NCBI GenBank assembly: GCA_000310025.1
Contig: FN649728.1
Span: 5,940,601 to 6,004,600, forward strand
Length of the DNA stretch: 64,000 nucleotides
DNA from: Ectocarpus siliculosus
Taxonomy: Eukaryota > Sar > Phaeophyceae > Ectocarpales > Ectocarpaceae
Direction of reading: 5' to 3'
How positions within the stretch are numbered: position 1 is the stretch's first letter; each line of letters opens with the position of its first letter. The notes beneath the pieces were generated by a model. The model saw nothing but the letters and a program-made list of their open reading frames with translations. It was not told the DNA's origin and did not search any database. Positions 1 to 64,000 of this stretch are shown piece by piece. The position numbers were made by a program, and so were the translations under genes.

Positions 1-591
1 GTCTTTCCGTTGTTCTCGGAATTAATTCGCACGGTTGGTTACAGTAATTCCGGACCGTTCTTCGGAACGGAGTCCGTTACTCCACACGAACTCTGAACAC
101 TCTCCGTGATGTAATGCAAAGCAGAAACTAAGTTAAAATCAACCCAACTAAGGCGAATATTAGTACAGAAGAACTAAGCGAGGCATCTACATTTATTTTG
201 TACATTAAATTAACAGAAACTATAACTGTATTTTCCGCAGTTCTTCTTTATTAAAATACACGTAGTTCCTTCGTATAATAAAAATAATGATGAATATATA
301 TTTATCATAATAATTAATAAATATTTTATCATAAAAATATTAATTAAATAATTAATATATTCATAAAATTAAATATATATATATAAATAAATTAAATAAA
401 TATATTTTATAAAAAATATATATTATTATATATATATATAAATATATAAATATATAATATATATATAAAATATATATAAAATATGTATAAATAAATTTAA
501 TAAATATATATACAAAATATATAGAAATAAATATTATTACAAATAAGTATTTTTAAATTATAAATATATTTTTATTATAATAATATTGTTT
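1..591. other. AT-rich non-coding DNA
   Basis: From about 240 to 590 the sequence is almost only A and T, made of TATA/AATA runs. No gene, RNA or clear repeat boundary is seen. The first 240 bases have ordinary composition and no recognisable coding. Confidence 0.6.
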
Positions 592-1480
592 TCAGGAAAA
601 AACTACATTATTATTACATAATATCATATAATGTTTCTCATGGTAGCTCATGGTGCCCCACCGTCGTACATGCGTGAGGTTTCTCATGGTGCCCCATGGC
701 CAGCATAAAATTGGGGCCCATGGCCACCCATAGTGCACTTCGTCGTCACCCATGGTGACCCTCGGTATCCCACGGTACCCCATGGGGTTTCGAAGATAAG
801 TTTGAAAAAAAAAAAATCCGACAGGGAAACGCGTAATATTATAGGAAATAAATAAAATAGTTAGTAATTTAATTATACCCCGTGGGTTCTCATGAGGCGC
901 CATGGGGAGACACGACTTCCTCATGGACCCCCATGGGCTACCAATTTTATTGAAATTAACAAAATAAACTGGTAGACTCCACGGTGACCCATGGTGCCCC
1001 ATGGGGCCTCATGGGGCGCCATCAGGCCTCATGAGGCCCATAGCTTTTATTTTATTTCCACTTTTTTCGCTTTTTATCTTTTGTTTCTCATGGGATCTCA
1101 TGGTGCCCCATAGCACGCCATGAGGGCTCATGGCGAACGATAAAAAAATATATTTACGGACCCCATGGCAAATCTCATGGGGCACCATGGGGAGGTTTTC
1201 CATGGTACCCCATGAGATATCTCATGAGACTATCGATTTTTATCGTGGTCCATGGGGACCCATGGCTCCCATGGACCCCCATGACAATACATGAGATTTC
1301 TCATGGGGTCCCATGGGATTCTCATTGGACTTCATGAGGACCCATGGGGGCCCATGGGTTCCCATGAGATTGTTCTCATGGGGGCCCATGGGACCCATGG
1401 ACCCCCATGGGTCACCATAATATCGACCTCATGGGGTTCCATGGGGGCCCATGGGCGCCCATGAGATATCTCACGGCGTT
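592..1480. repeat. Array of CATG/CCATGG palindromes
   Basis: CATG-centred palindromes (CCCATGGG, CTCATGAG, GGCGCCATG and variants) recur every 8 to 15 bases. Reading frames through it give only Met-Gly-His-Pro-Trp-type repeats on both strands, as expected for a self-complementary repeat, so no protein is called. The same kind of repeat occurs at the ends of and inside the DNA transposon at 6035-16331, so this array may derive from a related element. Confidence 0.75.
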
Positions 1481-2335
1481 ACACAAAAATGTCAAACCCC
1501 CTTTTGCTTACACACAACGTGCTGCAAAAACTAAAAAAACTACTGTATGCATATGTAATGATTTGCGCTGCTTTTCCTCGCCTCCCGTACTCAACCCCGA
1601 TTCTCATCACCGACGGCTGTACATCAGATCACATACGAAGACCGCACACCCGAGAAGTAGCGAACTTTATTCAGCAACAACATCTCGCTGAGGGGGTGGG
1701 TAGCACATGGGAGAGAGGGGAGGAAGAGAGAGAAAATATAGCTGGTTGCTTGATGTTTCTTTCTTTCTTAGTTTAATTGTTCGACACACTCCCCCTCCAG
1801 TAACCCCTCTCGTGTCTTATGAATAGTAGAGCATTTTAGGGGTCGCTCCTCTGTGTTCTTAATGAGGCGTTTCTTCTATGGTGTGGCCCGGTTGAGATAT
1901 TATGTTACGCTTTTTTCGTGCAAAGTGAGCCTTTGTTTCTGAAAAACAAACTTCTTACTCCGAGCAATGAAATACTCTGTCCTCCGGCCGTCGCGTAACA
2001 TATGAATATTGTCATTGTGCGTCTCTGCTCTTCGAACAAACAAACAAAATTAATTTTCCCTCTTCGCAGCATTTTTTCTTCGTATCTCTCATTTCAAAAC
2101 TCCACCCGCACACACTTGCCATCCCCATTGAACCTACGAGCGAAGCGGCGACCGCGAAGCGGTACGCCGCGAAGCGCCCTTGTATACATTATGTACATAA
2201 CGATGGAGAAGGCCGACGGGGAAGGTACGAATAGATGAAATTGCACCCGACGTTCGAAGTCGGTATGAAAACCGCCGCAAGGAAGGAGTGCGAAGGGAAT
2301 AAAAAAAAAACGGAGACGTCGACGTTTGCGTCGTG
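1481..2335. other. No gene seen
   Basis: Mixed-composition DNA with CT-rich stretches. Nothing in either strand resembles a known family. Confidence 0.4.
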
Positions 2336-2545
2336 GAACGATCCTTCCGTATAACGCAGGTACTCACGAAGGCAAGACGGGGAGGTAAAAAACCCATCGT
2401 GAACGTCAAAGCGCAGATCATAACTGCATATGCCTCATGCGCGGAGAAGTTACCACGGAGACTTATTTTATCAACAAGAAGTTTGAAGGTCGGCTGAGAG
2501 GGTTTGAAGACACAACAAGCGCTTAAGCGACGATGGCAAGCGCAA
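2336..2545 (+). repeat. Diverged partial copy of dispersed repeat T
   Basis: Shares the start of repeat T (CCTTCC.TATAACGCAGG, then AAGACGGGGAGGTAAAA, then the GCGGAGAAGTTA segment) with 2759-2844, 22587-22690 and, in reverse, 48000-48210. It is more diverged than those copies. It lies just upstream of the next copy, so T is partly tandem here. Confidence 0.65.
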
Positions 2546-2758
2546 CGTCAAAACTTCACAAGAAGAAAAACGGATACAAAAAAAGAAAAGGCCGGATGCC
2601 TACCTATTATGGCTCTCTCGGAATGAAGGGATTTCCACAATTTCCAACAGGTAATCCACAAGTATCGAGGAGGCCGACGACGATTAATGACACACATGTG
2701 GTACGCAAAGAAGGATAGGGGAAGGAAACGCAAGGGGGAAAAAGTCGTACTTAAATGC

Positions 2759-2844
2759 AATCCTTCCTTATAACGCAGGTTCTCACCAATGCAAGACGGG
2801 GAGGTAAAATACTCGTGAAAGTCAGAGCCCAGGTCAAAACTGCG
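2759..2844 (+). repeat. Repeat T, copy 1, left piece
   Basis: Left part of a roughly 1.6-kb repeat. It ends in CTGCG exactly where an LTR begins. The right part resumes at 22582 with the same CTGCG. The uninterrupted sequence can be read in the inverted copy near 48120. Confidence 0.8.
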
Positions 2845-3277
2845 CGTTACGGTTCGGAATGATATTGTTCCGCAAGTACGTACACCCTCACAGAGGTGGT
2901 TAGCCGCAGTCCGCGGAGCCTCTGCGGGAGTCGTGGAGTTCGCCCCTCCCTTCTCACTCCTTTCTCGAGCTACCCTTCCTGAGCTCGAACTAAAAGAATA
3001 AGACCATAACATCTGCAAGGAGGCCTTTGCTCCGACCCAATACCAGCTCCCGCAGCCGGTACAAGTATCTTCAAGGTTCGTCGCACTCGGTACAGTTGCT
3101 CGATTGCACAGAGAGAGGTCAGTGTGGGACAGCTTTTGTCCAATATGCATGGCGTTGGCGGAGAAGCCAGTAAACCTTTCTCGCGCCAAATATCTCTGGC
3201 ATGAACGGGAATATCAGTGACCCGTTGACAACATGCAATGCCGCCTCTCCCTTCCTAGAGTCGAGCGACTCGTTTCA
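2845..3277 (+). repeat. Left LTR, 433 bp
   Basis: Nearly identical to 22149-22581, in the same orientation and of the same length. It ends in CGTTTCA. It abuts the inverted pol copy directly. Confidence 0.85.
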
Positions 3278-6026
3278 CGGGCGGACAACGGTGTACGCGG
3301 GGTGGAGCGTGGAGTGAGCTGATCAGCCAGTTCGGGATGATACAGATGCCACAATGCGATGAAACCATCTAGCTGCAAGCGTGTGAACGCGCGAAGAAGC
3401 TCAAATTCCGGCAACCACACGGACTCAACACCAGCCTGAGAAATGGCTTTGTACTCCCATACTAAAGAACCAGTAGGTGAATGGACCCGACGGCAATCAG
3501 AAAGGGAGACGAACAATCCTTGGTCCGGCTGTTCCACTGGCAGGCAAAAATCGGGACCCCACGCAAACTGCATAAATTCCTCGGCTATGGAGTGTCTTAG
3601 ATGAGGCGGGCGAATATGAAAGGGTTTCAACTCGGCAGTGCACACTCTTCTCGAACGTAGTTTTCTTCCCTGCATCTTCACTTTCACGCTCAAACCCCTC
3701 TGCAAAACTTCCTCTACTGTCCAGGGCCCGGTGTAGAGATCGTGCTGCAGCTTCCTGCCCCGCTTGTCTCGGTGACGACTGCTGTCAGCTTCGCGCACCA
3801 AGACGAGGTTGCCTTTCTCTACTGTCACCGACGCCGAGGTCCTCGAAATGGTGGCATTCGCCTTCGACCGTGCTGCCACCCGCAGGTCGTGGCGCTTCTC
3901 GAGCACCAGCCTAACTTCCCGGAGGTTCTGTTTCCGTCGTTCCACAAAGTTGTCCAAGCCCCCCGAATGATCTTGGTTTCCCTCCTCCGAGAGAGGCGCC
4001 AACGAGTCAAGCGAGGTGCGAGGTTTGCGGCCGAACAGCAGTTCAAACGGAGTCATGTGTGGGTGAACGGAGGTGTCTGGTAGCGTGCGTTTGATCCAAA
4101 TGGCCGGCAATACATATTCATCCCAACGGTCGTTCCAGCACTTGCACAGCTCTGCCAACAACTCTTGCATCCATCCTCCCAATCTCTCTACTGTGCCCTG
4201 ACCCCGGGCATGATCAGCTGCGCCAAAAGTGATGTCCGCTTGTAGCCATCGACAAAGGTGAGTTACCACTTCTCCTCCGAACTCTCTACCACCATCGCAA
4301 CGAATTACTCTAAGGACGCCGAAAGTCAAACACAGTCTCTGACAACGCTCGCGCTACGCCGATTGCTTCCTTGGTCGCAAGAGGGAACCCAAAAGGGAAT
4401 TTGGATGCACGGTCTACCACCAGCAAAATGTACTTGTTGCCAGACAACGAGGTCGTGTCAATTTTGAGTAGGTCAATCTCGAGTTCATCCCAAGGTTCTA
4501 GTGGTCTCCCTGGCAGCATCGGTACGCGTCTACTACTGGGCCTTTTGCGACGTCTACAGCTACAAGATAAAACGTAATGCCGGACATCTCGTGCCAGTGT
4601 GGGCCAGTGAAAGTGATCCCGAATTACTGCCAAGGTCGCTCCCACTCCTGCATGCCCCTGTAACGTGTGGACCAATGCGAGGATGTCTGCCACCATGCTT
4701 TTGGGGGTCGCTATTACTGGTTTGCCCTTTTCAAACGCGAATCGTAGCACTCCTTTAACATCCAAACTGTAACCTGCTCTACCACTCCCTTCTAGATCCC
4801 TCCGAACCTGGCCCAAAAGGGCATCGCTTTGCTGGTGTCGAACGAGTGTGTCTGGATTCTTCAGCGTGCGCAGCGCCCTATGGATCGCTGTCGACCCCGT
4901 GTCCACCGCTGACCTAAAGGGCGATTCCCCCCCTGCCGAAAGCACCTCCCCCACGTTTGCGGATCGCGTGCACTCGGGCGGAACTGCCTCCGGTAGTTGC
5001 GTCGGGAGCGGTTCGATAGGCTCAGGTACGAACGCGGGCTGTAGCCCCGATGATAAAACCTGTGCCACGGTAGGCAGCTGAGGGTCGTTTAGGGGTTGCA
5101 ACCGTACTGAGGGTGTGCGTTTACGGCTGGAGCGACGCGGTGGCAGTGGGTCGTTGAGCGAGGCGCAGGAAGCAAACGGGAAGTAAGCAAACAGCGGTGC
5201 TATGTTCAACTGATCCGATGCATGTACGACATCCATTGGCTCAGATTCCTCCTCCAATGTAAGCTCAGCAAGACGCCTGCCATTAAGAACGGGGCCTTGC
5301 GGGCCAACCACAGCTTCGGAATTGGGGGTTGTAAAGTCGTCCGGAAAAGAGTCGTCGATGTCTCCGGGGGAGGCACTTGCTACGGGGAGACGGGATAAAG
5401 CATCGGGCAGTACGTGATGCATTCCTGCTTTCCATTCTAATACTATGTCATACTCCATAAGCCTAAGCACCCACCTATGCAACTTGGGGCAAAGCTCCCT
5501 ACTGCAAAACAACCATGTGAGTGCAGAGCAATCCGTTACTACTTTGAACTGCCGACCCGCTAAATATGGTTTGAAATGGTCAACGCCCCACAATACCCCC
5601 ATGCACTCCCGTTCCGTGGGCCCGCGTCGAGCGTCGGTGCGAGAGAACTTGTGGCTGGCGAAGGCGATGATCCTGGGCGTACCGTCGATGGTCTGTAGCA
5701 GGGTCGCACCTGCACCCACTGAGCTAGCGTCGACATGCATCTCGAACGGCGCATTAGGATCAGGGAAGGCTAACACGGTGGGAGAAGCAAGTGATAGTCT
5801 GAGCTGTTGGAAGGCGTGTTCCTCAGTCTCCCCCCACGGAATAGGGAGCTTGCGTGCGCGCTTGGACGCAAAGGCCTTATTTCGAAGGATGTCGGATAGG
5901 GGGGCTGCTATCACACTATATTGCGGAACGAACTGTCGAAGGTATCCTGTCAGCCCCAAAAACGTGCGCAGGTCTTCTACTGTTCGAGGCCGAGGCATGT
6001 TGGCTATCGCTTCGAGTTTAGACGGC
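3278..6026 (-). mobile_element. Ty3/Gypsy pol fossil, copy A (RNase H, integrase)
   Basis: Reads on the minus strand. From its upstream end come the reverse-transcriptase connection, RNase H (VDASSVGAGA, DALSRLP), an H2C2 integrase finger (HTLQGHAG ... CSC) and an integrase core, then a C-terminal tail. It is nearly identical to copy B (18650-21553) but inverted. It is a partial copy with about one or two breaks. Its upstream reverse-transcriptase part lies at 16340-16828, separated by the nested DNA transposon. Confidence 0.85.
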
Positions 6027-6034
6027 GCTGGGTG
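6027..6034. repeat. 8-bp target site duplication, left
   Basis: GCTGGGTG here recurs at 16332-16339, on either side of the nested transposon. Both flanks belong to the same Gypsy pol coding sequence. Confidence 0.85.
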
Positions 6035-6140
6035 GGGTGATGTACATTATCCTTATTCGTGCCCATGGGTACCCATGGGCACCCATGGGTATACCCATGG
6101 GCATTGTACCCATGGGCACCCATGGGGCGTGGGTACCTAG
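6035..6140 (+). repeat. Left terminal inverted repeat with CCCATGGG units
   Basis: Begins GGGTGATGTACATTATCC, continues TTATTCGTGC, then several CCCATGGGTACCC-like palindromes up to GGGGCGTGGGTACC. It matches the reverse complement of 16225-16331, including the GGGGCGTGGGTACC box. The palindromes make each end able to fold on itself. Confidence 0.75.
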
Positions 6141-7037
6141 ACTATGGGAACGACGTTGGAAATTGCAAAACTCCCTCTGTTAGATGTATGCATACGTACT
6201 CCTCGTTGTGGACACTTTGGGTTCGGCACCCGGCATTTTCTTCCTCTCGGACAAGCCACTCTCTTTCTCGGGGGCACACAGCGGGTAACGCGATGCAACA
6301 CTGCGCATGGCTGGTACTCGTAAGCCATTCACCTGTGGCGCCTGTCCTTACCGTTCAACCTCGCGTAAACTGGATGCATACGCGCGCTATGCTTACCACC
6401 CATGACAAAGAAAGGCGACGATCCATCACCTAGCAACATATGAAGGCATAGTCTGACTGACGGAGGAAATGCGTATATACGAAGTTTAAAGATCCCAGAG
6501 CACGTATTTCAAGCGGAAGGTCATCAGCTACCAAGGGCAGGTAGCCGGAAACGCTACTCTAGTCAGATGGCATTATGGTCGGGGTCGCGTCCCCCCCAGC
6601 GAAAGGGTATCGGGGGCGCGTGAGGGTTAGCGCCAGTGAGTTGCCGCCCCGGTCGCAGTTTACAGCCTTGGTGTACGTACCAACAGCGAATAACTCGACT
6701 CTTCGCTTTTGTTCATGGCCACAACTTGTACATCATGCTGATTCCATTGCTGCTGCCGCCCCAAGCGTTACCGCAGAGTCCATGGACCGCACCGTTGGCC
6801 TTTTAGACATTGCGGCGGGCACGGTGATACGCTGCGCAGCAGTTCAACTAGGCTAAGCGTGTGCACCCAACTTTGGTAATAACGTAGATCATGTGTGTGA
6901 TTGTTCGGGGTTGTGTCGCAGTGTACGGCGAATGGAATAAGTGTGGTGTGTTCTTTGGATAAAACGAGCAAAAAATAAGGTAAATGCTCGTGGTAGAAAA
7001 TATTTATGCGTGAGGGGCCTTGTCAACGGAGGGTTCT
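6141..7037. other. No recognisable gene inside the transposon
   Basis: Several short open frames, none with recognisable motifs. It could hold untranslated or subterminal sequence of the transposon. Confidence 0.4.
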
Positions 7038-7283
7038 ATGCGCCACATCTTCCCAAAGATTGCTTTTGTTGTCCTGGGCACTCTTGTCGTCGTCCTCGTG
7101 CAAGAAGAGGTGGGAGTCCGCTGGCACAACCTCTCACGGAGGTTGGCAACCACGAACAGTGTACCTACATGGAATGACGTGTCGCAACACCTCGTGCGTG
7201 AAGCTGTGGGTCAAGTTTTCCTCGTGACCGGCTACAAGGCTGAACCACGTGCTTTGGTACTTACAAGGGACATCGAAAGCTAA
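7038..7283 (+). CDS. Small hypothetical protein, possible membrane anchor
   Basis: An 81-residue frame starting MRHIFPKIAFVVLG. Residues 7 to 21 are strongly hydrophobic (IAFVVLGTLVVVLV) after two basic residues, like a signal anchor. The rest is soluble and mixed in charge. A frame-compatible start 18 bases upstream (TTG) is less likely. It lies inside the KDZ-type transposon. I do not recognise a family, and the frame may be chance. Confidence 0.25.
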   Translation: MRHIFPKIAFVVLGTLVVVLVQEEVGVRWHNLSRRLATTNSVPTWNDVSQHLVREAVGQVFLVTGYKAEPRALVLTRDIES

Positions 7284-7689
7284 ATTACTTGTAATACGTG
7301 CTGTTCGTTGCCGTACGCAGGAGCTGCCGACAAGGATTGGATTTCTTGTCCACACACCCCTCCTGTGTAGCCTTGGATGGTTGTAGTTGTACGGAAAAAG
7401 GATACTGAAAGTGTACATTTTATTACTCTGCGTACAATGAAAAGTGTCGTATACGTCTCACGACGAAAATGACAGTACTGTCGCCATACCTAGTTGGACG
7501 CCACCAATAGAAACCTGGGAAGGCCGTACAAAAATGGTCATATACGTACGCGGTTGTCGTCACCTTGAAGCCTCTCACCGAAAACACACCCGCGGACGCT
7601 CTTGCCGATACACGGTATACGAGAACATGGCAACAGGTAACGACCACTGAAAATTAAGCAGGCAGCCGCAAGGATGTCACTTCCATTGA

Positions 7690-9076
7690 GGCAGAGAATA
7701 ACCTTGGAGGACCCGCTGAGGGTAGTAAGTCGTGCCATACTTCGATTGAAAACACTAAACAACTGCGAGAGAGAAAAACCCATGAGGACCCGATGATGGT
7801 AATAAGTCGTTCCATACACTTCGATTGAAAACGCCAAACAACTGCGAGAAACAAACGTGGCACAACACGAACGACTGAAGTCCCACAAAGAAAACCAGGG
7901 AATACCCCGCGTCGGAACATGCACGGGGCGCCATTCGTAAACCTCTTCACCCCACCGTGACAGAGCGAGCTCGAATGCCCTGGTCTACAAAACCACGATC
8001 GTTCATCACGAAGTATGGAGCTGGTCACCACCAGGCATTTCCCCGCATATTACTGCGCGCTTCAAGTGTTTATCCTTTCAACGAGTCAAAGATGCATCTC
8101 TAAACTGAACCCTCTTCAGCGACCTTGGCCACATGTAACCACACGTAAAACCGTCACCTGTAGACATCCCGTCAAACCTCAGTTCGACTATAGCTCTCGG
8201 CCAACGTACGCCTGACAGTGGTTGTTGGAAGCGTTTGCCAAACGACAACTCCTTCAGGGTAGGAGCCCAACATGACTCGAGAGTGATTGAATGGTCCCCC
8301 GAAGGCAAGCGACTCCAATCCAGGCGGCCACTGCAAGGTGTAAACCTTCGTGTTGAACTTACCCTCAAGCACCAACGTCTTTAGGCTCGTAGGCCAGGTG
8401 GTGTCGCTTACACGCCACCCGCAGCCTGACCCAAACTCGAAAGCTTCTAGCGTGGACGGCCACTTAGCGCGTTCGACGGAAACCATGTCGTCCAAATCAT
8501 CCGGGAACACAACCTATGCAAGTTCCTGGGCCAATGAACGGCATCAACCTCCTGGTTAAATTTTAAGGGAAACGACACCTCCTACAGCCCGTCAGGCAAC
8601 TGCATGCCTTGTATTGGGCTGTTGAAACTCCCCCCCAACCGTAGGACCTTGGGCGTGGCAGGGAGTACCACAGGAGGCCTCAGCCCCCCGTTCCACGCAC
8701 CCCCCAAGGTGAGATACTGCAGCGAATCAGGCCAGATAACGCCTAGCAGGTTCTGCTGGAACGCATCACCGGCCGTCAGAGCGATCAATGCATCCGGCCA
8801 ATGATAGCCGGTCAATGTCTGGTCAAAGCACGTACCAAACGCCAAACGTTGCAAGCTACTGGGCCACCGGACTGCGGCGATTGGCTGGTTGAAGCATCCT
8901 CCTAGACGAATGTCCTCGATGGAATCTACGAAAGTCACACCTTCGATGGACCTGTTGAATGTGCTTTCTAGCGAAAGTTGCTTCAAATTAGGAGGCATAC
9001 TGATACTTTCGAGTGGCTGGTTGAAGCGGCTCTCGTAGCCGGATCCTGTTATATTCTTATCCCTTACCCAGATCAT
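7690..9076 (-). pseudogene. FNIP-type leucine-rich repeat gene, decayed
   Basis: The minus strand encodes tandem repeats of about 22 residues with the pattern W-P-x-S-L-x-x-L-x-F-G-x-x-F-N-Q, for example WPSSLQRLAFGTCFDQ and WPTSLKTLVLEGKFN. This is the FNIP repeat form known from Dictyostelium, algae and some large DNA viruses, thought to mediate protein contacts. At least 12 repeats can be read. The frame is broken: a TAG near 8582, a shift near 8510, another shift near 8170-8370, and the last repeats (7690-7870, FNRS forms) lie in yet another frame. It lies just downstream of the tyrosine recombinase on the same strand, so it may be cargo of the transposon or captured host sequence. Confidence 0.7.
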
Positions 9077-9225
9077 TCGATGTAAGTATTGGATTTGGTT
9101 GGGTGAGGCCTCCTGCGCCGGTCTGTGGTCCCGCCCATTACTTTCTTGTTAATTATCCGATCTGTCACATCTTAGTTATTGACCACTCACGCCTCTAAGC
9201 TAGGTCTCGCCCACCCAAACTTTCT

Positions 9226-11107
9226 TTATGTTTCGCGGCGAGCACACGCAGAGAAATCGCATGTGAAGTCAGCAGACAACGGCAACGCGTTTGAGTCTGC
9301 GTACAGCTCGCTACGGGTCCTCTTGGAACCCGGTTCCCCCACACTAGTAGTGGCGCCAGCATATCGCTTCGCTACACTCTCCGTGCGCCACCCGGCAATT
9401 TTCATGATAGCGACCATCGCCGTTCCGTCAAGCGACTGCGCTACAGAACCTCCGACGCGGAACGAGTGCATAGTAGCGGTGCGGCAGTCCCGCCGCTCGG
9501 AAATGCCCTTGTAGGGCAGCCGTCATCTGAACCGCCGTAAGCGGAGCGCAGCCCCGAGTTCCATCCAGCAGAACGATAGGAAACAGATGCCCTTGGGACA
9601 AATCCCAGCCAATACGCTCCGCCGCACTGATGTAGGCCGTAAAATTGCTCACCGCACAAATAGACGGGCAAGCGACGTCCGGACGCACGACCACGGCATC
9701 AACAGAGTCCCGGAGGGTCTTGCCAAACTGGAAGTTGAAAATCAGAAGACCCTGCCCCGCGGGCAACCGCAGAACTTGCAATCCCATAGTGAAGGAGAGA
9801 TCATGGCCTCGCCGCATGGAGGCGAACGCCAGCGAAAACAAAGCGACGTCCCTGGTGAGCTCAATACGTTCCGCCAAAGAGGACGCAGTCTGCGCGCGAG
9901 AGCGCATGTCCCTCAACAGATCGATGAGGACGTGCGGTAACATAGCCTCTGCCTGGTTGACAGCGACACCCACACATTTTTTTTCCTCCCCCCGTGAAGA
10001 CGAGGTAGGAGTCGACGAGAGGACTACAACAGGGGTTGCCCGAGCGCGTGGCAGGGTCCCAGCTGCTGTCTTTTCCCAACTGTTCTTGCATCGCCATCTT
10101 CAGCTTGGACACGATCCCTTTCTGCATGGACGCGGCGGCACTCCGCGTAGCACATGGCGTGTTTGGAAGACAATCGCGGCCGTGAGTCGTGCCGACACCA
10201 GGGCATGCCCTGTCGTGCACCCGCTTGGTACCACTACCTTGTGTTTCCAAGAAGCAGAGATAGTCAAACACGTCTCGGTCCGACGCCTGCTTCCAACCCC
10301 GACGTTGTTCAGTCGCCGAAAGTATGAAAGCGTCGAACCCGTCCGCTACGGCGCACTTGCACTGTTGAGGACGACGGTTAGACGCGGCCGAGAGGACCTG
10401 ATCACCACGAGCGCGCAGCGCGTCGAAATCGATCGACACCCGAGCCGCTTGAGGGTCACGCGGTACCGGACGCCCGCGGGCAGGCTGAACACCGCAGGAT
10501 CAACAATAGTTGTAATGTCCCACGTTTTCCGTATGGCACGACGAACACAGTCTTCTGACTGCAGGAGGCGGCCATGGCGGAGCGCGAGTTCCACAGTGTA
10601 CTCGGCCAGGAGCTTCTTCGCCTCGGCCTGGCGGTAGGCAACTGACTTGTCGCCCGCCTGCGAAGTGGCCACCTTCCTGGCGCGCGCCAAAACTGCCGTG
10701 TAGGTCTCCACCCCGGGAAGGGGCGGCAGCCGAGTGGCCACCTCACCCAAACGGAGGACCAGCTCCTCCACAGTGCCCTGATCGCAACCGAGCCGGTTGC
10801 GGTCGAACACCCGCCCAAGGTCTAGCGTTGCCCCTGCTCCCGGCACCAGCGCCGTGTAGCACGGCAGAGCGTAGGCTGCCGTGGTCGCGTCCACAAACGC
10901 GGCCGTCTGGCGGTCGGGCCGGGGAGGCAGCCCAGGTGGAGGCAGGGAAAGCGGTCCCATCGGCGCGCTGGCAGCCGCTGGGGCCGCGGCAGCCGCCGCC
11001 GGGGCAGAAGCCTCTGAGGAAGCAGGCGCAGCCGCTGAGGAAGCCGTTGTAGAAGAAGCAGCCGCCGAAGTCGCCGCCGTGTAGCGCCGCGTGTTGCGAG
11101 GCGGCAT
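9226..11107 (-). pseudogene. Tyrosine recombinase (Crypton/DIRS-like), frame-broken
   Basis: Minus-strand gene starting MPPRNTRRY at 11107. An Ala/Pro-rich N-terminus is followed by a helical region (GVETYTAVLARARKVA), an N-terminal SAM-like domain (about 10440-10100) and the catalytic domain. Catalytic residues visible are Arg in SMRRGHDL (about 9810), His and Arg of HSFR (9468 and 9459), Trp of AGWRTESVAKRYAG (about 9390) and the nucleophile Tyr (about 9363). Such enzymes cut and rejoin DNA through a phosphotyrosine link. The reading frame shifts three times as read: near 10440, at the A-run near 9985, and near 9480. Either the gene is decayed, or these are unrecognised introns or sequencing slips. 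No reverse transcriptase of DIRS type lies beside it, which favours a Crypton-like or transposon-accessory enzyme. Confidence 0.75.
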
Positions 11108-11677
11108 GTTACGACTCTCAAATATATCCCTTCTCCTCGATAGCTCCGGCGTATTTCGGGAGAGAAAAGGGGGACTAAACTAGGTGGGGTCATTTTCCAA
11201 CATCCTTTCTGGAATATCTGACTCTTCCCGATTTCGTTCCGAAATCTAGATGCGTCTCAAATCCGAGATTACGAACGACATCACCTCAACGGTGGCCGGC
11301 CACACCACTCCGTCCATGGGCGAGTCGAATAAATCCTTGGCCCGAAATACACGCCCGAAATACACGCAAGTGACTCGGCGGCAACATGCGAACATGTGAT
11401 TTGCCCGCTAGCGGACCATAAGTCCGCGGAAATCGACATCATCCTGACGCCGTGCATGTTGTCGTGGAACTTGTTAAAAGAAGGGGCGGACGTACATGCC
11501 GACCAAGTACTCGCAACCGCAGTCGATGGCTTCAGCTTGGTTAGCCACTCTACCGATTCTCTGTCGTATGTCGGCCCCTGGTAAATTTCGTCGCCTAGGG
11601 TACTCCTGAGGAGAGGATCCAGCATCCCTCTGTGGGTTACTGTGGCACACATCGCTGCTACGTTGCATATCTGACAG
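11108..11677. promoter_or_regulatory. Intergenic region between divergent genes
   Basis: Separates the recombinase start (minus) from the first plausible plus-strand exon at 11678. It would hold both promoters if the two genes are divergently transcribed. No motif was identified. A short direct duplication (CCCGAAATACACGC twice near 11340-11370) is present. Confidence 0.3.
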
Positions 11678-11820
11678 GGGGGGCTTCAACTCCTACGCTG
11701 AACTGCAATCCAACACGGCCGCCGCGGACGTCGGCGGCGGCCGGGAGTTGCGCCTCCTGGGTTCAGAGCTCCTGCAGTGCTGGGAGATATACGCCGTGCT
11801 TAAGGCCGCAAATGATGTCG
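11678..11820 (+). CDS. Candidate upstream exon of transposon gene
   Basis: Open stretch preceded by a good acceptor (CATATCTGACAG) and followed by a donor (GTAAG). It reads GFNSYAELQSNT ... LGSELLQCWEIYAVLKAAND, which is protein-like and helix-rich. It could be an early exon of the KDZ-like transposase downstream or a separate gene. I do not recognise the motif. Confidence 0.3.
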
Positions 11821-13122
11821 GTAAGAAAGTTGCGTTGTCCCCTTACTGCAACATGTTGTATTCTGTTGTGACAACACAGCAGACCTCTCCCCGCATTGGA
11901 ATACATTTTCCATCGAAGGCGAACAAAATTTAGCACCCAATCCCCATTCCGACCGCGTACAGGTTAACAGTAACTTCTCGTAGGAAGGATAAGGGAGCGC
12001 CGAGCAGGGGACATGCGTGCGAGCCTTTTATTTGGCAGTAGTCAATCGTTTGTTTCTTCTTGTCTTTCCTCTGTCATTACGCAAGGGGTGGGACACCTAC
12101 CGGGGGTGGGAGATGTTTGACAAGCCTTAGCGGTTACACGAACGACCGCGCCTCCTCTACAGCACGGAGGGTTATTCACACAGAACCGACAACCGATGGC
12201 GAGTCGCCTTCAGCTAACCCCTTTAGGACGAAACAGCAACCTACGACGAAGGGTTTTTGATGTCGGGTTTCTGCATAAACAACAATTGCGGCGGTGGCAT
12301 ACTCTGTGATTGGTTACCGACATGATATCGTCTTTACATCACCAGAGGGTTCGGGAGGGCTTATCAACTACCTATCAGGTCCGTGTTTCGTCGTGAGTCT
12401 GAATATCAGTCTTTGGACTTCTTCGAAGGTACAGAGCTGCTTGGCTCCTCCTCCTTCATCTGGCCCGTTTTACAGATCCCCAACAACTGTTACTCCTTTC
12501 TCCTTGCGTTCTTTATTTTTGGCAGTTTTTTTTTGGAAAACCGCTCCGATAGGGGTGCCGGTTTTTCTTCAGCAACGTGATGTGCGCACGTTCCAGTCTA
12601 AAAAGTCTCGCACAAGCGCCGTGGTTTTTGCATCGACTGCCCCTCTGCTTCACGGGTGAAAAATACCCACCTCAACGTTTTTCCTTGAACAGCGCAAGCT
12701 ATTTTACCCCTAACTCTACTCCTAACCCCACCACAGCTACAGGACAATAGGCGTGTTCCGGCCAGGATGGTCCCTCCGACATGGGTTCTCAGCGGAGGAC
12801 GGAACGCGCCCGGCAGACGACGCGAACGATTTTTCTCACACCGCATGGACTTGAGACAGAAGCTCCACACACCAACATCAGTTGAGGGTGTACATCACCA
12901 TGCACTCCAAGAATACACTGTAGGAGGGCCTGCGATTGAAGCCCACTGACACCGCAGGCTTCGGGTTTAACCTATTTTGAACGTGGCGGTATCGAGTGTA
13001 TCATAACGAATCTGGCGCGCATGGGAGCAGCCGGGCTTAAGCCACATTGATCGGCACCATCACAAACCCCTCGCTCCCTTGTCACCGCGTGCGTGTGTGT
13101 GCCGACAACATAGCCTGAGGAC
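11821..13122. other. Intron or intergenic sequence with a candidate exon
   Basis: Mostly non-coding. One short candidate exon lies near 12380-12428 (VFRRESEYQSLDFFE, acceptor CTATCAG before, donor GTACAG after), unproven. If the transposase gene starts near 11678, most of this is intron. Confidence 0.3.
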
Positions 13123-14121
13123 ATGAGGATGCTCCGTGCAGTTCTAGGAAGGAAGATCAGCTGGGGGAGTCTTTCCGCGAGCTGGTCTTGCGGGATCATC
13201 TGCGGGATAGTGCCCCTCTTGGAGGCGGAAGGATGTGCCGATGTGGACGCGGCCCTGAAACATATTTTTCCCGATGAGGATCGACGCCCGACCATCCTCT
13301 TTTACGACAAGGCCTGCGTTCTGGACCGCTACCTCAGCGGCCGAGGGGATCTGTCCTGGGTTGGAACGATGCTGATCGTCGACCGGTACGTGACACGTGG
13401 GCCGGTGTTTCCAAAGCACCCGGGGCAATTCAACGAGAGACTACGTACACCTCGGCCTACAGTAGGGCGTGCTCCCTGATAGTGAGTTACTCACAGCAGC
13501 AGGTTGGGCGTTCTAAGTTGTAGTTGGCGTGGCGTTGGGGGTGACGTGTACAGTGTGTCCGAACTCCAACTTGGAATTCAGTACCACATACCCCGGCCGT
13601 ACCCAATACCCGCGTTGTGCGCATATCGTTACTATGGACGCCGGCAGGTTCCATTATCGGGGCCATACGGAGCTTGCGTGCTCTATCCTCAACAACCCAA
13701 ACGACTACAACAACCCTCTTCTGTGAAACTTGCAGCAAGACCCACCCGAGTTCTGCTGGAACTCCTCCATCGCCGAGTCCAACAACGGGTGGCTAAGCCG
13801 TGCGTCAGATACACCCTGCGTCGAACCAATACCAGTTTCTGGTTAACACCGTCATTACAGACCCCCGTTGATGTCTTTTCCTCGCTGTCTCACTCGTAGT
13901 CCGTGTTGTTTCATCCATTAAGGCTAAGTACCTCCAACTACGTTAACTACCCACACCTGTTCTGAAACGCATGCCTCTCTTGTTGACCAGGGTTTCGACA
14001 TGTCCTCATGCGCATGCCAAAGGTGCTGAACCGTTTCGTCTTGGACAACAACATCTGCTTCAAGAACGAGCTCCTGCTCACCAAAAAGCTGTTGTCCCAG
14101 CACCCGACCTTTGACCGTTAG
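13123..14121 (+). CDS. KDZ-type DDE transposase, catalytic part
   Basis: Three exons with GT-AG introns: about 13123-13385, 13648-13799 and 13992-14121. Joining them keeps frame at both junctions. Exon 1 holds WSCGIICGIVPL and FYDKAC (first Asp). The exon 1/2 join gives VDRFHYRGH (second Asp). Exon 2 holds NSSIAESNNGWL (Glu). Exon 3 continues RHVLMRMPKVLNRF. This order of motifs (FYD-AC, VDRFH--GH, NSxIAE) is that of the Kyakuja-Dileera-Zisupton transposases, which cut and paste DNA with an RNase H-fold core. One in-frame TGA (13724-13726) lies between the second Asp and the Glu, so this copy may be inactive. The N-terminal region, usually with cysteine clusters, is not located. It may lie in exons between 11678 and 13122. 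Confidence 0.7.
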
Positions 14122-15229
14122 TGAAGCACGTACAACACATACATCCGGAACGGCAGGTTGTAGACGTCAGGAACCGTACAGCTCCCGCTGCCATCTTTTT
14201 CGTCCTCCTACGGTGTGTCGAGAGCGGGCCAACATTCCTACCGATCCGAGTTCCCTGGTGCTCTCTACCTAGCAGAGAGGAATCCCACCCGCACAGATGT
14301 CCTGGAGTGATGGGCTGAAGGATGCACTTGGTTATGGTTACACCATTCGCGCTACCTAATGGGGCTGCTTTACGTACATTCGAGCCGTTTAGGTTGCTAC
14401 CTCTTATCTAGCTGCGTCATGTCACTTTGATCGGCGACGTTTCTTCCTAGAGTTGGTTTACTAGAATGGGTTGACGTTGTTGTCGTTGTTTTTTTGGTCC
14501 CATTGCACGGTTGACATTGAAAATTGCCAACGTTTCCCGGTATGGGTTTCCTTCCTGGCGGGAGTGTTGTCTCTGTTCTCGGGACGATATGTGCCGTGTG
14601 TATGTCAACATCGTGGTTCCGACTTCTTGTCAATATCTTGGTTCCGACGACATCTTTTTTCCTTGTTGCGTCGTACACAGCGTAACGACGATATTTTACA
14701 ATGTCCCACGCGGAGTTCGTCGTGAAGGTGTCGAGCGTGGATTTTCTATGGTGCTGTGTTTGGCTTCATATATTTTTCACAACATCGTCTTTTTGTGGCG
14801 TCATTACGTATGTTAGTATTTCCTTCGTGGTTCTTCAGGACCGAGCCAAATAGTGCCGAATATGGGGCATATACAGCAAGGGGTAAGGGATTCAGGTCGT
14901 GGCAGAAGCGACCCCGCCCCAAGAAGCGTAAGGGGGTTTCAACCACGTGGACACGAGATGGTCACGACATACATACCGGGTTTCATATCGTCGCCGAAGC
15001 GAACCCGCATTGCCAATTGACGTTCTGTTCCTTACTTTATCTCTCCCCGAGGTAGTATACACGCATTCGTGCGTGCCCGTTCAGGTGACAAAAGGGTTTC
15101 AAACCATACCCGAAGCTTTCCCGCCCCGCGGCCCTCTTCATTGCGTCGGGGTTCTCCGTTAATTTCTGTGTCTCGGTGCAGATGTTTGATACATTGGCCC
15201 ATAACCAAGTGAAATTACACGGTGGGTAC
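14122..15229. other. No gene seen
   Basis: Transposon interior downstream of the transposase. Short open frames only. A CCGAAGC..(A/T)CCCGC-type segment recurs near 14990 and 15110. Confidence 0.4.
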
Positions 15230-15665
15230 CCACGTGCACCATAGGCAATGCCCATGGGTACCCATGGGTACCCAATCCTTACATAACCAAGTGATATTAC
15301 CCCGTGGGTACCCACGTTCACCATGGGCAATGCCCATGGGTACCCTTGGGTTCCCACAGACAATGCCCATAGGTACCCATGGGTTCCAACAGACAATGCC
15401 CATGGGTACCCATGGGAACCCATGGGCATGCCCATGGGTACCCATGTGTACCCATGGGTACCCATGGGTTCCCACAGGCAATGCCCATGGGTACCCATGG
15501 GTTCCCACAGACAATGCCCATGGGTACCCATGGGTTACCACGGACAATGCCTATGGGTGCCCATGGTGACTCATGGCCACACACATGGTGACCCATGGGC
15601 ACCCAAACTGATGCCTAACGCTAGCCCATGGTCGTCACCGTGGGTAGCCACAGGCACCCGTTGGT
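15230..15665. repeat. CCCATGGGTACCC minisatellite, internal
   Basis: Tandem units of about 30 to 35 bases built on CCCATGGGTACCCATGGG joined by TTCCCACAGACAATG-like spacers. All six frames stay open through much of it because the core is its own complement. The resulting Met-Gly-Thr-His-Gly-Tyr-Pro-Trp polypeptides are not taken as genes. Confidence 0.85.
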
Positions 15666-16224
15666 GATAACCGTGGGTAGCGATCCGTTGGTATCGGTGG
15701 TGTAGCACCCTACGGGTGCCGACGGGAATTCGGGATGATCACCAAGGGACCTATTCGTCCTGACGAAGGAAAGACGACATGTCTTGGAGCTTTGAAAACA
15801 ACTAAACCCACCGTACCGTTTAAATCTGAAACAAGTCAGTATGATGAAGAGACGTGCCCAAGGCCTCGGCGTGCGCGTGCACTGTACGAAACACGGGAGA
15901 TGCGACTACGCCCTCAGCGTCGCGCCGTGGACCTGGGTGAGCCTAGCGCCGTGGATCTGGGTGAGGCCACACTGACGCGCTTTCCTCCACGCCCACACCA
16001 AGCCAGTTCAGTTGTATCCTTTCTTTCTTTACATTCTTGCGCCGAGCTGGAATAATGCTGGACTCACCAACTGCTGTGCTGTGAGCCTCCCACGGAACCT
16101 TGGGTGTACCACCTCGCTGCGGCCGCGCCTTCGTCGACCCCGCCTAATCGATGTTATAGAGTACGCTTAATCTTGTTACCCGTTGTGATCCATCCCCGTG
16201 GAGGTGAAGGCCATTATGGTCCTC
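15666..16224. other. No gene seen
   Basis: Right subterminal part of the transposon. It contains a short near-duplication (GTGGACCTGGGTGAGCC and GTGGATCTGGGTGAGGC near 15928 and 15948). Confidence 0.4.
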
Positions 16225-16331
16225 CGTGGGCCGTTGGTGGCCGTGTGTGCCCATGGGTACCCATGGGTACCCATGGGGCGTGGGTACCCATGGGTACCCT
16301 TGTGCACGAATAACGATAGTGTATATGATTG
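16225..16331 (-). repeat. Right terminal inverted repeat with CCCATGGG units
   Basis: The reverse complement of this segment starts CAATCATATACACTATCG, then TTATTCGTGC, then CCCATGGGTACC palindromes, mirroring the left end at 6035-6140. Confidence 0.75.
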
Positions 16332-16339
16332 GCTGGGTG
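16332..16339. repeat. 8-bp target site duplication, right
   Basis: GCTGGGTG, identical to 6027-6034. Confidence 0.85.
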
Positions 16340-16828
16340 CATGCCGGTAGCATCAATTATCATTCCGAGAAACTCTTGGGACGAAGCCCCGAAAATGCAT
16401 TTCGGAAAATTAACGGATAATCCAGCAGCACGGAGGCGTGTGAGAACGAGCACCAGGGCAGCTAGATGGTCCTCCCACGTTTCGTTCGCAACGAGTATAT
16501 CGTCCAGCCAGCTAAACACACCATCAATAACTCCCAAAGCAGACTTCACTCGACGCGTAAACGCAGAAGGTAATGGGATGGTAGAGCGGGCAGGAGAAGC
16601 CATCTGCGTTGACGAAAGAAAGAGAAAAAAAAAGGAAGAAAAGGGGTAGGCGCGGGAGCAGTGGGTACCCATGTAATGGGGAGTGACAGGACCGGCGTGG
16701 GGACGCGTGTGACACTTGGTGCGCGATGTGTGCGCGATGTGTAGAGGGCGAGGCAGGTAAGGAACACGGAATGAAACTTGCGAGCACCAACGAGGGGAAA
16801 AGTAACGCTGCACAACAGCGAGGTGGAA
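16340..16828 (-). mobile_element. Ty3/Gypsy reverse-transcriptase fossil (part of copy A)
   Basis: The minus strand shows the palm and thumb part of a Gypsy reverse transcriptase, including the WLDDILVA active-site box and FLGMIIDATGMHPA. It belongs to the same copy as 3278-6026 and is separated from it by the KDZ-type transposon. It is partial and broken. Confidence 0.8.
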
Positions 16829-17084
16829 TTACAGCACTGGTGGCAACACACGACTAGGAAAATTTAAACAAAGTGCACGAAGTAAGATGAACGCTCCCCC
16901 CGAGCGTCGAAAGCGACACTCGATCGTGTCTGGTGGTGCTGGCCAAAGGTTACGAGAGCGGGTATGAGCCAGGGGCGCCGGGCGTACGCACAAAGAGGGA
17001 GTCGGAGGAACTGGTAGGACCAAGTTAGAGGGGACACTAGAATCCCCGGACAAAACAATATAGTAATACAAGTTGAGCATAGTG

Positions 17085-18375
17085 GAAGCACCCAGCACCA
17101 GGCGGCGTGCATAGTTAGTTATAAGCACCCAGTGCTAGGTGACAGAAAAAAAACAAACGAAAAACAGCAATCACAAATTGAACACGGGGAACACCCAGCA
17201 CCAGGCGACGTGCATAGTTAGTTATAAGCACCCAGTGCTAGGTGACAGAAAAAAACAAACGAAAAACAGCAATCACAAATTAAACACTGGGAACACCCAG
17301 CACCAGGCGAAGCACCCAGCACCAGGCGACGTGCATGGTTAGTTATAAGCACCCAGTGCTAGGTGACAGAAATAAAAACAAGGAGCAGGGTTAGTTATAA
17401 GCACCCAGTGCTAGGTGACAGAAAAAACAAACGAAAAACAGCAATCACAAATGAAACACTGGGAACACCCAGCACCAGGCGAAGCACCCAGCACCAGGCG
17501 ACGTGCATAGTTAGTTATAAGCACCCAGTGCTAGGCGACAGAAAAAAAACAACGAAGAACAGCAATCACAAATTAAACACTGGGAACACCCAGCACCAGG
17601 CGACGCGCATAGTTAGTTATAAGCACCCAGTGCTAGGCGACCGAAATTAAACACTGGGAACACCCAGCACCAGGCGACGCGCATAGTTAGTTATAAGCAC
17701 CCAGTGCTAGGCGACAGAAAACACATGGAAAAAAAAAAAAAAGAAAGAAAGAAAAAAAAAGTAATATAAGTTGAGTAAGTGGGAGCACCCAGCACCAGGC
17801 GATAGTTAGTTATAAGCACCCNNNNNNNNNNNNNNNNNNNNNNNNNNNNNNNNNNNNNNNNNNNNNNNNNNNNNNNNNNNNNNNNNNNNNNNNNNNNNNN
17901 NNNNNNNNNNNNNNNNNNNNNAACTGGGCGGTTATACCTATCCATGCGCGTGGCCTGGTGCTGGGTGTTTCCAGAGTGTCTAATTTTTCGTTTATTTTTT
18001 TCCGTCACCTAGCACTGGGTGCTTATAACTAACTATGCACGTCGCCTGGTGCTGGGTGCTCCCACTATGCTCAACTTGTATTACTATTTTGTGATTGCTA
18101 ATTTCTGTTTCTGGTTTTCTGTCGCCTAGCACTGGGTGCTTATAACTAACTATGCGCGTCGCCTGGTGCTGGGTGTTTCCAGTGTTTAATTGGTGATTGC
18201 TGTTTTTCGTTTGTTTTTTTCTGTCACGTAGCACTGGGTGCTTATAACTAACTATGCGCGTCGCCTGGTGCTGGGTGTTCCCAGTGTTTAATTTGTAATT
18301 GCTGTTCTTCGTTTGATTTTTTTCTGTCACCTAGCACTGGGTGCTTATAACTAACTATGCACGTCGCCTGGTGCT
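17085..18375. repeat. CACCCAG(T/C)(G/A)C minisatellite
   Basis: Units of about 100 bp alternate two related boxes, CACCCAGTGCTAGGTGACAG and CACCCAGCACCAGGCGAC, joined by GTTAGTTATAAG and A-rich spacers. Direction flips across the gap. Some units lack the A-rich spacer. Confidence 0.85.
17822..17921. other. Assembly gap, 100 N
   Basis: Exactly 100 N, a conventional gap of unknown length, in the middle of the palindromic minisatellite. Confidence 0.95.
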
Positions 18376-18649
18376 GGGTGCTCCCACTATGCTCAACTCG
18401 TATTACTATTTTTTTTTTTGCCCGGGGATTCTAGTGTCCCCTCTAACTTGGTCCTACCAGTTTCCTCCGACTCCCTCTTTGTGCGTACGCCCGGCGCCCC
18501 TGACTCATACCCGCTCTCGTAACCTTTGGCCAGCACCACCAGACACGATCGAGCGTCTATTTCGACGCTCGGGGGGAGCGTTCATCTTACTTCGTGCACT
18601 TTGTTTAATTTTTCCTAGTCGTGTGTTGCCACCAGTGCTGAACTCGAAG

Positions 18650-21553
18650 CGATAGCCAACATGCCTCGGCTTCGAACAGTAGAAGACCTGCGCACGTTTT
18701 TGGGGCTGACAGGATACCTTCGACAGTTCGTTCCGCAATATAGTGTGATAGCAGCCCCCCTATCCGACATCCTTCGAAATAAGGCCTTTGCGTCCAAGCG
18801 CGCACGCAAGCTCCCTATTCCGTGGGGGGAGACTGAGGAACACGCCTTCCAACAGCTCAGACTATCACTTGCTTCTCCCACCGTGTTAGCCTTCCCTGAT
18901 CCTAATGCGCCGTTCGAGATGCATGTCGACGCTAGCTCAGTGGGTGCAGGTGCGACCCTGCTACAGACCATCGACGGTACGCCCAGGATCATCGCCTTCG
19001 CCAGCCACAAGTTCTCTCGCACCGACGCTCGACGCGGGCCCACGGAACGGGAGTGCATGGGGGTATTGTGGGGCGTTGACCATTTCAAACCATATTTAGC
19101 GGGTCGGCAGTTCAAAGTAGTAACGGATTGCTCTGCACTCACATGGTTGTTTCGCAGTAGGGAGCTTTGCCCCAAGTTGCATAGGTGGGCGCTTAGGCTT
19201 ATGGAGTATGACATAGTATTAGAATGGAAAGCAGGAATGCATCACGTACTGCCCGATGCTTTATCCCGTCTCCCCGTAGCAAGTGCCTCCCCCGGAGACA
19301 TCGACGACTCTTTTCCGGACGACTTTACAACCCCCAATTCCGAAGCTGTGGTTGGCCCGCAAGGCCCCGTTCTTAATGGCAGGCGTCTTGCTGAGCTTAC
19401 ATTGGAGGAGGAATCTGAGCCAATGGATGTCGTACATGCATCGGATCAGTTGAACATAGCACCGCTGTTTGCTGACTTCCCGTTTGCTGCCTGCGCCTCG
19501 CTCAACGACCCACTGCCACCGCGTCGCTCCAGCCGTAAACGCACACCCTCAGTACGGTTGCAACCCCTAAACGACCCTCAGCTGCCTACCGTGGCACAGG
19601 TTTTATCATCGGGGCTACAGCCCGCGTTCGTACCTGAGCCTATCGAACCGCTCCCGACGCAACTACCGGAGGCAGTTCCGCCCGAGTGCACGCGATCCGC
19701 TGACGTGGGGGAGGTGCTTTCGGCAGGGGGGGAATCGCCCTTTAAGTCAGCGGTGGACACGGGGTCGACAGCGATCCATAGGGCGCTGCGCACGCTGAAG
19801 AATCCAGACACACTCGTTCGACACCAGCAAAGCGATGCCCTTTTGGGCCAGGTTCGGAGGGATCTAGAAGGGAGTGGTAGAGCAGGTTACAGTTTGGATG
19901 TTAAAGGAGTGCTACGATTCGCGTTTGAAAAGGGCAAACCAGTAATAGCGACCCCCAAAAGCATGGTGGCAGACATCCTCGCATTGGTCCACACGTTACA
20001 GGGGCATGCAGGAGTGGGAGCGACCTTGGCATTAATTCGGGATCACTTTCACTGGCCCACACTGGCACGAGATGTCCGGCATTACGTTTTATCTTGTAGC
20101 TGTAGACGTCGCAAAAGGCCCAGTAGTAGACGCGTACCGATGCTGCCAGGGAGACCACTAGAACCTTGGGATGAACTCGAGATTGACCTACTCAAAATTG
20201 ACACGACCTCGTTGTCTGGCAACAAGTACATTTTGCTGGTGGTAGACCGTGCATCCAAATTCCCTTTTGGGTTCCCTCTTGCGACCAAGGAAGCAATCGG
20301 CGTAGCGCGAGCGTTGTCAGAGACTGTGTTTGACTTTCGGCGTCCCTAGAGTAATTCGTTGCGATGGTGGTAGAGAGTTCGGAGGAGAAGTGGTAACTCA
20401 CCTTTGTCGATGGCTACAAGCGGACATCACTTTTGGCGCAGCTGATCATGCCCGGGGTCAGGGCACAGTAGAGAGATTGGGAGGATGGATGCAAGAGTTG
20501 TTGGCAGAGCTGTGCAAGTGCTGGAACGACCGTTGGGATGAATATGTATCGCCGGCCATTTGGATCAAACGTACGCTACCAGACACCTCCGTTCACCCAC
20601 ACATGACTCCGTTTGAACTGCTGTTCGGCCGCAAACCTCGCACCTCGCTTGACTCGTTGGCGCCTCTCTCGGAGGAGGGAAACCAAGATCATTCGGGGGG
20701 CTTGGACAACTTTGTGGAACGACGGAAGCAGAACCTCCGGGAAGTTAGGCTGGTGCTCGAGAAGCGCCACGACCTGCGGGTGGCAGCACGGTCGAAGGCG
20801 AATGCCACCATTTCGAGGACCTCGGCGTCGGTGACAGTAGAGAAAGGCAACCTCGTCTTGGTGCGCGAAGCTGACAGCAGTCGTCACCGAGACAAGCGGG
20901 GCAGGAAGCTGCAGCACGATCTCTACACCGGGCCCTGGACAGTAGAGGAAGTTTTGCAGAGGGGTTTGAGCGTGAAAGTGAAGATGCAGGGAAGAAAACT
21001 ACGTTCGAGAAGAGTGTGCACTGCCGAGCTGAAACCCTTTCATATTCGCCCGCCTCATCTAAGACACTCCATAGCCGAGGAATTTATGCAGTTTGCGTGG
21101 GATCCCGATTTTTGCCTGCCAGTGGAACAGCCGGACCAAGGATTGTTCGTCTCCCTTTCTGATTGCCGTCGGGTCCATTCACCTACTGGTTCTTTAGTAT
21201 GGGAGTACAAAGCCATTTCTCAGGCTGGTGTTGAGTCCGTGTGGTTGCCGGAATTTGAGCTTCTTCGCGCGTTCACACGCTTGCAGCTAGATGGTTTCAT
21301 CGCATTGTGGCATCTGTATCATCCCGAACTGGCTGATCAGCTCACTCCACGCTCCACCCCGCGTACACCGTTGTCCGCCCGTGAAGCCCTGGGGATTTAC
21401 CCAATAGGTTTTACATTCCAGAAAGACTTTGGAGGAGGGTTGAAGCTCCAAGGCCAAGTGTTCGGTTACCGCGACCGATACTGGCGTGTACGCTACAGTA
21501 ACCAGAACTGGGAGGAGATGACGCGTCAAGAGCTAGAACGTTGTCTTCACTGA
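18650..21553 (+). mobile_element. Ty3/Gypsy pol fossil, copy B (RNase H, integrase)
   Basis: Plus strand. Parts in order are the reverse-transcriptase connection (TVEDLRTFLGLTGYLRQF), RNase H (VDASSVGAGA, DALSRLP), a long linker, an integrase finger (HTLQGHAG ... CSC), an integrase core with Asp-Asp-Glu type blocks (DLLKID, RCDGGREFGGE) and a C-terminal tail ending near 21553. It is almost the same protein as copy A. About one break. The C-terminal tail extends further than in copy A. Confidence 0.85.
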
Positions 21554-22148
21554 AGACTGCCCCATCCCGTCGTTGTTGTGGGATATGTCGTGCCATGGTG
21601 GGGGGACATGCGTGTATCATGTAGGGTCCCGTGATTGTCGTTGTGGCAGTGGGGAGGAAGGGGCGCTTGAATAGGTGGTGTGAATGTGGGAGTCTGGAAG
21701 GACCTGTCCAGGAGTTCCGTTTAGTTGTTTTGAGGGGTTTTTCTTTCTTGAGCCTACGCCTTTGCTCCTACTCGGTAGGCGGTACCGAGTCGATAGTTGT
21801 GTGCAATCCCTCGAGTGTATGTGCGCACGCGTGGGTTGATTAGGTCCTGTAGGACACGGTTGCAATCACTGTCACGATTGCAATAACGCTTTAGCTAGTG
21901 GCGGTATGTGGGCTAATTCACTGTCATGGGGATCGCTTTCCATGACAACGAACTTCACGAGAGGGTTTTATCGAGAGTTTTGTCCCTCACGAGAAAGAGA
22001 GAGACGAGATGGCGCGTGAAGTTCGGGTGAATTAGTTACTTTCGAGGCATATCGGTTGATGGTAGACCTCGCGGTTCTATCATTCCTCTAGTTATAAGTA
22101 CAGGATGTGGCGTTAGTATATTATGAGTAAATAATATACTAGGGGGGA
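21554..22148 (+). other. 3' non-coding tract of the LTR unit with polypurine run
   Basis: Non-coding between the integrase end and the right LTR. The purine run AGGGGGGA directly before the LTR (22140-22148) is placed like a polypurine tract, the usual plus-strand primer site. Confidence 0.55.
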
Positions 22149-22581
22149 TGTTACGGTTCGGAATGATATTGTTCCGCAAGTACGTACACCCTCACAGAGG
22201 TGGTTAGCCGCAGTCCGCGGAGCCTCTGCGGGAGTCGTGGAGTTCGCCCCTCCCTTCTCACTCCTTTCTCGAGCTACCCTTCCTGAGCTCGAACTAAAAG
22301 AATAAGACCATAACATCTGCAAGGAGGCCTTTGCTCCGACCCAATACCAGCTCCCGCAGCCGGTACAAGTATCTTCAAGGTTCATCGCACTCGGTACAGT
22401 TGCTCGATTGCACAGAGAGAGGTCAGTGTGGGACAGCTTTTGTCCAATATGCATGGCGTTGGCGGAGAAGCCAGTAAACCTTTCTCGCGCCAAATATCTC
22501 TGGCATGAACGGGAATATCAGTGACCCGTTGACAACATGCAATGCCGCCTCTCCCTTCCTAGAGTCGAGCGACTCGTTTCA
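22149..22581 (+). repeat. Right LTR, 433 bp
   Basis: Starts TGTTACGG and ends CGTTTCA. It pairs with 2845-3277. CTGCG follows at 22582-22586. Confidence 0.85.
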
Positions 22582-22586
22582 CTGCG

Positions 22587-24101
22587 TATGACTCATTCGC
22601 GGAGAAGTTAACACGGAGACTTATCAGGAACAAGTTTGAAGGCCGGCTAAGACACAAGCGCTTAATCGACGATGGCAATCGCAACGGCAGAAAACGGCCG
22701 TGACAACACAAGTACCTTGACACTCCCATAACGACTTCTTCTATGTACAGTAGTACCGCAATAGTATATACGACGCGGAAGATCCCCGAGGAGAGTCTTT
22801 GCGCGGCAACAACTACAGAGAGAGCGGGAGGTCTGCGTGTACCTGTTGGTGGACATGTGGCAGGCGCACGACACGCGCACGGATGTTTGCATCGCATAGT
22901 AATAATAGTAGTATGGCTCGCCATCGCAGAAGGCATCCCATCCAGTCATGGTCGTTGCCTGCCGTAATAGGCGGACGTCGTTCGGCGTCTGGTCCATACT
23001 GCTGTGAAGAAAAAACAGTGATCGCGCTATCTACATATGCATGCACGCAATTTTGTTTTCGTTGTTGCAGGAAAACTTGCTTCCATCAAGAACCCGAGAA
23101 TTTCACTGCTGTATCCCGACGTACAAGACTCCCATGGACACACCAGCACGGACGGGTAGGAGGAGTGGGTGCGTGGAAGATGCCGTCACAACCCAGCTAA
23201 CTCCATACTCCCACGGCTATGTACAGTCGGCGTCTGGTCGATACGAAAGTCGAAGGTGGGCATCATGAAGGTCGACCCGTCCTGCGTCGTTGGGTGTAAA
23301 ATGAAGTAAATGCGAAAGATGGACTGCGTAAAGATCCAGCGGTCTTCGGCAGTGGCAAAGAAAAATGCAACCATGTCGCAAAAAAAACAAAAGTTGAGCG
23401 GGATAATAAATAGAACACCGCACCCTCTGTTGTTGCAGGCAGGTTTGCTTCCACAACCAACCCGGGAACCCAACCCACTCTTGTCTTTCGGCCTGCAAGA
23501 CTCCAATCGATGCAAGCACCGGTAGGAGAGTGCGCGGAAGATGCCGTTACACACAACTCCACTCTCCTACGGCATCTATGCACAGTAGTACTGCTGTCAT
23601 TGTAGGACCATGTATGTATGTGGAAGATCTCCTAGGGGTCCTCCTGCGCGGTAACGACAACGTCGCGAGAGCTCTGCGTGTATCTATCGTCGACACATGT
23701 GGCAGCCGCACGATACACGAACGGATGTTTGCATCGAATTGTAGTATGTTTCGCCGTGGCAGGAAGTATCCCATCCAGTTAGGTCGTTGCCGTAGTACGC
23801 GGACGTCGATCGGCGTCTAGTCCATACCTGGTACACTACAGTCTGCTATAGCAAAAACACAGCAGCAGCAGGAATCTAGCTATGCATGCAATTTGTTGCG
23901 GTGGTTTCAGGCAGACTTTTGCCTCCACAACCCGAGAATCCCACTCCTGTATTTCGACCTACAAGACTCCAATCAACACACCAGCACCGGCAGAAGTGCG
24001 TGGAAGATGCCGTGACAGCACAACGAGTCGACACCCGTACAACTTCTATGTACAGTCGGCGTCTGGTCCGTACTGCTGTAGAAATTAAAAAATCGAGCCA
24101 T
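22587..24101 (+). repeat. Repeat T, copy 1, right piece
   Basis: Non-coding repeat also found inverted at 43330-44036 plus 47321-48210. It is internally duplicated: the segment holding CGGATGTTTGCATCG and GGCGTCT(A/G)GTCCATAC occurs twice (about 22790-22995 and 23640-23825), and a segment with AAGACTCC and GTGGAAGATGCCGT occurs three times. No protein is recognised. It is probably a non-autonomous element or satellite-like block. Confidence 0.75.
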
Positions 24102-24730
24102 TATGAGGACACTGGCTACTGTCGGAGACAGAGGCCGGTGCCGTGGCAGTATTAACCCACTGCCAGGGGAAGGCTATTTCCTCTCGTGATGTGTAAACGA
24201 GGAGAAGAGGGTAGAAAGAGAGAGTGCCCAGCGGCAGAGGGAGAGGAGAGTCGAAGACTCTCCGCTTCCACTTTCAGCAAGTGGCCAGGGACTTCGGAAG
24301 ATATCCATCTCCGACGGTGCCTTTCCTGTCACTCTCCTTGTGACAAGATACCCCGAGGGAGTCATATCTTCCTACACTTTGTATGTGCACACATGGTTGG
24401 TTATACTCCTGACAGGTGTCCTCCACATCACCCCCCCCTCTATGCGCCACAAGTCCATCTGTGCTAAAGATGTGCTTTTGGCGGCCATAGACATGAGTGA
24501 CTCATGGAGACACACACATGTATTGGAGTTAACCTACCTGGTACAACATCATCAACTCGGCCTGATTATCATACAACGCGTGTTAAAAAAACACGGAGTC
24601 TTCAGACGGAGTAGTGATAGATGTGGCCCATACTAGTACAGTATAGTCTAAAACAAATTGTGGGTACTGGGCTATCATGATGACAGCTAGTGTACTAAAA
24701 TATTTCGCATGATAATGCTGTGGGGTTGAT
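24102..24730. other. No gene seen
   Basis: Short frames only, no recognisable motif. Confidence 0.4.
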
Positions 24731-25140
24731 AAGGGATAAACTTGTAATAATGAGGTGACCCTCTGGCAAGTTTGTCTATTCATCATAATTAAAATCTTTA
24801 CGAGAGATAGACTCGTAATGAGGTGACCCTCCAGCGAGTCTGTCTTTTCATCATAAAATAATATCGTGATGAGGAATAAACTTACTTGTAATGAGGTGAC
24901 CCTCTAGCAAGTTTTCTCTATTCATCATCGAAAAATAAGATCTTGATGGGATGAACTTGTATTGAGGTGACCCGCTGGCAAGTTTATCTATTCAACAAAA
25001 AATAAGATATTGATGGAGGATGAACTTGTAATGAGGTGACCCTCTGGCAAGTTTATGTATTCATAAAAAAATAAGATATTGATGGGATGAACTTGTAATG
25101 AGGTGACCCTCTGGCAAGTTTATCTATTCATAAAAAAAAT
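24731..25140 (+). repeat. Tandem hairpin array, six units
   Basis: Six units of about 65 to 75 bp share the core TAATGAGGTGACCCTCTGG, flanked by complementary arms AAACTTG and CAAGTTT. Unit 2 (24809-24841) has AGACTCG and CGAGTCT instead, so both arms changed while pairing was kept. A second small stem, GAGG-TGAC-CCTC, lies inside each core. A-rich spacers with ATTCAT and AAGATATTGATG separate units. Confidence 0.85.
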
Positions 25141-25357
25141 AAGATCTTGGGACAGCGGTGGTATAATTCAACTCTCCTCCCGAGTGTTTCCCCAAACACT
25201 TCAAAAATAGGTTGTTTCCACTGGATACAACCAACCACCGTGGCTACTGGTCCTGTGCTAAATATATATATAACACAGAATAATAGTAGTATAAATTTGT
25301 CCCCAAGTCTCGGAAAAGATAGACATGGCAACTGTTGGGAACGATAGAATAAATAAA
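25141..25357. other. Spacer between hairpin array and Gypsy fossil
   Basis: Contains a short hairpin (GTGTTTCCCCAAACAC) and a TA-rich run. It may include the 3' non-coding part of the fossil on the minus strand. No LTR was recognised. Confidence 0.35.
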
Positions 25358-28300
25358 TCAATCGTTTAATTTCCGGGCCCTAGTTCGTTTTCGTTTGCTA
25401 GTACGGCAGGGCAATTGAGTATCACTCTGTGTCGTAGCAGAACGCGACTTGGGTAATGGACCCTCCTTTAGGAACCTTCTTCGTCCCTTCTTGGTTTTGT
25501 TCGGTGGCTCAGAGCCACTTTGCGTTGCCAATTTTCGACTTAAAGGTTCTTGAGGAGTAGCTGCCTGTTTTCGTTTTCGTTTCCCTGTTTTACTCGGTGA
25601 TTTTGGGTCTCCCTGTTCAACTGGGGCACGAGACGACGATTTATCAGGCTGCACGATTTCCAAACCACAACGGATTCGGTAGGCAGATATCATTTCTTGA
25701 CATTGTGGAATTTCGTCTGCTCTATATTCAAGGTCTGACCCGGGGCCGTAGGCTCGAAGACGCAAACGATACTTGTAGTTGTACGGGGTTTTCGGCCCCC
25801 TACCACTCTTATGGCTTACCACTTTGTCAACGACGTAGGATTCAATTTTCTGTTGAGCTTCGTCGGGATGGTCTACCTCGGGCAACGGAACCTGGCGTCC
25901 TAAGAAAAACTCGGAAAGCTTATCAAAGTCTGGCGCAGGTGGCGTTTTCCTCGCGTAGTACTGTTTAATGTGGGCTAAATGGACCGAAACTTCTCGAGTT
26001 TCGTTCTGGCGTCTCACTCTATATACCACCGGTGATAATTTAGAGCAGATGACGTAAGGTCCTCTCCACGGTAACAATAATTTGGGATTTGGTCCATCCG
26101 AACCCTGGTATGGGCGGTACACAAGTACTAGATCACCAGGTTTAAACACAGCGATAGGGCGCAGTTTAGCGTTCTTGGCAGCTTGTTTTTTTGTGCGTTC
26201 CGATAGGTTACGGCGCGCTAGTTCAAAAGCAACCTGTAGATTTTCCTGTGTTGTTTTAGAGAATTCCTCGGTATTCGGTGTTGTTCCCACATGAGGGATG
26301 CCGAGAAGGTAGTCGTGGCTTCCGACCAAACATAAGAAACAATGGTGTTTCATGTATGGTGGAGCTAAATGACGTGTTGTAAGCCAGTTGGACAAAAGGC
26401 AGCAATGATGCCCAGTTATCGCGGTTCATGGAACTATGCATGGCAAGCATTGCGTGCATGGTAGCATGTACTCGTTCTGAGACAGAATTACCCTGCGGAC
26501 GGTATGGTGTCGTGCGGGTTTTTTATTAGTTCAGAATACGCTGTAATTGGTGGACTACACTGTTCTCAAATTCAGGTCCTTGGTCGGAATGCAACATTTC
26601 AGGCGATCCAAAGATGCTGATGATGCGGTCGATAATGGCCTGAGCGACAGTGGTTGCTGACTTGTTGGGAATCGGAGTCAACACGGTGAATCGGGTTAGG
26701 TGGTCCATGATGGATAGGACATATTTGCACCGTACCCCGGCGGCTGAAACTGATTATACTTTATATTCAACTAGGTCAACCGAAATACGTTCAAACGGTC
26801 TTTGTACTGGTACATGTCCCGTTGGTAATTTGTTCCGGTTGTGGGCTGTTTTTCGACGTTGACAGGCTTGGCATTCTTGACACCAAGTACGGACGTCCCG
26901 ATTCATTCATGGTTGGCCACAAGTACTTTTGGCGGATCTTCTCATAAGTCGGTCTAGACGCTAAGTGGCCCCCAGATAATACGTGGTCATGATAGGCGTG
27001 ACTAGTCCGGTAAGGGCGTAAGGCAACACTAATTGGTCACTAAACGTACTACGTTTCCGGAGGTAGCCTGGTAAATACGATTTAAACAGCAATCCATCAC
27101 GCACGAAGTAGTACGACATGGTAGTGTTTGTCTCGTCATCAGGTAATTGAGCGTCAGGTTTTGTAAGATAGTCGATATATGTGCCATATTCAAGAGCTTG
27201 TTTTTCACGCAAGATATCGCGGTTAATAGTTTCAAATACGTTGGTCGCGCTAATGTAAACTGATTTCTCAGCGAATAATTCGCGATCACTTTGAACCGGT
27301 CGCAAGTTATCCAAACGATCTGCAGACACTTGGTACAGACGTGGTGGAACATTTCGAATGCAGCGCAGGGTCATCAGGCACATTCCCTACATATCGGTGC
27401 AAGTTGCGGTGCTTCCAACTGTTGTTGGTGATCGAACGCAAACAACCGAGATAGGGTGTCTGGGACTACATGTAACTTTCCCGGCTTGTGTCGCACTGTA
27501 AAGTCAAAGGACTGCAAAGCGATTGCCCATCTGGTCAGCATATTAGACGTGTCTTGCATTGTATACAAATATCTCAATGCCGCGTGATCCGTGACAACTT
27601 CGAAATGTCTGCCCCACAAGTAGGGTCGCCAGTGTTGTAAACTCAAAACCACACCGTAACATTCCTTCATCGTCGCAGAGTAATGACGTTGAGCCTTGTT
27701 CAATCGTGGGCTAAAATAAGCGATAATATTCACATCGTCGCCGTTCTTTTGGCCCAGGAATGCTCCTGCACCAACTTCACTAGCATCTACGTGAACCACG
27801 AAGTCTTTGGTAAAGTCAGGGAAACATAACACAGGTGCTTTGCTGAGTAAACGTTTGATCTCTGCAAAAGCCTTATCATGTTCCTGGTTCCAACGTTTTG
27901 CGATCGATTTTACATGCTCTTCTTGTGTGAGTTCGACTAGCGGTGCGATCACCGTAGAAAGGTCGGGTATAAATTTCCTCACATAATTAACCATTCCCAA
28001 TACTGAGCGAAGTGCTTTGATTGTTTTGGGTGCAGGCAAATCGACAACAGATTTTATACGATCTTCCCCAATACGAATCCCTTTTGCCGACAGTATATGC
28101 CCCAGGTATTTTACTTCCTGTGGTCCAAATGGTACTCTGGAGGGTTTCAAGGTAAGACCGGCCGCTTGGAGTGCTTGGAGCATGCTTTCTAATAAGGTTA
28201 GATGGCTCTCCCAATTTGAGCTGCAGCAAATAATGTTGTCCATATACACCAAAAGTCCACTGCGTGGTCCGAAGTGAGAGAATGCCAGAGACATCATACG

Positions 28301-28837
28301 GGCAAATAGAAAAGGAGCATTCGCAATTCCGAAGGGGAGGCGTTTGAAAACCCATTTCCCTTTGTGTGTCACGAACGCAGTATTTTCTTGTTCTGCTTCG
28401 TCTACTACGATTTTGTGGTAGGCTGACTGGAAAATGACAGTAATAAATTTTGCACCTCCAACGGTATCAATATGGGATTCTATATCTGGCATGGGCCAAG
28501 ATTTTCGAATTAAACTCTTGTTAATAGTAGAGCGGTAGTCAACGCAGAATCGAGGAGTGCCATCAGCTTTTGCTACGATGGTAACAGCAGATCCCCACGA
28601 ACTGGGTCTCTGTTCAATAATCTCCTCGTCTTCCAGTTGTTCCACACACTTGTCGATAACTTCTTGTGCTCTAGGATTAGTACGATAGGGAGCACGGTCG
28701 ACTGGTTTAGTGCCTGGTTCTAGCGGAAAATCTGCCTTGGCTATCTTGCATTTTCCGAGCTCCTTCGGAGATAATGAAAACACGTTACGATATTTCGCGC
28801 ATAAATCCGAGACTTGCGAGTGAAATGAGTCGAACAC
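25358..28837 (-). mobile_element. Ty3/Gypsy fossil, pol, decayed
   Basis: Minus strand. Reverse transcriptase and RNase H are recognisable from 28837 to about 27374 (LPFGIANAPF, YLGHILSAKGI, HVDASEVGAGAFLG, HVVPDTLSRL). Integrase remnants follow (about 27383-26395). A C-terminal region (26395-25358) has a GPY-type block (KPGDLVLVYRPYQG, LLPWRGPYVI), a chromodomain-like segment (YVVDKVVSHK) and a Lys/Arg-rich tail. It is a different family from the copies at 3278 and 18650. It is broken, with at least five breaks, mostly in the integrase part, so older than the other LTR elements here. gag and LTRs were not found. Confidence 0.8.
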
Positions 28838-29327
28838 CTACAACATTCAGACAAAGCCAGAACGAACACCGCACGCAATGGTTCGACTGCCTTGCCGCTA
28901 GTTGACGGTGAAATAGTTGACGCCTCCCGCCTCGGGTCATCGTTGCCCCTTACGGCCCTGGTGGTTATTGCCGATTACCACTGCGGAAGGTATGGTGTCG
29001 TTTGCAGCCTTGTACGCAGGTCTCGAGCTTCATAATGTTGAAGCGCGACGATGATGGCCGTGATGATGTCGGTGATGGTGCAGGCGGTAGGGTGCCTGCG
29101 CTGGCGGCAGAGCGCAATTATTGGGGAGATGGATGTAAGAGCGTGTACGTGTCATAATACCTAGATGATACCGTATAACGCAACTTTAAAGCAGAAGAAA
29201 GAGCTTGTTGGGGAGGAGGTAATGTGGAGGCATTAAAGTGGATGTTTATCTGAGCATCAAAAATTTGTTCAGCTGCGATGGGGCAGGACCCTAGACTTGT
29301 CGTTCGGACTGTCGCGTGGATAAGTTA
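28838..29327. other. No gene seen
   Basis: Spacer between the Gypsy and Helitron fossils. Its end holds a short tandem duplication, GTCGCGTGGATAAG, twice (about 29312 and 29344). Confidence 0.4.
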
Positions 29328-30142
29328 CTACAGCACGTGACTGTCGCGTGGATAAGATTCTACAGCACGTGATCCGCTGTTTTCCTGACCTGATGTGAAG
29401 ACTAAAGCTGCAATTTCCGGTGCTGAAACTTTTTCACCACCAACGGGTCCGTCGTTTGTTCGGCTTACTTCAGCGAACTCAGTGTACGCAGGGTCCGCGG
29501 ATTCAGCGTGGTGGGCGTTAGGTTGATTAATATTGCTATCTACAGCAGATCGGTATTGTTGTGCCCACAGAATGTTATTGTGCACATGCGTTCGTAAAGT
29601 TGTCGCGATGTTTGCGTCCAATTTAAGGGATGACGTGTTTTGTGTGAATTCAGAATCGTATATGTAAAACCTCGAGTTGTTCGACACGGATAGTTCTCAT
29701 AATGTTGTTGGAGGTCGAATATGCGGTGGTAAGCACGCCCATGCAAGGTGAGCATTGAAGGGGCTGGCGGTTCAGTCCATGTCTTTTTTTGAATACCGCC
29801 TGCGCCTAATGCAGTTAATCGGAAAAGCCCGTTGTACCTTCTTTGAGCAGAAATGAATTTAGTAGTTTCAAACAGCGCCATAAGATGGTGGGGGATAGAT
29901 TTGAGAGGATGGATTCACGACTTGCCTTTGTTATAACAGTTTAATCTCTTTTCTTATTTCCAAAGTTGAGCATTGCAGTGAGAACATGTGATATTTTGTG
30001 GATCATCCAAATCGGTGTGTTTTAGCTGGAAAGGTGCCCAGGGGAAGTCGAATGATTGGGAGTCAATGTCTTGCACTCCAAGGCATGTACAACCAAACCG
30101 GCAAATTAACCTTGAACTCAAGATGAATCCAAACTTCATCAA
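29328..30142 (-). pseudogene. Helitron Rep/helicase N-terminal fragment
   Basis: Minus strand. The first block has ITCSHCNAQLWK, the CxxC plus Trp box that opens many Helitron proteins. The next has RRYNGLFRLTALGAGG and LTLHGRAYHRIFDL, then RFYIYDSEFTQN and LDANIATTLRTHVHNNILWA. These match the Helitron-like N-terminal domain that precedes the Rep nuclease. The pieces lie in three frames: a stop after the CxxC block near 29954, a shift near 29690, and an end at 29328. Neither the Rep HUH motif nor the helicase is present, so this is a broken, truncated copy. Confidence 0.7.
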
Positions 30143-32351
30143 TTATTGCTTGTACGAATTTGTTTTGCTGAGTATCTGTCTTCGGACACGGCGACATTCT
30201 GACCACACACCACCATTGTTGAGCTGCCTCGAACATCAAGGCTTGTTCCGGTTATTCTGGCTATATCTATCCCACCCTGACCTCTCTGGCGTGTTGTTTT
30301 CGTTTCTGTTCCCTGTGCAGAGGGGAGGGACGCCCTCGGCGTCGTTACCGTCTGGACTGTGCCACCACGAGCTCCGTGTCCTTGCACCAAGCCCAACGCC
30401 GACACCACCCTTCAACTAACCACAATTCCACAAATCAACGACGCTCATTCCAAAATATTCAAATCACGGACCGCGATTAATCCGGACATGACCACACAAA
30501 ATAAGCACCAACCTACACCAACCCACAAGGCACTTCACCGTCGAACAACGACCCATTTGAACACAAAACCTGGACCCGACACTGCCACACCACAGTACTG
30601 ACTACAACACGAACACGAACCACCAAAATACCCCGGCAACCGATCGTGTTTCACAACTACTGTAGAATCAAACACCTGGGCTTCTTCATCGTGCATCCAT
30701 AATCTTTCTTTTCCCCTGGCGCCATCGCCACCTGTGACCGTGTGTTGATCACGCGACCTTTCCCCATGTAACACTGTCGACCTTCCCGGTTGCCACATGG
30801 GTTGCGGTGATCATGCACGGGAGTTGACATGGCACGGTGTCAACCTAGGTTTGTGTGTGGGACTGACTACCTGTGTGTTGGGGTCGGTTGTTCTGTCTGC
30901 TGGCTTCCTCATCCTCCCTGGATCTGTCGGTGCTGTCGTATGTTTCTGGTGGCATTATCACCAAGGGGGGGTGCATCCTATGTACCAATCACCAAATATC
31001 GTTATGCACCCATACTTCCCCTGTCACGCTACTGCACCACCACATGAGGCATGACGAGAATGTGAAACCGCGACTATGTAGTGCAGGTGAGCACGTGAAT
31101 CCGCCTGAAAACACCGGTCGGTTCGGGGGGAACTATTAGGGAAACCCTTGCGTGCTGTTTCTGGCTGCTTTGTTGTCTCTGGAGGGGGACAGGGGTCGCC
31201 AAGCTTTGTGCCCGAGTGTGCGCCACTGATGTTATGTCCACGCCATGCCCGCCACAATCAACCATAGAGTCATCAATCTCCGCAACTGCTGCTCAACAGA
31301 CCGGCTAGCCTCCGCGTGCGACAAAGGGAAAACGACATTGCCGAGTAAAGCTGAACCCACCATCCCCACCACTTGAACAAAAAAAATCGGTACACCCACC
31401 ACTTCAATAAAAAACGGCACTACTGTACACCCATCGACACCAAACGGACTTCGACACAATTCCTGCCGATCGCTGATCCTGGTCGAATGAGTTATTGATT
31501 TATTTATTTTTGGTTTTTAGTTCGGCCGGGACGTACGCAACCATGAACCCCGACGCTTCTCCGAGTCAACCACCACCGGACGACCCCAATGATGTTACCA
31601 GTGGTTCGAATGTATGCACATCGAGATGTCACTTGAGTAAACCCCGCCAATCACAAAGACGACGATCGATACAGGGAAACCGGGAGTGAACCGCCCCCTG
31701 ATGTCATGAATGATATTTCCTTGCCGGTGGACCACTATAATCTTATGAACGATCGCCCCGTGTCAGAGGACTACCCGCACGCCGACAGTAACGCTAACCC
31801 CCCTTGCTCCCAACGCCAACCTCTCCTCCACGTTTGTTTCCGTTTTTACCGTTTTACTACTTTTTTTCGCTTGTATTTCCGTGTTCCCGTGTGCCAAGGA
31901 TTGTTTTTGCCTGCACCTATTCATGATGATTGTTGGGGACCCACCCTTCTCTCTTCACCAGAACTGTGTTTTATGCAGCCGCCACGAAACTACTGGTCTC
32001 TTGGTGGTAACCTCGAAACTGCTGGAAGCAACGTTGTTAGTCCGAATCCCCACGGGTTGAAAAATTACAAATTTGCGGGTGAGTACCAAACTTCGATGTC
32101 GGCACCGTTGACGACGGAAAGGGACGGCTGGACCCTTCTCGTCATGAAAACGATATGAAATCGGTTCCACCGCAGGAGGAAGGTGGAGCACAGAAATAAA
32201 TAAATATTTAGTTGAAAATAATTGGCGTTTTCTCCCTCCCGTGTGACCCTCGATGGTTGTTAAGTACGAGCAATTTACTCTACACTAAAAGAGTGCAGTC
32301 CCAACACGCACTGAAAAGCGCAGTACACGCCTCCCCACGAAAAATGAAGGG
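30143..32351. other. No convincing gene
   Basis: About 2.2 kb with several 60- to 150-codon frames on both strands. None has recognisable motifs or a convincing coding pattern. It may include more decayed Helitron sequence. Confidence 0.4.
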
Positions 32352-32356
32352 ACTGT

Positions 32357-32707
32357 TATTAGATATATTGGGGGTACTCGTAGCATAGTATGACGGGATA
32401 TCTTTGGTACACATACCTACGGAAATTGCAGTGATGGGGTACGAAGGGTCCAGAACGTTCTGGACATTTTCCTTGGAAGTGAGAAGAGTTTGATGGAGAT
32501 TCGGATAGGTCTGTTTGGCACTTTAACCGTGATGAGCGTGACGCGTGCTTGATGCCGTGACAGATTTACGAGCGCAAGCACGCCCCCGAAGAATACAATA
32601 ATTTTGCATTACGTTTTCAACACGTTTCCTACCCATCCACGCTCCGCCATGAGCCACCCGCTTTGAGCTCCAACCACAAAGAACCGAGCCACCCGAATTA
32701 TCGATCA
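32357..32707 (+). repeat. Copia left LTR, 351 bp
   Basis: Starts TATTAGATATATTGGGGG and ends TTATCGATCA. It matches 40231-40581. Confidence 0.85.
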
Positions 32708-32794
32708 CGCTAGCATATGACACGTCGTCTACGAGATTCGCGGTCGAGCTTGGTTTAGGAGCATCGCTTTGCGGCGATCGAGAGCAGGGTCAAG

Positions 32795-35700
32795 ATGCCT
32801 ACCTCCACGCGCGAAGATGAAGCCCGCCAAGCAGCGGAGGCCCGCCAAGCAGCGGAGGAAGCCAGGATCGAAGAACTGGTCAACGCGAGAGTAGCAGCAC
32901 AGATGGAGCAGATGATGGAGGAGAAACTGGCCAAGAAGATGGCCGAGATGGAGGTACGGCATCGAGCCGAGCAGCAGAGGACACAAGATCTCCGGAGCGG
33001 GAACGAGGAACAAGGGGTACCACACCAGCAAGAAACTGGGGGCCCGACGCCCAACCCCTCCGCAGACGAGCTGGCCAACGCGATTGCAACTGCCATGGCC
33101 GGTCGCCTCCAGACTTCATCAGGGGATATCGGTGCAGTGCCTCACCCTGCGACCCTCCGTATGACTGAGAGTAGACGAATAGAGCCTTGGGATGGTGTGC
33201 TTAAGTCAGGGGACGATAGGCAGCAGAAGCTTTTGATTTTCAGATCGAGCATGGTAGCACGGTTTGCACAGGAGGATGTCCACGAAGTAGTGATGAGCCA
33301 CCAGGACATCCCAGTAGGAAGACAAGGAATCAGTATGATAGACCTGAAGACTGAGTATGGAGATCAGAAGGTAGCTAAGGCTGTAGTGGCGTGGAATCTA
33401 CTCATCACGTCAATCTCATACATGCCGATCTTGTCGGAAATCGTCTCAGACGGAAGCCCGAGTGGGGGATGGAGGATTTTCCTCAAGTATTACGAGCCCC
33501 AAGCGAAAGCCGAGAAAAAGAGACTCTTGAAGGAGTACCATAGCTTCGCGATGCATGAGAGTGAAAACCCACAAGAATACTTCGGAAGGTTCTCTATTTT
33601 GCGGAGTAGGCTAGCGTCGCACGGGACAGTGTATCCCGACAACGAAGCCAACGACCACTTGGTGTCCGCCCTGTCATCCGACTACAAATTAGAGAAGAAA
33701 CTGTTGGACCGCACCCCTGATTTGACTTTTGAGCAGATAGAGGATTCCGTGAAGGAGGCCCACACGGACCTGGTGCGCGCACGGGAGGAGGAACAAAAGA
33801 GTGGCGTGGGGCACGCCTTCGTCGCTTCCGGTGCGCCCCGGGGCGACGGACGTGTCCAAAATGGGTCGAGTGGGAACGGCGGTGGACAGGACGGCAAAGG
33901 CGACGGTCGGAACAGGAGCGACGAGACCAGAGGAGAACGGCACTGTCGCTTTCATCCGTATGGAACCCACACCAACGCGGAGTGCTATCAACAGCAGCGG
34001 AAGAAAGAGCGAAGACAGCAGCAGTCATCGCAACAGCAGCGTCAGCAGCGGCAGCAGCAGTCATCGCAACAACAGCAACAGCCGCCGCAGCAGCAACAAC
34101 AACAGCCGCAGCAGCCTCAGCAACAGCAGTACTACCATCCTCGTCCTCAACAGCAGCAGCGACAGCAACAAGGCGGCCGCGGTGGGGGGGGCTGGGGTGG
34201 TGGACCCCAGCACGGACCCCACGGCGGACGCGGAGCGCAGCAAAGGTATGGAAACTCAGCCCCCCCTCGCCCGCAGCAGCAGCAATGGCGACCCCCGCAC
34301 GGGCATGCAAACGTGATGCACCATGATTACTGGCCCTACGGGGGGCCCGCAAATAGTAGCGAGTATGGGGGTTGGGAGCAGCCGCAGCCACAATACCAGC
34401 AGCCTCCGCCGGACTACACCCAGCAACAGCAGCCGTACAACCCGCCTCCGGCACCATGCTATCAGCAGCAGCCACCACCACAGCCACCGCCGCAGCCTCC
34501 GCCTCCACCGACGTTCCATCAGCAGCCGTCGCAACAGCAGCAGCACTCGACCCATGCCCCGCCCTACTCATCTCCTCCCGGAGCAGCAGCACCGGCCCCG
34601 GGCTCCCTTCACTTCTTGATGGCACGTTTCGTGTCTGCAGGCGAGATCGTTCCGAGTGGTGTTGTAGCGAGTACCGAGCGTGAGAGTGGTAGTGGATTTG
34701 CCTTGGCTGCACGAAACCCGAATTCGCATTTTGGCAGAGAGCAATTTTGGGCCGGCAGCGGCGCGACCAACACGTTTGTTAGCAGCAGCCATCAAATGTT
34801 CGACTTGAGGCCAGTGCCGCCCGGTAAGGAGTACATCCAAGTAGGTAACGGTGCCTATTTGCGCGTGCATTGTGTTGGGAAGGTAAACATGGCTTTCCAC
34901 ATGCAAGACCAGGGAGGAGAGCGTGATTTTTGCGTGCAAATGTCGGACGTGTACGTTGTGCCTGGAATCACCTTCAATTTGTTTTCGTTGCACCACACGC
35001 AGCGTAAGCAACGGATCGTTCTAGACGAGACCGGCGTCCACCTATTTGATGGTAGGCTTTCCTTTGCATACTCTGATGTAGGATGCTCGCTTTGGGCTAC
35101 TCGATTGCCCCAGGATTACAGTGGTCGTGCTGTGACCTCTAGCCCCGATGCCCCTCCCCGTGTTTCTGCCCAAGCGTCCCCGCCTAGCATTGGTACAGGA
35201 TTTGTTGCGGCCGCCCCCTCCCTTTTCCAGAGTGCAGGAGCGGGCACGAGTTCGAGTGCCAGTGCGAGTACCGGCTTCCAGTCCGTCGCTGCGGCCGGCG
35301 TTGTACCTGCGAGTACCGGCTTCCAGTCCGTCGCAACGGCCGGCGTTGTACCTTCGACTCCTGGCGTCCAGCCCACCGGATCCGACGGTGTAGTACCTTC
35401 GAGTCCCAGCGTCCCCTCCACCGCTTCCGGTGTAGTGCCACCGCATTGTGCTTTTCAGCCCGTTGACGTAGACGTAGTCCCCACGACGATCCACGACTTT
35501 CAGCCTGTCATCACGGCCGCTGTAGAATCGTCCGAGCTTGTGACTCCCCCTGCAGTAGGCACGACTGATTTTCGCGAGATCGATATCAACCCCCTTGTAT
35601 CCAAGGATGACTTACCGATCATGGACATGAGTATGTTTCTGGATGTTGGATTGATGGATGCGAAAGACTCTGTTCCCCCTGGTGATTTTTTTCCGGATGC

Positions 35701-37684
35701 GCTGGAATTCCCTGAGTCTGCGGTGAACCCCCCCCTTGCATTTGCTATGCAGCATGAGGAGTTGGACGTGTTGAGAGGTTATCTTACAGAATGCAGTGAG
35801 CAGCAGATCGTAGCCCCCCCCTCCCTCTCGCATGCCTTGGCGATTATCGCCCCCGGTGCTTCCCCGTTTTCGGTAGGAAAATCCACGCCCACCATCGACA
35901 TTAATTTGTTCCATGCCTCCACCGGCCATGTCAATGAATTCCTGATGCGTGAAACGGCAAAGCAGCAGGGCGTACGATTGGTGGGGGAGATGCAGCCGTG
36001 TGTGGGCTGTGTGGAAGCCAAGGGTAGGCGTGCCCCGGTGCCGCGGCGTGGCACCCGCGCGGCGGTACCGTTCGGCAAAGTTCACATCGATCTCACGGGC
36101 CCGTTCTCTGACGCCCTGGACGGCTCCCGGTACCTGATCATGTTCGTGGACAGCGCCTCGCGGTGGCAACGGGGTTACGGGATGCGGGCCAAGAGCGACA
36201 CCCTGAAGTTCGTGCAGCGGTTCCTCGCCGACATGAACGGCATGGGTACCCCGGGGTGTTTCCGCATGGACAACGGCGGCGAGTTCACCGGCGCCGCGTT
36301 CACCACGTTCTGCGACGCTGCTGGCATCCGGCGCGAGTACACCGCCCCCGACACCCCCAAGCAAAACGCGGTGGTCGAGAGCGCCATCTGGCGCGCCATG
36401 AAGGGGGGCCACGCCGCGCGACGTCACATCCTCGCCATGGGACACACCGACCTCTCCTCCATCCCGCACGTCGGCGCTAACGGACACCGCCTGTGGCTTG
36501 CGTCGGCGCTGTGGGCCTCCGCCTGCTTCAACCGCTCCGCGACAAAGGCCAACGTGGGCTGGAAGTCGCCGTTCGAAGTCTTCTTCGGCCGGAAGCCGCC
36601 CCTGACCGTCGTCCCTTTTTTCCAGGAGGGGATGATGCGCGTGAAGCGGGCCACCAAGGCGGACGTCCAATCCGCGCCGTGCTTCTACCTGCACGGCGCC
36701 AACAACCACTCCACGTCTACCGCCGTTGTTCTTCGCGCTGACACCGGTCGCCTCGCCCTCACCAACAACGTCGTGTGGGTCAACCGCCGGGCGGGAGCAC
36801 CGGCGCCGGTGCCGGGCATCGGGGGGGGGTCTTCGGTCACCGCGGCGCCTTCTCCGGCCGCCGCCGCACCTCCGGCCGATGCCGCACCGCCGCCGCCCCC
36901 GCCAACAAGGACATACACGTTCACCCCGCCTGCACCAGCGACCACTGCACTGCCGCCGCCCGCTTCCCCGCCGATGTTGACAGCATCCTCAGCCCCGTCG
37001 CCGGTCTCTGTCGCCCCATCGTCAGCCCCACCGTCGACCGCAGCCACGCCGCCCCGTTCGCCCCCGGGCCTGCCGCCGCCGCCGCCGCAGCCCGCCAGCG
37101 CCGCCGCCCCAGCTCCTCCGCACCCGCCGCTTTCGAAACGAGCCGTCAAGGAGTTGGGACGGGAGGACACGAGAGTTCACGGCCGCACGCGCGGCGATGG
37201 AGTGCGGTTCATGGATGAGCAACAACAACCGCCGTCGCCACCAGGTGGCGGCACCGCTCTCCACCACCGCCTTGGGCTGTTGGACATGATGGACAAGGCC
37301 ACCCTCATCTCGTCGCTCGCCACCCGGGAGGCCGTAGACCAAGGACGCCGCGACCTACCGCCCCCACCGCAGCCGGATCCGAGTCTTGGAGGCCGTGGAA
37401 GCGGGGGGGCTGTGGGAGATGGGGGGGCCGTGGATTCCGGGGGGGGGGGGAGACCGCAGATGTTCGCAACGATGTTCGCCACCCGCGAGGATGTGGACGC
37501 CGCTCTTCGCGCCGAGCGTCCTCCTGACAAGATGCCTGACCTTCCGCACTGCATGGCCAGCGACCTCCGCGAGCCGAAGACGTTCAACGAGGCAATGCGG
37601 TCCCCGCACTCAGAGTTGTGGGATGATGCAGTCGGTCGAGAGTTTTTCGGTTTGTTGGATGCAGGAACTTTTAGTCCGGTGTAG
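32795..37684 (+). mobile_element. Copia gag-protease-integrase part (fossil)
   Basis: A long frame of about 1,630 residues. A coiled-coil Glu/Ala-rich start is followed by a gag capsid-like region (residues about 120-350, with KYYEPQAKAEKKRLLKEYHS), a Cys/His finger (CRFHPYGTHTNAEC, about 385), a 230-residue Gln/Pro-rich tract, a protease-like region (about 640-760), a Ser/Thr/Pro linker, an integrase finger (FHASTGHVNEF ... CVGC, about 1040) and an integrase core (HIDLTGPF, RMDNGGEF), ending in a Pro-rich tail. The nucleotide composition turns markedly GC-rich from about 36000. Confidence 0.85.
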
Positions 37685-37713
37685 CAACCAGTAGACTTGT
37701 AGCGCGGGGGGAC

Positions 37714-39031
37714 ATGCAGAGGGCTTCGATTGATTTTGGAGAATTGTTTGCACCCACCGTATCAGTGTCTAGTGTGCGCTTGTTGGCAGCATTAGCATGT
37801 GAGCAGAATCTTGACTTGTGCCATTTTGATATTCAGCAGGCTTTTGTGCAGTCTGAGCTTGATGAGGATGTTTTCATGCGCTTACCGCAGGGGTGTGGTA
37901 GGTTATCTGGCCTGATCGTGAAGCTGTGCAAGAGTCTGTATGGTTTGAAGCAGGCATCACGACATTGGCATGCGCACCTGACGAGGTGTTTGTTACTTTT
38001 AGGTTTTTTGCAGTGTCTGGCGGATGCATGTGTTTTTCGATTGATGGAGGAGGGAAGTGTGATCATGATCATCGTGGTCCACGTGGATGACATTTTTGCT
38101 GTAGGGCAGAAGGAGAGGTGTGACAAGTTTGGCAGGGATCTCAACGAGATGGTCCCCGTGAAGAACCTTGGAGAGTTGAGGTGGTACTCCGCGTGCTTTT
38201 ACGAGAGAGACGTAGAGAGAGGGCTGTTGAAGATTTCGCAGCAGAGGTTTGCCGAAGAGTTGGCTGCAGAGTACGGCATTGAGTGGGGGAGGAGTGTGCC
38301 CTTGCCCGTGAGCGTGAAGCTTACCGACTTTGACGAGAACGAAGCGTGCGCTGATGTCCCTTTTCGCGAGTTGGTAGGATCTCTGATGTGGTTGGCCACC
38401 CAAACAAGGCCGGACATCGCGAACGCGGTACGGGCAGTAGCGCGGTATTGTGCATCTCCCAAAATGGTGCACTGGAAGGCAGCACTCGGTATTTTAGGGT
38501 ACGTAAGGAGGACGAGTTGGATTGGGATTACATTTGAGAGGGGAGTAGTGACAGGGATGAGCATGCAGGTGTTTGTGGATGCCGACTATGCAAGCAAGGC
38601 GACAGACCGTAGATCGGTGTCCGGGGGGCTAGTGATGTGTGGGGGTGGGTGTGTAACTTGGTTTTCGAGGACGCAGAAGTGCGTTACGCTTTCCACCACG
38701 GAAGCAGAGTATGTGACAATTGCTGACGTCTTGAAGGAAGTATTGTTCTTGAGGCAGGTGTGGCGTTTTCATGTTGCCAGGTGCGGGTATGCCGTGCATC
38801 CCGGTGTTCGAGGATAATCAGGGAGCGATCCAGATTGCGCACAACCCAATCACGAACTCCAACTCGAAGCACATCGATGTACGGCATCACTTTATCAGGG
38901 AGCTGGTAGAGAGGAAAGAGATTTCAATTACTCATGTGCCGACGCAATTTCAGCATGCAAATTTCTTGACGAAGGCTATTAGCAAGGAGTCTTTTGCGCT
39001 GCACCGTGACTTTGTGATGAACTTGCAGTAA
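37714..39031 (+). mobile_element. Copia reverse transcriptase-RNase H part (fossil)
   Basis: Shows FDIQQAFVQSELDEDVFM, SLYGLKQASRHWH and the VHVDDIFAVG active-site box of Copia reverse transcriptase, then RNase H with VDADYASKATDRRS, STTEAEYV and SKHIDVRHHFIRE. It follows the gag-integrase part directly. Confidence 0.85.
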
Positions 39032-39236
39032 AGAGGGTGTTTTGGGGTCGATTCGTATTCTGTATGGAAAGAGAAAGAGAGAGATGAGATCGAACAAGAG
39101 AAAGAGAGAGTCTGGTGAAGGTGGTAAGAGTTTCGGTTGTGTTGGGATTTTTCTTGTTTGTTTTGTAAGAGTTTTGGTAGCGTTTTTTTTTTTTTCTTGT
39201 GATTGTCTTGGAGTATATTATAGGGTATCCACTATG

Positions 39237-40140
39237 GATTGACGCGGAATTTTGACCTTTGAGGATTGACGCCAACATAAAGTGACGGTTGAGGGTTTTG
39301 ACGGGAAAAAATTCGCACCGCGTGTGCCCGTTGACACGTGAGAGGTGAAAAAAAAAAAATGGTGGAGGTAGAGTTCAAGGTTGGTTCGGGCTGCCACCCA
39401 GGGTCGACATTCCGAAGCGAAGACTCACACCCCCAGGCTCCCAGGAGACTAGGTGTACCCCTTCGCCTCATCCCGCCGACCTTCCCTCCTTTGCCGCGGC
39501 GACTTTTCCCAGGCGTCAAACTGCGACTTCCCAGGCGTCAAACTGCCGTTCGTTGCTGATGAGTAAGGCAGCTGCTCGCTGCACTGCTGTGTATATACCG
39601 ATGTCACTGCGGCAGCAGAGCACCGAACCCCGTGAGGGGGCGGGCGAAATGCACCTACTGACTGGCAAAGTCCGTGTACCCTCCCTTACTCCTCTCCATG
39701 TGCTGCCTTCGAGGGCGAGACTCCCCCAATCACTCCCCTGCCTATGCCCCTTTTTGCTGCTGAAAGCCCGTGCGCAATCGCGACGGCGCATCTACCGAAC
39801 GCGCGCGCCGAACACGCGCGTCTGGCCACTTGGCCGCCGTGAGAACTGCCGAGACGCGTGGGTGCAGGACCGCTAGGAGCAATCAGTATAGGCATGGCCA
39901 ATGTGTTCGCTGCTGACCGCGCACAGCAGACCGCAGCAGAGCAAGCGTGTGTGAGCCACAGTCTGGCGATGTTTGAAGCGTCAATCTTTTCGCGTCGTTT
40001 TATGTTTGGGTGAAATTTAATTTTGACGCTTCCTCACAAAAATTTCGCCGTCAGAGTTTGCCCCCAAAAAAGCGGCGCAACCTCTTCACGTCAAAACTTC
40101 CTGAAATGTCAATCTTTCACGTCATTTCAACAACACGTGG
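39237..40140. repeat. TTGACG-rich block in the Copia 3' region
   Basis: Copies of TTGACG(C) cluster in the first 100 bp, and CGTCAA copies on the opposite strand cluster near 39516-39545, 39978 and 40090-40130. Opposed motif clusters near both ends look like the subterminal repeats of a small non-autonomous DNA element. No target duplication was found. It may instead be ordinary 3' sequence of the Copia family. Confidence 0.35.
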
Positions 40141-40230
40141 ATTCCCTCTATTTTGTTTTGTTTTGGAGATGGTGGTACAGAAGAGGATTGGTATTTGCCG
40201 AAGCATGACGATGCATACGAGCAGGGGGCC

Positions 40231-40581
40231 TATTAGAGATATTGGGGGTACTCGTAGCATAGTATGACGGGATATCTTTGGTACACATACCTACGGAAAT
40301 TGCAGTGATGGGGTACGAAGGGTCCAGAACTTTCTGGACATTTTCCTTGGAAGTGAGAAGAGTTTGATGGAGATTCGGATAGGTCTGTTTGGCACTTTAA
40401 CCGTGATGAGCGTGACGCGTGCTTGATGCCGTGACAGATTTACGAGCGCAAGCACGCCCCCGAAGAATACAATAATTTTGCATTACGTTTTCAACACGTT
40501 TCCTACCCATCCACGCTCCGCCATGAGCCACCCGCTTTGAGCTCCAACCACAAAGAACCGAGCCACCCGAATTATCGATCA
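40231..40581 (+). repeat. Copia right LTR, 351 bp
   Basis: Same length and orientation as the left LTR. ACTGT follows. Confidence 0.85.
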
Positions 40582-40586
40582 ACTGT

Positions 40587-42393
40587 CGCCATAATAAAAT
40601 AAATATAACGGAAAATATACACACTGTACTGCTGTTCACCCCTCCACGCTGGAAACCCCACCCTTCCGCATGTCCAGTCCCCAGCCTCAGAACTACATCT
40701 CCGACCGCGGTGGTGAAACGTGTTCCATGACCGACCGTGCTTGTTTCTTTCCTTTGGTTCATTCCTTTCTTGTTTCTGTTAGACAGTTAGTTTCGGAACC
40801 AAAAAAAGCTGAAATAAGGAAATATATTTTGAGTTAAGCCATCGTTCTGAGGATCGTTCCTGACAGTTTCGCCAGAACCCACCCAAGATGAGGGGGAAAT
40901 AATCAGATTTAACAGCGGAGGGAGTCTCGTTTCGTGGAAAATTTTGCCAACTTTTCGATATAGCAGCTTTCTTTGAAATAACACATCATCAGGCACCACA
41001 CACAACACATCATCCCGCACCACCCACACGCACACACGGTCTGCAAGAGCATGTCGAGCGGCCTCCCAAATAAAACCCAGCGCCCAGCGCAAAGGCCCTG
41101 GAGTTGGCGCGCCACCATCACAGAAAGGGGGAGGCTGCACGGTCAGAAAACCAAGTTGGGGTTGGTTGTTGCGCGGCTTTAGGTCAGCAACACGCGCCCG
41201 TCACACCCAGGTTGAAGCAAGGGGGAGAAAGAGCGCCGGAACGAACAGCGGCAACCGACGACATAGAGGAGGTGGCAGCACCGCCAGCAAAGGGCAGAGA
41301 GAAGGAAGAGCACGCAGTTGCCTTCTGGTGACGCGCCCCAAGAAGAGTATTCTCTGCTTCTACTTGAGAGAACGAACGTGTTTGACTTCGATGTGTCCCC
41401 GCCCCCAAAAAAACACCCTCTCCCCAACGCTTGAAATGCGATACACAGCACTTCGTACAGGGTTGCCGGGCAGTATGTGTACACTTCCTGTCGCTGTTCT
41501 GGTGCGAGTTCGTGTGCTGGGGTTGAGGGGGCAACACAGACACGCACACGCATGCATACATGCACGCACACTCAACAGCAGTGGGAGCGCGGTGATCAGG
41601 GTACCGCTGTCACGCAGCGCACCACTAAAAACAGCAGTACCTGTGAACAGGGGAAGTTCGTTGGGTGACTGTCGTCCCACAGCCAATCACATGAAGCCGC
41701 CATAAAATAGGAAAATCTTCGCCTGCAGGAAGTTTCCAGGAAACTTCCTTATCTCAAAATATGTTTCCTTATCTCAGCAAATTTGGAGCCCCAGTCCGAA
41801 ACTGTGTATTGTCATTTTTTTCTTCCCACTCTGTTGTTTGACGGACCTGCTTCTTGCGAACCGATTCCGCTGAACTACCTACGACCTACGCTAACCCATG
41901 CATATTTTCCCGGAGACACCAACGAACGTCTCCTTTCCATTTATCCCACCGTCTGCAAGCATATCTCATCTCACCGAGACGACACACCAGACATGCATCA
42001 CAACGGAGAGCACCCACAATGGCAGCGATCGGCCTTGGCAACCGGAACCCATGGGTGATGTTGTTGAATGGTTGCTTGGGTGGTGTTTCCGTTCAAAGAG
42101 AGTGGAAAATGGTTTCTGCGTTGATTGTCGTGTTGTATGGGCTGTTTTTTTTCTCTACTCGGTTCTACGGTATTCCTGGATCTCCGGCAGCACCGTGTGG
42201 CCAGGGATGATACTCCGGCCTCCACGGATAACCGTGGTGCGGCCTACTCTATGGCGCTGTTTGACCCTGGGCTACGGACATCCACCACTGCCGTGAGCCC
42301 GCCGACTGTTGTCTGGCAGCCTGGGGGTGTGTGCCGGCAGTGGGAGGACGTCTCGAAGGATGCGCTGTCTTCTCGGGGAGAGACCCACATTTT
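40587..42393. other. No convincing gene
   Basis: Non-repetitive DNA with several overlapping frames of 60 to 180 codons on both strands. None resembles a known protein. The frame at 41166-41705 is basic and low in hydrophobic residues and is not called. Confidence 0.4.
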
Positions 42394-42800
42394 ATCTGGG
42401 CAGGGAAGTACCCAGGAAGTATGAACCGTGGATGGGCACCGTACGGCCGCCCCGACAGCATTTCCGTGTGCCACGTCCTATCTATGCTGGGGGGATGTTG
42501 TGGACGGCCGTATGCACCGGTTCCAAATAATGGGATGATGGACACTTATGACTGCGAGGCCCAAGTGTCCGGAGTACAATATCTATCTGGGCAGGGAAGT
42601 ACGAGTCGTGTGCGTGAACCGTACGGCCGCCCCGTTAGCATAGCCGTGTACCACGCTCTATGCTGGGGGGGTGTTCTGGACGGCCGTATCCACCGGTTCT
42701 AAATAGTGCGATGATGGACACTTGTGAACGCGAGGCCAAGTGACCGGAGCACAACAGGGCGATGATGGACTCCTGTGGCGCAAGGCACAAGAGTCCGGAG
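42394..42800 (+). repeat. Tandem 190-bp repeat with hairpins
   Basis: Unit 1 (42394-42584) and unit 2 (42585 to about 42760) share TCTGGGCAGGGAAGTA, CCGTACGGCCGCCCCG and GGACGGCCGTATGCACCGG-type segments. Each ends in a hairpin, GGACACTT ... AAGTGTCC (42540-42570) or its relative (42716-42744). A third hairpin (42767-42796) has arms GGACTC and GAGTCC, a paired change from the first. Confidence 0.8.
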
Positions 42801-42851
42801 CACATGTATGTCCCGATGATAGCCATTTGGGCATTAAAGCACAAGTGGTTG

Positions 42852-42877
42852 CGAAGGACGGATATAACCGTCCTTCG
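42852..42877. other. Perfect 10-bp stem hairpin
   Basis: CGAAGGACGG and CCGTCCTTCG are separated by the six bases ATATAA. Confidence 0.85.
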
Positions 42878-42951
42878 TAGTAATCATGGAACCAACGACG
42901 CTATTGCCATTGGCCAACCAATCCCGCGCAATGATGAAATGGTTCCTCCGA

Positions 42952-42974
42952 TGAGAGCTAGCACCTAGCTCTCA
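42952..42974. other. Perfect 10-bp stem, 3-base loop hairpin
   Basis: TGAGAGCTAG and CTAGCTCTCA are separated by CAC. It is the fifth hairpin within 440 bp. Confidence 0.85.
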
Positions 42975-43329
42975 GTGACCTTTGTGTCCGAAAACTGAGC
43001 ACGAAACATTTGTGAACGAACCCGACCTGAGCGCTGTTGACCTGATATCACAACTGTGAGTCATGACCACGCTTGCTTGCATGCATGCATGCCTGACCGG
43101 ATGATGGAGTATCGCTGCTTGCTCGCTTGTGTTGATGATGGAACGCTTGGCACATGTCTACAATCCAACTCGGAGACTAGCTAGGATCTGCGCAGGTGAG
43201 AGTGTATTTGCTTGGAATATTGTAGTCTAGCCTTGCGCCTTGTCTCTGTAAGAATGACCGAAAACGTATCATCTTATCTACATAGGTCGTCGTGTCGTCA
43301 TGCATTTCTTACAGTATGGAAAGAAAAAA
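42975..43329. other. No gene seen
   Basis: Contains a GCTTGCTTGCATGCATGCATGC run near 43072. Otherwise nothing recognised. Confidence 0.4.
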
Positions 43330-44036
43330 TGGCTCGAGTTTTGTAATTTCTACAGCAGTATGGACCAGACGCCGACTGTAAATAGAAGTTGTACGGGTGT
43401 CGACTCGTTGTGCTGTCAAGGCATCTTCCACGCACTTCTGTCAGTGCTGGTGTGTTGATTGGAGTCTTGTAGGTCGAGATACAGGAGTGGGATTCTCGGG
43501 TTGTGGAGGCAAAAGTCTGCCTGAAACCACCGCAAAACATTGCATGCATAGAAGCTAGATTACTGCTGCTGCTGTGGTTTTGCTATAGCAGTACTGTAAT
43601 GTACCAGGTATGGACTAGACGCCGATCGACGTCCGCGTACTACGGCAACGACCTAACTGGATGGGATACTTCCTGCCACGGCGAAACATACTACAATTCG
43701 ATGCAAACATCCGTTCGTGTATCGTGCGGCTGCCACATGTATCGACGATAGATACACGCAGAGCTCTCGCGACGTTGTCGTTACCGCGCAGGAGGACCCC
43801 TAGGAGATCTTCCACATACATGGTCCTACAACGACAGCAGTACTACTGTGCATAGATGCCTGGTAGGAGAGTGGAGTTGTGTGTAACGGCATTTTCCACG
43901 CACTCTCCTACCGGTGCTTGCATCGATTGGAGTCTTGAAGGCCGAAAGACAAGAGTGGGTTGGGTTCCCGGGTTGGTTGTGGAAGCAAACCTGCCTGCAA
44001 CAACAGAGGATGCGGTGTTCTATTTAATATCCCGCT
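43330..44036 (-). repeat. Repeat T, copy 2 (inverted), distal piece
   Basis: Reverse complement of 23400-24101. It ends at CCCGCT, where a CAAGGGCGCAC inverted-repeat element begins. T resumes at 47321. Confidence 0.8.
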
Positions 44037-44101
44037 CAAGGGCGCACAAACAAATAATTCCGACACCTAACCCCCAAAACCTTTTTGTGGGGCCCTCCGG
44101 G

Positions 44102-44201
44102 NNNNNNNNNNNNNNNNNNNNNNNNNNNNNNNNNNNNNNNNNNNNNNNNNNNNNNNNNNNNNNNNNNNNNNNNNNNNNNNNNNNNNNNNNNNNNNNNNNN
44201 N
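44102..44201. other. Assembly gap, 100 N
   Basis: Exactly 100 N, followed by a run of about 16 G. A homopolymer probably stopped the assembly. Confidence 0.95.
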
Positions 44202-44670
44202 GGGGGGGGGGGGGGGGTACGAAGGTCCCATCCCCCCCCTCCAAACGCCACACAATTTCCCATATAAACAAGTCTATAGTAAATCCTATATATAAAGTGG
44301 GCTTGGGGTAGTAGGTAGTACAATCCACGTAGCCCCCTGCTCCAGAGTACCGCAGCCCGCAGCCGCGGTACCGTCCGTAGCAGAGGAGCGAGGGAGAGCG
44401 AGAGCTTGGGGAGAGTGGTCACGATGAGCACAGTCTCCGTGGGGAGGGGATTCCTATGAACAACCCCCTTCGACAAGACGGCTTGGCTAAACCGCGTCTG
44501 CCGAGAGCGAGCGGATGGCATGGAGCGGACACAACTTCGGCGACGGTTCAGGAGTCGACGAGGGCACCGCCTTGCAGCATGAGGCTTCGCACAAGCACGA
44601 AGAGTGAGTGTAGAGGAATGAGGACCATTTTGTGAGATTGCCTTGGTTGCATTATAGTATAATCTGTCTC

Positions 44671-44715
44671 GCAGAAGCAGCAGCAGCAGCAGGAGCAGCA
44701 GCAGCAGCAGCAGCA
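44671..44715 (+). repeat. CAG/GCA trinucleotide microsatellite
   Basis: About 15 near-perfect GCA units. Frames through it give poly-Ala, poly-Gln, or poly-Leu and poly-Cys on the other strand. None is called as a gene. Confidence 0.85.
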
Positions 44716-45149
44716 ATACAGTATGAACAACACACACAACAACCCACACCAAGGTTGGACGCAACCAAGAGTGCGCGAATGCGGAGCCCTCGCGATGCAA
44801 CTGCCGTCGTGTTATACACACCAAACGTGGTTGTACTGCTGCCCGTGTAGCTGGCAGCGGCAGCTGCGTTTGTGTTGTGCTGCTTCCCATGTAACTGGAA
44901 GCAGGAGTAGCGGGAGCCTCAACAGCAGAGGCAGAAGTCGCAGCGGTAGCTGAGCAGGATGACAACTTGTGACAACGAACGTTTGAGAAAAAAAATGCGC
45001 GAAATGCAGAACGGCACCACCCACAAGGCTGTGTGCCATGGGGATATTCGTGCCTCTGCAGAAGAACTGGCGTTTACATTGGTGTCCCCTGCCCTTGCCT
45101 GTCACTTTCCGCACGTCCATCGCATGCGAGCAGATCGCGTTCGCCTGTT

Positions 45150-45278
45150 GCGAAAATCGCTCAGAAGAATTGCAGTGGCAACTGGGTTTGCACCACGTGC
45201 CAGCACTATTTCGACTCCGGTGAAGGGCTGACCCAGTTTCATGTGAACCAGCACGAGAGGTCGACCGCACACATGTGA
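45150..45278 (+). CDS. Possible C2H2-like zinc-finger exon
   Basis: The plus-strand frame ends NWVCTTCQHYFDSGEG then LTQFHVNQHERSTAH and a TGA stop. The C-x2-C and H-x3-H spacing with an intervening Phe and Leu is that of a loose C2H2 finger, often DNA-binding in transposon proteins. It lies in the TIR element upstream of the spliced gene and could be part of it or a remnant. It is short and unproven. Confidence 0.3.
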   Translation, partial: AKIAQKNCSGNWVCTTCQHYFDSGEGLTQFHVNQHERSTAHM

Positions 45279-45645
45279 GGGCGATGGCGGTCGGTGTCCG
45301 CAGTTGCATTCTCGAGTAATTTACCCTGCTCACTTGTGCTTACCAACATTTCAAGACCTCAAAAGACCCGTTACTTTGTCTATCCTCGCCGCACGGATGT
45401 CGCGCAAAGTATCAATGCGTGCATGCAGCTTTGTCGATGTGTGCGAATGTGTCGCCTACTACGCAACTTGGCACAGCATGTATAATAGAACGATTAGATC
45501 ATTAATTCCGTCTCTCAACGGCGGATCAATCAATATATATTCACATCCGCAGGCGTGGTGCTGAAGCTAAGCGTGAGAGGAGTACAATGATGAGGTTTTT
45601 AAACCGACGATCACTGCGGGCGGCGGGAAGGGGTCGAGGGACGTG

Positions 45646-46849
45646 ATGGATAGCAGCGGTGGCGCAAGCAGTGACGTTGAGGTGGTTACGACGGGAGTTG
45701 CAGGCGGGCGTGAGGGCGGAGCAGGCGCGGGTAGCGACGCTGAGGTGGTTGCGACGGGAGTTGCAGGCGGGGGTGGAGGCGTAGCGGGCGCAAGCAGTGA
45801 CGTTGAGGTGCTCTCGACGGGAGTTGCAGGCGGGCGTGAGGGCGGTACGGGCACGGTTAGCGACGGTGAGTTGGTTGCGACGGGAGTTGTGAACGGGCGT
45901 GAGGGTTGTGAGGGCGCGAGCAGCGAAATGGATGGAACTTTCTCCGACGCTGCACACGAGAGTGGTTCGACCGATATGGTGCGCGTCCAAAACCCCCTCC
46001 GCTGCGCGGGATTGCGTCCGAATGTTCGGGAGCCTCTTCTCCAACACTACCCAGCAGCTTTGCATGGTGTCGTCAAAAAGGGGCTGTCGTGGAAGGCTCG
46101 GATAGACCCGAATGGCGTGGCTCTTTACGCCGTGGAATCCGTCTCCCGCGGCATCCCGAGCCCAGGTTGTGCTGGAGCAGTGGAAGAACCAGGAGGCACG
46201 TGCGAGCCGTGTGTTGACATCAAGGGTAGTAAGGTTTACAGAGGTGAGACCACGTAGCGAAAAAAACGCGAAATAGGAAGGCACAACTAGGAAGGCAAAA
46301 CAATTTAACTGTCATACCCTCATTCCACCACACATGTACTTTTTTTTAATTGGATTGTTCCCTCTGCACCCCTTCCGTCTTGGAGCAGATTTGGTTCAAC
46401 GATCATCTTTGGAGCCAGAAGACTCAAGGTTGAAGCACCTTGCTCTAGATTTGTTGATTCCTCACCAGCAACGAGGCAGGCTGACGCGGTGGAAGAAGAA
46501 GTTCGAAGTGCAGAAACTGTACACTTTGAACCAGCTCAGGAAGTGCGCGGCTTTGCATGGTCGTGGTGCACTCGAGAGTATCTTCATTTACATGGCAGAC
46601 AATGACGTGAATGGCATTCGAAGGTTGATGGCTCAAGCGCGGCGAGACGGCTTGTCGCTGAGTGGTATCATGCATAGGTTAGAGCAGGCGGTGAATGGCA
46701 AGTATAGTGCCGAAGGGTTCAGCGAGGATGAGTTTGACTTGGCAATACTGGAGGGGCTTCGGGGAGTGAAGAATAAGTACCATCCAAGACAAATTGCTAT
46801 TATTTGTGGATGGGTGTTGCACGTGGCGAAGGTGATTCCACCGCCGTAG
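45646..46849 (+). CDS. Spliced gene of unknown function in TIR element
   Basis: Two exons, 45646-46243 and 46389-46849, with a GT-AG intron and the frame kept (KGSKVYR to DLVQRSS). The N-terminal 100 residues are five degenerate repeats of about 21 residues (VVATGVAGGREGG ... GASSDVEV). Then comes a compact region: LRPNVREPLLQHYPAALHG, VKKGLSWKARI, a pair of cysteines in CEPCVDIKGSKVYR, a helical segment rich in Arg/Lys (RWKKKFEVQKLYTLNQLRKC) and YSAEGFSEDEFDLAILEGLRG. From memory this order resembles the N-terminal part of large transposon-linked proteins of basidiomycetes, family unnamed. That is inference. The C-terminal, presumably catalytic, part is missing or lies in unrecognised exons. 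Confidence 0.45.
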
Positions 46850-47280
46850 GCTCATCGACAGCCCCTCTTCGGTATGTTGCCGGCTTGAGTAAGCTTGGAG
46901 TGATGACGTTTCGACGCATGGGTATGTGTCATTTGGTTGTGTCCTTTCGCCACATTCGACCGAGGTCAAATGTCGTGAACTTGTCGCAGAGGCTTGGAGA
47001 AGTTTTATGTTACTTGTAGCTGAGGGGTTGTCCCCAAGCACTACTGCTGTCCTTCAAGACTTGAAAACCAAATAAGAGTTGTCCCCAGCCCATCACAGCT
47101 TATTTCAGTACATGAAGTAGCAATCTACACCTTCCTAGTAACAAGGTCCTGCTTGCACGTCGTGCCGTAAACACCACCACACGCAAGCACATGCAATGGA
47201 GAAATGAAAGCCAACAGAAAGCCTGTACGAAAATATTCCCAAAAAAAAACTTTTTTCACACCCCTCCCGGGGGGGGGGGT
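46850..47280. other. No gene seen
   Basis: Downstream part of the TIR element. It ends in a G-rich run before the right inverted repeat. Confidence 0.4.
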
Positions 47281-47320
47281 AGGGTTAGGTGTCGGATAAT
47301 TTGTTTTTTGTGCGCCCTTG

Positions 47321-48210
47321 CATGGTTGCATTTTTCTTTGCCACTGCCGAAGACCGCTGGATCTTTACGCAGTCCATCTTTCGCATTTACTTCATTTTAC
47401 ACCCAACGACGCAGGACGGGTCGACCTTCATGATGCCCACCTTCGACTTTCGTATCGACCAGACGCCGACTGGACATAGCCGTGGGAGTATGGAGTTAGC
47501 TGTGTTGTGACGGCATCTTCCACGTACCCACTCCTCCTACCCGTCCGTGCTGGTGTGTCCATGGGAGTCCTGTACATCGGGATACAGCAGTGAAATTCTC
47601 GGGTTCTTGATGGAAGCAAGTTTTCCTGCAACAACGAAAAACAAATTGCGTGCATGCATATGTAGATAGCGCGATCACTGTTTTTTCTTCACAGCAGTCA
47701 GTGTGGACCAGACGCCGAACGACGTCCGCCTATTACGGCAGGCAACGACCATGACTGGATGGGATGCCTTCTGCGACGGCGAGCCATACTACTATTATTT
47801 CTATGCGATGCAAACATCCGTACGCGTGTCGTGCGCCTGCCACATGTCCACCAACAGGTACACGCAGACCTCCCGCTCTCTTTGTAGTTGTTGCCGCGCA
47901 AAGACTCTCCTCGGGGATCTTCCGCGTCGAATATATTACTGCGGTACTACTGTACATAGAAGTCGTGATGGGAGTGTCAAGGTACTTGTGTTGTCACGCA
48001 GCTTTCTGCCGTTGCGATTGCCATCGTCGATTAAGCGCTTGTGTCTTTAAACCTTCTTAGCCGGCCTTCAAACTTGTTCCTGATAAGTCTCCGTGTTAAC
48101 TTCTCCGCGAATGAGTCATATGCAGTTTTGACCTGGGCTCTGACTTTCACGATGGGTATTTTACCTCCCCGTCTTGCATTGGTGAGAACCTGCGTTATAA
48201 GGAAGGATTG
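47321..48210 (-). repeat. Repeat T, copy 2 (inverted), proximal piece
   Basis: Reverse complement of 22587-23370 plus 2759-2844, continuous through the point where copy 1 is split by the LTR unit. It therefore serves as the empty-site reference for that insertion. Confidence 0.85.
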
Positions 48211-50040
48211 TGTTTGGGTGCGGTAGCCCGTCAGAGGCCGAAAGAGAAAGAAGGTTGACTCAAGACCTTGGTTGATTAGAGAGTGAGAGACATGCGGTAG
48301 GCAACACCATCGCCATGCGGCATGCCCATCAACACATTTCATCCGCGTATCCCCCGGAGGTCCCGTAGACAGTATACTCTGCCGAGCACCCCAAACAGCC
48401 CCCCTGCTCGGTACGAGATACGATCTACGAAATCCTCGTCACGACTATCATTGCCAGTTAAAACGGCGATAAATCAAACTACGCATCCACACGGAAATCG
48501 TCCACCATTCATTCCAATTCAAACAATTTCCCAATAAAACAATGTTCTACGAAATCTGTCGATCTCCCAATAAAACATGCTCTACGAAATCTTTCAAATC
48601 TTCTGATGATATCAAATTACTATCTCCTAAAAGGTCTGTCAATAAACAATTCACCCTCTTGAGAAAAATGCTTTACCAAATTCTCAAGAAGTCGAAACAC
48701 AAACAAATACCCTTGGAAAAATACCCAGCAAAGACACACATTACATCAGAATCACGTCAGAACGGGGACGGGTAACTCCGGAAAAATGTGTCCAACGTCC
48801 TGACTTACTCAGAACAAATTCCTCAGATAAACATTCATGTTTCAACTCATTGACCAGCTCAAATAACCTTCGGAAGCACAAAGGCTTCAACCATGACTTA
48901 CGAGAACATGCCAAATCCTTCCTCCAATACCCAATACCTTGACAAACATACCAGTCCAACAGCCTCCCTGCTGTAACACCCATCCCAAACACGAAGAAAC
49001 CAAACAAACAAGTCCGAAACAAACATGAAGAAACCAACAAATCCAAAACAGACAATCAACAATCCCGCATCCCCCCTGCTGGGACATCTCGTATAAACGC
49101 AACGAAAATCCCATTCAATATTCAATTCCATGTCACCTCCGCAGGTAAAACGCGGAAAACGATCCAGACATGAAGTACCCAAATCCCATCAGTCAACATC
49201 AATTCCATATAAAATCCCCAGGGAAAACACGGAAAATCCCAACATGAACTACCAAACCCGATGTCAGAAACACTGCTTGTTGTGCTGCGGCGGACAGCAT
49301 GGTATCACATTCCCCCCCCCATGATTTCCGACAGCAGTGCAACAATCAGGCGTGATTCCGCAAAATCCAGCATGCCAATTCTGCATCGAACTTCATCAAC
49401 TCCAAACCGAAACAAGAAAAGAAAATATATCAAAGAAAAGGCGTCACACGTCCAGCGCATACCAGCCTGCCGTACAGGCCTACTTGGAAAGGAAAATTGG
49501 TACTCCGCAAGGATTGACTCGTCGGGTACGGTACATCGGAGGGACAGAGAAACGGTGCGTGCCCCCCAACGTCTTTACCCAGCACGTCGAACGCCAAGCC
49601 AATGCCTACTACATATAATATCCAGTACCATCAGAAAAACATAGAGAGAATGTGATACCAACAAAGAAGGAAAACCAAAGTGGAACAAACCGTACGCAGA
49701 AATAATACTACCACCGCCATTTGAGATATTGTCTTGACAAACAACAGCCCCCCGGCCGCAACATTCCATTTGTCTCCCAGAAAAACAACAATAATCAGCC
49801 ATGGAAATTCCCTGCCATTTGGCCGTGGAAATTAGTGTCCCTGCAAGGTAAAACGCGGGTGGGTATCTCTACAGAACAAAACAAAAGCAAATCCAAACCT
49901 GCAAATGTGGCAACGATAGGAAAAATGATTTGCAGACATTCAAACAACGATGAAAAGTGCAGCATTGTATCTGAAGATCAAAACACAAGAACAACATCCT
50001 GCACACAACAAATAATAGAAAAATGACAAGAAGAAAACGC
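48211..50040. other. A/C-rich stretch without recognised genes
   Basis: From about 48440 to 50040 the plus strand is rich in A and C and poor in G, unlike its surroundings. AGGTAAAACGCGG occurs twice (about 49142 and 49844). No protein is recognised. Confidence 0.4.
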
Positions 50041-53000
50041 AAACAAACATCACGTGCCTTGGCGAGTTTGAGACCCCAGCAGAAGTCGCGCTGCTTGCCG
50101 TCATTGTCGGACTCGCCCGGTCTTCCGAACTCCCTTCCCCGCTTCATGATCCTCCTGTCGTTGTTCCGGTCGCGAACACGGGCTCCCCGGCCGTTGCCCC
50201 CGCGACATCTTTCCACGGTCGAACGGGGTGTCCACCCCCATCACCGGCCCCACTCTCCCAGCCTTCAGCCGGCACTGCTCCCCCGGGTCGAAGGGGCGCA
50301 GCAGTGCCCCAAACCAGGCCACATCCATCCCCTCTGCCTCGTCGTTGCTACTGCTGCCGATGCTGCTGCCGCTACTGCTGCTGGAGCCATCGACCAGGTC
50401 GTCCACCCCGGGATAGTTGGCGCCGCGCACCCCCGAACACACGGTGCCGGGATCGAAAGGGTGCGTGGACGCCCCCCTCTCGCCACAGACGCTGTCACCC
50501 CAGCAGCCATCAACCTCACCTGCGCACCAACCGCCATCATCGCTGTCGTCGTCAATGCCGTTGACCACCGCTTCCCCGTTGCTGGCCGTCCCCCCAACCG
50601 ATACGGTGGGGGGAACGTCACCGACGGTCGCCATCGTAGCGGCCGGTGCCATCGCCGCGGTCGCGGGTGAGTGCCGTCACCGATGTCGCCACTCCAGCCG
50701 CCGATGCCGTCATTGTAGCCACCTGCGCGGGTTCTCGAGCCATTCTCCCCGCCGCCGCAGCGGGAGAAACAACACCGTCGGGTGCCGTCGCCGTCGCCGC
50801 TGGAACCGCCGTCGATACCGACGCTCCAAGCACCAACGCGGGCGCTCCGGTAGTTCTCCCCGCCACCGTCGCGGAGATAACAGTGTCGCCGGGCACCGCA
50901 ACCGTCGCCGCTGGAACCGCCGCCGATGCCGTTACTCCAGCTGTCGCCGCGAGCCCTCCAGGCTCTTCCTCCGCCGTCGCTGCGAGGGAAACACTACCGC
51001 CGCCGTAAGTCGCCATCGTCGCCTCTGGAGCTGCTGCCGATGCCGCCGCTCCTGCCGCCACTGCAGGAACCCCGGCAATTCCCCCCGCCGCCGTCGCGGC
51101 AACAACACTACCGCCGCCGTAGGTCGCCGCCGTCGCCGCTGGAGCTGCCACCGATGCCGCCGCTCGTGCTGCCACCGCGGGGACTCGGGTCATCCCCCCT
51201 GCCGCCGTCGCGGGGGGAACACTGCCGCCAGAGGTCGCCGCCATCGCCGCCGGAGCTGCTGCCGATGCCGCCGCTCCTGCCGCCACCGCGGGGACCCCGG
51301 CCATCCCTCCTACCGACCCCCAAGAACGTCCATCCCCCCGAAAGCCCTCGCTGCTGAATCCAAAAGTACAGTGTTCGGAGTACGTGGGCACCCCAGCCTG
51401 AGTGAGAATTTTGTGCGTCGCCGAGGAATGATGGTGGCCTGAGTTCAGGTAGAAGCACCGCTCCCCCTTGCTGTGCATCTTTGACGGGCGGTGACGGTGG
51501 CGGAAGCCGGGCATCATGAACGGTAGCGCCACCCTGATCCTCCTCTTGCCGTACAGCTTAACCTCCGGGCACCTCTTGTCTTCCTTGCTCACCTCAGCAG
51601 CGATGTTCAAAGAATCGTTCATCCACGCGAAAGCCTCGGGCCAGATGGCCCGGAAGGACAGCGCCTTGGTCGGGTACAGAACTCCGGGGAAAAGCTTCGG
51701 GTATTCCAGAAACCCAGCCTTGCCTCCCTCCATCACTAGCGCGATCCTCCGCTCCACACGACCGTTGCTCTTGGGCCCGTCGACCGCCGTAAGCTCCCGC
51801 GTAACGTTCAGTTCCGCCAGCAGTCCCCGAAACTCCTCGTGGACCCACTCGGTACCGTTGTCGGTCAAAACACAGCCCAGCTCCCCGTGAGTAGCCAAGA
51901 GAGCCTTGATGGAGGCGTACCACGCACGGAACGCGCCCACGACGTTTGCACCACTCTTCTCCCGCAAGAAGAAAGTCCACCCTTAGTTGGTGTGGTGGTC
52001 CAAGATCTGCATCAAGTACTTGGCACCACCGCTGGATGAGCCGAAAGGACCGGCTAGGTCCATGGCGACACGTTCAAGAGGCCGCGTCGTCCGGCGGGAA
52101 GGGGAGATGACCTTGGGGACCGAGCGCTGGATCGCCTTCGACTCCGCACACCCATCACAGTACTCCGGAGTGCCGGTCACCTTGATGCCCATCTGCTTAG
52201 CGGTCTCGTACACGGTCTTGGAGTTGGCATGGCCGAGGGAGCAGTGAAGATCGTTGTAGTTGATACTAGACTGCAGGCCAGGCCGTAGCATCGCCGCGAC
52301 CATTGCGGGGGATTTGACGTGGTGGGGTAGGGGATCGACGCGAGTCCCCTGGATGTAATTCCCGTGCGGGAATTTGGTGAATTGCACTAGCCCCCCCCAA
52401 ATCGATGCCCCATGCCGGTTGAGCTTGATCTCATGACGTTCCTGGATCTGGTTCAGCGACAGAACATCTAGCGCCAAGTCCGGTACCACGCCAACATTCT
52501 TCAGCGTAACACGCACATCCTCATGGCAATGGAAAATCATATCCAAATCACCGAAGAACTCTACCGGGATAAGCTTGCCGTCGCCAAGCATGAGTAGCCG
52601 CTCCTCCGGGCGCGGTGGACGCCTGTTGTACACCTTTTCCCCGGAAGGGACCACGTGGACCACAGCGCCAGAGTCTCCGAGGAAGACTGTGGAACCCGGG
52701 CGATGCGGGAAAAGGTTGGATATTTCGCGCGCAGGGGGGGATGAGGATACGGAACAGACAAGGTGCATCGCGAAGAGACCGCCACCAAAAGTAACCTCGC
52801 CGTCCCCGCCGAGCGCCTCAGGAACCGCTCCCGCCGAGTCACTTGTCGCCATGGCACTGTTGGGCTGCAATCCGTCATCGCCACCGTCCACGCCACCGCC
52901 GCCGTGGAAAATGTCGACAAACTCAAAGAAGGGCTCGGCCGGTGTCACAACCTGCTGCTGTACGATCGCCCCATTGCCAACGCCGCCCCCACTACCGCTG

Positions 53001-54271
53001 CCGTCACCGCCGCTGCCGCCACCACCACCGCCACCGGCCATCATGGCGTCACTGTAGTACATCCCATCGGCCGCCGGGATATCACGATATGGGGCGGCCG
53101 ATGCATCCGTCGTGGCGTACGCGTACTCCGGATCGACAGCACCAGCAGAAGTGACGACGTTGAGGTGAGGGTGCCGGTTACTTTTGGCACAATTGCGCCA
53201 CATGTGGCCGTACTGGCCGCAGGCGCCGCACGTACCTTCGAACCTGCGGGGGGCGGCGCAATGCCCGGCGTGGTGGCCGTGTCTCCCACACCGCATGCAT
53301 CGGTGCACTGTACCCATCGGCGCGCCGGACGGAGGTGGTGACTCCGGCTGGTAGTACACGGCGTTACTACCGCAATCGTAGATCCCGCCAACCCCGATCA
53401 TAGCGGACTGCTGCTGCTGCCGCTGCTGCTGTTGCGGCTGCCGGTACGGCTGCATCTGCGACTGCTGTTGGTACGGCTGTTGCTGTCGCATCTGCTGCTG
53501 CGGTTGTTGGTACGGTTGTTGCATTTGCCGCTGCGGCTGCTGCGGCTGTCGGTACTGTTGCATCTGCGACTGCGGCTGTTGCTGTTGCCGCGGTTGCTGC
53601 TGCTGTTGGGCACCAGCTCCCCCAGAGGACCAATATTGCCCGCGGCCGTCGCCGCTGTTACCATTCCGCCGTTGGCCTCCGCCCCCCCCGCCCCCCCCGT
53701 TGCCGCCGTGCCCAAAACCACGGCCAACAACAAGAGCATGCGGGTTGGCGGAAACCGCCGGTGTCACAGCCGCCGACCTCATCTCGCTAGCCTTGAGCGT
53801 AGCATACCGACCACGCACGACGTCCTGCAGCTCAGCGCGGGTTAGATCACGCTTGGAAAGGCTACTGCGCTTCTCGACATCATAGCGTGCAGGGAGTTGA
53901 CGGATGAGAATCTGCACAACCTCCAGCTCACTCTTGACAATGCCCACAGCCCGCAACTTGGTCTCAAGCTGTGCAACACGCGAGAAGAATACCTTTGGGT
54001 CTTCATCATCCTTCATTGTGATGTTGTCAAGCTCGGCGACAAGAAGCTGACAATCGGCTGGGTGGTTCGGCAAAAACCAATCTTCCATCATCCTCCACGC
54101 ATCGGCCACGGAATGGCAAGAGTACAGGGTGTTCTCAAATGGGGCCCCCACCGCTGCCTCCAAGATAAAACCCCACATCCTCTTGTGCTCACCAACAAGC
54201 TTTGGGCCGAACTGGCGAGTCAGGTATCCGACGTCTTGATCAGCAGCACCATCGACAGGTTTAGACCACAA
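50041..54271 (-). mobile_element. Ty1/Copia fossil, gag-protease-integrase only
   Basis: Minus strand, read from 54271 down. It has a UBN2-type gag (SVADAWRMMEDWF, LVAELDNITMKDDEDP), a Gln-rich tract, two CCHC fingers (CMRCGRHGHHAGHC and CGACGQYGHMWRNC), protease (LGDSGAVVHVVPS), an integrase finger (HCSLGHANSKTV ... CDGC), an integrase core (MDLAGPFG, LTDNGTEWV), then a long linker of Ala/Gly/Val repeats. No reverse transcriptase or LTR is seen. It is partial, with about one or two breaks, and a different family from the element at 32357. Confidence 0.85.
50640..51330 (-). repeat. GC-rich tandem repeat in the Copia linker
   Basis: Units of roughly 105 to 120 bp with CCGTCGCCGCTGGA(A/G) and CCGCCGTCGCGG boxes, about six copies, encoding Ala/Gly/Val-rich protein on the minus strand. 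Confidence 0.65.
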
Positions 54272-54292
54272 GGGCCCAACATCATCACAGCA
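54272..54292. promoter_or_regulatory. 21-bp spacer between Copia gag and LPMO start
   Basis: Only these bases separate the gag frame (minus) from the LPMO ATG (plus). Any promoter and 5' untranslated region of the LPMO gene must therefore lie in the antisense of the Copia fossil, unless an upstream exon exists. Confidence 0.4.
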
Positions 54293-57200
54293 ATGTCAAC
54301 GGCAGCAGCAGCCGCAACACTTCTCGCCGCCAGCGGATTCTTCGCCCAGCTGCCTGTCAGCGATGGTCACGTCTACATGATGAACCCGGTCTCGCGCCAG
54401 CTGTGGGGCACCGAAGCCTTCCAAGAACCGTGAGTTTGAGAATCAATGCTGTAGCTTGCGTGTGTACTTCAGCCCGCAGCCAGAATTGACATGATGGGTT
54501 GCAGTGTGCAGTGTGTGTAATGACAGCTACTATTTTACTAATACAGTACTACCGTGCGACCTACAGAGTACTACGCCTAGAATACACTGCTGTTTTGGAG
54601 ATGCCAAAATTCAGGATCCACGATGGCAGTAGCTTGTGGCGGTAGCTTGTGCCATGCACCTTTCTCTCCCCTCACCGAAACAATCCATTACATCTGTTGA
54701 GAGAGAGCACTCGGTGACGTTTAGGCACGTACAGCAGTAGTTTGGGCCACAACGCGAGTCGGCCAATGTGTGTACCTGGCTGCTCGTCGTGGCGATTGGG
54801 GATGTATGTATGTGTGTACCAAAGATACTGAGGATCCGTTTACGGCTGCCAAGATACCACTTTCTTTCAGATCCTTTCTTCTCGCATGGAAACTTGAACC
54901 CGAAGAACCACAGGAGGGAGTGGGCAGGGGGCCTCAGGGAGTGGAACCCTCCAATGTGGCCACGGGTTGTTATAAACGACAACAGGTGCTGAGCGCTGAT
55001 TTGAAGTGAACAAAAAAAACAAAAATCAAATTCCCACAGCCCAACAACACACACACACACACGCGGCCATGCCTGACGAACATACCCCCCCCCCCTGGGT
55101 TTTCGTCGCTTGGCAACGACGTTGTAAAAGAAGCCAATTCACTTCGTGAACTCGGCAACCAGGTTACCGTTATTTTTTTACCTCTGATTTTGTTTTGGCG
55201 GTAACCATATTGGTGGTCGAGTAGATCATGTTGTGCGGGGTGGAGAAACCTCACTCCGCGCAACGGGGGATGATCACACCACGTTGTGTTAAATTGGTCA
55301 AGCATCCTCGACGCAGCTACACAGTGCATATAACTGTCTCTGGAAGTGAAAGCCCCCGAGATAAATCGTACGCAAGGAAGTTAGCACAAGATGCCGAACA
55401 CCCTTAGCAGGATGCAGCTCACCCTTCATGCGACTCGCCGAATACCTCACGGCGCTTCGCGCTTGGTGATGTGAGAGCCTGGTCCGGTGAGAACCCGGCA
55501 TGCTCCGTCCCGGCTTTGTAGGGATGCGAGGTCAATGGTCTAACGACTACGGCATACACGACTATGAGCACACCCCCCCCCTCCCCTGGCCTGCTGCTCC
55601 TCCTACCCTCCATAGGGGATCGCCGGACATAAATTACTGCCCACACTGTTTCCAGAGCCGTGGGCCGGCCGCGATCCGCGCGCGTGGTGGCGACCAGCCG
55701 TGGCCCCACTTCAACGGGGAACGTGCTGAAAACGGGAACTACATCGAGAGCGACGAGGTGGCTCAGAGGCACGGGGTCTGCGGCGACCCCGAGCAGGTAT
55801 TGCTGTGGCAGTGTAGACTATTGTTAAGCGGTTTTTGGTCTCAACGTCATGCTGATGGCGGAGGAGTCCATCGACCGACGACGCGGTTGACGAAAATGGG
55901 GGAGTGCGGGGGGAAGGGAAAAGCCAGGAGGCGTCACAAAGATTTATACCTGACTGTTGTCGAGGTTATTGCGTTATTACCTATCAGACCGAAGGTGGAT
56001 CCAACCTAGAAGCAAATTATGAACCACCCGGTGTGGATCTCATCGAACGTCTCGGGATTTGTAATAACCGAGCAGCGTTGATCACCAATTTTCTATAGGC
56101 CTCCCTACTGTAGTGCAGTATGTACTGCTGTACAGCACAGCATACATTAATGTTGCTTGCAAGCGAATCGGTTCCAATACCCGTGGATCTTATTAGTCTA
56201 TGCCTCTGTTCGAATGCCCATGAATATTATGTGCATCGGCGTCGTCCTGTCCAATATACCCATGGATCATATACTACAAGGCGAAGTCTCCCGCCCGCGC
56301 ACGAGAGGCCTCATCCAATCACATCAATTTTTCATTTACTATTTTGCATGTGCATACATGACCAGACATGGAGGCAGAGGAGTACTCATTTTTTCTTTTT
56401 TTGCAACCCGTGCCCGCCTTTCTTCGTTTCCTCTTGGTTTCAGACCGCGGCCGAAGGCTCCAACAGGTACGGGCAGGAGAACAGCAATTACCCCGTGCTG
56501 GAGACGTACGCCGAAGGAGGCATCCTCGAGGTCAAGATCGTCGTGGCCACCTACCACTGGGTGCGTCCTATCAATATATGAAAAAGAAGCATGTTGTGGG
56601 CATGCTCTAAACGAAGAGCCTTGTTCTGCGCGTACTCTTCTCCCATCATCCTCGCAAATTTTATGCACGACTCAAGACATCACGATCATCTTGACTTCTA
56701 CCGGCAGATATTCTGAGGCAACAGAATGCCCTACGCCATATACCTTGAACCGAAAACGCCCGCAATTTACTGTGAAGTTGAACTTTTCGTCGAAAACCGG
56801 GCACCTTTCTCCTCTCTCCCCCTACATCCCCGCACTGAAAAAACTCGTTGTTCTCGTTTGACGCTTGCCAGCCTCTTCTTTTAGCGCGGACGAATAGTCT
56901 CTCCCCATGTCTTCCAAATCCAACCTGTCTGTTACCAATCTTTCCGTGCGCCTCTGACACACCTATTTTCCTGACAGGGCCATGTCGAGATGTTCCTCTG
57001 CGACGCCGACGACCTCCCGGACGGCCCCGACAGCGTCGTCACGCAGTCCTGCTTCAACGAGTACCCCCTGGACCGCGCGGAAGACGACGAGTTCAACAGC
57101 CCCATCGACCCCCTCAACAGGGGGCGCTTCATCCTCGACCCCCCCTGTCGCGCCAGCGAAACCGACCAGGAACTCCTGCCAGGCGCCTTCGCCGGCGACG

Positions 57201-59637
57201 TGGCCACCGCCCGGTTCCAGCTGCCCCAGGGGGTGACTTGCGAGCGTTGCGTTGTCCAGATGGTTTACTGTGAGTCGTTGTTGTTGATGTTGAGACTTGG
57301 TTGTTGTTGTGGATTTCCACGTCGTGATCGTCGAAGCGCGTTGTTGGTGGCAGATGGTGCCAATCTATATTCTCCGGCGGCATCCAAGGCAGGGACGATG
57401 CCGCACAAAAACCGTTTAGAGCACTGCACTGTTGTTGTTGTTGTGATGCCGGTATGCTACTGTGGAGCGAAACGTCTTGTCTTGTTTCCGGAAGGATGAG
57501 TCTCATTTGCTTGCTGGGAACTATTTTGACGAACAACCCGATGAACAGGTCCATCTTAATCCGCGTTACGACGGCCCTCTGTTCATGCGCCAACACTATA
57601 TAGTGGCGTTGTAGATCGGACCCAGGCGCCTTCTACTTCTGAGCGCTGTGCACGGTAGCTTCAGCACGGATAATAACTAGACCCCGGCGCAGCAGCCTTT
57701 TTTCGAGTTCGTTTTGGTTGCTTTGTTTATTGTCCCGACACCTCTACTTACACATCGTGAGATGTCCGGCGAGGCTCACTCGCGCACCAGCATTATTTCA
57801 CGCTTGAATTCAGCAGAACCCCGCCCCGCACTTCTCGCCACATCGCAGACACCGGCAACTCGTGCAAGCACCAAGGTTACGCCGAGTTCAACCCTCCCTC
57901 GTGGCCAAGCTCGTGCGCCCCGTCCAAGGCCGACTGGATCAACGAGATCGTCGGGCAGCATTGCGGCGATGGCGACGCTTACCCGGAGGAGTTCTGGAAC
58001 TGCGCCGATGTCTCGATCACGTCCGGTAAGGCTCCTCATGACCTATGCCGACCTTCCATCCCACCACCAGTAGCGCTTCTTGGTGTAGGTAGATGCACCT
58101 TGTTGTGGCATCCTGACAGCAGTCAGCGTGGTTTGATCGTTGCCGCGAAAAGGGAATCAGTCGCGGTCCTCCCTCATTTACGTGAACTCTCTGATGTTGA
58201 TTTCCCTCCCCCGTCCCCGCCGCCACCAGTGGGTGAGCTTTTATAAGCCTTCTCTGCGTGCTACTCTCAACCGATCTTCCTACTGCTATGTATATGTATT
58301 CTTGACAGTATCGGCTGTGAGTTTGGTTGTCGGCCGAACAAGGAACCACGTCGCACCGCCCAGCGGTTTGGCGCGCACGTAACACTACCGCTCCAATACT
58401 CGTGGCGAACTCGTCTCTGACTCACACAAGTCTTGAGTCATCTTTTCCCTCCGCGGTTTATGCGCGCAGCAACAAGATCCTTCACCACTGAATGAAATCA
58501 CGACATTCACACACACAAGTCTCTGACGTCTGCCACCAATACCTACCGCCGCCGCCGCGGCTGCCGCCGTTCGCGTCTTTCCATTCGACGACCAGACGGG
58601 GGCCCCGGGCCCGCGCCCGCCCCCACCCCGGAGACCCCCAAAGAAACCAAGGCCCCCGTGGACGAACCCACCGAGCCTTCCCCGGCGCCCGCGGCCGTCG
58701 TCGAAGAGTACGAGCCCACGTACGCCCCGACTCCGGAAGAGGAGTACGAAGAGCCGACGACGGCGCCCTTCCCTGTCTCGACCGACCCCGACTGCGAGGA
58801 CCCCGTCGATGCGTTCGCCCAGTGCGGGGGGGCGGGGTACGACGGGTCCACCTGCTGCACGGCCGGCTACGAGTGCGAGGAGATGGCGGACTGCTACTCT
58901 GAGGTACAACGTCGGCAGTTGGTTGGGTCGGTTGTTTTTCTGTGCTGTGGACGCGACTGACTGGCTGACCGAAAGCGTCGGCGTCGATTGGTAGGTTGCG
59001 TTTAATCGGTGGGTGTAGTGGCACACGCCATGAGGACGCCCCCCTTCCATCAGCAACGCCTCTCCGCGAGAACGCCCCCCCCCCTCCCGGTGTGGTTCTC
59101 CAACGTGGATTATTCTTCCCCCACAATACTCGTTGCCCCCACGCCCCCTCTGTGGACGCGTCCGCCTCGGGGATGCCCCGCTCCGGTGATGAGAATACCT
59201 CCGTAGAAACGCCCCTCCCTCCCTCCCTCCCTCCCTCCCTCCCTCCCTCCCTTCCGTTGGGTTCGCCAACTTTTGGATCCTTCGGCTGCGGTTAGGTTAG
59301 CGTGTTCGTCTTACCCGGGATAGAGCGTTCGGCTTACCCAGCAAGAGAGTGTTCGTCAATCGCCACTATGTTTGTGTGCTCTTCTACCAACCATTGTGAC
59401 TCGCCGTCGACAAACTCCGCCCGCTGCCTGCCTGTGTGTTGTGTGTGCTTTCTCGTTTCTTGCTTGCTGTCTTCGATCCGATTCCAGTGCCGCCCCCGCG
59501 GCGACGGCTGCTCCGAGAGCTGGGGGCAGTGCGGAGGGCTGCACTGGGAAGGCCCCGAGTGCTGCTGGCCCGGCGCCGAGTGCGTCGAGCTCAGCGACCA
59601 GTTCCACCAGTGTTCCCCCGAGGGAGCCGTCAACTGA
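54293..59637 (+). CDS. Secreted LPMO-like oxygenase with two CBM1 modules
   Basis: Seven exons: 54293-54429, 55616-55796, 56444-56560, 56978-57269, 57849-58025, 58596-58903 and 59488-59637. All introns are GT-AG and the joined frame is open for 453 residues. Residues 1-25 are a hydrophobic signal peptide. His26 of HVYMMNPVSRQLW would be the mature N-terminus, and with His147 (YHWGHVEM) it forms the copper-binding histidine brace of lytic polysaccharide monooxygenases. PEEFWNCADV (Phe291) supplies the probable axial residue. Other family marks are NYCPHC, GVCGD and the Cys pairs. A Pro/Glu/Thr linker (about 303-366) leads to two CBM1-like modules (about 367-404 and 405-446), each with the QCGG core. 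The protein should be exported and oxidatively cut chitin, cellulose or a related glycan. The fold looks closest to the AA10/AA15 type, but the family is not settled. It is the only clear host gene in the window. The second mature residue is Val rather than the common Gly. Confidence 0.85.
59214..59252. repeat. CCCT tetranucleotide microsatellite
   Basis: About ten units, in intron 6 of the LPMO-like gene. Confidence 0.9.
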
Positions 59638-59766
59638 TCTGATGGATGAGCCATTCAACTGACGATGAGCTATCAACATCAACTGACGATGGGCCATCGA
59701 CTGTCGACAAGTCACCTGGTGATATATTTTATTGTTTTCGTGTGGGCTGGAGAGCAGGTGGGGCTG

Positions 59767-59805
59767 CAGTTCCACCAGTGCGTCCCCGAGGGATCCATCC
59801 ACTGA
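59767..59805 (+). repeat. Duplicate of the end of the last LPMO exon
   Basis: CAGTTCCACCAGTG then TCCCCGAGGGA and an in-frame TGA repeat the last 13 codons at 59599-59637 (QFHQCSPEG and QFHQCVPEG). A CTGCAG precedes it, like a splice acceptor. It could be an alternative last exon end or a decayed duplicate. Between the two, TCAACTGACGATG is also repeated. Confidence 0.6.
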
Positions 59806-61860
59806 GCATGATGATAATCTGCTGCCTTGGTTGCGTGTGTTTTTTTCCGAAAGTTTGCGCGTTGGACTTCTATTTTTACACATGTGAAAATATGAGGCCG
59901 GATGGTGTGATCTTACGGTCCCTTGTGGCAACTGCTGTTGTTGTTGTTGTAGAGGTGCTGTAGCCGTTTTTGTAGCCGACCTTGTTATGACCATATGGTT
60001 GAGGTCGTCTACCACATGCTTTGGTCGTCTACATACATACGTCACCTGTGCACGTTTTTCTTTGAGGGCGTCGTCGCCTTACGGCGATATCATCATTGTG
60101 CCGTGAGACAGACAGAAAGTTTTTTAAGTTTCTGGAGCATATCGTTTTTCCTACACCCACTCCACGTGGGGGAAACCCTGTTGTCAACATTGATTGGTTG
60201 CTGTAAGTTGGAGTTTGCCGGAGATCCGTCGACTTTAGTGACCCCGTGGAGGTTTTGGGTTGGGTGGGTGGATCACATGGTGAGGGATGCTTATTGTGAA
60301 TGAATGGCGTGATTTGCTGTGGTATTCGCGGCTGTGTGGGATGGGGTGTGGAGAAGGGGGAGGAGGGAGGGGGTAGGTCCGATGAGTGGACGGTGCAGGT
60401 CCGATGAACGGACGGTGTAGGCCCGACGAGTCGGTTGATTTGGTTCAGGATTGCGAAGGCTCTTCATCGCGATGCCGTCCTACAATATCAAATATGCTGG
60501 CTGTTGGTTTTCATGGGGCTTGTGGGTTGGGCGGTTTGGGGGGGGGGCGTGAAGTTAGCTTAGCACCGGATGGAAGAATAGAGTTTCACCGCCATGTCGT
60601 CATGTGTTTACCTGCTGTCGATAGTTCTGGTGGCCGTATGGGTTGGGCTGGTAGGGTTGTAGTGTGGAGGTCACGTGTTATGAATACACACATGAATGAA
60701 TGAGTCGTGTGCCCGTACACCGTTTTATCCTCGTCGTGGTGTAAGCGTACCGTGGTAAACGTCATAACCATGGTAAATGCCAGAAGCGTTGTGTGCTCGT
60801 TGTAATGACTTCATTTTTGGTCGTGGTGGGAGATGCATAGATGCATCTCGGTGATGGGTTGTTGGAAGAGCTGCTGAGTATGTATGAACGGGGTAGACGC
60901 ACTCGTGCTCCTCTTGCGATGGTGTTGTGATGTTGCGTAATTTTCGGTCGAAGTTGCCGGCACGTTGCGATACTTGATGCCCGATCGCGTCATCGACTCC
61001 ACACCAACCCGGCGGTGTCTTGGGGGGAAGAGGGTGAATGCTCATGTGCGCTTCTTGTTTCGTGTTGTTCATTGGAACTCGATCTCTCGTCTCTTCTCGT
61101 TGGTCGTCACTGCTGCCATGAAATATGGTGAAGGTTACGGATTTCCCGCTCGGGGGAGGAGGGCTTGGATCGGGAAAGAAGGGTGCTCACTGCTGTACGT
61201 GCGTTATAGAGTGGTGGTGATGTTCGCATACAGTTAATTTGGATGCTCTGCGAGGTTTTGAAGAGAAAATGAAAGGATTTCGTGGTTTAGCGTAGGTAAA
61301 GGCATGCTCGTGTTGTAGATGGTAGGGTTTACGCTCGTGTTGGTCTTTAATCAGTGTTGCACATGCAGTGTAGTATTTTTGTTGTTTAGTCTCGTGCCCT
61401 TCGACGGCAAAACCTGCGACCTGCCGCGGGTGATGGTGACGATGCCGTAGGAATGGGGACTACAGTAGGCCATCATACCATCTGGCATTGTCTTCACGAT
61501 CCATCACAATCACCGGATGGATTTCCTCATCTGGCAAGGCTGCACACAGAAAGTGATTGAACGAGTGCACACGACACGAACAGGTGTACTATGTAGCACT
61601 GTTGGGCGAAGTTCCAAAAATACATTGTATTTTCATTCCTCTGTCCTCGGATCTAAAATAGGTGGCAAACCTAACCGTCAAGCAACAATAAACAACCACG
61701 ATATTTCTCCGTCTCGCTCGGTTGCAAAGGCGATACCAATTATAGCATATGGGCCTGCACGCGAATTCTTCTTTTTCATCACCATCACCGTCGAGTGTAC
61801 GCTGTTGTTTGACAGCGTTTCTCGTAGCATCCACAGTTGAGCAATTCTGAAGCAAGATAC
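59806..61860. other. Downstream region without recognised gene
   Basis: Short frames only. The 3' untranslated region of the LPMO-like gene presumably lies at its start. Near 60376-60431 a 22-bp unit with GTCCGATGA(G/A)(T/C)GGAC repeats two and a half times, each able to form a small hairpin with GTCC and GGAC arms. Confidence 0.45.
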
Positions 61861-63480
61861 TTTAGTCATTCCGGCCGAAATTCATTTTGGTCACCCTCTT
61901 CTTCCGATTCCCCCACCCTTGCCCGACCTCAAAACCCGATCTCGACCAATGACGCACGGCTCGCCACATCTCGAGTATGCCTCCCTAGAGGGCATCCTTT
62001 ATCGTGGCCAGTCGCCAAGTTTGATCGACTTCCTCGAGCAGCAGCGTGCCTCACAAGTGTGCGGCCATGTGCAGCCATGTTTCTCCCTCATTTTCACTGG
62101 TGGATCGCCGTCTTCCTGTCCTCATCAGTCTTTTTGGAAGATTCGAACATCATGCTTAGCTTGGCAGCAATCAATAGACCGATGTCGACCAACGGCGACC
62201 GTTTCGCGATGTCTTCAGTATGCCTCGATAGGGCATATGGCGAGAGTGTCGAAGTTCACCACCGTTCGTGCACAGCAGCAGACCCAACATTCATTTCCTC
62301 CAGTTTACCACTTCGCCGTCTTGCTATGCCGTTCTTCTATTCATCGTCTGGAACCTTTTGGAAAAAACAAAAACTCTCTCTCGCCTTCTCCTTCAATTTC
62401 ATTGTTGGAAATGTTTCAATGAATATCAAGGCTGTCGGTGGGGCTTCCGACCCCACCGCTCAATAAATTTCGGACAGTGAATCTCACTTCTCCAACTTTT
62501 GTGAAACGTACATGTTAGAATCTCGGGTTGACGGGGCTTTCCGCCCCCCCTCGCTCAATGGATTTCGGAGATACGAAATATATTGCTCTAAGGGAATGAA
62601 TATGCTTCTCCTATTGTTCTGAAGCTAGCTGTGAGCCTCAGTGTCTCCGACCTATATTCATTTCTGTCGCCCTCTTATTCCGATCCCCCCACCGTTGCCC
62701 GACCGTGCCTCAAAGGTCGATCTCGACCCATGGCACACGTGTCGCGACATGTTGCGACGGAAGGGTGCGACGGTGCGCCCTGTTCGGTCCCGTTGACCGG
62801 TTCGCCTTCTATTTTCCTGTCTTGATCGCTCCTCTGACTGGCTTCTCGAGCAACAACGTCACTAAAGGTATCGAATCTCAAAGTCCGCTTTTGGCAGCAA
62901 CCAACGGCAAAGGCTCATTTCAGGTGGTGGATTAGTAAATGAAATCGTGTGTAGGTCGAGTGAGTATCGCGACATGGTGCCCAGATCCACAACACGACGA
63001 AAGTTAAGTGCATTCGGTGAGTTGACGAGCAAGAAAGTTGCATGTGGTGCCAGAAGTTTGCGGCCATGTACGCTGTCCTGGTCCTCTTGACCGGTTCCCT
63101 TCCTATCTTCCTGTCTTGATGGCTCTTTTTGGATTCTCGAACAATCAATGTCGTCAAAAATCGAACCTCGCGGTCGGCGTGGCAGCATCCAACGGCATCG
63201 TGTTCATTTCAGATGTTCATTTCAGACGTGGTATACTTTGCAGTGAAAACATATGTGTGTGGCCGAGTTACCATTGCGACCTAGTGACAGAAAGTCATGA
63301 TACGACGAAAGCGCATACGGTACACCGATGCGCTACCATTCTGCATGCGCCAGTAGTGCACGGTCGAGCGTGCTGTTTCCCTCTTCTTCACCGGTTCGCC
63401 ATCTTCCTGCCTCTATCGCTCATTGCTCATCATTTTCTCGAAAATGTTTTGACAAAGTCGGATCTTATCTAGGGATTCAG
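61861..63480. repeat. Degenerate tandem repeat block
   Basis: Segments with CATT, TCGCCCTCTT.TTCCGAT, CCCCCACC.TTGCCCGACC recur near 61880 and 62660. Segments with TGACCGGTTCGCC and TTCCTGTCTTGAT and TCTCGA.CAA recur near 62100, 62795, 63095 and 63390. Copies are diverged, with spacing of roughly 300 to 700 bp. A smaller duplication, CGCTCAAT..ATTTCGGA, lies at 62458 and 62552. No protein is recognised. Confidence 0.55.
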
Positions 63481-64000
63481 ATGAACTCATTCGTTGTGAA
63501 AGTATGTCAACAAAATGATGAAGTATCAAATGTATGTGCATCATCAGAAACCAAACGATATTTTTTGTCCCTTTTTTGGGTGTTTTACGTTTTGGCATTA
63601 CAGGTGAATTTATTGTGTATGGCAACTCGACGAGTATCGTCGCGTTGCCTGTCTGAAGCTTTCGATTTTTTCAGCGGGACGCCCGATGAGCACACACTAA
63701 AAACAGGAGCCGGGGGACCCCAAAAAGCAAAGCATGAAAAATACAAAAAGAAAGAAGCGAGAACCACCACAAGAGCCAGTAGACGCGACAGGCTTCGGGG
63801 AGGAGGCAAAAGAGAGCACAGAAAACCATCGTCGCTGCTCGCTCTGGACCGCTGGAAGCTCTCACATAGCACTGCATATGCAGCAAACACTAGGTAGGGC
63901 CCAAGTTCATTGCTTGACATAAAGAGGCAGCGCCCATCGCTTCACATGCAGTAGCCGGATGCACGGGTATAGCCTCTTACTCATTCAGCAAGAAGCAAAA
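63481..64000. other. No gene seen
   Basis: Nothing recognised to the end of the window. Confidence 0.4.

Follow-up and report, generated by a model that had tools for sequence, protein, structure and literature searches.

A KDZ-like DNA transposon of Ectocarpus siliculosus carrying an FNIP-repeat gene and a nested tyrosine recombinase retrotransposon

The analysed window (the whole stretch of 64,000 nucleotides from Ectocarpus siliculosus contig FN649728.1) contains a DNA transposon at positions 6035-16331. The features below were assigned to it and its immediate flanks (TSD, target site duplication; YR, tyrosine recombinase; RT, reverse transcriptase).

6027..6034, left TSD copy, 8 bp, GCTGGGTG
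6035..6074, plus strand, left terminal inverted repeat, GGGTGATGTACATTATCCTTATTCGTGCCC..., its terminus identical or nearly so in 24 of 25 other copies read
6060..6130, left subterminal array of near-palindromic CCCATGGGTAC units
8172..9046, minus strand, 3' part of the FNIP-repeat gene (PF05725), frames broken
9047..11271, minus strand, putative nested RT-deleted YR retrotransposon of DIRS order, Ngaro/PAT type, A1 end at 11271 and B end at 9047
9226..10547, minus strand, YR remnants (gene 9226..10439, broken into three frames), with an intact 462-aa homologue at L051:2335-3723(-)
10346-11107, minus strand, first ORF of the YR unit, a candidate Gag by position only, with no domain match
10545..10548, junction of a 3,189-bp internal deletion removing the RT ORF, with a 4-bp overlap
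11272..11646, minus strand, 5' part of the FNIP gene, separated from 8172-9046 by the nested unit
12196..12216, plus strand, start of the MASRLQL ORF, putatively encoding the transposase N-terminus and truncated by a deletion of about 1.6 kb
about 13123..13385, plus strand, transposase exon with FYDKAC and LIVD(R)
about 13648..13799, plus strand, transposase exon with (R)FHYRGH and NSSIAESNN and an in-frame TGA
about 13991..14121, plus strand, last transposase exon, FRHVLMRMPKVLNRFVLDNNICFKNELLLTKKLLSQHPTFDR followed by a stop
15220..15700, right subterminal array of CCCATGGGTAC-type repeats
16292..16331, minus strand, right terminal inverted repeat, CAATCATATACACTATCGTTATTCGTGC... as read on minus
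16332..16339, right TSD copy, 8 bp, GCTGGGTG

An earlier note on this DNA had claimed an 8-bp duplication, inverted ends and insertion into a Gypsy pol frame, with borders certain to within a few bases, and all of this was confirmed. GCTGGGTG was found at both 6027-6034 and 16332-16339. The two 40-bp ends were identical at 31 of 40 positions, a value never reached among 20,000 random pairs drawn from the window (mean 10.0, maximum 22 matching positions). Joining the flanks with a single TSD restored one open Gypsy pol frame (...SSQEFLGMIIDATGMHPAPSKLEAIANMPRPRTVEDLRTFLG...), the downstream part of which matched RT_RNaseH (3.5e-29) and Integrase_H2C2 (1.7e-12). The borders 6035-16331 were thus upheld by the TSD, the ends and the pol frame. 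Among the 25 other copies in which the left terminus was read, the sole exception was C25, the left end of which did not align.

The same ends are common to a multicopy family in the genome. DNA searches were performed with 40 candidates scored each for the left end (of 110), right end (of 90), transposase core (of 44), YR (of 230), FNIP gene (of 42) and the segment 11272-12216 (of 475); the copy counts exclude array-only rows and second pieces of one copy. As the earlier note had suggested, 8-bp duplications were sought around copies with these ends: 13 pairs of ends were tried, both ends could be aligned in 12 copies, and 10 of these 12 had the duplication, a matching one being absent from the other two. 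When the copies scored with a left end, core and right end were examined for both genes, FNIP was present between the same ends each time (21/21) and YR was not (17/21). One of the YR-less copies, C33_4.16M, has the 8-bp TSD GAGTATAG.

The KDZ transposase claimed for the plus strand was borne out at the level of motifs, FYDKAC, VDRFHYRGH and NSSIAE being present once two putative introns are assumed, but not by any KDZ profile match. The spliced 181-aa core and the exon pieces had no Pfam match, the PF18758 profile matched nothing in the genome or in the control genomes, and no homologue of a 387-aa composite query was retrieved. The 181-aa core query returned seven homologous proteins (P0012-P0018), the three with a named source all being from Ectocarpus and none of the seven having a precomputed Pfam domain, and the structure model was too poor for use (pLDDT 36). 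With the label resting on motifs and none of the profiles matching, we refer to the transposon as KDZ-like. The order of the motifs and the cysteine-containing N-terminal section fit KDZ transposases, which speaks against placing the transposon in another DDE superfamily with 8-bp duplications, e.g., hAT. Such a placement, which we consider unlikely, would accommodate both the absent KDZ profile match and the 8-bp duplications, usual for hAT too according to PMC12730594. In Ectocarpus, however, KDZ is represented by eight families and 6,403 copies, versus four families and 128 copies for hAT (PMC12477816, Table 1). According to the same paper (PMC12730594), Zisupton and Dileera have 8-bp TSDs and Kyakuja has 7-bp TSDs; the duplications in 10/12 copies agree with the former two, and the terminal inverted repeats (31/40 positions) agree with Zisupton.

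At 12216/12217, the window lacks about 1.6 kb of the transposase coding region that other copies have; this deletion, overlooked in the earlier note, took out the cysteine-containing section of the putative N-terminal ORF. The segment 12216-13000 measures 782-783 bp in the window copy (C3), C24_1.25M and C7, whereas it spans 1.7-3.5 kb in the remaining 28 of the 31 copies in which it was measured. The TSDs of these three copies are GCTGGGTG, TGTACTGG and GTTTTGAT, respectively. Since the deletion is, by coordinates, common to three copies with different TSDs, movement in trans is likely, and the window element is likely a non-autonomous copy moved by transposase supplied in this way.

The FNIP repeats reported on the minus strand were recognised by PF05725 (1.7e-20 on 8582-9076), which also matched the FNIP gene of L049 (2.7e-25). 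The gene is interrupted by the YR unit, which had been overlooked. In other copies, the FNIP frame runs across the corresponding empty site, as in L050 (VVWPATVEVMSFGSG|CESRFNQPLES) and L049 (likewise to CESRFN), and in L058 it is open over 511 aa. The gene is more complete in C145 and C376, both of which have an empty site; C33:476709 and C16:6874573 are further copies with an uninterrupted gene. The pN/pS values were 0.45-1.13 (10 pairs of five copies), a range in which weak constraint is still possible. The best FNIP matches listed outside the transposon family were only 39-57% identical, with varying lengths (138 of 604 candidates scored), so that a donor gene was not found among them; the gene was probably derived from the large FNIP family of the host. 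Because FNIP was present in all 21 copies scored with a left end, core and right end, and the YR unit has its own borders and has matches outside the family, FNIP is cargo, as the earlier note had supposed, and YR is a hitchhiker. The FNIP gene is very probably a captured, host-type cargo gene of the transposon. FNIP as cargo of a KDZ or KDZ-like transposon was not found in our literature searches; FNIP genes occur in virophages, according to PMC10945749.

The site within the FNIP gene was occupied in 23, empty in 10 and otherwise scored in 7 of 40 copies (of 42 candidates), the 23 being occupied no more than 3 bp from the junction. The empty site reads GGATCC|GAACGA with nothing duplicated (three copies), and the filled site reads GGATCC|TGTTAT...GATTAC|GAACGA with no target duplication (one site). 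In a left-end tree of 30 rows, 12 rows formed a young clade (100/100), of which 11 carry YR and the twelfth is unassigned; older YR-bearing and YR-less copies were intermixed with weak support. As the tree leaves the older copies unsorted by YR, a single insertion is neither proved nor excluded. Most empty sites probably never held the unit. The mixing, together with the precise Ngaro excision during virophage reactivation proposed for Cafeteria in PMC10945749, means that some of them may be excisions. That the empty sites arose mostly by precise YR-mediated excision is nevertheless improbable: the intermixing, the missing footprint and the Cafeteria proposal are consistent with it, but the mixing is weakly supported and could be produced by exchange between copies, and the more complete FNIP genes of C145 and C376 fit an older state. 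We see a slim chance that an uninterrupted FNIP gene (e.g., that of C145, with an open frame of at least 511 aa) still serves the transposon, and that the RT-less YR unit rides it and exits by precise excision. If so, the unit would represent an intermediate on the way to a YR-only element, and the role of FNIP would perhaps resemble that thought for FNIP genes in virophages.

The YR unit is 2,225 bp long with its own borders at 9047-11271. Of the claimed R...HxxR...W...Y recombinase on the minus strand, the signature stood, as read by eye, and the intact gene did not: two frameshifts spread it over three reading frames. Profile matches were weak (phrog_216 integrase, 0.0096 and 0.02; Phage_integrase, 0.07, in L053 only; Cre chains, 0.07 and above). 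YR matches were scored within the transposon family in 24/40 cases and outside it in 16/40 (40 of 230 candidates), and 12 of these 16 show B1-A2-B2 pieces. Relatives outside the family with the same borders were 93-97% identical to the unit. L051 and L053 each carry an RT ORF and a YR ORF; in L051, the reverse transcriptase deleted from the window unit was matched by RVT_1 (4.4e-8), and a ribonuclease H was indicated by an NCBIfam match of 0.008, under that model's cut-off. Split direct repeats B1-A2-B2 were found in L051, L052 and L053, with A1 at the opposite end in L051+L054 and L053+L055. Taking 3,189 bp out of the C12 retroelement yields the window unit, and the two are otherwise colinear. 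By coordinates, the 16 copies scored outside the family all lacked the RT-less junction (40 of 230 candidates). Judged by sequence, the YR is the apparent leftover of an RT-deleted DIRS-order retrotransposon of Ngaro/PAT type, so that the seeming three-part machine would be an ordinary nest of mobile elements. A nested Crypton, i.e., a DNA transposon, would suit the unit as it stands, with one further ORF besides YR and no target duplication, and it would have no same-border form with RT. This reading is very improbable, as RT-bearing relatives exist: two of the same-border relatives outside the family were read through and found to have both RT and split direct repeats, and a single gap separates the unit from colinearity with such a relative.

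The proposal in the earlier note that the recombinase resolves intermediates or excises circles, as a working part of a three-gene transposon, is barely credible: YR is present in 17/21 copies with a left end, core and right end and occupies the same place in 23/40 FNIP copies, but in 10/40 the site is cleanly empty (in one case within a copy whose 8-bp duplication is intact), the ends of the unit are those of a retroelement occurring elsewhere, the window YR has two frameshifts, and the unit splits one of the transposon's genes. The observations named there as counting against it, own insertion borders inside the element and copies lacking the gene, were both made for YR, which also has retrotransposon relatives outside the family. 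We infer that the YR takes no part in the movement of the transposon. A working YR in the window copy was ruled out by the unit borders and the frame breaks.

The locus is thus very probably a non-autonomous KDZ-like transposon copy with a captured FNIP gene, within which a YR retrotransposon is nested. A multicopy cut-and-paste, KDZ-like transposon generating 8-bp duplications carries the host-type FNIP gene, and a DIRS-order YR retrotransposon (Ngaro/PAT type) would have inserted into that gene in an ancestral copy. The unit, without its RT section, now occupies that one site in 23/40 FNIP copies. The window copy, its FNIP, YR and transposase frames all broken, would move via transposase supplied in trans.

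The earlier note knew of no described element with this content; in our literature searches, the statement held for FNIP in a KDZ transposon. For Ectocarpus, however, giant KDZ elements that bear accessory genes and fixed nested transposable elements have been published (PMC12477816), and so have, for Cafeteria endogenous virophages, FNIP genes alongside inserted Ngaro elements (PMC10945749). The former (e.g., KDZ-1_Ec32) are alike in large size, accessory genes and host, and, as here, their transposase is often pseudogenised and unrelated nested elements are fixed among copies; FNIP is unmentioned in the main text, and the present family may be one of the eight described there. According to PMC12730594, fungal Dileera and Kyakuja with a TET/JBP gene likewise carry a non-transposase gene between their ends, and Zisupton and Dileera share the 8-bp TSD. 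The fungal cargo is a dioxygenase and the hosts differ, and Kyakuja, with 7-bp TSDs and no terminal inverted repeats, is unlike the window element, itself KDZ-like by motifs only. The retroelement described here resembles Ngaro/PAT-type retrotransposons (DIRS order) in its RT and YR ORFs, split direct repeats and lack of a target duplication. The window unit is missing one A-B repeat pair as well as the RT ORF, and its RT-less form is confined to the carrier transposon among the copies scored. The Cafeteria virophages combine an FNIP gene and inserted Ngaro elements within a mobile element, but the carrier is not a cut-and-paste transposon, and the passages of PMC10945749 on these elements do not place the Ngaro in the FNIP gene. 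Ectocarpus region B (PMC2373305) contains both an FNIP pseudogene and transposase relics, which that paper interprets as belonging to a viral fragment; the likeness is by description, not sequence. In a large algal transposon, cargo (FNIP) can thus be told apart from a hitchhiker (YR), and one transposable element can spread riding inside another, with one site filled in 23/40 copies scored. A recombinase within the borders of a transposon need not be that transposon's own.

Some places in the genome have only part of this structure. Of 33 places with a core and right end, 10 lacked a scored FNIP before the core (8 KR, 1 YKR and 1 KRF), and all 10 lie in clusters without a scored left end; in C67, C439 and C2, the segment 11272-12216, containing the 5' part of FNIP, was matched fully. 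Another 10 places consist of a left half without a core or right end. No single explanation was found to cover both sets. Among the left-half places, C30_3.45M terminates in a solo B2-A2 piece left over from the retroelement, beyond which no other near-full-length match to its sequence was found, and C145 has a longer FNIP N-terminus followed by a second left-type end and unrelated repeats. The left ends of C436 and C39 (28 kb) are identical, and the two may represent one locus assembled twice.

The element at window 6035-16331, proposed in the earlier note, proved to be real. It was flanked on both sides by an identical 8-bp duplication, its terminal 40 bp matched at 31 of 40 positions (a value reached by 0 of 20,000 random pairs), and rejoining the flanks without it gave an uninterrupted Gypsy pol frame. 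All the motifs that the note had named for FNIP, the transposase and the recombinase were found in the element. In the same genome (189 Mb), the left end was counted at 39 places, the transposase core at 39 and the right end at 40, each among the 40 best-scored candidates. Both ends were sought in 13 copies, 12 of which aligned at both, while C25 failed to align at the left end. Exact 8-bp duplications, no two alike, were present in 10 of these 12 copies and absent at C24_2.23M and C33_4.24M:
Target duplications, 8 bp each: GCTGGGTG, GTTTTGAT, GATCTGTC, TGGTGGAA, GATCAGTT, CACCGAGC, TGTACTGG, AACCGGTT, GAGTATAG, AAGGTAAC
The family moves by cut-and-paste-type transposition with fixed ends. Subterminal arrays (window 6060-6130 and 15220-15700) consisted of near-palindromic CCCATGGGTAC units, varying from copy to copy, which are possibly transposase binding sites. 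At window 17089-18373, GCTGGGTG and its complement recurred every ~20-190 bp as tandem repeats, and one ORF there contained SYKHPVLGDRK-type units.

The tyrosine recombinase (YR), which had been taken for a part of the transposon, lies in a nested unit that has its own borders and also has matches outside the family. When the element was aligned with the other family members by BLAST, three copies (L019, L049 and L050) proved to omit exactly element positions 3013-5237 (window 9047-11271), and their empty site read GGATCC/GAACGA, with no duplicated bases. When this 2,225-bp segment was used as a genome query, 24 of the best 40 matches scored (of 230 candidates) fell inside the transposon family and 16 outside. 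In 12 of the 16, the pieces were ordered 1-73, 2070-2225, 1-1502; the three that were read (L051-L053) had a ~77-bp repeat in two copies with ~265 bp between them, which is the B1-A2-B2 of split direct repeats. A1 was present at the far ends of L051 and L053, the two that were read, and each of these copies contained an RT ORF (RVT_1 match of 4.4e-8 in L051) and a YR ORF of 461-462 aa; L052 was masked past 4496. The window unit was colinear with the C12 copy, with 1-1502 and 1499-2225 flanking a 3,189-bp gap that takes out the RT ORF, and thus is an RT-deleted retrotransposon of DIRS order, Ngaro or PAT. Its YR gave weak profile matches and was split over three frames in the window copy. Fifteen Ngaro and 5 PAT-like families are reported for Ectocarpus (PMC12477816). 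In one transposon copy (L056, C2:6652800-6653600), B2-A2-like sequence still preceded the nested unit, with 85% identity versus 97% for the unit itself.

The nested unit interrupts the FNIP gene. L049 and L050 showed a FNIP frame continuing through the empty site (VVWPATVEVMSFGSG/CESRFN...), and in C145 the frame was open over 511 aa. Among 40 FNIP copies scored, 23 were occupied (within 3 bp of the junction) and 10 empty; the other seven comprised one unscored 2.1-kb gap, one solo repeat remnant and five copies without the neighbouring segment. The empty sites may be original or products of excision: the left-end tree mixed empty and occupied copies, with weak support, and for another system it has been suggested that a Ngaro element can excise from its carrier (PMC10945749). 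One left-half copy (L057, C30:3458040-3461040) stopped in a ~335-bp B2-A2 remnant of the retroelement, located at this FNIP site, and the sequence past the remnant matched nowhere else in the genome at near full length; it may be a solo-repeat analogue or reflect ectopic exchange. In L058 and L059 (C145:54400-60400) and in C376, the FNIP gene was open for at least 511 aa. Its N-terminus extended further than that of core-bearing copies, with the break at window 11646, and a second left-type end followed in the same direction 1.3 kb beyond the gene; up to that end C376 matched C145 at 95%. This arrangement might keep the state prior to fusion of the FNIP gene with the transposase half.

The suggestion that FNIP is cargo of the transposon held: all 21 copies for which both ends and the core were scored had FNIP, and 17 of them had YR. 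Against it, 10 of the 33 places where a core and a right end were scored had no FNIP scored ahead of the core. FNIP also forms a large family elsewhere in the genome, with 137 repeat matches among the 150 candidates scored (of 1,539), often several per gene, in mostly long open frames, many of 300-800 aa. The nearest FNIP outside the family, among the matches listed, had 39-57% identity. Within the transposon, most copies listed had in-frame stops, and pN/pS was 0.45-1.13 (10 pairs from five copies). Captured host-type cargo, mostly decaying, fits these FNIP genes best. No KDZ-like transposon with a FNIP gene as its cargo turned up in the literature searched; one Ectocarpus region with a FNIP pseudogene and transposase relics is described (PMC2373305). 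The kelp Saccharina is reported to have 121 FNIP proteins, nearest to a Cafeteria giant virus (PMC4421812), and virophages also carry FNIP genes (PMC3671162, PMC10945749).

The transposase motifs are presumably those of KDZ; no profile matched, and the putative assignment of the element to KDZ is based on these motifs, on the 8-bp duplication and on what the host is known to contain. Giant KDZ transposons of Ectocarpus, as described in PMC12477816, have accessory genes, pseudogenised transposases and unrelated nested TEs fixed among multiple copies, and the window element would be an instance of that kind. The closest named relative of its core was a protein of the brown alga Ectocarpus sp. 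6 AP-2014 (82%). At window 12216/12217, three copies (C73, L032; C39, L042; C33, L050) had an additional ~1.6 kb and L049 ~0.9 kb, and an ORF in L049 passed through the equivalent position. Exon 2 in the window had TGA where L032 and P0012, a transposase protein of Ectocarpus sp. 6, have W. The window copy (C3), C24_1.25M and C7 shared a short form of 782-783 bp, versus 1.7-3.5 kb in 28 other copies by coordinates; its junction was read in the window copy, and the other two were judged by coordinates. Since these three copies share the short form and a second-exon TGA and differ in their target duplications, transposition has occurred in a copy whose transposase is dead, for which movement in trans is the simplest explanation. 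A sister transposase at C5:2218606-2219615 had 91-97% identity by exon to P0012, and the first exon of the window transposase 84%.
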